A stretch of DNA of 36,850 nucleotides, from assembly GCA_902791165.1 (NCBI GenBank), contig CADAVB010000025.1, forward strand, positions 1 through 36,850, written 5' to 3'. The position numbers were made by a program, and so were the translations under genes. Shown piece by piece: positions 1 through 36,850 of the stretch. The stretch comes from an uncultured Bacteroidia bacterium (lineage in GTDB: Bacteria; Bacteroidota; Bacteroidia; Bacteroidales; F082). The notes under the pieces are model-generated. The model saw only the letters and a list, made by a program, of their open reading frames with translations. It made no database searches and was not told where the DNA came from. Position 1 is the stretch's first letter; the number at the start of each line of letters is the position of its first letter.

Positions 1-9
1 AAAAAACCG

Positions 10-17
10 TACCTTTG
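10..17 (+). promoter_or_regulatory. Bacteroidetes -7 element before aroC
   Basis: TACCTTTG matches the Bacteroidetes sigma-ABfr -7 consensus TAnnTTTG. Only five bases separate it from the aroC ATG, so transcription would begin at or next to the start codon. The -33 region lies outside the window. Confidence 0.5.
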
Positions 18-22
18 TCGCC

Positions 23-970
23 ATGAACACGATAGGACACATTTTTAGACTGACCACTTTTGGCGAGTCGCACGGCACAGCCATCGGGGGCGTTATCGAC
101 GGCTGCCCTTCACAGTTGAAACTCGACTTTGATTTCATTGATGCAGAACTGAGCAGGCGCAAAACGGCACAATCAGCCACCGCCTCACAGCGCAACGAAC
201 CCGACCGAATCGAGTGGCTTTCGGGCTTGCTCGACGGCGTTACCTTGGGTACGCCGATTGCCTTCATGGTGCGCAACGAAGACTGTAAACCAGCCGATTA
301 CGAAGCATGGAAAGACGTTTACCGACCTTCGCACGCCGATTTCGCCTACGAGCAGAAATACGGCCTCCGCGACTGGCGTGGTGGCGGCAGGGCTTCGGCG
401 CGAACGACCTTGCCGATTGTGGTGGCTGGTGCCATCGCCAAGCAAATCCTGAAAGGCAAAGGCATCCAAGTCGTTGCCGAAGTAATCGAGATGGGCGATG
501 TGCAACAAGCTCAGAAAGAAGGCGATACGGTAGGAGGCATAGTAGAATGTCGCATCATTGGCGCACCAGCGGGTTTAGGCAATCCGATGTTCGGCAAGTT
601 CTCCGCCGAGCTGGCCCATGCCATGTTCAGCCTGCCCGCCGTGAAAGGCTTTGAGGTGGGCGGTGGCTTTGCCTTGGCCAAGATGAAAGGCTCTGAAGCC
701 AACGACACCTTTGTTAATAAGGACGGAAAAGTCACCACTTTGACCAACCGCTCTGGCGGCATACAAGGCGGCATCAGCAACGGCAACGACATTGTCTTCC
801 GCGTGGCTTTCAAACCCATCCCGAGCATCGCAAAACCCCAGCAAACCGTGAATCGGTTAGGGGAGCCTTGCACCATCGCCATCGAAGGCCGTCACGACGT
901 GTGCGCCTTGCCCCGCGCCGTGGTTTTGGTGGAGGCTTTAGCGGCTCTGGTGACGGTGGATGGCTTGTAA
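23..970 (+). CDS. aroC: Chorismate synthase, short divergent form
   Basis: Chorismate synthase converts 5-enolpyruvylshikimate-3-phosphate to chorismate, the last shikimate-pathway step, using reduced FMN in the cytoplasm. The N-terminus has the family signature GESHG (His17), residues 101-126 match the RPSHAD...YGLRD.RGGGR core, and residues 289-294 give GRHDVC with the basic/His site. At 315 residues it is shorter than the usual 350-360. A stretch of about 35 residues found in E. coli and Bacteroides enzymes between the QMGD-like and EGDTIGG-like motifs is absent here (MGDVQQAQKEGDTVGG, 157-172), and the C-terminal tail is short. The usual RRRPGQ motif reads RRKTAQ (45-50) and SSARE reads ASART (124-128). 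The frame is intact, so this looks like a diverged gene, not a frameshift. It converges with the flavodiiron gene, leaving 5 bp between stops. aroK is about 35 kb away, not adjacent. Confidence 0.93.
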   Translation: MNTIGHIFRLTTFGESHGTAIGGVIDGCPSQLKLDFDFIDAELSRRKTAQSATASQRNEPDRIEWLSGLLDGVTLGTPIAFMVRNEDCKPADYEAWKDVYRPSHADFAYEQKYGLRDWRGGGRASARTTLPIVVAGAIAKQILKGKGIQVVAEVIEMGDVQQAQKEGDTVGGIVECRIIGAPAGLGNPMFGKFSAELAHAMFSLPAVKGFEVGGGFALAKMKGSEANDTFVNKDGKVTTLTNRSGGIQGGISNGNDIVFRVAFKPIPSIAKPQQTVNRLGEPCTIAIEGRHDVCALPRAVVLVEALAALVTVDGL

Positions 971-975
971 AAGCT

Positions 976-2163
976 TCACTTACACGCCTCGGCCACAGCC
1001 TTGCCCAAATTGTATAGTTTGTCCCAATCCTCTTCGCGGATGGGTGCGCCTTTCACCTCGACGCTCTCGGCAACGAGGTTCCACTTACCTTCCTCGGCGT
1101 ATTTGGCCAAGGTTTTCACACCGCCGCCGCTCCAGCTCATGCCGCCAAACAAGCCATAGCACTTGTCTTTCGGCTTGAACTCGTTGATTTCGTGGACGAG
1201 CAAAGTCATGTCGGGGAACATGTTAGCATAGTGTGCGCAAGCCCCGATGATAACGCCTTTGTACTTCCAGATGTCGCTCATGATGAACGAAACCTCCGTT
1301 TTGGCCACGTCATAGACCTTCACTTCCTTGATGCCGGCTTCAGCCGCGCCACGGGCTACAATCTCGGCCATGCGGGCGGTGTTGCCGTGCATTGAGCCAT
1401 ACACGACGACCAAGCCTTCTTCGCTCTCTTGCTTGCTCCATTGGGTGTATTTCCCGATGACCCAAGCCAAATTACTGCGCCAAACGAGGCCATGTGACGG
1501 AGCAATCATCTTGATTTCCAGCGAACTGAGTTTTTCGATGGCTTTCAGGGCTTGCATGGCCACCTTGCCAACGATGTTGGCATAGTAGCGGCGCATCTCG
1601 TCCTCATAAAAGGCGAGGTTCACTTGGTCGTCGAAGATGCCGCCATTCAAGGCACCGAAACCGCCGAAAGCGTCGTTGCTGAAAACGATTTTGCTCGTTT
1701 GTTCGTAGGTCACCATGGACTCAGGCCAGTGCACCATCGGCACCATGAAGAACTGTAAAGTGTGGCAACCAAGGCAAAGGGTTTCGCCTTCGGACACAGT
1801 TTTCTTGTTCTCGATGGGACCGTAAAACGCCTCCAACGGGCCAAAGGTCTTGGCGTTACCCACCACTTGCACTTCGGGCCATTCGCGAAGCACGGCGGCC
1901 ACGGTGCTGCTGTGGTCAGGTTCGTCGTGATTAATAATAAGGTAATCCACCTTGCGGCCTTTCAGCACCGACTTCACCTTGAAAAGATACTCCTCAAGGA
2001 AGTTGGCCTCCACTGGGTCAATCAGTGCAACCTTCTCATCGACAATGAGATAAGAATTGTAGGAAACACCGTTGGGCAGTTCCATGTGATTTTCAAACTT
2101 GTCGGTGTGGCGGTCGTTCACGCCGACGTAATATATGTTTTCGGTAAGATTTATCTGATGCAT
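976..2163 (-). CDS. Flavodiiron protein (A-type flavoprotein, O2/NO reductase)
   Basis: This 395-residue protein has the two-domain flavodiiron architecture. The N-terminal metallo-beta-lactamase-like domain carries the diiron ligand motif HxExDH (His79, Glu81, Asp83, His84). A C-terminal flavodoxin-like domain starts near residue 250 with the FMN loop GSMHGNTARM. Family members reduce O2 to water and/or NO to N2O in the cytoplasm, taking electrons from rubredoxin. It is the last gene of a minus-strand cluster with rubrerythrin, rubredoxin and a flavin reductase-rubredoxin fusion, which supplies a complete electron route from NAD(P)H. O2 versus NO preference cannot be read from the sequence. 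There is no rubredoxin domain fused to this protein. Confidence 0.93.
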   Translation of the reverse strand: MHQINLTENIYYVGVNDRHTDKFENHMELPNGVSYNSYLIVDEKVALIDPVEANFLEEYLFKVKSVLKGRKVDYLIINHDEPDHSSTVAAVLREWPEVQVVGNAKTFGPLEAFYGPIENKKTVSEGETLCLGCHTLQFFMVPMVHWPESMVTYEQTSKIVFSNDAFGGFGALNGGIFDDQVNLAFYEDEMRRYYANIVGKVAMQALKAIEKLSSLEIKMIAPSHGLVWRSNLAWVIGKYTQWSKQESEEGLVVVYGSMHGNTARMAEIVARGAAEAGIKEVKVYDVAKTEVSFIMSDIWKYKGVIIGACAHYANMFPDMTLLVHEINEFKPKDKCYGLFGGMSWSGGGVKTLAKYAEEGKWNLVAESVEVKGAPIREEDWDKLYNLGKAVAEACK

Positions 2164-2186
2164 GTTTTTGTTTGTTGTTTCGTTTT

Positions 2187-2214
2187 GTCGAGACGTGGCG
2201 CACCGTGTCTCTAC
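2187..2214. repeat. 28-bp imperfect palindrome of the GTAGAGAC family, copy 1
   Basis: This spacer element has arms close to GTAGAGAC and GTCTCTAC around a GC-rich centre. It closely resembles the element at 2853-2880, and the two flank the flavin reductase-rubredoxin gene. It looks REP-like. It could also act as an mRNA hairpin between cotranscribed genes. Confidence 0.7.
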
Positions 2215-2216
2215 AG

Positions 2217-2837
2217 CTAAAAAACCTCCTCAAAATCCTCCTTGCCGTGTTTGCACAACGGACATTCAATGTCGTCGGGGAGGATGTCGCCCTCATAGAC
2301 GTAGCCGCACACCTTGCACACCCAGCGGCGTTTGCCATCTTTAGGTTTTTCGGCAGGCTGCGGTTTGGGTTTGATGTTCTTTTGGTAGTAGTCGTAAGTC
2401 ACGGAAGGCTTGTCGGAAAGCACCTGAGCGTCAAGCACATCGGCAATGAACATGGTGTGCGTGCCGAAGTCGATGCTACGGGTGACGCGGCAAGCCAAAT
2501 AAGCGTTGGTGTATTTCGGGATGTAGAGCACATGGTTCACGGCGCGGTGTTCAGACTCGCAATCGGCGAACTTATTCACCTTGCGTCCGCTTTGGAACCC
2601 AAAATGCTCAAACACCTTCATCGGTGTTTCGGTGGTCAGCATCGACACGTTGAACACGCAAGAATCCTTGATAAGGTCGTGGGTGTAGTTGCCTTTATTG
2701 ACGGTTACGGCCACTTGCAGCGGGTTGCTGGTGACTTGAATCACCGTGTTCACGATACAGCCGTTATCAATGTTGTCGTAATTGGTGGTCAGCACATACA
2801 GGCCGTAGCCTATGTTGAATAATGCCTTGGTATCCAT
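2217..2837 (-). CDS. Flavin reductase-rubredoxin fusion (Hrb-like)
   Basis: The N-terminal part (about residues 1-150, starting MDTKALFNIGYGLYVLTT) is a flavin reductase-like FMN-binding domain. The C-terminus (about 168-206) is a rubredoxin domain with two CxxC knuckles, CKVCGYVYEG and CPLCKHG. Proteins of this layout (high-molecular-weight rubredoxin/NADH:rubredoxin oxidoreductase type) pass electrons from NAD(P)H through FMN and the rubredoxin iron to a flavodiiron partner, which is the next gene downstream. I chose the ATG at 2837: the ten codons upstream are encoded by a dispersed palindrome (2853-2880) and do not fit the family N-terminus. Confidence 0.88.
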   Translation of the reverse strand: MDTKALFNIGYGLYVLTTNYDNIDNGCIVNTVIQVTSNPLQVAVTVNKGNYTHDLIKDSCVFNVSMLTTETPMKVFEHFGFQSGRKVNKFADCESEHRAVNHVLYIPKYTNAYLACRVTRSIDFGTHTMFIADVLDAQVLSDKPSVTYDYYQKNIKPKPQPAEKPKDGKRRWVCKVCGYVYEGDILPDDIECPLCKHGKEDFEEVF

Positions 2838-2852
2838 AACGTTAGGATTAAT

Positions 2853-2880
2853 GTAGAGACGCGGCACGCCACGTCTCTAC
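2853..2880. repeat. 28-bp palindrome of the GTAGAGAC family, copy 2
   Basis: Perfect outer arms GTAGAGACG and CGTCTCTAC surround a GC-rich centre. It lies between the rubredoxin gene and the flavin reductase-rubredoxin gene, and is a sister of the copy at 2187-2214. Confidence 0.75.
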
Positions 2881-2891
2881 AAAGGTGATGG

Positions 2892-3053
2892 TTATTCCAC
2901 GACAGAAAAACTGTCCTTGCCGATGCCGCAAAGCGGGCATTTCCAGTTGTCGGGGATTTCCTCAAACGGGGTTCCAGGGGCGATGCCGCTGTCGGGGTCG
3001 CCTTGTTCTGGGTCATAAACATAACCGCAGACGTCGCAAACGTATTTTTTCAT
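2892..3053 (-). CDS. Rubredoxin
   Basis: This is a 53-residue protein, the typical rubredoxin size, starting [20 protein letters not shown] and ending with [15 protein letters not shown]. The four iron ligands sit in two CxxC motifs (Cys6, Cys9, Cys39, Cys42), and the aromatic core residues Tyr4, Tyr11, Tyr13 and Trp37 are present. It is a one-electron carrier that can feed both the rubrerythrin upstream and the flavodiiron protein downstream. The gene is short and easily missed. Its start codon directly abuts a tandem heptamer array that fills the spacer from rubrerythrin. Confidence 0.95.
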
Positions 3054-3081
3054 AGTTGAAAGTTTAAAGTTGAAAGTTAAT
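3054..3081. repeat. Heptamer array AGTTNNN x4
   Basis: Four 7-bp units AGTTGAA, AGTTTAA, AGTTGAA, AGTTAAT run head to tail. They start next to the rubredoxin ATG and extend into the rubrerythrin stop codon (3077-3079), so the whole intergenic spacer consists of this repeat. Confidence 0.75.
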
Positions 3082-3616
3082 AGTTTTCAGCCTTGATTTG
3101 GAAGAAGGCTTGGGGGTGGTTGCACACGGGGCACACCTGCGGAGCCTTCTTGCCGATGACGATGTGGCCGCAGTTGGAGCACTGCCAAACCGTGTCACCG
3201 TCGCGCGAGAAGACGATGCCGTCCTCGATGTTTTTCAGGAGCTTGAGGTAGCGTTCCTCATGTTCCTTCTCAATCTTGGCCACCATCTCAAACAGTTTGG
3301 CAATCTTGGTGAAGCCTTCCTCACGGGCGGTTTCAGCCATGCCAGCATACATGTCGGTCCACTCGTAGTTTTCGCCAGCAGCGGCGTCCTTGAGGTTGGT
3401 CATGGTGTCCGGAATGTCGTCGTTGTGAAGGAGCTTGAACCAAATTTTGGCGTGTTCCTTCTCGTTGTTGGCCGTTTCCTCAAAGAGGTCGGCGATTTGG
3501 TTGTAGCCCTCTTTGCGGGCTTTTGAAGCGTAGTAAGTGTACTTGTTGCGGGCTTGCGATTCGCCAGCGAAAGCAGCCATCAAGTTAGCTTCAGTCTTTG
3601 ATCCTTTTAATTCCAT
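3077..3616 (-). CDS. Rubrerythrin
   Basis: This 179-residue protein has an N-terminal ferritin-like diiron domain with E(x)nExxH pairs ([17 protein letters not shown], then [11 protein letters not shown]; and AETAREEGF, then [10 protein letters not shown]). The C-terminal rubredoxin-like domain carries CSNCG and CPVCNHP. Rubrerythrin reduces hydrogen peroxide to water with electrons from rubredoxin and protects anaerobes. I chose the ATG at 3616 ([20 protein letters not shown]) because it matches the family N-terminus; the upstream in-frame extension covers the promoter. It is the first gene of the four-gene cluster ending at 976. Confidence 0.95.
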
Positions 3617-3655
3617 AGTGTTAGAGTTTAGTATTGTTGAAAAATGAATTTTGGG

Positions 3656-3685
3656 CAAAATTAGGATTAATTTTTGGAAACACAA
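3656..3685 (-). promoter_or_regulatory. Promoter of the rubrerythrin-flavodiiron cluster
   Basis: On the minus strand TAATTTTG (3656-3663) matches TAnnTTTG, and TTG at 3683-3685 lies 19 bp upstream, the spacing expected for the Bacteroidetes -33/-7 pair. It would give a leader of about 35 nt to the ATG at 3616. Confidence 0.6.
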
Positions 3686-3699
3686 CGCAAAACTTGTAA

Positions 3700-4449
3700 T
3701 TATTCTACAAGTTTTGATGTAAAAACAGGAATTTGCCTTGCTTGGATTTTTTTTGCAATAATGCGCTTGTCGCGGTCGAGGACGAGCAACAATGGCGTGG
3801 TTTCAATGTCGTAAAGCATCACCAGTTCCGACGGTTTTACAAATCCGCTCGAACCGTCAGGGTTCATGTCGATAGCAAAAATGGTGATTTCCGGGTGTTT
3901 AGCACAAACCGAGTCCAAATCGCGCCTTTCCTGAAGGCAGAGGTCGCAGTCGTGGTCGAAGAAGAAAAGCACCGTGTATTCGCTTTCAATCGATTGTAAA
4001 TCAACGGAATCGTTTAGCTGGAAATTGGGCGCGATGTTGAACAAAGCCAAACGTCGGAAATGTTCGGCTTTGTCGCGAATCAGAGCCAAATTCGCCTCGT
4101 TCAAATCCTTGATTTCCAATTTGGAGAAATATTGGTCGTAGAGCCAGACAAACACTTGGTCGTGGGTCATGTATTCGGGGTGCTGGTATTTTTCAAAAAG
4201 GTGCCAAAGGATGAAGTCGCGGAGGGCTGTGTTTTTGCTTGTTCTTTCAATCAAACGACTGATTTCCAAAGTGATGGAGTTGGGTAGGGGCGCAACCATT
4301 TTGTCGAAATAGAAGTCCAACTGCGCGGCCAAAACGGGGTTTTCGTCCGTTGGCCCGTCGAAAGCCTCAATTCCGTCCCAGAAATGCTGATTTTGGGCCA
4401 TGCCAAGGCTTGATACGAGCAGCAGCAATATGACAATCTTTGATTTCAT
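3700..4449 (-). CDS. Secreted thioredoxin-like protein, DUF5106 type
   Basis: The 249-residue protein begins with a clear signal peptide ([19 protein letters not shown]). Residues 20-140 are helical and resemble the DUF5106 region often found before thioredoxin folds in Bacteroidetes. The C-terminal half is thioredoxin/TlpA-like: strand [11 protein letters not shown] with a CxxC redox motif (Cys168, Cys171), then [15 protein letters not shown] with the expected cis-proline. It probably acts in the periplasm as a thiol-disulfide oxidoreductase or redox chaperone; the substrate is unknown. It is transcribed divergently from the EEP gene at 4506. Confidence 0.75.
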
Positions 4450-4453
4450 GGTG

Positions 4454-4461
4454 CAAAAATA
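4454..4461 (-). promoter_or_regulatory. -7 element for the thioredoxin-like gene
   Basis: TATTTTTG on the minus strand fits TAnnTTTG. It ends only four bases before the ATG at 4449, so the mRNA would be leaderless or nearly so. Confidence 0.5.
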
Positions 4462-4474
4462 GAAACAATTTCAT

Positions 4475-4482
4475 TATTTTTG
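4475..4482 (+). promoter_or_regulatory. -7 element for the EEP gene
   Basis: TATTTTTG on the plus strand gives a leader of about 18-20 nt to the ATG at 4506. With the element at 4454-4461 it forms a compact divergent promoter pair. Confidence 0.5.
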
Positions 4483-4505
4483 CAATTCAAATTTGAGGAA
4501 TAAAT

Positions 4506-5567
4506 ATGAAAAGAATAGTATTACTTTGTTTCGCTTGTTTTTTAGTGGCACAAATCGGTTTTGCCCAAACCGCCCCGATTCGCGTGGCTTTCTGGAACAT
4601 GGAAAACTTCTTCGACCCTTTCGTGGATAGCACCAAAAGCTATAACGCCTTCACCGAGGACGGGATGCAACATTGGACCAAAAGCCGTTTCTACAAGAAA
4701 CGCAACAACATGTATAAGGCGATTTTCGCCATGTCGGAAGGGAATCCCATCGGTATTATTGGGATGTGCGAAGTGGAGAACGAATACGTTTTGCGTTCGA
4801 TTTTCGAGCAAACGCCGCTGAAGAAACACAACTATCGCTATGTGCACTACGAAGGCCCAGACAAGCGCGGTATTGACCCTGCCATCGTGTATTCTCTCGA
4901 CCATTTCATGCTCGTTGAGAGTGCGGTGTTTCCCTACTACAACCCCGAGGACACGGCTTATCACTCCCGCGACATACTTTATGCGAAATTCATTGCCAAG
5001 GAAGACGGCGTTTCGACAGGCTCAACGCCCGTTAGCGATACGGTTCATATCTTTGTAAACCACTGGCCGTCAAGGTATAGCGGTGAGTTGGAAACGGTAG
5101 GCTCGCGCTCGTGCTCGGCGACCCTTTTGCGCGCTAAGGTCGATTCGATTTGCGCCGCCGCGCCCGAAGGCTACAGCCCGAAAATCATCATGATGGGCGA
5201 CTTGAACGACTGTCCCACCGACCCGAGCATTTACGACGTGCTTCGGGCGCGGCATCCCTCTGAGATGGAGGACGGCTGCCTCATCAACCTGTTCGCTAAA
5301 GCCGAGGATTTGGGCTTCGAAGGCACTCTGAAACATCAAGCCGACTGGCAAATCTTCGACCAAATCATTGTCACAGAAGGCGTGTTGAACGATAGGGAAG
5401 GGCTTCACTATCAAGAAAATAGCGCAAGAATTTTTGCCGCCGACTTCCTTTTTGAGGACGACGAAACCTATCACGGAAAGAAGCTGTTTCGCACTTACGT
5501 CGGGCCACGCTATTTCGGCGGCTTCAGCGACCATTTGCCGGTTTACATTGATTTAATTAGGAATTAG
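4506..5567 (+). CDS. Secreted endonuclease/exonuclease/phosphatase-fold protein
   Basis: A signal peptide (MKRIVLLCFACFLVAQIGFAQ) precedes a full EEP-fold domain. Visible motifs are FWNMENFF (29-36), the metal-binding Glu in GMCEVEN (about 86-92), VNHWPSR, MGDLNDCP (about 230-237) and the terminal SDHLPVY (about 341-347). The family hydrolyses phosphodiester bonds in nucleic acids or phospholipids/phosphoesters. A secreted member may scavenge nucleic acid, but the substrate cannot be told. The last codons and the stop are part of a tandem TTAGGAG array (5557-5591), so the C-terminal residues LIRN are repeat-encoded. Confidence 0.85.
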   Translation: MKRIVLLCFACFLVAQIGFAQTAPIRVAFWNMENFFDPFVDSTKSYNAFTEDGMQHWTKSRFYKKRNNMYKAIFAMSEGNPIGIIGMCEVENEYVLRSIFEQTPLKKHNYRYVHYEGPDKRGIDPAIVYSLDHFMLVESAVFPYYNPEDTAYHSRDILYAKFIAKEDGVSTGSTPVSDTVHIFVNHWPSRYSGELETVGSRSCSATLLRAKVDSICAAAPEGYSPKIIMMGDLNDCPTDPSIYDVLRARHPSEMEDGCLINLFAKAEDLGFEGTLKHQADWQIFDQIIVTEGVLNDREGLHYQENSARIFAADFLFEDDETYHGKKLFRTYVGPRYFGGFSDHLPVYIDLIRN

Positions 5568-5591
5568 GAGTTAGGAGTTAGGAGTTAGGAA
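5557..5591. repeat. Heptamer array TTAGGAR x5
   Basis: Five head-to-tail units (TTAGGAA, three TTAGGAG, TTAGGAA) overlap the EEP stop codon at 5565-5567. In rotated phase this is the AGTTAGG heptamer also seen at 19132 and 35793. The rest of the spacer to 5694 is AT-rich, with a loose CAATTAAA/ATTCAAC repetition near 5628-5656. Confidence 0.8.
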
Positions 5592-5666
5592 ATCGAAGAT
5601 TCGGTTAGTCAATGACTTCAAACAACAATTAAACAATTAAACGATTCAACATTCAACAAAAACCTT

Positions 5667-5674
5667 TACTTTTG
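5667..5674 (+). promoter_or_regulatory. -7 element for the EamA-exonuclease pair
   Basis: TACTTTTG fits TAnnTTTG and lies 19 nt before the ATG at 5694. No good -33 TTTG is visible at the expected spacing. Confidence 0.5.
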
Positions 5675-5693
5675 CGGCCAAAATTGAAACATT

Positions 5694-6599
5694 ATGTGGG
5701 TAATCCTGTCACTGATTTCAGCCGTTCTGCTTGGCTTCTACGACATCTTCAAGAAACAGACCGTCGTCAAAAACGCCATCATTCCCGTCTTGTTCTATAG
5801 CACCATGATTAGTGGGGCATTGTTCCTGCCTTTTGTGCTGCTTTCGGTTTTCAATCCGGAGCTGTTTTCGGGCGGTTTCATGTCGAAGCTTTACATTGAG
5901 CCGATTACGGCGCGGCAACACCTATTAATATTAGGCAAGACCGCTATCATTCTCTGCTCGTGGATGTTCAGCTACTCTGCCATGAAGCACCTGCCCATCA
6001 CCGTGGTCGGACCGGTCAATCAGTTGCGACCTGCCATTTCGGTGGTTTTGCTGTTTTTGATTTTTAAAGAACAACTTACTGTGGTTCAGTGGATTGGATT
6101 GGTTTTGGCTTTGGTTTCGTTCTATTTGATGAACCGTTCTGGCAAGCTCGAAGGCATACGGTTCAAGTCGAACAAATGGGTGTATATGCTGCTTGCCTCG
6201 GCCATTTTGGTGGCTTTGAGCGGCGTTTACGACAAGTTCCTGTTGAGCAAGGAAAGCATTTCGCCCTCGACCATTCAGGCGTGGTACACGATTTACGACT
6301 TCCTTATGATGGCCGTGCTGTTTTTCCTGATATGGCTCCCAAAACGCAAGGAGCAGCCTTTCGAGTGGCGTTGGGGCATCGTGGCGATGGCCGTTTTCGT
6401 CACCGTGGCCGACGTGATTTACCTCACTGGACTGAAACAAGAAGCAGCCGTGGTAGTGCTTATCCCGCTGATTCTCTATGGAGTACGCCTTGTGGTTTCC
6501 TTTATTTACGGCATTTTCGGTTTCAAGGAGAAGAACATACGCAGCAAGATTATCCCGCTTTTGATGGTCTTAGCGGCCTTGGTCTGCCTTTGCATTTAA
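5694..6599 (+). CDS. EamA/DMT-superfamily transporter
   Basis: The 301-residue protein is almost wholly hydrophobic, with about ten predicted membrane helices arranged as two EamA-like halves. The first half ends in PVNQLRPAISVVLLFLIFKEQLTVVQWIGLVLALVSFYLMN (split across residues 107-147), where the conserved Glu of the FKEQLT motif is visible. The second half has the equivalent VLIPLILYGVRLVVSFIYG...FKEK. These inner-membrane carriers export or import metabolites or drugs; the substrate is unknown. The exonuclease gene starts 11 bp downstream and is probably cotranscribed. Confidence 0.85.
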   Translation: MWVILSLISAVLLGFYDIFKKQTVVKNAIIPVLFYSTMISGALFLPFVLLSVFNPELFSGGFMSKLYIEPITARQHLLILGKTAIILCSWMFSYSAMKHLPITVVGPVNQLRPAISVVLLFLIFKEQLTVVQWIGLVLALVSFYLMNRSGKLEGIRFKSNKWVYMLLASAILVALSGVYDKFLLSKESISPSTIQAWYTIYDFLMMAVLFFLIWLPKRKEQPFEWRWGIVAMAVFVTVADVIYLTGLKQEAAVVVLIPLILYGVRLVVSFIYGIFGFKEKNIRSKIIPLLMVLAALVCLCI

Positions 6600-6610
6600 A
6601 TGGTTGGACT

Positions 6611-7192
6611 ATGTTTTGGAAACGGAACAAAGAGCAAGTAAAACTGGCCGATTGGCCTGATGCGGAATGGCCGGCCTACATCCCGAAATACCATCTGCAC
6701 GACTTTGCGGCCATCGATTTCGAGGCGGCCAACGCCGAACTGACGAGCGCGTGCAGCATGGGCATCGTCATCGTGCGCGATGACGAAATGGTGGACAACT
6801 TCTATAGTCTTTTGCGTCCCGTTCCAAACTATTACGACTTTTGGACGACCAAAGTGCACGGAATCAGGAAGAAAGACACCGAAGAGGCGCCTTCGTTTGC
6901 CGAGGCTTGGAGCCGCGTTGTCCGCAAGCTGAAAGGCCTCCCGATGGTGGCTCACGGCAGCCTGTTTGACGAGCGCGTTCTGAAAGCCTTGCACAAGCAC
7001 TATCATATAAGGTATCCTGATTACCAATTTTATTGCACACACAGAGGTTCCGAAAAACTATTGCCTGAAGCAGAAAGCCACAAAGTGCACGAATTGGCCA
7101 AACTTTATGGTTACGATCACGAAAAAACGAAGCACCACAACGCTCTCGTCGATGCGGAGGCTTGCGCCGTCGTTGCGATGCACATTTTCTGA
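6611..7192 (+). CDS. DnaQ-like 3'-5' exonuclease (DEDDh)
   Basis: The 193-residue protein has the DEDDh exonuclease motifs: Exo I FAAIDFEAA (Asp36, Glu38), a middle Asp in VAHGSLFDERVL, and Exo III HHNALVDAEA (His176, Asp181). These are the metal ligands and the general base. It resembles stand-alone epsilon-like domains used in DNA proofreading, repair or nucleotide turnover; no polymerase domain is attached. I chose the ATG at 6611 (MFWKRNKEQ) because the open frame upstream overlaps the transporter. The 11-bp gap from the EamA stop suggests one transcript. Confidence 0.85.
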   Translation: MFWKRNKEQVKLADWPDAEWPAYIPKYHLHDFAAIDFEAANAELTSACSMGIVIVRDDEMVDNFYSLLRPVPNYYDFWTTKVHGIRKKDTEEAPSFAEAWSRVVRKLKGLPMVAHGSLFDERVLKALHKHYHIRYPDYQFYCTHRGSEKLLPEAESHKVHELAKLYGYDHEKTKHHNALVDAEACAVVAMHIF

Positions 7193-7206
7193 AATTTTTA
7201 CGGATT

Positions 7207-7238
7207 TTTGGATTCGGTTTGTAAATTTCATAATTTTG
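7207..7238 (+). promoter_or_regulatory. Full Bacteroidetes promoter for the NfnAB-like gene
   Basis: TTTG at 7207-7210, a 20-bp spacer, and TAATTTTG at 7231-7238 match the -33/-7 consensus and spacing exactly. The leader to the ATG at 7282 would be about 37 nt. Confidence 0.75.
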
Positions 7239-7281
7239 CAGGTAAAATCGATAGAAAATCTAACTCATTATCCTTTATATT

Positions 7282-9555
7282 ATGTTCGAGATTGTTCACA
7301 AAGAAACCTTCGCGGCGGAAACCTACTTGATGGATGTGTATGCCCCGCGTATTGCCCATTCGGCCTTGCCAGGCCAGTTTCTCATCGTCAAGATGGAAGA
7401 AAATTCTGAACGTATTCCTTTGACTATCAGTGATTACCATCGTGTTCGCGGAACGGTGACCATCGTTTTCAAGGCCATTGGCGAATCCACAAGGAAGATG
7501 GCTGAATACAAGGAAGGCGACCGTTTCGCCGACATCGTAGGGCCCTTGGGCAAGCCGTCGGAGTTTGCCAACATGACCGCAGAGGAGCTGCGCAAACGCT
7601 CGTTTGTCTTCATCGGCGGCGGCGTGGGCATCGCCCCGATTTACCCGCAAGTGAAGTGGCTCAACGACCACGGTGCCACCGCCGACTGCATCATCGGTGC
7701 CCGCACCAAGGACTTGCTCATTTTCGAGAAGGAATTGGCTGAGGTGTGCAACTTATACGTTACCTCCGACGACGGCTCAACGGGTCGTAAAGGATTGGTT
7801 ACCGACGTATTGCGCCAGCTCGTGGCCAGCGGCAAGCAGTATGACGAGGCCGTGGCCATCGGCCCGATGGTCATGATGAAATTCGCCACCAAGACCTGCG
7901 AGGAGTTGGGCATCCGTTGCACGGTGTCGCTCAATTCAATCATGGTTGATGGCACGGGAATGTGCGGTGCCTGCCGCGTGAGCATCGGCGGCAAGACCAA
8001 GTTTGCCTGCATCGACGGCCCTGAGTTCTTGGGCAAGGACGTTAATTTCGAGGAGGCCATGAAGCGTCAGGCTATGTATAATAACGTGGTAACACGCAAG
8101 CAGTTGGAGGCCGAGGAGAAGGCCGAAGGCCATGTGTGCCACATCGGCGGCATCAGCGAGGAGAGTTTCGACAAGAAGAAGCGTGTGCCATGTCCGGAAC
8201 AGAAGCCCGAAATCCGTGCCCACAACTTCGACGAGGTGTGCCTAGGCTATTCGGCTGAAATGGCCATCATGGAAGCTCAGCGTTGCTTGCATTGCAAGAA
8301 TCCGCAATGCGTGGCGCATTGCCCTGTGAATGTTGATATTCCGGACTTCATCGCTCGTGTGGCCCAAGGCGACTTCGAGGGGGCAGCTGGCGTTATCAGC
8401 TGCGACTCGGCATTGCCTGCCGTTTGCGGTCGCGTGTGCCCGCAAGAAACGCAATGCGAAGGCGCTTGCGTGATGGGCAAGAAGTTCGAGCCTATCGCCA
8501 TCGGCAAGCTGGAGCGTTTCGTCGGCGATTACGCCATCGAGCACGACCTGCACTTCAGCAGCCAAAGCATACCCAACGGCCACAAGGTGGCCATCATCGG
8601 CAGCGGTCCTTCCGGATTGACTTGCGCAAAGGACTTGTTGTCAATGGGTTACGATGTTACGATCTTTGAGGCCTTGCATGAGTTGGGCGGCGTGCTGATG
8701 TATGGCATCCCATCGTTCCGTCTGCCGAAAGACACGGTGGTGAGGAAGGAAGTGGAAAGTGTGCGCAAGTTGGGCGCGAAGTTCGAGAAGGACGTGGTCG
8801 TGGGTCGCACCATCACCATCGACGAGCTGATGAAGCGCGAAGGCTTCGAAGCTGTCTTCGTAGGCTCGGGCGCGGGCTTCCCGATGATGATGAACGTGCC
8901 AGGCGAGAACCTCTGCGGCGTGGTTTCGGCCAACGAATTCCTGACCCGCAACAACCTGCTCTTTGCCTACAAGGAAGGCTACGAAACCCCGAACTACGTC
9001 GGCAAGAAAGTCGCCGTTGTGGGTGGCGGCAACGTGGCTATGGATGCCGCGCGTACGGCTCTGCGTCTTGGTGCCGAGGTGCATATCGTCTATCGTCGCA
9101 GCGAGGCTGAACTGCCCGCAAGGGTAGAGGAGGTGCACCACGCCAAGGAAGAAGGCGTTATCTTCGACCTGCTGACGGCTCCTGTCGAGGTGCTTGGCGA
9201 CGAAAACGGCTGGGTGAACGGCTTCAAGTGCGTGAAATGCGAGCTTGGCGAACCAGATGCTTCGGGTCGCCGCAGCCCCGTGCCGGTGGAAGGCTCGGAG
9301 TTCGTCCTTGATGTGGATATGATCATCATGGCACTTGGCACATCGCCGAACCCGCTGATTGGCAGCACCACGCGCAACCTCGACTTGAACAAGAAAGGCT
9401 GCATCGTGGCCGACGAAGTGGGCACGACCTCACGTCCGGGCATTTTCGCTGGTGGCGATGCCGTGAGCGGCGCGGCCACTGTCATCCTCGCCATGGGCGC
9501 CGGAAAGAAGGCCGCCAAGGCGATTGACGAATACATTAAGAGCCTGCATCATTAG
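7282..9555 (+). CDS. Fused NfnA-NfnB-like flavoprotein (ferredoxin-NAD(P) reductase / glutamate synthase small-subunit type)
   Basis: Residues 1-280 form a ferredoxin-NADP reductase/DHOD-B electron-transfer-like half, with FAD contacts (RIPLTIS), the NAD motif GGGVGIAPIYPQ (112-123) and a [2Fe-2S] site (Cys228, Cys231, Cys243). Residues 300-757 form a GltD/SudA-like half with two Cys clusters for [4Fe-4S] centres (Cys335, 338, 343, 347; Cys382, 386, 392, 396), an FAD Rossmann motif IIGSGPSGL (438-446), and an NADPH site VVGGGNVAMDAART. Such fusions are common in Bacteroidales and are often annotated as a DHOD-B/glutamate synthase bifunctional protein. By analogy with Nfn, the likely role is coupling NADH, NADPH and ferredoxin pools, possibly by flavin-based electron bifurcation. 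No glutamate synthase large subunit or pyrD is adjacent, so glutamate synthesis is less likely. Confidence 0.88.
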   Translation: MFEIVHKETFAAETYLMDVYAPRIAHSALPGQFLIVKMEENSERIPLTISDYHRVRGTVTIVFKAIGESTRKMAEYKEGDRFADIVGPLGKPSEFANMTAEELRKRSFVFIGGGVGIAPIYPQVKWLNDHGATADCIIGARTKDLLIFEKELAEVCNLYVTSDDGSTGRKGLVTDVLRQLVASGKQYDEAVAIGPMVMMKFATKTCEELGIRCTVSLNSIMVDGTGMCGACRVSIGGKTKFACIDGPEFLGKDVNFEEAMKRQAMYNNVVTRKQLEAEEKAEGHVCHIGGISEESFDKKKRVPCPEQKPEIRAHNFDEVCLGYSAEMAIMEAQRCLHCKNPQCVAHCPVNVDIPDFIARVAQGDFEGAAGVISCDSALPAVCGRVCPQETQCEGACVMGKKFEPIAIGKLERFVGDYAIEHDLHFSSQSIPNGHKVAIIGSGPSGLTCAKDLLSMGYDVTIFEALHELGGVLMYGIPSFRLPKDTVVRKEVESVRKLGAKFEKDVVVGRTITIDELMKREGFEAVFVGSGAGFPMMMNVPGENLCGVVSANEFLTRNNLLFAYKEGYETPNYVGKKVAVVGGGNVAMDAARTALRLGAEVHIVYRRSEAELPARVEEVHHAKEEGVIFDLLTAPVEVLGDENGWVNGFKCVKCELGEPDASGRRSPVPVEGSEFVLDVDMIIMALGTSPNPLIGSTTRNLDLNKKGCIVADEVGTTSRPGIFAGGDAVSGAATVILAMGAGKKAAKAIDEYIKSLHH

Positions 9556-9632
9556 ACTATGGCACGTGGCTAATGGCCTATGGCTTGCCTTCATGTGAGG
9601 GCTGCCATAGGCCATTGTCATAAGCCATAGTC
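9555..9632. terminator. Large heptad-built inverted repeat between convergent genes
   Basis: Two nested pairs of arms face each other: GACTATGGC (9555-9563) with GCCATAGTC (9624-9632), and AATGGCCTATGGC (9572-9584) with GCCATAGGCCATT (9604-9616). The left arm is itself a 7-bp repeat (CTATGGC, ACGTGGC, TAATGGC, CTATGGC). It sits exactly between two convergent stops and could act as a bidirectional terminator, but no T-tract follows. Confidence 0.65.
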
Positions 9633-9640
9633 AATACAAA

Positions 9641-9940
9641 CTATTCCTTGATTTCCACATAAAACACCGTCGGGTCGTCGTCTTCCTCAAACGATTCGTC
9701 GGTGTAATATTGTCCGGGCTTGCCGTCGTCCTGGAAAAGGAGTAGCGTCACCTTTTTGAAAGGGATGGGTTGGCCTTGCTTGCTGTAACGCTCAATGTCG
9801 GCTTCGGTGAGGCCTTCCATGCGCATCATTTTCAGCATCATGGACAAATCCAGATTCACGTTGAGTAGGTCTTCTTTCCACTCGATGCAAATGACCGCCG
9901 TGGTGTAGAGCTTAAAGTTCTTGACTTCTATTTTCTTCAT
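9641..9940 (-). CDS. Small hypothetical protein
   Basis: This 99-residue protein starts MKKIEVKNFKLYTTAVICIEW and ends in a very acidic tail (DESFEEDDDPTVFYVEIKE). It has no signal peptide, membrane segment or motif that I recognise. A mixed charged middle (MMLKMMRMEGLTEADIERYSKQGQ) looks helical. The ATG at 9940 is preferred; the 20 codons upstream are atypical and overlap the promoter region of the divergent gene at 10038. It converges on the NfnAB-like gene. No function is proposed. Confidence 0.6.
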   Translation of the reverse strand: MKKIEVKNFKLYTTAVICIEWKEDLLNVNLDLSMMLKMMRMEGLTEADIERYSKQGQPIPFKKVTLLLFQDDGKPGQYYTDESFEEDDDPTVFYVEIKE

Positions 9941-10006
9941 GGCGTAAAAATTTCTGCAAAAATGAGAAAATTGCACGAAAATTGCGTCAGTTTGTGGCAA
10001 ATTTTA

Positions 10007-10014
10007 TACTTTTG
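10007..10014 (+). promoter_or_regulatory. -7 element for the MORN-like gene
   Basis: TACTTTTG fits TAnnTTTG and lies 23 nt before the ATG at 10038. The -33 match is weak. Confidence 0.5.
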
Positions 10015-10037
10015 TCCAAATTATAAAAATTAAAGAA

Positions 10038-10658
10038 ATGCGTAAGATTTTGATTATCACGATTTTGGCTGTTTTATCTATGCCTATTTTTGCTCAAAAC
10101 ATTGAAAGTGTTGATGTCGCCAAAGCGCCAGATGGAAAATTCACCACTGTTGTGCACGAATGTACCATTGAGGGCCATGTCGTCAAAGGCCAAAAGCATG
10201 GTATGTGGTTGGAATACCACAACAGCAGTATGCATCTGCCCAAGCAAATCATCAATTATGAAAACGGCAAGAAAAACGGTTTGTACATTGAGATCGACAA
10301 AACCGGTTCCATCGTAAAAAAAGCCGGATATAAGAACGATGTGCTTGACGGACAAATGGGCGAATGGTATCGTGGCGGAAGGCTCTCCAAGCTGAATACC
10401 TACAAAGACGGCGTTCTCGACGGCGAGCAAATCCTTTGCTACGAGAAGGGTGGCAACCTCGAAGTAGCCAACTACAAAGACGGCCTTCGCGACGGCGAAA
10501 CCACTTGGTATTACGAAAACGGCAACAAGAAAATGACCATCACCTATAAAAAAGGCATCTTTGAAGGCAAGCAAACGACTTACAATTCCGACGGCTCACC
10601 CAAGTCCGAGTCATTCTACAAAGGCGGGAAGCTACAAGGTAAAGTGAAGACCTTTTGA
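10038..10658 (+). CDS. Secreted MORN-like (YwqK-type) repeat protein
   Basis: A signal peptide (MRKILIITILAVLSMPIFAQ) is followed by about six MORN-like repeats of roughly 23 residues. Each has the pattern Y.nG...G....Y...G, for example YENGKKNGLYIEID, YKDGVLDGEQILCY, YKDGLRDGETTWYYENG and YKKGIFEGKQTTYNSDG. Such proteins are frequent in Bacteroidetes and are often auto-annotated as toxin-antitoxin YwqK antitoxins. That label is not supported here, since there is no toxin neighbour and the protein is exported. The function is unknown, possibly a repetitive beta-rich binding surface. A second, different protein of this type is at 25157. Confidence 0.75.
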   Translation: MRKILIITILAVLSMPIFAQNIESVDVAKAPDGKFTTVVHECTIEGHVVKGQKHGMWLEYHNSSMHLPKQIINYENGKKNGLYIEIDKTGSIVKKAGYKNDVLDGQMGEWYRGGRLSKLNTYKDGVLDGEQILCYEKGGNLEVANYKDGLRDGETTWYYENGNKKMTITYKKGIFEGKQTTYNSDGSPKSESFYKGGKLQGKVKTF

Positions 10659-10722
10659 GTCGAGTAGCAGCCCTTTATAACAAAGAAAAAACAGAAAAAA
10701 GCCAACATATTCAAATAATTAG

Positions 10723-10730
10723 TATATTTG
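10723..10730 (+). promoter_or_regulatory. -7 element for the DUF349 gene
   Basis: TATATTTG fits TAnnTTTG. It would start transcription at about 10736, only a few bases before an ATG at 10741 but about 50 nt before the ATG at 10789. This favours the latter as the translation start. Confidence 0.5.
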
Positions 10731-10788
10731 CGGCTTAATTATGCAACCCAATCAAGGTATCGCCTTGACGAACAAACAACGTATTGAA

Positions 10789-12768
10789 ATGGAAAACAAT
10801 GAACAACTGAATCAAAATTCCCAAGTTGTCGAAGGAATTGAGAATGAAAATGTTACGCAAAAAAGCGTAAAGAAAGCCATTGATGGTAACGAGAAAAAGA
10901 AGATTGTCAAATTGATTCAACCCAACATTTTGCCAGGCAAGGTGAGAATCGAAGCCTCAACCCTTGAAATGGCCGTCGAAGAAGTGGCTCCCGTCGAAAA
11001 CCAAGACGAGGAACTGCTTGATATCGAAGTGCCTGCCGAACTGGAAGAGGAAGAACTGATTGAGGAAAGCATTGAACTGGCTTCATTGAACAAGCTCCAA
11101 CTCGTCGAAATGCTGGAAGAAACAGTGAAAGACACCGACATTCAAGCCGTTAAGGACAAAGTGGCTGCCATCCGACTCCATTTCAATAAGTTGAACAAGA
11201 CCGATATCGACAACGAACTGGAGCAATTCCTGCAAAACGGAGGAGAGGCCTCCAGTTTCCAGCACACCGAAGACGCCTTGGAAAACCGCTTCAATGAGGC
11301 GATGAATGTTTTCAAGGCCAATCGTGCCAAGCAAAACGAAGACTTGGAGAACCAGAAGCAGGAAAACCTCGCCAAGAAACAAGCCCTCCTCGAGGAATTG
11401 AAACAAATCATCGCTTCCGATGAGTCGCTGAAGAAGACCTACGACGATTTCCATGCCCTTCAAGACCGCTGGAAAGGAATCGGTCCTGTGCCGGCTGCCG
11501 AAAACGCCAACCTGTGGAACAACTACCATTTCCTCGTCGAACAGTTCTTCGACAAGGTGAGAATCGGACGAGAGTTGCGCGACCTCGACATGAAGAAGAA
11601 CCTCGATGCCAAAATCGAGCTTTGCGAGAAAGCCGAGGAATTGCTCAACGAAAAGTCGCTGACCAAGGCCTTCAAGGCCCTCCAGCAGTTGCATGAGGAA
11701 TGGAAAGAAATCGGTCCTGTGCCTCAGGAGAAGAAAGAAGACATTTGGAACCGCTTCAAGGCGGCTTCAACGAAGATTAACCAAATCAGGCGCGAACACT
11801 ATTCCAAGATTCAGGAAGAGCAAACCGCCAACCTCGAAGCCAAGAAAGGCCTGTGTGAAAAGGCTGAGGAAATCGTTGGCGAAACCTATTCGAGCGTGAA
11901 TGCATGGCAGAAGAAAACCACCGAATTGACCGACATTTTCAAGGCATGGAAGGAAGTGGGAGCAGCTGCAAAGAAAGAGAACGAAGACATTTGGAGTCGC
12001 TTCAAGTCGTCGATGGACACCTTCTATGCCAATAAGAAGGAGTTCTTCTCGACCTTGAAAGACAAACAAGTGGAAAACTTCGAGCGCAAGGTGCAACTAT
12101 GCATCGAGGCCGAGGGCTTGATGGAGTCGTCGGAATGGAAGAAGACGACCGATGAGATGAAACGCTTGCAAGAGGAATGGAAGACCATCGGCCCCGTGCC
12201 GAAACGTCACACCGACAAGATTTGGAAGCGTTTCCGCGCCGCTTGCGACACCTTCTTCAACCGCAAAAACGAACACTTCAAAGGCATCAAGGGAGAAGAA
12301 GACGCCAATTTGGCCGCCAAGAAAGCCCTGATTGAAGAAATCAAGGCGTTCCAGCTGAGCGATAACCGCAACGAGAACATGGACGCTATTAAGGCTTTCC
12401 AAAAGCGCTGGATTGAGATTGGCTATGTGCCCTTCCGCCAGAAGGAAGCCATCAACAAGGAATACCGCAGTTTGATTGACGGCTTGTTCGACACCATGCG
12501 CAAGAACCAAAACGAAGCCTCGACCAACGAGTTCCGCGAAATGATGGAAAGTTGGAAGGACGACCCGAATGCTGGCGACCGCGTGCGCAAGGAAGGCAAC
12601 AAACTCCAAACCCGCATCCAAAAGTTGCGTGACGAGATCGCTGTCCTTGAGAACAATATTGGTTTCTTCTCCAAAGAGCTGATGCGCGCCGAGTACGAGA
12701 AGAAGATCAACAAGGCCAAGGAAGACCTGAAGGTGCTTGAGGATAAGCTCAAGATTACAGAAGAATAA
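10789..12768 (+). CDS. DUF349-repeat protein
   Basis: The 659-residue protein (675 if the ATG at 10741 is used) is acidic at the N-terminus, then strongly helical. It contains about five tandem DUF349 units marked by W+.IGPVP or related motifs (RWKGIGPVP, EWKEIGPVP, AWKEVGAAA, EWKTIGPVP, RWIEIGYVP) about 75 residues apart, each followed by W..F....D.FF. It ends in a charged coiled coil (about 600-659). There is no signal peptide, so it should be cytoplasmic. The molecular role is not established; coiled-coil DUF349 proteins have been linked to RNA or ribosome association in some bacteria, but nothing here tests that. The gene stands alone, with its own promoter and terminator. Confidence 0.85.
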   Translation: MENNEQLNQNSQVVEGIENENVTQKSVKKAIDGNEKKKIVKLIQPNILPGKVRIEASTLEMAVEEVAPVENQDEELLDIEVPAELEEEELIEESIELASLNKLQLVEMLEETVKDTDIQAVKDKVAAIRLHFNKLNKTDIDNELEQFLQNGGEASSFQHTEDALENRFNEAMNVFKANRAKQNEDLENQKQENLAKKQALLEELKQIIASDESLKKTYDDFHALQDRWKGIGPVPAAENANLWNNYHFLVEQFFDKVRIGRELRDLDMKKNLDAKIELCEKAEELLNEKSLTKAFKALQQLHEEWKEIGPVPQEKKEDIWNRFKAASTKINQIRREHYSKIQEEQTANLEAKKGLCEKAEEIVGETYSSVNAWQKKTTELTDIFKAWKEVGAAAKKENEDIWSRFKSSMDTFYANKKEFFSTLKDKQVENFERKVQLCIEAEGLMESSEWKKTTDEMKRLQEEWKTIGPVPKRHTDKIWKRFRAACDTFFNRKNEHFKGIKGEEDANLAAKKALIEEIKAFQLSDNRNENMDAIKAFQKRWIEIGYVPFRQKEAINKEYRSLIDGLFDTMRKNQNEASTNEFREMMESWKDDPNAGDRVRKEGNKLQTRIQKLRDEIAVLENNIGFFSKELMRAEYEKKINKAKEDLKVLEDKLKITEE

Positions 12769-12796
12769 GAAACGACAAGGTTCTATTCAATAGTTA

Positions 12797-12832
12797 AGAG
12801 GACGCGGCCTTCGGGTTGCGTCCTCTCTTTTA
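12797..12832 (+). terminator. Rho-independent terminator of the DUF349 gene
   Basis: A 9-bp stem AGAGGACGC / GCGTCCTCT (12797-12805 with 12818-12826) has a 12-nt loop and is followed by a T-rich stretch (CTTTTATT). It lies 29 bp after the stop. Confidence 0.85.
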
Positions 12833-12881
12833 TTCATAAAGCCAACTTAACGCATTAGGCGTAAATCCAACCCAAAAACAA

Positions 12882-12905
12882 AAAAGCACCCCGAAGGGTG
12901 CTTTT
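12882..12905 (-). terminator. Terminator of the TonB-dependent receptor gene
   Basis: A perfect 10-bp stem AAAAGCACCC / GGGTGCTTTT closes a CGAA tetraloop. The A-tract on the plus strand gives a U-tract on the minus-strand transcript, 23 bp past the receptor stop. It could also work from the plus strand. Confidence 0.85.
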
Positions 12906-12927
12906 GGTTTTCCGAAACAACTTCCGA

Positions 12928-15900
12928 TTAGAAGTTGAAACGCAGGTTCAGCGCGGCTGACCAAGTGGACAGCGTGCTGGCGTATTCGTTCCAAGTGGGG
13001 TTGGTGAACTGGTAGGTGTAACCATCGGTGGCATTGCCGTTGAGCTTCAGGATGTCGCTGCTGCTCAAGCGTTGCATGTTGCCCCAGCCTCTGTAGAACA
13101 AGTTGGCGAGGTTCTTCACATCCACGCCGAAGCTGATGCTTTCGCCGCCATGGAACTTGTAGGTTCTTTCATACTTGGCGTTGAAAGTGTGTCTCCAAGG
13201 CGCAACGGCACCGCCGCGCTCGGCATACTGGCCACGGTGGCTGTTCAGGTACTTGTCAGCCTTGATGAAGTCGTTAAAGTCGGCAGCGTTGGTGTAGGGG
13301 CTGTTTTCAGCCATGAGTTCGCTTTCGGTGGGGATGTAAATCAAGCTGTTGGAGCCGCCATCACCGTTCACGTTGCTGGTCATCGTGTAGCTGTAGCGCG
13401 TGTAGCTGTAGCCGCCGATGTAGCAGTGGTTGAAGCCTTCGTAGTAGAGGCCGAGGGTCTCAACGGTGCGTTGACCAGTAGCCCAGGTCCAGCCAGCGTT
13501 GAAGAGCACACGGTGAGGTGTGACATAGCTGCTATAGCCAAGTTCGTGTGAATTCGAACCGTTCACGCCGAAAGCGTTGGTGCTGAAGAAAGATGAAACT
13601 TGGTCGCCGATACCGTCGGTCACGTTCTTGCCTTCTGCATAGGTGTAGGCAGCCATCAAGTTGAGGCCGCACTTGAAGTCCTTGCTCAACTGACCGGTGA
13701 CGCTGTAGTAGTAACCGTTTTTGTCAATGTTGGTGATGTAGTAGGGGTTCACTTTACCGCCAACGCTGTTGGTGATGTTTTCGTTCACCCAGGTCCATCT
13801 CTTTTCGGGTTCGCCGGGGAGTTGGATGTCTTCGCCACGGACGAATCCGAGTCTGGTGGCACCAACAGTGGTGATGTCCTTGTTGTAGATGCCTTCGATG
13901 GTGGCTTTCACGCCGCCAGGAAGTTCAGCATCAAAGCCCAAGGAGCTCTTCCAAGTTTGAGACATTTTCAGGTTCTTGTCCATGATGGTAGTAGCTGCAG
14001 GGGCAGCCAGGTCGGCGGGCAAGTTCTCGGTGCCAAACAGCGTGGCGTGGTTGGCGATGATGTCGTTCACGTTAGCGTAGAAGTTGATGTCGGTATCCTC
14101 GGCATTGGCGTTGATGTACTGATATTGCATGCAGTTGGAGTTACCCACGGTCGAAACAATCCACACGAAAGGAATACGGCCGGTGTAGAGGCCCGAACCA
14201 CCACGGAGGATGTACTTACGATCGCCGGTGAGGTCCCAGTTGAAGCCCAAACGGGGCGAGAAGTTCACGCGGGCCTTGGGCATGTCGGCGGTGGAGAGGC
14301 CGCTCAAGGTGTTATTGCCGTCGGCGATGGCGTGGTGCACGCCTTCTGTATCGTCCCAGCCTTCAGCAAACTCCTTGTTGTAGTTATACTCGGCGATGGA
14401 AGGATAGTAAGGCAGTTCGGCACGCAGACCAAGAGCGAGTTTGAAACGCTCGCTGAGGGTCATTTCGTCTTGCAGGTAGAGAGAGCCTTGCATGTAGTTG
14501 AACGAAGGATACACTTGCTTCGGGTTGCCGTTGTTGTCGCGGTTGTTGCCGAAGGTGATGGCGAAAGCGGTGGGGTTGGCACCACTGGTGAAGTCGTCCC
14601 AACTGTTATAGACATAGTAGCCGGCGCCGCCTTGCATGTAGCCGTTCTTGGTGTTGTCGAACTCAAATTGACCACCGAGGGTGAAGTTGTGGATGCCAGT
14701 GAGGTAGCTCACTTCGTCGGTCACCACGGCGGTGTGCACTTCGCGGAGGTTGCCGTAGGTGAACGGGTCGGGACCGAAGCTGGTGTAAACGGCCTTGGTT
14801 TCGGCAACGCCGTCGCCGTCGGTGTCTAAGTTCTCAAGAATATCAACGGTGGGGAAGAGGTCGCCCACGAAGCTGCGGGGCTCAAACTGACGTGAATAAG
14901 TGGCACGCAGCATGTTGTTGCCGCGACCGCTCAGGAAACTGTGGTTCCATTCGGCAGCCACCGAGCTGAAGTTTTGCTCTTGGAAGTAACGGCTGCTCTC
15001 GAAGTAAAGGGCGCAGTCCGAAGTACGGCCGTAGCTGTTACGGTTGTAGGGGTTCGGCACGATGGGGTTCACCGAGTTGGAGGGGTTGGACGAAAACTTG
15101 TTCTTCACCAAGCTGTAGCGGATGTTGAACTTGTCTTTATCGCCAATGTTCCAGTCCAAACGGGCCAACAACTTGTAGTCGGGCGTGCTGGCGCTGTAGT
15201 TCTGGTAACGGCCTGGGTCGTAGTTGTAGGTTTCAAGCAGGTAGTTCTTCATCATGTCCATTCTTTCGACGGTGGGACGGCTGTATTGGGTGCCATTGCC
15301 CCAATCGTCGTCTTCGCTTTCGCGGGCAAAACGGGTTTGACCGGGGTCAACGTCGCTTTGATACTCGAAGTTCACGAAGAAGAACAGTTTGTCTTTCACG
15401 ATGGGACCGCCAACGCTGATGCCTGCGGTGTTATCCAACGACTTGGAGAGCTTCAGACGCTCGGGATAGTTGCCGAACTCGTCCTTCACACCGTACTTGG
15501 TGCCCATGAGTCCGTCGCTGGTGAAATAGTCATACACGCTGACGTGCCAGTTGTTCGTACCGCTCTTGGTGACGGCGTTGATGGCACCGCCGGTGAAGCC
15601 GCTGTGGCGCACGTCGAAAGGCGTGATGTTGATAGTCATGGCTTCGATAGCGTCCAAGGAGATGGGGCTACCGCCGGCAGGCAGGTTGCCGCCGATACCG
15701 AAAGCGTTGTTGAAAGCAGCACCGTCAACGGTGACGTAGGACTGGCGGTAGTTACCGCCGCCAATGGCCAAACCGTTGGAAGTGGTGGCAGCCTGAGGCG
15801 TCAGGGCCAACACATCGTTGAGGCTGCGGGTGATGGTGGGCAGCGTGGCGATTTGCTCGTTGCTGATGGCCGTGGTGGCACCGGCACGGTCGCTGTCCAT

Positions 15901-16278
15901 GCCATTGGTGACGGCTTCGGCCACAATGTGCACCTCGCCCAATCCGATGGCTTCCTCGTTCATTTGAACGTTCAGAATCTTCGTTTCACCCAAAGTGGCG
16001 GTGATGCCTTCTTGGATGACCGACTGGAAACCGACCATGCGGTACTCGATCTTGTAAGGTCCGCCAGGACGAATGTTGAGCAAGCGGTAGTTGCCGTTTG
16101 CATCGGCCACAGAATAATACTGGGCTCCGGAGGGGGTGTGCGTTGCGACTACGGTAGCACCCGGAAGCGTTCCCTTGTGGTTGTCGGTAATCTTACCACT
16201 GATGCTTGACGAAGTCACTTGAGCCATCATCGTGATGGAGGCAATCATTGCCACGAAAAAAGTAAGTAACTTTTTCAT
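12928..16278 (-). CDS. TonB-dependent receptor, Oar-like, with N-terminal carboxypeptidase-regulatory-like domain
   Basis: This 1116-residue outer-membrane protein begins with a signal peptide (MKKLLTFFVAMIASITMMAQ). A carboxypeptidase-regulatory-like Ig domain follows (about 25-110, ISGKITDNHKGTLPGATVVA...). The plug domain is at about 125-240 (LPTITRSLNDVLALTPQ, SYVTVDGAAFNNAFG), then a large 22-strand-type barrel ends in the aromatic C-terminus LNLRFNF. It resembles Oar-type receptors, not SusC: no SusD gene follows and the SusC TonB-box context is absent. The substrate is unknown, possibly a peptide or protein. It is a single-gene unit with its own promoter and terminator. Confidence 0.9.
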   Translation of the reverse strand: MKKLLTFFVAMIASITMMAQVTSSSISGKITDNHKGTLPGATVVATHTPSGAQYYSVADANGNYRLLNIRPGGPYKIEYRMVGFQSVIQEGITATLGETKILNVQMNEEAIGLGEVHIVAEAVTNGMDSDRAGATTAISNEQIATLPTITRSLNDVLALTPQAATTSNGLAIGGGNYRQSYVTVDGAAFNNAFGIGGNLPAGGSPISLDAIEAMTINITPFDVRHSGFTGGAINAVTKSGTNNWHVSVYDYFTSDGLMGTKYGVKDEFGNYPERLKLSKSLDNTAGISVGGPIVKDKLFFFVNFEYQSDVDPGQTRFARESEDDDWGNGTQYSRPTVERMDMMKNYLLETYNYDPGRYQNYSASTPDYKLLARLDWNIGDKDKFNIRYSLVKNKFSSNPSNSVNPIVPNPYNRNSYGRTSDCALYFESSRYFQEQNFSSVAAEWNHSFLSGRGNNMLRATYSRQFEPRSFVGDLFPTVDILENLDTDGDGVAETKAVYTSFGPDPFTYGNLREVHTAVVTDEVSYLTGIHNFTLGGQFEFDNTKNGYMQGGAGYYVYNSWDDFTSGANPTAFAITFGNNRDNNGNPKQVYPSFNYMQGSLYLQDEMTLSERFKLALGLRAELPYYPSIAEYNYNKEFAEGWDDTEGVHHAIADGNNTLSGLSTADMPKARVNFSPRLGFNWDLTGDRKYILRGGSGLYTGRIPFVWIVSTVGNSNCMQYQYINANAEDTDINFYANVNDIIANHATLFGTENLPADLAAPAATTIMDKNLKMSQTWKSSLGFDAELPGGVKATIEGIYNKDITTVGATRLGFVRGEDIQLPGEPEKRWTWVNENITNSVGGKVNPYYITNIDKNGYYYSVTGQLSKDFKCGLNLMAAYTYAEGKNVTDGIGDQVSSFFSTNAFGVNGSNSHELGYSSYVTPHRVLFNAGWTWATGQRTVETLGLYYEGFNHCYIGGYSYTRYSYTMTSNVNGDGGSNSLIYIPTESELMAENSPYTNAADFNDFIKADKYLNSHRGQYAERGGAVAPWRHTFNAKYERTYKFHGGESISFGVDVKNLANLFYRGWGNMQRLSSSDILKLNGNATDGYTYQFTNPTWNEYASTLSTWSAALNLRFNF

Positions 16279-16354
16279 AATTAATAATTTAGGTTAATAA
16301 TTGATTTGAATTGTATAAGTTCGTTTCCATTGTTCGGCGCTTGTTTTCATTCTG

Positions 16355-16383
16355 CAAAGATAGGGATTTCAACAAAAATGCAA
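16355..16383 (-). promoter_or_regulatory. Promoter of the TonB-dependent receptor
   Basis: On the minus strand TATCTTTG (16355-16362) is preceded, 18 bp upstream, by TTG (16381-16383). It predicts a leader of about 70 nt. The remaining AT-rich spacer to 16575 shows only the promoter of the divergent lipoprotein gene. Confidence 0.55.
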
Positions 16384-16545
16384 TAGTTGCGCAAAAAAAC
16401 ATTTCAAAAATCGCCAAAAAAGTATTCAACAATCATTGTTAATAACTTGATAAGTGTTTGCAAATGAGTTTTTTGAAGCAACATAACAAGAATTCTTCAT
16501 GGCGACCATTTCCAATCTGAATGTTTCTATGTCTGAAAAATGTAG

Positions 16546-16553
16546 TATCTTTG
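16546..16553 (+). promoter_or_regulatory. -7 element for the lipoprotein-mutL operon
   Basis: TATCTTTG fits TAnnTTTG and lies 22 nt before the ATG at 16576. It likely drives the closely spaced genes up to mutL. Confidence 0.5.
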
Positions 16554-16575
16554 AAGCCTCAAAACCAAACGCACT

Positions 16576-16962
16576 ATGAAAAGACTACTCATTTGTATGG
16601 TTATAACTTCCATGATTTCAGTGCTTTGCTCGTGCAGCACTTCGCATACGAAGGCTTTTAGAACCATGCAGCAGGAAATGACCGACCTAGAGAAGACCAT
16701 CAACGCGACCGAAGACTGCGACGACTTGCAGATGTTGAGTTTCAGTATTTTGGGATTGCGTTCCGATTTGACCAACCTCGTGCAGGACGATGCTTCGCTG
16801 AAAGAATCCGAGGCCGATGAATTGATGCAAATGATTGAGCGTACCGAGCAACTCTGGACGGGCCGACGTCAAACGCTCGGATGTAGCCAAACCGAAATCG
16901 AAGGCGACGAACTCGACACTTCAGGCGAGGAAGACGGTTATAACGGCGGCAATAGCAATTGA
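16576..16962 (+). CDS. Small predicted lipoprotein
   Basis: The 128-residue protein has a lipoprotein signal peptide with lipobox LCSC (Cys20). A helical, acidic domain follows (AFRTMQQEMTDLEKTIN...LMQMIERTEQLW), then a low-complexity acidic tail (EGDELDTSGEEDGYNGGNSN). I do not recognise the family. It is the first gene of a run with the one-TM protein (22 bp downstream) and mutL, which may reflect shared transcription only. Confidence 0.7.
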   Translation: MKRLLICMVITSMISVLCSCSTSHTKAFRTMQQEMTDLEKTINATEDCDDLQMLSFSILGLRSDLTNLVQDDASLKESEADELMQMIERTEQLWTGRRQTLGCSQTEIEGDELDTSGEEDGYNGGNSN

Positions 16963-16984
16963 TACATATTAATATATAGCACAC

Positions 16985-17293
16985 ATGGGATTCTTTTATA
17001 AACATAACCCGAAGAAATTCAACTACATCCCCCGTTATTTCGACCCCGACAAGGAAGCTTGGGAGAAGAAAAAGGCCGAGCTGGGCTACGACGCCAAATT
17101 GAGCCACGAAGACCAACTGCGCATGAAAATGCGCCGCAGTTGGGGCACGGCCAAAGAAGAGGAAAGCGCAGAGGAACGCCGCGCCAAGACCATACGCCGT
17201 ATCGTACTCGGCGCGTTCGTGGCGTTAGTGTTCTATTTTGTATTCTGCACTCCTCTGATGACAAACATCGTTAGCGGCTTGATGGGAAAATAA
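16985..17293 (+). CDS. Small single-TM protein upstream of mutL
   Basis: This 102-residue protein has a basic, aromatic N-terminus (MGFFYKHNPKKFNYIPRYFD) and a charged helical middle rich in Lys, Arg and Glu (about 25-68). One C-terminal membrane helix follows (about 70-92, IVLGAFVALVFYFVFCTPLM). It resembles a small hypothetical protein I recall next to mutL in other Bacteroidales; that is from memory and unverified. Only 3 bp separate its stop from the mutL ATG, so the two are translationally close. The function is unknown. Confidence 0.75.
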   Translation: MGFFYKHNPKKFNYIPRYFDPDKEAWEKKKAELGYDAKLSHEDQLRMKMRRSWGTAKEEESAEERRAKTIRRIVLGAFVALVFYFVFCTPLMTNIVSGLMGK

Positions 17294-17296
17294 ACT

Positions 17297-19126
17297 ATGC
17301 TCGACGTCATCAAATTAATGCCCGATAGCGTTGCCAACCAGATTGCGGCAGGGGAGGTGATACAACGTCCCGCCTCGGCCGTCAAAGAGTTGATGGAGAA
17401 CGCATTGGATGCCGGCGCCACCCAAATCGACTTGGTGGTGAAAGACGCTGGCAAGGCACTTATTATGGTGATTGACAACGGCTGTGGAATGTCGGAAACC
17501 GACGCGAGAATGTGTTTCGAGCGTCATGCCACTTCCAAGATTACTTGTGCCGAAGACCTCTTCGCCATCCGCACGATGGGCTTCCGTGGCGAAGCCTTGG
17601 CCAGCATCGCGGCCATCGCGCAAGTAGAATTGAAAACACGCCGCAAGGAAGACGAAGTAGGCGTGAGAATCATCAACGAAGGCTCGGTGGTCAAGGAACA
17701 AACCCTTGTGCCTATGCAACCTGGCACGACATTCAGCATCAAGAACCTGTTTTTCAACGTTCCCGCACGACGCAATTTCCTCAAGTCGCCGCAGGCCGAA
17801 ATGCGACACATCGTGGAAGAGTTTACCCGCGTCACCTTGATAAACCCCGAAGTGGGATTCACCCTCACCAGCGACGGGAAAGAGTTGTATCATCTTTATC
17901 CTGGCTCTCTCAAGCAACGTATCATGGGATTGTTCGGAAGCAACTATGAAGAAAAACTGCTGCCCGTCCATCAGGACTCGGAACGGGTGAGCATTCATGG
18001 CTTCATCGTTAAAGCGGAATATGCCAAAAAAACACGCGGCGAACAGTATTTCTTTGTAAACAAGCGCTTTATCAAGCACGCATATCTGCATCACGCCATC
18101 GAAAACGCCTTTTTGGAGATGATTCCCAAAGACAGTTTCCCGGGATATTTCCTCAACATTGAGGTTGATCCAGCCGACATCGATGTCAACATCCATCCGA
18201 CCAAGGCGGAAGTCAATTTCCTGGATACCAAATTGGTGTATGCCGTGCTTCATGCCGCCGTCAGGAAAGCCATCGGGCAACACAATCTTTCGCCGACCAT
18301 CGATTTCAGCGAATCGCCCGACCTCAACATCGACTTTGGCGAGGTGTCGAAAAACGCCCGCCCATTGGTCGTACCGGAAGTGGGTTTCGACGCATCCTAC
18401 AATCCTTTTAAGGCAATGCAGTCGAACCAAGATGTCAAACCGCAATGGAACGACTTTTCGCAACACAGGCCTAAAGCCTCGGGAGATTGGCGTCAGTTGT
18501 ACGGCGAACGCACCGACCTTCCCATTAATAAAATAGGTGAGGAAGAGGAAAAGGTGGTGGACGACCCATGCCAATACATTCAGGTGAACCAGTCTTACAT
18601 TGTTACTACCGTGAAGTCGGGCCTTTTGGTAATCGACCAGCAGTTGGCCCACAGTCGCGTGTTGTTTGAGAAGTACCTGAAACAGATGGAGAGCCATAGC
18701 GGCGTTTCGCAACAGGAATTGTTCCCCCAGGCTATGTCGCTGCATCCCAACGACGCTTCGCTACTCAAAGAAATCATGCCCGAATTGGAGGCCATCGGCT
18801 TTGTGCTGGAGCAGGTCAATCCCACGACGTTCATGATAAACGGTACGCCCGCCGATTCGGCCGGATGCAATGCGGTGGAGCTGGTCGAGAAGATTTTGGA
18901 GAACCACAAAATAAACCGCAGTGATTTGCAGTTAGATAGAAAGCTGGAACTGGCCAAGACCTTATCGGCGCAGTTGTCCATCAAGGCGCAGACGAGGCTT
19001 ACTGAAAAAGAAATGCAAAACCTTGTGGACCAATTGTTTGCTTGCAATGTGGCCGAGGTAGCGCCCAACGGAAAAAAGATATTTGTTATTATGAGTTTGG
19101 AGGATATTAAGGGGAGGTTTGGATAG
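17297..19126 (+). CDS. mutL: DNA mismatch repair protein MutL
   Basis: The 609-residue protein has the GHKL ATPase motifs in order: ELMENALDAGATQIDL (motif I, catalytic Glu), DNGCGM (motif II) and TMGFRGEALASIAA (motif III). The transducer domain and a linker (about 330-415) follow, then the dimerisation/endonuclease-like C-terminal domain. MutL couples MutS mismatch recognition to downstream excision. The region equivalent to the DQHAxxE endonuclease motif reads DQQLAHSRVLFEKY, lacking the His and the metal-binding Glu spacing, and the C-terminal CPHGRP-like motif reads VAPNGKK. Nicking activity is therefore doubtful from sequence alone. It is third in a run of closely spaced genes. Confidence 0.95.
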   Translation: MLDVIKLMPDSVANQIAAGEVIQRPASAVKELMENALDAGATQIDLVVKDAGKALIMVIDNGCGMSETDARMCFERHATSKITCAEDLFAIRTMGFRGEALASIAAIAQVELKTRRKEDEVGVRIINEGSVVKEQTLVPMQPGTTFSIKNLFFNVPARRNFLKSPQAEMRHIVEEFTRVTLINPEVGFTLTSDGKELYHLYPGSLKQRIMGLFGSNYEEKLLPVHQDSERVSIHGFIVKAEYAKKTRGEQYFFVNKRFIKHAYLHHAIENAFLEMIPKDSFPGYFLNIEVDPADIDVNIHPTKAEVNFLDTKLVYAVLHAAVRKAIGQHNLSPTIDFSESPDLNIDFGEVSKNARPLVVPEVGFDASYNPFKAMQSNQDVKPQWNDFSQHRPKASGDWRQLYGERTDLPINKIGEEEEKVVDDPCQYIQVNQSYIVTTVKSGLLVIDQQLAHSRVLFEKYLKQMESHSGVSQQELFPQAMSLHPNDASLLKEIMPELEAIGFVLEQVNPTTFMINGTPADSAGCNAVELVEKILENHKINRSDLQLDRKLELAKTLSAQLSIKAQTRLTEKEMQNLVDQLFACNVAEVAPNGKKIFVIMSLEDIKGRFG

Positions 19127-19131
19127 AGTGT

Positions 19132-19224
19132 GGAGTTAGGAGTTAGGAGTAGGAGGTTTTGTAGGGACGCAATGCTTGCGTCCGAAATCTTGAAATCTTG
19201 AAATCTTGAAATTTTGAAATCTTT
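19132..19224. repeat. Composite heptad-palindrome-octad repeat, copy A
   Basis: Three parts lie in order: GGAGTTA heptamers (19132-19157), a perfect palindrome GGACGCAATGCTTGCGTCC (19165-19183) preceded by GTAG, and five 8-bp units of AAATCTTG type (19185-19224). The same order occurs at 35765-35870. It fills the spacer between mutL and the rhomboid gene; I see no clear TAnnTTTG promoter for the latter. Confidence 0.8.
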
Positions 19225-19252
19225 AATTTTTTATATCTTTAAATCACAATAA

Positions 19253-20182
19253 ATGAACGAACAATACAGCCCAACGGGATTCAAGGTTTTACCGACAGTG
19301 GTGAAGAACTTGTTGATCATCAATGTTTTGATGTATTTGGCGACCATCACGCTAACCCGTTTCAATATCGATTTGAGCGCCATGCTCGGTCTGCATTTTT
19401 ACAAGGCGTCGCATTTTAGGGTGTACCAATTGGTTACATATATGTTTATGCATGCCAACTTCGGTCACCTATTTTTCAATATGTTTGCGCTGTGGATGTT
19501 CGGCAACACGCTCGAGAACCTTTGGGGGTCAAAGCGTTTCCTGCTGTTCTACATGGTGTGCGGTATCGGGGCTGGATTGTGCCAAGAGCTGGTGCAATAC
19601 ATCCAGTATTCCCATTCCTTGGTCGATTTTGACAAAGTGAATCTTGGTGGACAAATCGTAACGATGGATGCCTATCTGAACATGATGAACACCGTGGGCG
19701 CGTCGGGTGCCGTTTATGGCCTGCTTTTGGCTTTCGGCATGACCTTCCCCAACTCCATGATTTATCTGTATTTCCTTTTTCCCATCAAAGCCAAGTGGTT
19801 TGTGGTCGGTTATGCCGTCCTTGAACTGGTGAGTGGACTGACGGGCACGAGCAACGTGGCGCATTTCGCCCACCTTGGCGGTATGCTGTTCGGCCTTGGT
19901 CTGATATTGTACTGGCGCAAGCACGGTATGTGCGGACCGAATTTTGACTTGAAGAAATGGAAGGGATGGTTTTGGAGATGGAAGGAAAAAAGAAACATGG
20001 AATACACGCCCTTCGAAGAGGTGAAAGATGAGCCGAAAGTGCCTCGCGACGATGGCGAATACAATCGTCAAAAGGCTGAAAAAGAGCGCGATGTGGATGC
20101 CATCTTGGACAAGATTTCCAAAAACGGATACGCTAGTCTGACCGATGAGGAAAAAGAGTTTCTGTTTAAAAACAGCAAGTGA
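19253..20182 (+). CDS. Rhomboid-family intramembrane serine protease
   Basis: The 309-residue protein has six or more membrane helices and the rhomboid catalytic set: HANFGHLFFN (oxyanion His67/Asn76 region), nucleophile Ser151 in GASGAVYG, and general base His207 in HFAHLGG. It cleaves membrane-anchored substrates within the inner membrane. A cytosolic C-terminal tail (about 225-309) is basic, then acidic, and ends in a helical DAILDKISKNGYASLTDEEK segment seen in many Bacteroidetes rhomboids. An EEP-fold gene starts one base after its stop, an arrangement I recall as frequent in Bacteroidales. Confidence 0.92.
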   Translation: MNEQYSPTGFKVLPTVVKNLLIINVLMYLATITLTRFNIDLSAMLGLHFYKASHFRVYQLVTYMFMHANFGHLFFNMFALWMFGNTLENLWGSKRFLLFYMVCGIGAGLCQELVQYIQYSHSLVDFDKVNLGGQIVTMDAYLNMMNTVGASGAVYGLLLAFGMTFPNSMIYLYFLFPIKAKWFVVGYAVLELVSGLTGTSNVAHFAHLGGMLFGLGLILYWRKHGMCGPNFDLKKWKGWFWRWKEKRNMEYTPFEEVKDEPKVPRDDGEYNRQKAEKERDVDAILDKISKNGYASLTDEEKEFLFKNSK

Positions 20183-20183
20183 C

Positions 20184-21287
20184 ATGGAAAAGAGAGAACG
20201 CGGGTTTTTCGGGAAATTGTTGGTGCTTGTTTTTGCGCTTTTGGCTTTCATCGGACTGGTTGCCATGACCTTAAGCGTTGCCAGCCCTTACATTGACCCG
20301 AAACGCATTAACTGGATGCCGTTTTTCGGTCTGGCGTTTTGGGAGATTTTTATCTTCAATGTCTTGGTATTCATTGCTTTGTTGTTGCTTTGGTCGCGCA
20401 AGGTGTGGATAGCGGTATTGGCTCTTGTAATCGCTATTCCGGGATTGAAGAAGTCGTATTCTATTGGTAGTCAAGTGAATGAAGACAGTTTTCTGCGCCT
20501 GATGACTTATAATGTGCACCATTTCAGGCATGTTGATGGCGAAACCGACAAGGAAAGCCATGCCTTTCAAGTGATTGACAAGATTCGGGAGCAAAATCCC
20601 GATGTGCTTTGCTGTCAGGAATTTGGTGTCTATCAAAAAGGAGTGTCGCGGGTCAAAGCAATTGAAAGATTTGCGCAAAATGCTGGTTTTCAATATGTTT
20701 ATTATAACAAAAAACGCGCATACGGTGGCAATGTCATTTTTTCCAAGTTTCCGCTGACCAAGGTGGAGTCGGAAACAGGTTTGGGCAAGGAAATCACGTC
20801 GGGCATATTGGTGTCCGTCGATGCGGGCGAAAAAGGGCAGTTCTACCTTGCTAATCTGCACTTGCTTTCTTATAACGTTTCGGACAGTGAGATTGATGTT
20901 TTGACCAGTTCTACCGAGCTGCGCAACCAGTTTGATACGGTGGGAATGTCGGTGGTGCGAAAGCTGAAATACGCCTTCGAACGCCGCAGCGACGAAATCG
21001 CGATGATTTTGGAATCTTTGAAGCCCTTGGATGGCCCAATTGTGGTATGTGGCGACTTTAACGATACGCCTATGTCTTTCATTTACAAACAGATGCAGGA
21101 TGCAGGCTTCGTGGATTCGTTCACCAAAGTCGGACGCGGCATCAAACCGACCTACGCGGGAAAACTGCCTCTGATGCGCATCGACTATATTTGGGGTAAC
21201 GATGGAGTTAAACCATTGAAATTCAAACGATTTAAAAATAAGTCATCTGACCATTACCCCATTATGTTGGATCTCAAAATACAATGA
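20184..21287 (+). CDS. Membrane-anchored endonuclease/exonuclease/phosphatase-fold protein
   Basis: This 367-residue protein begins with two or three membrane helices (about 10-32, 46-66, 68-85). An EEP domain facing the periplasm follows, with motifs LMTYNVHHF, the metal-binding Glu in VLCCQEFGV, VCGDFNDTP and SSDHYPIMLDL. The substrate may be a phosphodiester in lipid or nucleic acid; it cannot be decided here. The ATG at 20184 (MEKRERGFFG) is chosen: it is one base after the rhomboid stop and yields a proper N-terminal membrane anchor, whereas the longer frame overlaps the rhomboid gene. Confidence 0.85.
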   Translation: MEKRERGFFGKLLVLVFALLAFIGLVAMTLSVASPYIDPKRINWMPFFGLAFWEIFIFNVLVFIALLLLWSRKVWIAVLALVIAIPGLKKSYSIGSQVNEDSFLRLMTYNVHHFRHVDGETDKESHAFQVIDKIREQNPDVLCCQEFGVYQKGVSRVKAIERFAQNAGFQYVYYNKKRAYGGNVIFSKFPLTKVESETGLGKEITSGILVSVDAGEKGQFYLANLHLLSYNVSDSEIDVLTSSTELRNQFDTVGMSVVRKLKYAFERRSDEIAMILESLKPLDGPIVVCGDFNDTPMSFIYKQMQDAGFVDSFTKVGRGIKPTYAGKLPLMRIDYIWGNDGVKPLKFKRFKNKSSDHYPIMLDLKIQ

Positions 21288-21299
21288 ACAACGTTTTGT

Positions 21300-21321
21300 G
21301 GGCAGACACGTGGGTCTGCCC
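21300..21321. repeat. Palindrome GGGCAGAC...GTCTGCCC
   Basis: 8-bp arms (21300-21307 and 21314-21321) enclose a 6-bp centre and are followed by CCCTAC, so the minus strand reads GTAGGGGGCAGAC. It shares the GTAG border with the palindromes at 2187, 2853, 19165 and 35812. It fills most of the spacer between the EEP gene and glmM. Confidence 0.65.
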
Positions 21322-21354
21322 CCTACAACAATAAAAACTAAACACTATATCAAT

Positions 21355-22737
21355 ATGACATTAATCAAATCCATTTCCGGCATTCGTGGCACCATCGGGG
21401 GGCAGCCGGGCGATAACTTGACTCCGATAGACATGGTGAAATTCACCGCCGCTTTCGTGAAATTTGTGCAACACCGTGGCGTGAAGCGCCCCAAAATCGT
21501 CGTCGGTCGCGACGCACGCCTCTCGGGATTCCTTGTGAATCAAGTGGTTTGTGGAACTTTGCAGGCTATGGGCGCAGATGTTTTGGACATTGGCCTCAGC
21601 ACCACGCCAACCACCGAAATAGCCGTTACAGGCTTGAAAGCCGATGCGGGCATCATCCTCACGGCGAGCCATAACCCCGCCCAGTGGAACGCGCTGAAAC
21701 TCCTCAATGAGAAGGGCGAGTTCATCTCCGCCGCCGAAGGCGCATGGCTCTTGGAAGTGGCCGAAAAAGACGATTTCGAGTTTGTTCCGATTGAGCAAAT
21801 TGGTAGTTATCAGCAAATTGACGGCTGGATGGACAAGCACGTCGAGATGGTGTGCCAACTGCCTTTGGTGAACAAGGAAGTCATCGCGAAGGCCAATTTC
21901 AAGGTGGCTGTGGATGCAGTCAATTCGACGGGCGGCATCGCCATCCCGAAGATGCTGCGTGCTCTCGGCGTGAAGGAAGTGCTCGAACTCAACTGCGAGC
22001 CGACGGGCAAATTCGCCCATACGCCCGAACCCTTGGCCCAAAACCTCACCGACATCTGCCGCTTCGTCAAGGAGCAGGGCTGCGACTTCGGCGTGGTCGT
22101 CGATCCTGATGTGGACCGCCTCGTGTTCGTCAAAGAGGACGGCGAATTGTTCGGCGAGGAATACACTTTGGTTTCCGTGGCCGACTTCATTTTGAATCAC
22201 ACGCCTGGCCCCACAGTGAGCAATCTGTCTTCAACCAGAGCTTTAAGAGATGTAACTCAAAATCATGGACAACAATACTTTGCTGCTGCGGTAGGAGAGG
22301 TGAACGTGGTCGAAAAGATGAAGGAAGTCGGCGCGGTCATCGGCGGCGAAGGCAACGGTGGTGTCATCTACCCCGAACTCCACTATGGCCGCGATGCGCT
22401 TGTGGGTACGGCCTTGTTCCTCACGCAGTTAGCCGAAAAGAAGGTGAAATGCTCCGAACTGAAAAAAGAATATCCGGCTTATTTTATGTCGAAGAACAAA
22501 ATCCAGCTCACACCCACTACTGATGTGGACGGTATCTTGGTGGAATTTGCAGAAAAGTTTAAGAATGAGCAAGTTACTACCATCGATGGCGTAAAAATCG
22601 ACTTCGCTGAAGGCTGGGTGCACCTGCGCAAGTCGAACACCGAGCCTATCATCCGCATCTATTCAGAAGGCAAGACCGAAGCCGAGGCCGAACGCTTTGC
22701 CGAGATGATTTTGGATGAAGCCCAAAAGATGGTGTAA
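21355..22737 (+). CDS. glmM: Phosphoglucosamine mutase
   Basis: The 460-residue alpha-D-phosphohexomutase has the phosphoserine site TASHNP (Ser105), the Mg-binding DPDVDR loop, the sugar-binding GEGNGG motif, and the phosphate-binding RKSNTEPIIRIY loop near the C-terminus. The length and N-terminus (MTLIKSISGIRGTIGG) fit the Bacteroidetes GlmM group, which makes glucosamine-1-phosphate for peptidoglycan and LPS precursors. A phosphomannomutase/phosphoglucomutase role cannot be excluded. I chose the ATG at 21355; the longer frame starts inside the palindrome at 21300-21321. Confidence 0.85.
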   Translation: MTLIKSISGIRGTIGGQPGDNLTPIDMVKFTAAFVKFVQHRGVKRPKIVVGRDARLSGFLVNQVVCGTLQAMGADVLDIGLSTTPTTEIAVTGLKADAGIILTASHNPAQWNALKLLNEKGEFISAAEGAWLLEVAEKDDFEFVPIEQIGSYQQIDGWMDKHVEMVCQLPLVNKEVIAKANFKVAVDAVNSTGGIAIPKMLRALGVKEVLELNCEPTGKFAHTPEPLAQNLTDICRFVKEQGCDFGVVVDPDVDRLVFVKEDGELFGEEYTLVSVADFILNHTPGPTVSNLSSTRALRDVTQNHGQQYFAAAVGEVNVVEKMKEVGAVIGGEGNGGVIYPELHYGRDALVGTALFLTQLAEKKVKCSELKKEYPAYFMSKNKIQLTPTTDVDGILVEFAEKFKNEQVTTIDGVKIDFAEGWVHLRKSNTEPIIRIYSEGKTEAEAERFAEMILDEAQKMV

Positions 22738-22808
22738 GATTTTTACGTGCATAAATTTAATAAAATCAATAGTTTAATAATCTTAATTTTAACTAAAACT
22801 TTAACAAG

Positions 22809-23582
22809 ATGAAAAAAGTAATGAGAATGGTTGTGCTGTCCGCCATGCTGTTTTGGGGCGCACAGGCCATGGCCCAGACCCGTGGCGCCATCTTTTTTGG
22901 CGCTTCGATTCCGACAGGCGATTTCGGCAAGTTCGACAACATGAATGATTTCGCATTGACCACGACCGATGCCACCTATGCAGGTGCTGCAGTCGGATTC
23001 AACGCTGGCATCAAATGGTACTTTAACGTTGGCGTGAAAGGCCTTGGTGCAATGCTCTCCATCGACGGCTTCTACAATTCCTCCAACTCAGACCTGAAAA
23101 CTGCCTATCGTTCTGGTGAAGTGGAGAACAACTACGGTTTTTTGAGTGGCAGTTCCAAATACAACTCCACACCCAAATTGATTAATCTGCCTGCCATGCT
23201 CGGCGTGAACTACATTTATGAAATCAATCCCCAGTTTTCGGTGTATGCTGAAACGGGTCTTGGTGGCAACTACCGTATGATAACCACCAAGGAGCATGTT
23301 GGTAAACTTGAAGTGCTTGGCATAGAAACTCAACAAACAACCACCCAAAAATATGACGGAGCTTTCAGCTTCGCATGGCAAATTGGTGCCGGCGTCGAAG
23401 TGGCCAAGAATCTGTTGATTGGTGCCAGTTTCTATGATTTGGGCAAAGCAGAGGTGAAAGGCGACCAGACCGTCAAACGTAAAACAAACCTCAACAATAC
23501 GACGACCACCGAGGAGAATTACCTCACCTTTGGCACTGTTCGTCCGAAGATGTTTTTGGTTCGTGTCGGCTTCAGCTTCTGA
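22809..23582 (+). CDS. Outer-membrane beta-barrel protein
   Basis: The 257-residue protein has a signal peptide (MKKVMRMVVLSAMLFWGAQAMAQ) followed by alternating amphipathic strands (GAIFFGASIPTGDFG, GAAVGFNAGIKWYFNVG, YAETGLGGNYRM, GAGVEVAKNLLIGASFYDLG). It ends in FLVRVGFSF with the terminal aromatic typical of outer-membrane barrels. It looks like an eight-to-ten-stranded OmpA/OmpW-type porin-family barrel; cargo or partner is unknown. No TAnnTTTG is visible in the 71-bp AT-rich spacer, so it may be read through from glmM. Confidence 0.8.
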   Translation: MKKVMRMVVLSAMLFWGAQAMAQTRGAIFFGASIPTGDFGKFDNMNDFALTTTDATYAGAAVGFNAGIKWYFNVGVKGLGAMLSIDGFYNSSNSDLKTAYRSGEVENNYGFLSGSSKYNSTPKLINLPAMLGVNYIYEINPQFSVYAETGLGGNYRMITTKEHVGKLEVLGIETQQTTTQKYDGAFSFAWQIGAGVEVAKNLLIGASFYDLGKAEVKGDQTVKRKTNLNNTTTTEENYLTFGTVRPKMFLVRVGFSF

Positions 23583-23585
23583 TTA

Positions 23586-24485
23586 TCAGAATATTTTGAA
23601 TAGAGAAGGGCGGAGCTCCGGATGGACTGGAGTTCCGCTTTTTATGTTGTGTTGCGCTGCTTTCAGTCCCCATTCAACGGCCTCTTTTCCTCCCAAACCA
23701 CTGGCATGAGCATGGATTACCCCAGCAAAAAACGCATCGCCAGATCCAGTTACATTGACGACCTCTACTGGCAAAGAAGGGAATAAAACAGGTTTGTTTT
23801 CAGTGCAATAGATAGCACCATTTGAACCCATTGTTAAAAACATATTGCTTATTCCTTTGTTGTTCAGTGTTTTGTATGATTCAAAAGCGTCGTTTTCGCC
23901 CGTCATGGCTTGGGCTTCTCCAAGGTTGCATTTCAAGGCGAAAAGCGTTTTTTTCTTTGACTTTTCCAACGCTTCAATGATGCGCACGGCTCTTTTGGGC
24001 GACACGGCGTCCAGATAGAGCGGTGCTTCGCAATGGTCGATGAGATGGGCGAGGGCATCGGAGGTCAGAAGGGTGTCGGCGACCACGATTTCAGCGCGGT
24101 CGATGTCGTCCATCTTGGGCGCGAGCCAGTCCAAATCCATGCGGTCGTTGAGGCCGACATCGGAGTGGGCCGACTGCATATTGCCTGTTTCGTCGTTGAA
24201 ACTGAGGAAGATAGGGCTTTGCTCCTGTGCAAAGACCGACGACAGCGACAGGTCGATGCCGAAACTGCGACATTCGTCGGCCATGCCTTGTGCGAAATCG
24301 TCGCCGCCCAATATCGTCATCAGACTCACTTGATGACCCAAGAGGCAGAGGTTGTGGGCGATGTTGCGAGCCACGCCGCCGTGATGGAAACGGATGCGGG
24401 CAGGTGTGCAGCCAAGTGAGGTACCGTTGCCCTGCGGAACAACGGAAATGTCGATGTTGGCTTCGCCTATGACGGTGATTTTCAT
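23586..24485 (-). CDS. PfkB-family carbohydrate/nucleoside kinase, pseudouridine kinase-like
   Basis: The 299-residue ribokinase-fold protein has the N-terminal substrate motif GGVARNIAHNLCLLG (36-50) and the C-terminal anion-hole/catalytic motif VTGSGDAFFAG with Asp250. GGV.RNIA.NL resembles pseudouridine kinases, which phosphorylate pseudouridine for degradation. However, psuG is not adjacent, so another nucleoside or sugar is possible. It starts one base after the recR stop and is surely cotranscribed with it. Its last codons overlap the terminator of the convergent barrel gene. Confidence 0.75.
   Translation of the reverse strand: MKITVIGEANIDISVVPQGNGTSLGCTPARIRFHHGGVARNIAHNLCLLGHQVSLMTILGGDDFAQGMADECRSFGIDLSLSSVFAQEQSPIFLSFNDETGNMQSAHSDVGLNDRMDLDWLAPKMDDIDRAEIVVADTLLTSDALAHLIDHCEAPLYLDAVSPKRAVRIIEALEKSKKKTLFALKCNLGEAQAMTGENDAFESYKTLNNKGISNMFLTMGSNGAIYCTENKPVLFPSLPVEVVNVTGSGDAFFAGVIHAHASGLGGKEAVEWGLKAAQHNIKSGTPVHPELRPSLFKIF
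23610..23643 (+). terminator. Terminator of the beta-barrel gene, inside the pfkB-family coding end
   Basis: A 10-bp stem GCGGAGCTCC / GGAGTTCCGC (one G-U pair) spans 23610-23638 and is followed by TTTTT. It lies 28 bp past the barrel-gene stop but within the C-terminal codons (PVHPELRP) of the opposite-strand kinase. Confidence 0.75.
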
Positions 24486-24486
24486 G

Positions 24487-25098
24487 CTATTTCTGGTTGA
24501 ATGGAATGCGGTTTTGAATGGAACGACCGAGCGTCACCTCATCGACAAACTCAAGCGCGTCGCCAACGGCAATGCCTTTCGAGATGACCGTAATCTTGCC
24601 CTTGAAGTCGGCCAATTGGCGGAAGATGTAGAAATTGGTGGTGTCGCCCTCGATGGTGGCGGGCAAAGCCAAGATGATTTCTTTAATATCTTCGTTTTGA
24701 GTGCGTTGCACGAGTTGCGCGATTTTCAGGTCGTGGGGCGAGATGCCTTCTATCGGGCTGATGACACCGCCGAGAACGTGATACAATCCGTTGAACGAGG
24801 CCGTCCGTTCGATGGCCAACACGTCGCGCATGTCGGCCACCACGCAAAGCGTGTTCTCGTCGCGTCGCGGGTTGCCGCAGATGGCGCAAACCTGCGTGTC
24901 GCTGATGTTGTAACACCGCTCGCAAAGTTTGATATTGCGCTTCATTTTCAGCAGAGAATCAGCGAGTTGCTCGGTTTCCAACTGGTCTTCGTTGAGCAGG
25001 TGCAAAGCCAGCCGAAGCGCCGTTTTCTTCCCGATTCCGGGCAGCTTGGCGAGCGCGTCCACCGCGTTTTCCAATAATATGGAGGAATATTCAGCCAT
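24487..25098 (-). CDS. recR: Recombination protein RecR
   Basis: The 203-residue protein has the RecR layout: an N-terminal helix-hairpin-helix (LAKLPGIGKKTALRLALHLL), a C4 zinc finger (Cys59, Cys62, Cys71, Cys74), and a Toprim domain with the ADMRDVLAIERT and GGVISPIEGISP motifs. RecR forms a DNA clamp with RecF/RecO to load RecA at gaps. The start MAEYSS aligns with other RecR proteins. It is the first gene of a two-gene unit with the PfkB kinase; dnaX, a frequent partner elsewhere, is not here. Confidence 0.95.
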   Translation of the reverse strand: MAEYSSILLENAVDALAKLPGIGKKTALRLALHLLNEDQLETEQLADSLLKMKRNIKLCERCYNISDTQVCAICGNPRRDENTLCVVADMRDVLAIERTASFNGLYHVLGGVISPIEGISPHDLKIAQLVQRTQNEDIKEIILALPATIEGDTTNFYIFRQLADFKGKITVISKGIAVGDALEFVDEVTLGRSIQNRIPFNQK

Positions 25099-25109
25099 AA
25101 TAAAACGCG

Positions 25110-25117
25110 CAAAGTTA
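25110..25117 (-). promoter_or_regulatory. -7 element for recR
   Basis: TAACTTTG on the minus strand lies 11 nt before the recR ATG, predicting a very short leader. It is back-to-back with the element at 25129-25136. Confidence 0.45.
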
Positions 25118-25128
25118 CGTTATTTCCG

Positions 25129-25136
25129 TAAATTTG
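25129..25136 (+). promoter_or_regulatory. -7 element for the second MORN-like gene
   Basis: TAAATTTG fits TAnnTTTG and lies 20 nt before the ATG at 25157. It forms a divergent pair with the recR element. Confidence 0.5.
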
Positions 25137-25156
25137 CAGCCTCAAAACCCCGAAAA

Positions 25157-25831
25157 ATGAAAAGATTCCTCATCTTTATTGCCGCCGCTTTGATGGCGTT
25201 GCCGGCTTTCGCGCAAGACCATAACCGCACCGACTCGAAAGGCCGTCGCCAAGGCCTGTGGACCGACTTCTACGCCAACGGGCAGAAACGCTACGAAGGC
25301 GAGTTCAAGAACGACAAGTGCAAAGGCACGTTCCGTTACTACGACGAACAAGGCAACCTGAAGGCCACCAACGAGTTCGACAAGTCGGGCGAGCGCGCGC
25401 TGAACAAGACCTACGCGCCCAATGGCCGCGTGGTGGCGACGGGCTATTACCTGAACCAAAAGAAAGACGGCGTGTGGAAATATTTCGATAAAAACAGCGG
25501 TCAACTGCTTCTTGTTGAGGAAAATACGGACGGAAAAGTGAACGGGTGGTCGAGGCTTTACAACCCGAGCAACGGCACTTTGGCCGAGGAAACGCACTAT
25601 GTGAATGGGGCACCCGAGGGTGCTTGCCGCAAGTTTTCCGACACGGGCGTGCTGCTGATGGAGTGTCAATACCGCAACGGCCTTTTGGACGGTCCGTCGA
25701 AAAGCTATTTCCCAAACACTTCTTTAAAGGAGGAAGGACAATACGCCAAAGGGAAGAAAGTAGGGCAGTGGAAGACCTACAACGAGGATGGCGATCTCAT
25801 CGCCGTGGATGCCTACGGGGAAACGGAATAA
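25157..25831 (+). CDS. Secreted MORN-like (YwqK-type) repeat protein, second copy
   Basis: The 224-residue protein has a signal peptide (MKRFLIFIAAALMALPAFAQ) and about seven MORN-like units (RRQGLWTDFYANGQKRYEG, CKGTFRYYDEQGN, KKDGVWKYFDKNSG, LLDGPSKSYFPNTS, KKVGQWKTYNEDGD). The architecture matches the protein at 10038, but the sequence is clearly different, so it is an old paralogue at most. The ATG at 25157 is the only start giving a signal peptide. Its stop is 2 bp from the stop of the convergent TPR gene. Function unknown; the toxin-antitoxin label often given to this family has no support here. Confidence 0.75.
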   Translation: MKRFLIFIAAALMALPAFAQDHNRTDSKGRRQGLWTDFYANGQKRYEGEFKNDKCKGTFRYYDEQGNLKATNEFDKSGERALNKTYAPNGRVVATGYYLNQKKDGVWKYFDKNSGQLLLVEENTDGKVNGWSRLYNPSNGTLAEETHYVNGAPEGACRKFSDTGVLLMECQYRNGLLDGPSKSYFPNTSLKEEGQYAKGKKVGQWKTYNEDGDLIAVDAYGETE

Positions 25832-25833
25832 CC

Positions 25834-26244
25834 TTACTGACAGCGTCTTAGGTAGTCCTCGAGGTTGGGGCGACCGTGTTTTTCAGCCAATTTGTAGTAT
25901 TCGCAGGCCTTGTCCTCGTCATTGAGGAGGAAATAGGTTTTGCCGAGGTTGAAATAGGCATCGGCGTAGTTGGGATTCAGCTCGATGGCCTTCTCAAAGT
26001 CGGCGATGGCTTCCTTGTAGCGTTGTTGGTTTACCTTCACGCAGCCACGGTGATAATACGCCTCGAAGTTGCTTTTGTCGTATTTGACGGCTTTGTCCAA
26101 GGCTTGTTCGGCCTCATCGAAATTGCTGAAGTTCACCATCAGGCGGTAGCCTTCGTCCATATAGAGACGCGACTTGGCTGGGTCGTCGCAGCTGGCGAGG
26201 CCGATGCACAACGCCATAGCGGAAACAAAAAACAGTTTTTTCAT
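25834..26244 (-). CDS. TPR-repeat lipoprotein
   Basis: The 136-residue protein has a lipoprotein signal peptide (lipobox LASC, Cys19) and about three tetratricopeptide repeats (AEQALDKAVKYDKSNFEAYY, KEAIADFEKAIELNPNYADA, FLLNDEDKACEYYKLAEKHG), ending LEDYLRRCQ. TPRs bind peptides or partner proteins; this one would sit on the periplasmic side of a membrane. The partner is unknown. It is read from its own promoter directly downstream of the terminator of the giant gene. Confidence 0.85.
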   Translation of the reverse strand: MKKLFFVSAMALCIGLASCDDPAKSRLYMDEGYRLMVNFSNFDEAEQALDKAVKYDKSNFEAYYHRGCVKVNQQRYKEAIADFEKAIELNPNYADAYFNLGKTYFLLNDEDKACEYYKLAEKHGRPNLEDYLRRCQ

Positions 26245-26261
26245 TGCTGTAAATTTTGGGG

Positions 26262-26269
26262 CAAAAGTA
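26262..26269 (-). promoter_or_regulatory. -7 element for the TPR lipoprotein
   Basis: TACTTTTG on the minus strand lies 17 nt before the ATG at 26244 and starts one base after the terminator T-tract of the upstream gene. Confidence 0.55.
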
Positions 26270-26270
26270 C

Positions 26271-26306
26271 AAAAAAAAGTCCGAAAGCGCAGTGGCTTCC
26301 GGACTT
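26271..26306 (-). terminator. Terminator of the 2530-residue protein gene
   Basis: On the minus strand a 12-bp stem AAGTCCGGAAGC / GCTTTCGGACTT, with one G-U pair in that transcript's direction, is followed by eight T residues. It lies 30 bp past the stop at 26337. The wobble pair favours the minus strand as the functional one. Confidence 0.8.
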
Positions 26307-26336
26307 TTCGTTTCCCCGAAGGGAGAGAATCACTTT

Positions 26337-29300
26337 TTACCTAACGATTACTTTTGCAGAAACAGTGTTTCTGTTGTTTTGCAGATGGATGACATAAAGT
26401 CCCTTGGCGAGGCTGTGGCTGACGCGCACGGTGCTGCCGGCGTTGATTTGCCGCTGCATCATGGCCTGGCCGAGGAGGCTGTACACGGTCATCGTGTAGT
26501 GGGCATCGCTGCGGTTTTCGATGACGAACTCGTTGCCCGTGTTCCAAATCGTAACATTGGCTTCTTCGTCTTCGTCCACGCTGGTATAAGTCAGGTCGAT
26601 GAAGATGGGCGTGTCGAGGCCGCCGTTGGGATTGACGGTGTTGCCTTCGGGTTGCCAGAAGCCGTTGCTGGTGTTGTATTCATTAAAGATGTTGCCGTCC
26701 ATGCCGATGATGGCGATGTGGTTGATGCCGTCTTCGCTGTCGTTGGGCAGGATGCCGCCAAACCAACCGTCGTTGCCAGCCACCAAATCCTTGTAGAAGT
26801 TGGCGTACTGGTTGATGCTACCGTAGTCCACGCCCACGGTTTCGATGCTGGTGGAATAAAGCGGACGCGGGTCGGAGGCGGTGGCATACAGTGCGGCAAA
26901 GCTCATGGCGTCTTCGTGGCTCTTGGCATAGAAGGCCGTGCCTTGATAGGTGTCGCGGTCGGTGCCGAAGTTGAGTACGGTGGCAGCGTCGGTGGTGGTG
27001 AATACATGGGCCACGGAGGTGCCGTCGTTGCCGTCGTTGATACGGAGGCGCAGATACACTTGGTTGCCAGGTGTGAAGCGGGCGTTGGCTGTAGGCTCAT
27101 TGACGCACCACAGCATGGCGTTGCCTTCTTCGTTGGTGGTGAACTCGCCATAGCCGCCCTCGGTAGCGAGGCTCGGGCTGGTGCTGCGGTAGAAGCCGTT
27201 GGCGTTGGCATAGATTACGTTGCCTGCGCCGGCCGTTTCTGAACCGTCGTTGCCGTCCACAAACTGGTTGGTGTAGCGGTAGGTGGCGTTGGGCGCGAGG
27301 TTATAGACAAACACTTGCGTGGCCACGGGAACGCGGTTGTTGTTCGAGCCGTTGTTGCCTTGGATGTACATCGGCACAATCGACTCGATGTAGGGTTCGC
27401 CTTCGCCGATGACAATACCGGTCAGGCTGATGGTGGCCGAGGCTCCACCTCCCGTGTGGGTGATAGTGCCCGCGTAGGTACCTGCTTCCAGACCGGCGGC
27501 CATGCGCACATAAACCGTCAGCGGCTGGTTGGTGATGATGCCGTTGGCGAACTCAAGCGTGATGGTGCTGCCGAAGGTCGCGTTGTCTAACGAGATCTCA
27601 AAGTATTCCGAAGCTGTAACGCTGACGTTGCCTTGGCCTTCGAGGTTCTCGGATGTCAGGATGTAGCTGCGCGAGGCCGACGGACCTTGACCGAACAGAT
27701 ATTCAAAGTCGAAGGTGTTGGGCGTGGCCGTGATGCTCGGGATGCCCGCGCTGCCCGAAACGAGAAGGATGTCATCGACTTCCCAACCGGCGGCTTGCTC
27801 GTCGGAGCTGGTGTATTTGAAGGCGATGTAGCAGTTGTTGCCGCTGAAGCCGTCCATGCTGATGGCTCCCGATTCCACCCAGTTCCAGCTGCCCGTCGAG
27901 AGGGGGCAGTTGATAGTTTGCCAGGTGGCAGCGTTCGGGTTGGTGCCGTCGTAGTCGTTGCTGAAGAACACTTCGATGTCGTCGCCATTGTAGTTCTTCG
28001 CGGTGCGGAAGGTGAGCACTACATCAGTGTAGGCATCCAAGTCGAAGGCAGGCGAGATGAGCCAGTCTTCGTTTTGGTGGGCTGAGCCTTCGGAATAGCC
28101 GTTCATGTAGCCGTAGTGGTTGCCTTGGTAGGAGTTGATGATCCATTCGGCGTCGCCGTCCACGCTCACTTGCGTCCAACCGTGCCAATCGTTCTCCCAG
28201 TCTTGGTTGAAGATGATGTATTGGTCGGTATTAATAACATAGGTGGCGCTGGCCACAGGGCTGTTATTGTAGCCCTCCATTTCGGCGTAGGCCCAAATGG
28301 TCATGTCTTCCGTTACGCTGATGGCATCTTCATACTCGGTCCAAGGTCCGTTTTCGGATTCGGTGCTGTAATAAATGGTAGCACCTTCGGTGGAGCAGCT
28401 GATGGTAACTTCTTGTGCCTCGTAGTAGGTTCCGCCTGCGGGCGTAAACACGGGAGCAGCCAATGTGGGCGTAGGTGCGTCGCCGCCTTGGCCGCCCTTC
28501 ACGAAGAAGTCGAGGAAGAAGTTGTAGGTCGCGCTGTTCATGTTGCTCTTGGAGTAAGGTGCGATTCTGTCGCCATTGTCATTGAGCTGAAGCGCAAAGG
28601 CACGAACGGTGCTTGCACCGATTGTCGAAACATTGGTGACGACGAAACCTGAATAGTTGGGTACCAAAGCGCTTTCTTCAGAGGTCAGGTACTCAATGAT
28701 CCAGTCCGTGTTGTCGCCGTTCAGGTTGAAGTTGGTGCCGCTGGTGAAACCGATTACATCGCCGTTGGTGTTGGTGAAGGTGTAGTTGGTTCCGTTCACG
28801 CCAACCATCCAATAGTAGTCGCTTTCTGCGTCGGCGATGGAAGCGGGAAGGACTTCAACACCGTCGTTGTTGGTGGTACTGACGATGGCAGAAACATTCA
28901 ACTTGCTGCTGGTGAGTGTGTTGGAGGCGACTTCGTAGGCATTGGCGGTGGCGTTGTATCTCGAAGCGATAATCACTTGGCTGCCATCGGTGAGTTCGCT
29001 CAGGTCGAAGATGCGGACGTAGTCTGCAAGGCCGCCCGTTGCGCCAGAAACTTCACCTGAGCAATGGACGTTAACAGAAGTGGCTCCTTCCGAAGCAATT
29101 ACCAAATCACCTTGATAACCATTGCAATCCAAATTAGCCTTCATTCGAACGTAAATTACGGTCTCTTCAACTATTCCGTTGGTGGGTGTCAGCGTGATGG
29201 TGCTTTGTGCGTTAAAGTCGTTGCCCGATGTAGCGGAAATTTCAAAATACTCTGCTTCGGAAATCATGATGTTTCCAGTCAGATTGAGACCGCTTATGGT

Positions 29301-32300
29301 GATGGTCTGTTCATTAGATGGGCCATCATATATAAGGTAGCTGAATCCCGTCAAGGACAAAGGTGTGGCACTAATGACGGGATCCGTCTGGATGGGGGTG
29401 GGCGGGTCGCCTCCTTCGCCACCCTTCACGAAGAAGTCGAGGAAGAAGTTGTACTCGCCTGCATAGCTGTTGCTGATATTGCTGGTTGAATAGGCTCCAA
29501 AAACGTTGAAATTATCTGTTTGATTATAACGCAGCGCGATACCACGGGTGTCGGAATCAACATTGGTGATGCGGAAACCGCCGTAGTTCGGAACGAGAGC
29601 GCTTTCTTCGGAGGTGGCTGCAACTATGGTCCAGTCTGTCTTGTTGCCTGTGAAATTGAAGTTGGTGCCGCTGTTGTAGCTGAGCACGTCGCCGTTGGCG
29701 TTGGTGAAGGTGTAGTTGCTGCCGTTCACGCCGACCGTCCAATAGTAGTTGTTTTCTGCATCGGCGATGGCGGCGGGAAGGATTTCGTTGTTGTTGCTGT
29801 CGGTGGCGCTAACGAATGCCGTATAGGTCATTTTGCCGCTCGTGAGCGTGTTGGCGGCGGCTTCGTAGGCATTGGCAGTGGCGTTGTATCTCGAAGCGAT
29901 AATCACTTGGCTGCCGTCTGCAAGTTGGCTCAAGTCGTTGATGCGTACATAGTCGCCTTCAACGACAGGTGGAGTGGGCGGCGTGGGTGCGTTGCCCGTT
30001 ACTGTGCCGCTGACATTGACGTAGGTCGTGTCGGAACCCTCGGTGGCAAGGGCGAGGCGCTCGTTGTATTCGCCCACTTCAAGGCCGGCTTTCAAGCGCA
30101 CAAAGATGGGCAGGTTGTTGAAATGTCCGGCGGGTGCGCTCACCATGGCAGGATTTTCGGGCTGGAACAGCTCGCCGCCGAAGGTGGAAACCTCGAAGCT
30201 TTCTGACGGGACGATGTAGGCCGCATCGGTCAAGAAGTCGCCGCTCAAAAGGAATTGGGCGAGTTCCGACGGACCGCCGTCTTCGTATTCGTAGGTCAAG
30301 CCGCTCAAAGCAGTCGGCGTGGCGGTCAGCTTGGGATTGTGGCTAAACTCGATGTCGTCGATGCTGACCACGCGCAGTTGGATTGCGTTGTAGCAGCTGA
30401 CAATGGCCGTGAAGGTTACACGGTCGCCTTCCAACAGACCAGGCACATCGGGGATGCGGTAGATGTTGATGCTCTCGCCGTCTTGCGTGATGGGCGTGTT
30501 GCCGTTCAGGTTGATGGCACCGATAATGGCGTTCTCTATCTTCACGCGAGTCGATTGCAAGAGGTTGTCGGCGGCAAAGTCGGCGTTGAGCGCGGCCACG
30601 GTCTGCACCTCCAAAGGTAGTTCGTTGCCGTTGGAGAGGATGGCGAACTCGTTGTCGTTGTTGCCTTTGATGCCAGTGAGTTCCACCAGACCGTTATACA
30701 CGGTTTTCTTGCCGTAGGCGCGCACGTTGTCGCCGATGGCGAGGTTGGCAGGCACGGTGTTGGAATTCAAGAAGAGGTCGATACCGGCTGCGCCGTTTTG
30801 CACATACACGTTGCGTCCGTCGATGAAGATGACGGTGCCTTCCACGCAAGCGTAGGCGTTGTTGGCCAAGGCGCGGGCATCGGCGATGGGCATCACTTCA
30901 TAGATGGTGTAGGTGGCTGTGGCAATTTCACTCATGGCATAGCCGTCGGCAATGGCAGCGGCTTTCAACGTCGTTGTTGCAGGAATACTGATAGGTTCGC
31001 TGTAAACGCTGCTGTTCTCGGTCGGGTCGGTGCCGTCCAAGGTGTAATAAATAGTGGCGTTTTCGGTGGTACAGCTGATGCTTACGGTTTGCTCAAGCAT
31101 GTAGCTGCCTTCGGCGAGGCTGAACGTGGGCGTGGCGGTCAAAGGTACTGCGCTGACGAGTCCGGTTAAAGTCACGGTGGCACTGGCTTCGCCGGAAACG
31201 GCAGTAAGGCTACCCGTATAGTTGCCCGAATCTAATCCAGCGGCCAATCTGACATAAACGCTGACAGCGTCAAGTGCACCAGTCGTCGGGGTGAGGGTCA
31301 AGGTGGCGGAATAGGTGCCGGTTTCCGTATCGCAAAGCTCAAAGTTAGTAGGAGCCGTAATGGTAACGTTTTCCACAAGGTTGCCACCCGAAAGGGTGAA
31401 GCTTTGGGCAGCCGAGGGACCTTCGTTTTCGGTATAGCTAAATCCCGATAAGCTTGTAACAGAAGCGGTCAATGTGGGTGTGGGCAGTTGGGGAACGTCG
31501 CCCGACTTGTAAAGGTAAACGTTAAGTTGGCCCGAAGCGTAACATGCGAAAGGCGAGCCATTGTTGTTGAGGCGCAACCAGTTGCGGGTGTTACTGCCTT
31601 GTGCTTTGATGGTGGCCACACCATCGCCGTCGATTTCAATGGTCCATTCGCCATTGGCGTTGTTGGTGGCTTGGGTCTTCAGATTGTTCGCGGATGAACT
31701 TGCAGCATAGAGGTAACCGCCATTAGCGGCATCGTACAAGGTCCAGTGGCCGTTCTCTTGACCGAGCGTCAGTTCATACACGGCTTCTTCGCCAGCAAGC
31801 GTGGCTGGAGTGACCGTGATGACATCGGAAACGGGGCTAACATCAACCGCAGACCTGTTGTTCGCGGTTTGTTTTCCCAAAGCCTTGTATTCCCCGCTCT
31901 TAATGCCGACAATGATGTATTTCTCGCCGGCTACAAGCGCGTTGGCGTTTTTGATTAAGGTGTAAGCTGTTTCTTGCGCGGGGGTCACGATGGTATAGGT
32001 TGCCGTGGCCACTTCGCTGTCCTCGCAGCCACTCTTGAAAGCTTTGGCCTTCACGGTGGTGGTGGCGTTGATGGTGATGGCAGAGTTGTAGGCTGTGCTG
32101 TTCGATGTTGGGTCGGAGCCGTCCAAGGTGTAGCGGATGGTGGCACCCTCGGTGGAGCAGGCGATGGTTACGTTCTGAGCCTCGGTGTAGGTGCCTTCGG
32201 CAGGTGTGAAGGTTGGGGTTTCCACCACAGGCATGGCATCCACGGTGCCGCTCAAGGCGACGGTTTTGCTCGTTGCGCCCGTCGAGGCAATGGTCAAATC

Positions 32301-33929
32301 GCCCGAATAGCTACCGACGGCCAGCCCAGCAATCATCTTCACGTAAACCGTGGTTGTGTTCAGCGTTCCCGCGCTTTGGGTGAGGGTCAGCGAGTTAGCG
32401 TAATTGCCGGTTGCCGTGGCGCACACTTGGAAGTTGGTCGGTGCGGTGACGGTCACGTTGGCGGTCAGGTTGCTGCCCGAAACGGTAAAGTTTTTGGCTG
32501 CCGAAGGGCCGTTGCCAAAGGTGTAAGTGAAGTCGGAAAGCTCGGTGACCGAGACGGTCAGTTCCGGATCGGCAGGGGTAACTTCTTCGATGTCGGCTGC
32601 GCTGCGGGGCAGGATTTCCTTGGTTGTGTCAAATTGCTGATATACACCAGTAATGTTGTAGGACTTGCCATCTACAAGTGTGGTACCAAAGTTGTATAGG
32701 GAAGTGAAAACCTGAAGCGTGGTTGTGCCGTCGGAAAGATAGTATTTGCCGCTGTTCACGCTGCAAGTCAGATTGTCATAGTGAACCAAAGCACCCGTGT
32801 TAAGGCCAGAAAGGGAGGCCATGTTTATGTTGGATTGAGTAACCGTACCGCCATTAGTGATGGTCAGGTTGCTGGCATCAAGATTGACAAGTTCGGCAGA
32901 ACCTTTATAAAGCACCAATGAGCAAGGCACGGCATTACCTGAAAGCTTTTTGCCCGCCGAGAAAGTTCCGCTCATGTCGGAATTATAGAAAATGATGAAA
33001 CCGTTCCCGTTGTTATCGGTGACAAAGATATTCTTACCATTGGTGGAAACACCAGAAACAACCCAGTTGTTAAAAGTAACCGATACTGGGGTTTGCGTGG
33101 AAGTTGCCGCCGCAAACAAATCCGGAATCGTGGTGTAAACCACGGGCGCGGCGGCTTGAGTGACGGTGACGGTCTTACTGGTGGCACCAGTGTAACTGAG
33201 CGTGAAAGTAGCCGTGCGGGCAGAGCTGGTCGTGTTTTGGGTGGTGGTGAAAGTTACGGCAGTGTTGGTCACAGCAATGTTGCTCACCCAACTTGCCGTG
33301 GTGGTGGCGTTGAGCGTCACATTGGGCTTGGGATTGCTAATCGTGTAGGGAATGTTGCCCGAAGTGGCGTCATAGGCCAAATTGACATTGTCGGCATTAA
33401 TCGAAGGCGTAGTGGTGCCGCCGCCACCAGAATAAGTGACAGAAATGGACTTGATGTAAATCGCCCTCGACGACGTTTGGGCGTAATTGAGAACGATTGC
33501 ACCGGATGCCGAGCCGGTGAACGTGACTTCCGTTGTGTCCTTGGTCAGCGTATAGGCATCGCCAAAGGCATTTCCACCCACGGTAACATTGAGCGTTCCA
33601 GCAATGCCGTTAGCGCCGCTCGTATTCACCTTGATTTCCGTAATGGTTCCTGAAATGCCAGACGTTGAAAATGTAAAATCCGAATAGGGCTTGCCTGCGC
33701 TGCCGAATTGCTGGCCTTTGGTGGCATCGTAGCCGAAGTAGTCACCTCCGGTTCCGGAAAAAGTCCAATCAACATTGTCGAGTGTCTTGGTTTGGTTGTT
33801 TGCGTCAAACACTTTTGCCGTGAAAGTGTAGGCGTAGTCGTTTCGCGTCTGTCCCACCATCCGTAATGGCAGGAACACCGTTGCCAGCAGTGCAAACGCT
33901 GCCAGCAGCAAAGTAAACTTCCTTTTCAT
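26337..33929 (-). CDS. 2530-residue multidomain protein exported by T9SS
   Basis: After a signal peptide (1-27) the domains read: a beta-sandwich (33-167); a BACON domain (175-260); an OB-fold-like segment (266-448); Ig-like repeat 1 (455-563); chitobiase-C-like unit 1 (570-647); a beta-rich module (653-808); Ig-like 2 (817-924); chitobiase-C-like 2 (932-1008); a second OB-like segment (1013-1195); Ig-like 3 (1199-1310); module A (1325-1503); Ig-like 4 (1516-1626); a second module A (1636-1813); chitobiase-C-like 3 (1823-1898); a choice-of-anchor-J/cleaved-adhesin-type domain (1904-2058); Ig-like 5 (2063-2172); an unrecognised region (2176-2445); and a T9SS type A sorting domain (2456-2530, MTVYSLLGQ...KVIVR). 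It should cross the outer membrane through T9SS and be secreted or anchored. No hydrolase catalytic domain is recognisable, so adhesion or glycan/protein binding is the best guess. Confidence 0.88.
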   Translation of the reverse strand: MKRKFTLLLAAFALLATVFLPLRMVGQTRNDYAYTFTAKVFDANNQTKTLDNVDWTFSGTGGDYFGYDATKGQQFGSAGKPYSDFTFSTSGISGTITEIKVNTSGANGIAGTLNVTVGGNAFGDAYTLTKDTTEVTFTGSASGAIVLNYAQTSSRAIYIKSISVTYSGGGGTTTPSINADNVNLAYDATSGNIPYTISNPKPNVTLNATTTASWVSNIAVTNTAVTFTTTQNTTSSARTATFTLSYTGATSKTVTVTQAAAPVVYTTIPDLFAAATSTQTPVSVTFNNWVVSGVSTNGKNIFVTDNNGNGFIIFYNSDMSGTFSAGKKLSGNAVPCSLVLYKGSAELVNLDASNLTITNGGTVTQSNINMASLSGLNTGALVHYDNLTCSVNSGKYYLSDGTTTLQVFTSLYNFGTTLVDGKSYNITGVYQQFDTTKEILPRSAADIEEVTPADPELTVSVTELSDFTYTFGNGPSAAKNFTVSGSNLTANVTVTAPTNFQVCATATGNYANSLTLTQSAGTLNTTTVYVKMIAGLAVGSYSGDLTIASTGATSKTVALSGTVDAMPVVETPTFTPAEGTYTEAQNVTIACSTEGATIRYTLDGSDPTSNSTAYNSAITINATTTVKAKAFKSGCEDSEVATATYTIVTPAQETAYTLIKNANALVAGEKYIIVGIKSGEYKALGKQTANNRSAVDVSPVSDVITVTPATLAGEEAVYELTLGQENGHWTLYDAANGGYLYAASSSANNLKTQATNNANGEWTIEIDGDGVATIKAQGSNTRNWLRLNNNGSPFACYASGQLNVYLYKSGDVPQLPTPTLTASVTSLSGFSYTENEGPSAAQSFTLSGGNLVENVTITAPTNFELCDTETGTYSATLTLTPTTGALDAVSVYVRLAAGLDSGNYTGSLTAVSGEASATVTLTGLVSAVPLTATPTFSLAEGSYMLEQTVSISCTTENATIYYTLDGTDPTENSSVYSEPISIPATTTLKAAAIADGYAMSEIATATYTIYEVMPIADARALANNAYACVEGTVIFIDGRNVYVQNGAAGIDLFLNSNTVPANLAIGDNVRAYGKKTVYNGLVELTGIKGNNDNEFAILSNGNELPLEVQTVAALNADFAADNLLQSTRVKIENAIIGAINLNGNTPITQDGESINIYRIPDVPGLLEGDRVTFTAIVSCYNAIQLRVVSIDDIEFSHNPKLTATPTALSGLTYEYEDGGPSELAQFLLSGDFLTDAAYIVPSESFEVSTFGGELFQPENPAMVSAPAGHFNNLPIFVRLKAGLEVGEYNERLALATEGSDTTYVNVSGTVTGNAPTPPTPPVVEGDYVRINDLSQLADGSQVIIASRYNATANAYEAAANTLTSGKMTYTAFVSATDSNNNEILPAAIADAENNYYWTVGVNGSNYTFTNANGDVLSYNSGTNFNFTGNKTDWTIVAATSEESALVPNYGGFRITNVDSDTRGIALRYNQTDNFNVFGAYSTSNISNSYAGEYNFFLDFFVKGGEGGDPPTPIQTDPVISATPLSLTGFSYLIYDGPSNEQTITISGLNLTGNIMISEAEYFEISATSGNDFNAQSTITLTPTNGIVEETVIYVRMKANLDCNGYQGDLVIASEGATSVNVHCSGEVSGATGGLADYVRIFDLSELTDGSQVIIASRYNATANAYEVASNTLTSSKLNVSAIVSTTNNDGVEVLPASIADAESDYYWMVGVNGTNYTFTNTNGDVIGFTSGTNFNLNGDNTDWIIEYLTSEESALVPNYSGFVVTNVSTIGASTVRAFALQLNDNGDRIAPYSKSNMNSATYNFFLDFFVKGGQGGDAPTPTLAAPVFTPAGGTYYEAQEVTISCSTEGATIYYSTESENGPWTEYEDAISVTEDMTIWAYAEMEGYNNSPVASATYVINTDQYIIFNQDWENDWHGWTQVSVDGDAEWIINSYQGNHYGYMNGYSEGSAHQNEDWLISPAFDLDAYTDVVLTFRTAKNYNGDDIEVFFSNDYDGTNPNAATWQTINCPLSTGSWNWVESGAISMDGFSGNNCYIAFKYTSSDEQAAGWEVDDILLVSGSAGIPSITATPNTFDFEYLFGQGPSASRSYILTSENLEGQGNVSVTASEYFEISLDNATFGSTITLEFANGIITNQPLTVYVRMAAGLEAGTYAGTITHTGGGASATISLTGIVIGEGEPYIESIVPMYIQGNNGSNNNRVPVATQVFVYNLAPNATYRYTNQFVDGNDGSETAGAGNVIYANANGFYRSTSPSLATEGGYGEFTTNEEGNAMLWCVNEPTANARFTPGNQVYLRLRINDGNDGTSVAHVFTTTDAATVLNFGTDRDTYQGTAFYAKSHEDAMSFAALYATASDPRPLYSTSIETVGVDYGSINQYANFYKDLVAGNDGWFGGILPNDSEDGINHIAIIGMDGNIFNEYNTSNGFWQPEGNTVNPNGGLDTPIFIDLTYTSVDEDEEANVTIWNTGNEFVIENRSDAHYTMTVYSLLGQAMMQRQINAGSTVRVSHSLAKGLYVIHLQNNRNTVSAKVIVR
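28491..29024 (-). repeat. Intragenic duplicated module, copy 2
   Basis: This codes for residues 1636-1813 (DYVRIFDLSELTDGSQVIIA to FFLDFFVKGG). It is highly similar to 29421-29957 in protein and, in several blocks, nearly identical in DNA, for example around 28940-28990 versus 29868-29920. It marks a fairly recent internal duplication. Confidence 0.85.
29421..29957 (-). repeat. Intragenic duplicated module, copy 1
   Basis: This codes for residues 1325-1503 (DYVRINDLSQLADGSQVIIA to FFLDFFVKGGEGG). The unit duplicated is this module plus the adjacent Ig-like repeat. Confidence 0.85.
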
Positions 33930-33998
33930 AGTAATTTTGTTTTAATTATTTGATATTCAATTATTTGCAATTTACCAAACGAAACGGGTTTGAAAATC

Positions 33999-34006
33999 CA
34001 AAATTA
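33999..34006 (-). promoter_or_regulatory. -7 element for the giant protein gene
   Basis: TAATTTTG on the minus strand lies 69 nt before the ATG at 33929. No convincing -33 TTG is at the usual distance. Confidence 0.45.
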
Positions 34007-34035
34007 GCATTAATAAAGATTCGCGCCCGAATTAT

Positions 34036-34103
34036 TTATGAACAAGTTTTCAACAGCTTATGAACAAGTTTTCAACGGTCGATGTTGATAATTTTGTTGA
34101 TAA
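34036..34103. repeat. Direct repeats with DnaA-box-like 9-mers
   Basis: A 19-bp sequence TTATGAACAAGTTTTCAAC occurs twice (34036-34054, 34058-34076; period 22). It is followed by TGTTGATAA twice (34083-34091, 34095-34103; period 12). The units contain TTTTCAACA/TTTTCAACG on the plus strand and TTATCAACA twice on the minus strand, each close to the DnaA box TTATCCACA. The cluster lies in an AT-rich spacer between divergent genes. Confidence 0.7.
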
Positions 34104-34128
34104 CTTTTGGAATTTTTTTGTAGTTTTG
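34097..34128 (+). promoter_or_regulatory. Promoter of the lipoprotein-radical SAM unit
   Basis: TTG (34097-34099), a 21-bp spacer, then TAGTTTTG (34121-34128). The -33 site lies inside the second TGTTGATAA repeat, so a protein bound there would compete with RNA polymerase. The leader is about 16-20 nt. Confidence 0.55.
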
Positions 34129-34149
34129 CGCCGTTATAACAACCAAACG

Positions 34150-34683
34150 ATGAAAAAAATAGTACGTACAGTATGGATCGGAGCCTTGTCGGGACTGGCT
34201 TTCCTCGGCGCTTGCTGCACCACCAGAGGCGGCATCTCCAAAGCCGAGCGCAAGCAGCTCATCAAGGAGCGCGACTCCATCCAAGAGATTCTCAAACAGC
34301 GCGAAATGTCGGCCGTTTACGGCTCGCCAACCCTCATCCAGAAATATGGCCTCGAAACCTTGCGCCTCCGCAACCAACTCGATTCCATCAACTATCGCCT
34401 TGGCGAGGATGTGGACTTGGAACAGAGTGCTAAACAATTGGAAATGAAACAGAAACGTGTGACTTTGATGGAGCGCCTTGACCAACTGCGAAATGCCCTA
34501 CGCGAACGCGAAGGTGCCTGCGTTTATGGCTCGCCCGAAATCATCGAGGAATACGGCCGCGAAACCCGACGCCTGCGTCAAGAGGCCGAAGAAATCCAAA
34601 AAGAACTTGAAGAATTGGGCAAGCCAACTTCACAGATTAATAAAGGCGATGCCGAAGTCTTATATGGCACCAAGAGGCCATAA
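34150..34683 (+). CDS. Lipoprotein with duplicated VYGSP unit, partner of radical SAM enzyme
   Basis: The 177-residue protein has a lipoprotein signal peptide ending LGAC (Cys22). The mature part is a charged helical coiled coil holding two copies of a roughly 45-residue unit 69 residues apart: residues 39-84 and 108-153. Both read RE..x.VYGSP..I..YG.ET.RLR (VYGSP at 56-60 and 125-129). A third, partial motif VLYGTKRP ends the protein. The radical SAM gene starts 24 bp downstream. In the described Bacteroidales rSAM/lipoprotein system, as I recall it, the partner lipoprotein (TIGR04134) also carries YGxP motifs near its lipidated Cys, but with a different, Ig-like body. I infer that the YG-S/T segments are the modification sites. 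The ATG at 34150 is chosen as the only start giving a signal peptide. Confidence 0.7.
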   Translation: MKKIVRTVWIGALSGLAFLGACCTTRGGISKAERKQLIKERDSIQEILKQREMSAVYGSPTLIQKYGLETLRLRNQLDSINYRLGEDVDLEQSAKQLEMKQKRVTLMERLDQLRNALREREGACVYGSPEIIEEYGRETRRLRQEAEEIQKELEELGKPTSQINKGDAEVLYGTKRP

Positions 34684-34707
34684 AACGATGATTTTGTTGC
34701 AAGAACC

Positions 34708-35784
34708 ATGAGCGAACGCCTCGGCTTCTATAAAAAGGTGATGCTCGAACTCAACCGCGCCGTGCTGCAAAAGCGCACCGAAGAGCACGAGCTGCACCAG
34801 CTGTTCTGGGAATGTACGCTGCGCTGCAACCTCAATTGCAGACACTGCGGCAGCGACTGCCGTATGCTCTCCGAAACCGCCGACATGCCCCTCGACGACT
34901 TCCTTAAAGTGCTCGACGAAATCAAGCAGCACATGGAACCGTCAAAGGTGATGGTCATCACCACGGGCGGCGAACCCACGATGCGCCGCGACTTGGCGCA
35001 TTGCGGCCACGAAATCTCCAAGCGCGGCTTCGTGTGGGGCATGGTCACCAACGGCATGACGCTCACACCCGAGAAACTCAACGAGTTCGTCGCCAACGGA
35101 TTGCGTTCCATCGCGGTGAGCTTCGATGGCTTCGAGGACGACCACAACTGGATGCGCGGCAACCCGCAAAGCTATAAGAACGTTTTGGTGGCGGTCGAGG
35201 CTTTGAAACAGCACCCCAACCTCACTTGGGACGTGATTACCTGCGTCAATCAGCGCACTATCAATTACTTGCCCGAGTTTCGCGACTTCCTAATTTCGTT
35301 GGGCATCCGTCGCTGGCGATTGTTCACGGTGTTTCCCTTCGGTCGCGCCGCCAACGAGCCCGACTTCAAGCTCACCAACGCGCAATTCGTTGAGATGATG
35401 GAGTTTATCAAGCAAACGCGACAGGAAGACCGCATCCGCGCCGACTACGGCTGTGACGGCTACCTCGGCAGATACGAGGGCGAGGTGCGCAACCATTATT
35501 TCTCGTGCAGCGCAGGCATCAATATCGCCTCGGTGTTGGCCGACGGCTCCATCTCGGGCTGCCTCAGCATCCGCAGCGACTACCATCAAGGCAATATCTA
35601 CAAGGACAGCTTCTGGGAGGTGTGGCAAAACAAGTTCGGCGTTTACCGCGACCGCAAATGGATGAAGACCGACCGCTGCGCCGACTGCAAGATGTGGCGC
35701 TATTGCCTCGGCAACGGCTTCCACCTCCGCGACGGCGACGGGAAACTGCAAGTGTGCCAGTATCAGTTGATAGTTGATAGTTGA
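34708..35784 (+). CDS. Radical SAM/SPASM enzyme of the rSAM/lipoprotein system (TIGR04133-like)
   Basis: The 358-residue protein has the radical SAM [4Fe-4S] motif CNLNCRHC (Cys40, Cys44, Cys47), the SAM-binding TTGGEPT motif, and a C-terminal SPASM region: CX12GX4C (Cys267, Cys285), then CADCKMWRYC (Cys324, Cys327, Cys333) and Cys350 for auxiliary clusters. The phrases LFWECTLRCNLNCRHCGSDC (31-51) and GLRSIAVSFDGFEDDHNWMRG match the TIGR04133 family as I remember it. Such enzymes modify peptide side chains or backbones; the adjacent lipoprotein is the likely substrate, before export. The last five residues (LIVDS) and the stop are encoded by an AGTTGAT tandem array. Confidence 0.85.
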   Translation: MSERLGFYKKVMLELNRAVLQKRTEEHELHQLFWECTLRCNLNCRHCGSDCRMLSETADMPLDDFLKVLDEIKQHMEPSKVMVITTGGEPTMRRDLAHCGHEISKRGFVWGMVTNGMTLTPEKLNEFVANGLRSIAVSFDGFEDDHNWMRGNPQSYKNVLVAVEALKQHPNLTWDVITCVNQRTINYLPEFRDFLISLGIRRWRLFTVFPFGRAANEPDFKLTNAQFVEMMEFIKQTRQEDRIRADYGCDGYLGRYEGEVRNHYFSCSAGINIASVLADGSISGCLSIRSDYHQGNIYKDSFWEVWQNKFGVYRDRKWMKTDRCADCKMWRYCLGNGFHLRDGDGKLQVCQYQLIVDS

Positions 35785-35870
35785 TAGTTGATAGTTAGGA
35801 GTTAGGAGTAGGGACGCAATGCTTGCGTCCGAAATCTTTGAATTTTTGAATCTTTGAATTTCAAATCTTG
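35765..35870. repeat. Composite heptad-palindrome-octad repeat, copy B
   Basis: Four AGTTGAT and two AGTTAGG heptamers (35765-35806) are followed by the palindrome GGACGCAATGCTTGCGTCC (35812-35830) with GTAG before it, then 8-bp units AATCTTTG/AATTTTTG/AAATCTTG (35833-35870). It overlaps the radical SAM stop on the left. On the right its last unit contains the TTG start codon of aroK. Confidence 0.8.
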
Positions 35871-36359
35871 AATACCCGAATTTACATAGTAGGCTACATG
35901 GGCGCGGGCAAGACCACCGCCGCGAAGCGTATCGCCACGCGCTTGGGCTGGGACGTGGCCGACACCGATGCTATGTTTGAGGAAAAATACCGCATCTCCA
36001 TCCACGATTTCTTCGAGAAATACGACGAGCAACTGTTCCGAAAATTGGAGTCGGAGGTGCTGAAAACCACTGAAAACATGGAACATACGGTCATCTCCAC
36101 TGGTGGCGGCATGGCTTGCTGCCTCGACAACATGGAATGGATGAACTGCCACGGCACGACCGTGTTCATGCGCATCAGTCCCGAGGCCGCCGCCGACCGC
36201 ATCCTGCACTCGAAGCGCAAGCGTCCGCTCACCGACAACAAGACCGAGGCCGAACTGGCCGAATACATACAGCAGCACTACGCCGAAAGGCTGCCGTTCT
36301 ACGAGCAAGCCCACATCACCGTGAAATCCGAAGACTTTGAACCGTCATTGAGGGTTTGA
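35868..36359 (+). CDS. aroK: Shikimate kinase
   Basis: The 163-residue P-loop kinase phosphorylates shikimate at the 3-hydroxyl with ATP. It has Walker A GYMGAGKTT (9-17), shikimate-binding Asp34 in DTD, Arg58, the GGG motif (79-81) and a lid Arg in KRKRPLTD. No in-frame ATG precedes the P-loop (the first ATG codes for Met11 inside it), so the start must be the TTG at 35868. That codon lies in the octamer array of the composite repeat. No promoter or ribosome-binding site is obvious; it may be cotranscribed with the radical SAM gene. Confidence 0.9.
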   Translation: MNTRIYIVGYMGAGKTTAAKRIATRLGWDVADTDAMFEEKYRISIHDFFEKYDEQLFRKLESEVLKTTENMEHTVISTGGGMACCLDNMEWMNCHGTTVFMRISPEAAADRILHSKRKRPLTDNKTEAELAEYIQQHYAERLPFYEQAHITVKSEDFEPSLRV

Positions 36360-36409
36360 CCCGCAATCTTCTCAACGGGACGAACCGCCATAAGCATAAA
36401 AGACACATT

Positions 36410-36850
36410 ATGAATAAACTACACTATCTTGTTTTGAGCCTTATGCTGCTCGCATCATGTACAGACAAAAAAACAGCCGAAAACCATGACATCTTAATTA
36501 ATTACGCCGATACTACTTATTGGTACGCTTTCGGCAACGAAGGCAAATCCGCCGATGTTTTTTATGTATATCCCACGGTATCAACGATATCCTATGAAAA
36601 TAACGGCAATTCTTGGTTCGCCGACATCACCTTGACCGAAGTGAGGGAGGAGGCCAACGGCAACCAGCGCTTCAACAAGATGCTGTACGCCGAATACAAC
36701 TTCTTCGCGCCGTATTACCGCCAAATGATTTTTGAGTCGTACAGTCAGCCGGACAGCGTTATGTTGCGCAACGCCGCCTTTGCCGCCAACGACGTGAAAG
36801 CCGCTTTCCAATACTACATGGCGCATGGCAACGGAGGCCGCCCATTCTTC
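36410..36850 (+). CDS. DUF3089 alpha/beta-hydrolase-like lipoprotein (partial, runs off window)
   Basis: The first 147 codons are present. There is a lipoprotein signal peptide with lipobox LASC (Cys17), then NYADTTYWYAFGNEGKSADVFYVYPTVST, matching the DUF3089 opening (DY.....W...........DVFYVYPT). FNKMLYAEYNFFAPYYRQMIF and the strand NGGRPFF, which normally precedes the nucleophile elbow GHSQG, follow. The catalytic Ser would lie just past the window end. It is probably a secreted esterase- or lipase-like enzyme; the substrate is unknown. The ATG at 36410 is the start that gives the signal peptide. Confidence 0.8.
   Translation, partial: MNKLHYLVLSLMLLASCTDKKTAENHDILINYADTTYWYAFGNEGKSADVFYVYPTVSTISYENNGNSWFADITLTEVREEANGNQRFNKMLYAEYNFFAPYYRQMIFESYSQPDSVMLRNAAFAANDVKAAFQYYMAHGNGGRPFF

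Follow-up and report, generated by a model that had tools for sequence, protein, structure and literature searches.

The plus strand of the window (the whole stretch of 36,850 nucleotides that was analysed, from an uncultured Bacteroidia bacterium) carries at positions 34150-35784 a two-gene unit, in which a gene for a 177-aa lipoprotein is followed by a gene for a 358-aa radical SAM/SPASM enzyme of the family TIGR04133. Comparison of many loci of this enzyme family supports the idea that the substrate element common to partner proteins of differing fold is YG, which usually stands within YGxP with a variable x. TIGR04133 was already known as a named orphan enzyme family; what appears to be new, judged from the sequences, is a candidate lipoprotein substrate class which matches no family library searched, together with a family-wide YG rule. 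As the motif stays constant across unrelated folds, the TIGR04133 reaction is directly testable on a short peptide.

Locus and enzyme

The gene for the lipoprotein, the candidate substrate, occupies positions 34150..34683 of the plus strand (ATG at 34150, stop codon at 34681-34683), and the enzyme gene (34708..35784, same strand) begins 24 nt past this stop. Upstream of the pair a large protein is encoded on the opposite strand (26337-33929), and a shikimate-kinase-like gene (35868-36359) lies downstream. The source assembly comprises 2.7 Mb in 98 contigs. The same genome encodes a second TIGR04133 enzyme on contig 2 (482 bits), which adjoins a 58-aa lipoprotein reading QAC-YGSP (locus L157).

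An earlier sequence-only reading of this DNA had placed the enzyme in TIGR04133, and indeed it scores 557.7 bits against a cut-off of 425, with residues 9-355 aligning to positions 3-349 of the 350-position model. The family is labelled "hypothetical equivalog" and its name does not include a function. All 165 enzymes compared share the CX3CX2C motif of the radical SAM cluster (C40, C44, C47; plus strand, 34825..34848) and, likewise without exception, C51, C249, C267, C285, C324, C327, C333 and C350. The SPASM region, delimited by a Pfam SPASM match and the alignment of the 165 enzymes, extends from C267 to C350 (plus strand, 35506..35757). The usual cysteine pattern of SPASM regions includes a CX3C step, which is also present in the TIGR04103 enzyme of Nostoc. 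The region in the window enzyme lacks the cysteine of this step, and the extra invariant C249 lies directly before it.

The AlphaFold2 model of the enzyme (mean pLDDT 93.6, pTM 0.91) has its best structural matches, as found by Foldseek, in anSME, PqqE, BlsE, SuiB and SkfB; the 26 solved sequences matched to the enzyme include no chain that is named PlpX. The top match is anSME 4k39 (E 2.3e-14, 17% identity). anSME is a SPASM enzyme which modifies exported proteins at a short sequence motif, its target being a Cys or Ser of sulfatases and not a YG as considered here.

Lipoprotein with repeated VYGSP

The lipoprotein starts with a signal peptide which ends in the lipidated Cys22 (residues 1-22; plus strand, 34150..34215; lipobox LGA-C22), and A21 and C22 are invariant in 23 aligned homologues. 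Two units, residues 31-86 (34240..34407) and 100-155 (34447..34614), align locally to each other without gaps at a score of 116, whereas none of 2000 shuffles exceeded the maximum of 56, and a chance repeat is thereby rejected. The internal repeat is thus real, as had been claimed, with a unit nearer to 56 residues than to the 45 first given. VYGSP is duplicated at residues 56-60 and 125-129, exactly where it had been placed. The YGSP of site 1 (Y57; 34318..34329) is lost in two of the 23 aligned homologues (members at L082 and L092). At site 2 (Y126; 34525..34536), which lies within residues 120-136, REGACVYGSPEIIEEYG, the residues Y126, G127 and P129 are invariant in the 23 aligned sequences, so that YGSP is conserved among homologues as expected of a modification site by the earlier reading. 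The partial recurrence VLYGTKRP at the C-terminus, also pointed out there, contains a degenerate site 3 (YGTKRP, Y172; 34663..34680). Several homologues have a full LYGSP, LYGVP or LYGAP at this position, and some stop short of it. Single-unit homologues of 89-91 aa exist as well, and at L082, L092, L101 and L109 tandem arrays of several lipoprotein genes precede one enzyme.

In the AlphaFold2 model of the lipoprotein (mean pLDDT 80.4) residues 31-53, 60-83, 90-121 and 129-157 form helices. The helical coiled coil proposed earlier thus holds in outline; the motif had been seated inside a helix, whereas the model places the Y-G-S of each VYGSP in a short break between helices (54-59 and 122-128). 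From the model we infer that these breaks would be hairpin tips.

Searches with the lipoprotein yielded only NCBIfam and Pfam matches far below cut-off, and no family cut-off was reached. As in TIGR04133/TIGR04134 pairs, a full TIGR04133 member adjoins an exported lipoprotein with YGxP. The window lipoprotein is, however, helical and repeated, and it does not match TIGR04134 (cut-off 39.8) at E<=1, which bears out the suspicion that it is unlike the usual partner; since its whole own genome also contains no match at E<=0.001, a disguised TIGR04134 protein can be dismissed. The TIGR04134 cut-off is reached in eight of 149 related genomes, all outside the genus, and ten genomes of the genus match below it. 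The TIGR04134-type proteins compared here combine YGxP near the lipid Cys with a carboxypeptidase-regulatory-like domain (those at L083, over the cut-off, and L146, below it, give weak CarboxypepD_reg matches), whereas the Tyr residues of the two full sites in the window lipoprotein follow C22 by 35 and 104 residues.

Pairing of lipoprotein and enzyme

Homologues of the lipoprotein were found in 67 of the 149 related genomes and TIGR04133 enzymes (E<=1e-60) in 88. Within the genus, a hand tally over 90 genomes, many of them incomplete assemblies, counted both genes in 63, the lipoprotein only in three, the enzyme only in none and neither in 24, a close enzyme being defined by more than 540 bits; this co-occurrence has a Fisher p of 6.6e-19 if ancestry is ignored. 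The three genomes with a lipoprotein and no close enzyme are G037, without any enzyme, and G051 and G079, which have a more distant enzyme only. The best 80 of 87 matches from the collection of named genomes correspond to 79 coil-lipoprotein loci, of which 73 have an enzyme within 4 kb, so that homologues occurring mostly without a nearby TIGR04133 gene, the finding named beforehand as one that would speak against the pair, were not what was observed.

The six remaining loci of this collection all encode single-site lipoproteins. At L237, L241, L244 and L246 a single-site lipoprotein adjoins shikimate kinase with no enzyme between them, and the gene of a large T9SS-type protein forms the other flank. 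The lipoprotein, enzyme and shikimate kinase of the window occupy this same position; a shikimate-kinase motif was found within the stretch read in 33 of 64 close-enzyme loci. In genome G004 the enzyme locus (L139) has no motif-bearing neighbour and the lipoprotein sits elsewhere (L246), and this separation suggests an action in trans.

YG across partner folds

TIGR04133-type loci were gathered within the genus, within the order and outside it, which gave 165 loci after a duplicate (L194) was dropped, including 11 distant enzymes with less than 270 BLAST bits which are mostly under the TIGR04133 cut-off. A nearby ORF with YGxP is present at 153 of them, by a script count of ORFs of 40-449 aa which lie on the same strand and end at most 1.5 kb upstream or start at most 1 kb downstream; a few of these could be chance ORFs. 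At six loci (L143, L144, L151, L173, L221, L224) YG is kept without the Pro in a partner-like ORF, and no YG partner was found nearby at L139, L195, L198, L211, L216 and L234. L195 and L234 are located at contig ends, and L198 has only a partner-like C-terminal fragment.

When lipoproteins were picked by their signal peptides, a heuristic which missed the partners at L149, L201 and L222 and included some non-partners, such ORFs were present at 152 of the 165 loci, with YG at 149 and YGxP at 144 loci; the one picked at L211 is an unrelated protein. Among the 202 ORFs picked, 194 contain YG (shuffles: mean 52.7, maximum 72) and 174 contain YGxP (shuffles: mean 2.55, maximum 7). Y-G-x-P was also the commonest gapped triad in lipoprotein-like upstream ORFs chosen blind to the motif, where it occurs in 53 of 57 after thinning (shuffles: mean 0.61, maximum 3), a count which is inflated by kinship as related coil proteins are still included. 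A further control used 101 loci read from related genomes and the window, with 18 clade II genes of the genus left out and ORFs called mechanically. There, 114 of the 128 lipoprotein-like ORFs which adjoin the enzyme contain YGxP, as opposed to none of 83 distant ones; YG alone is contained in 125 of 128 as opposed to 23 of 83. Shuffles and the control with distant ORFs both speak against a chance motif.

The partners that carry the motif include coiled coils, TIGR04134-type proteins, lipoproteins of 50-60 aa and short proteins without a signal (L092, L101); some partners lack the lipid Cys or any signal peptide. The 58-aa lipoprotein type has little beyond C-YGSP. At L152 the partner is a protein kinase with two YGPP in a linker ahead of a membrane segment, the partners at L206 and L212 have three YG sites each, and at L232 a paralogue with CYAS, in which the Gly is lost, adjoins a sibling with YGSP. 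The possible new substrate class of the sequence-only reading was therefore sound and its reach understated, as the motif extends to partners of differing fold at 153 of 165 loci. The core YG[S/T/V]P suggested for it is shared between partner types, as claimed, and is better described as YG, usually YGxP with several residues at x. As YG is kept in unrelated scaffolds and its copies are multiplied, it is very probably the site that is modified.

Relation to tyramine-excising enzymes

PlpXY removes tyramine from X-Y-G, and a ketoamide remains, as described in the parts of PMC10533398 and PMC11002830 drawn on here. In nature it acts at MYG and LYG, and a leader is dispensable, according to the same parts of PMC10533398. 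Table 1 of that paper lists 16 FtsZ tag constructs, most of them ...P[G/L]YGLPI and thereby X-Y-G-x-P, of which two were accepted, both GYGLPI, so that the tag by itself is not always enough (PMC10533398). As neither of the two Pro-less GYGVVFP constructs of this table was accepted, the parallel between PlpXY and the Pro-less partners is weak (PMC10533398). PlpX is placed in IPR026482 in the text seen of PMC11002830, and according to the review text consulted, proteases are inhibited by spliceotide products and splicing is widespread among bacteria. The literature drawn on consisted of parts of PMC10533398, PMC11002830, PMC8326336, PMC11117315 and PMC10885120, of section 10 of PMC10373908 and of the reference list of PMC12710340.

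The window lipoprotein has V-Y-G twice and L-Y-G once, comparable to the X-Y-G-x-P of the accepted tags. For the comparison of enzymes TIGR04103 was used, which we take to be PlpX's family IPR026482. A Nostoc cluster of this family encodes a Nif11 precursor ending in LYGLP-PELF, followed by the enzyme, annotated as nif11-class peptide radical SAM maturase 3, and a 71-aa protein; YG is absent from two further precursors near this enzyme, one of the Nif11 and one of the NHLP type. In a tree of 30 enzymes from which the long-branched PqqE was omitted, a branch with a support of 99/97 sets TIGR04133, together with the enzymes of Nostoc, Azospirillum, Aureibacter, Tropicibacter and Agathobacter, apart from the rest, the 15 comparison enzymes having been hand-picked from plasmid matches. 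TIGR04133 and TIGR04103 are neighbours in this tree, and the support of the joint group of TIGR04133, TIGR04103 and TIGR03913-type enzymes drops to 48/2 once PqqE is included. WE-T-C..HCGS is common to TIGR04133 and TIGR04103/TIGR03913-type enzymes in the alignment. An NCBIfam ranking of 61 enzymes gave no single sister family, with the models of AhbD, TIGR04053 and NirJ2 scoring as well as TIGR04103.

Several differences stand beside these likenesses. The window enzyme scores 116.9 bits against TIGR04103, whose cut-off is 725. The Nostoc enzyme has the SPASM cysteine which is absent from TIGR04133 and is without C51 and C249, hence cluster ligation and chemistry may differ. The substrates of PlpX are Nif11/NHLP precursors, whereas the candidate substrate in the window has a secretion signal and no such leader, and no gene resembling PlpY was noticed when the neighbourhoods were read. 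The GDL-motif peptide maturase TIGR03913 had the best E-value (3e-31) of the named families other than TIGR04133 within the 60 plasmid records listed out of 127; its DUF1843 peptides have Y-G, Y-A or Y-M and, unlike the window lipoprotein, no apparent signal peptide. Among the same 60 listed of 127 records an Agathobacter enzyme without a family name reached 5e-31, and it has, like TIGR04133, cysteines at the places of C51 and C249.

Taken together, the PlpXY precedent, the Nostoc LYGLP precursor, the tree and the motif likeness make splicing the leading, if unproven, chemistry. By this analogy tyramine excision, with a loss of about 135 Da per site and formation of a ketoamide, has nearly even chances, and the argument draws mainly on the YG core and the YGLP tag, the Pro-less parallel being weakened by Table 1 of PMC10533398. 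No chemistry tied to TIGR04133 was found among the papers listed from the literature searched, which had subscription journals outside its scope, and it is uncertain whether splicease chemistry in TIGR04133 is novel.

Proposed maturation and alternative explanations

We propose that the TIGR04133 enzyme and the lipoprotein would act as a pair in protein maturation. While the lipoprotein is still in the cytoplasm and awaits export, the enzyme would recognise short X-Y-G-x-P segments of the lipoprotein, two full sites and a degenerate one, without a leader of the RiPP type, and would modify Tyr-Gly. The modified lipoprotein would then be exported, lipidated and displayed on the membrane, where its altered sites would lie in the inter-helix breaks. 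This would yield a multi-site ketoamide attached to the membrane, which might serve as a protease inhibitor or a covalent anchor. As a whole, this explanation appears evenly balanced between right and wrong; a role of a ketoamide lipoprotein in protease inhibition or anchoring, taken by itself, is unlikely.

Pairing and site could also remain as proposed and the enzyme carry out another Tyr chemistry, such as epimerisation, dehydrogenation, hydroxylation or a crosslink of the Tyr to a nearby residue. Indeed, anSME, PqqE, SuiB and SkfB, which are among the best structural matches, carry out differing chemistries, and the auxiliary-cluster cysteines are unlike those of the Nostoc TIGR04103 enzyme. 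A change of the Tyr only would, however, leave the strict Gly after it unexplained, and we regard this reading as a serious possibility that nevertheless falls well short of being expected. Three specific links do not qualify as the general chemistry: a Tyr-Pro link, because the Pro is absent at the six loci which keep YG; a side-chain cyclophane between Tyr and residue 3, because this residue is Gly (YGGP) in four of 202 distinct YGxP sites; and a Cys thioether, because a Cys at -1 or -2 is present in at most 98 of these 202 sites.

RiPP systems commonly have a recognition motif distinct from the residue that is modified, and YGxP might likewise be a docking motif for an enzyme which alters another residue of the lipoprotein. 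This seems improbable, as no further element common to the partner types was found and the motif copies multiply to up to three in one protein, as expected of sites. The evidence consists of genes and sequences, and at the shikimate-kinase site of some species the lipoprotein has no enzyme linked to it; both would fit a lipoprotein that is a coincidental or functional neighbour of an enzyme acting elsewhere. With the motif enriched across unrelated partner folds and not one of the 90 genus genomes having a close enzyme without the lipoprotein, such a neighbourhood is very improbable.

If the preferred chemistry, tyramine excision, applies, gut and rumen Bacteroidales would make membrane proteins that contain beta-amino acids; a known peptide chemistry would be widened to lipoproteins, and a natural electrophile would be present on the bacterial surface. 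In its widest form, in which the TIGR04133 family consists of tyramine spliceases that need no leader and are devoted to exported lipoproteins, and in which Bacteroidales display lipid-anchored ketoamide beta-amino-acid proteins, the proposal is tentative and rather less than evenly balanced. It would entail one to several ketoamide beta-amino acids per protein, on scaffolds which range from lipoproteins of about 50 residues to coiled coils in tandem arrays and may include a kinase linker.

Distribution

A TIGR04133 match at E<=1e-80 is present in 80 of 344 sampled Bacteroidales genomes. When named genomes were scanned with the alignment of the lipoprotein, the matches came from assemblies of Bacteroidales or Bacteroidia, many of which have titles that point to rumen or other animal guts; Candidatus Limimorpha equi is among the genomes matched. 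Phage cargo was dismissed, as none of 11 pattern matches in a scan of viral contigs (alignment A2) was confirmed. Plasmid-borne enzymes with adjoining YGxP lipoproteins occur in Parabacteroides distasonis, in Phocaeicola massiliensis and in the spirochaete Treponema saccharophilum.

The YG motif, which was proposed as the modified site in partners of TIGR04133 radical SAM/SPASM enzymes, is also carried by proteins other than lipoproteins. In genome G027 (locus L152), an open reading frame for a protein kinase lies directly upstream of the TIGR04133 enzyme gene, spanning positions -1334 to -36 relative to the enzyme start and thus ending 36 nt before it. This kinase contains YGPP twice, placed between the kinase domain and a membrane segment. 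Short YGCP proteins lacking a signal peptide are encoded at two further loci (L101, positions 5723-5989; L092, positions 5698-5970), each being the last member of a several-gene lipoprotein array and located just before the enzyme gene. The partners at L203, L204 and L144 appear to be secreted but not lipidated, and in these proteins YG stands at the probable N-terminus of the mature form or close to it (AQ-YGVP, AQ-YGAP and AQ-YGSW).

In clade II, the lipoprotein and enzyme genes are preceded by a gene for a conserved membrane protein of about 230 aa, starting with MKK[SAT]D or a similar sequence (L153, L155-L157, L159, L161, L166, L168, L169 and L171). Close upstream of the lipoprotein gene in the window, inspection by eye revealed a 17-base direct repeat, atgaacaagttttcaac (34038-34054 and 34060-34076), which is perhaps an operator. 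On the minus strand, a repetitive protein of 2530 aa is encoded (26337-33929), the C-terminus of which resembles, by eye, a type IX secretion sorting domain. In relatives, the lipoprotein site is flanked by large proteins with a similar start.

On the spirochaete plasmid pTS1 of Treponema saccharophilum (L334), a TIGR04133/lipoprotein pair adjoins an Mpi-type serine recombinase gene. Its presence in a spirochaete and beside this recombinase suggests horizontal transfer or phase variation of the pair.

Among the plasmid matches listed was an unnamed radical SAM enzyme of Agathobacter rectalis (L343) near TIGR04133 (E 5e-31). In the alignment, it shares the cysteines at the places of C51 and C249 with TIGR04133 and additionally contains the SPASM cysteine absent from that family; it may be an intermediate type. 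The DUF1843 peptides of the GDL-motif maturase (L337, L338) exhibit Y-G, Y-A or Y-M close to their N-terminus, so that a Tyr site of a related kind may be the target of this maturase family. The enzyme on a Tropicibacter oceani plasmid (L344), with 47% identity to the Nostoc nif11_3 enzyme, is accompanied by a phosphotransferase, a trypsin-like peptidase and an M23 peptidase.
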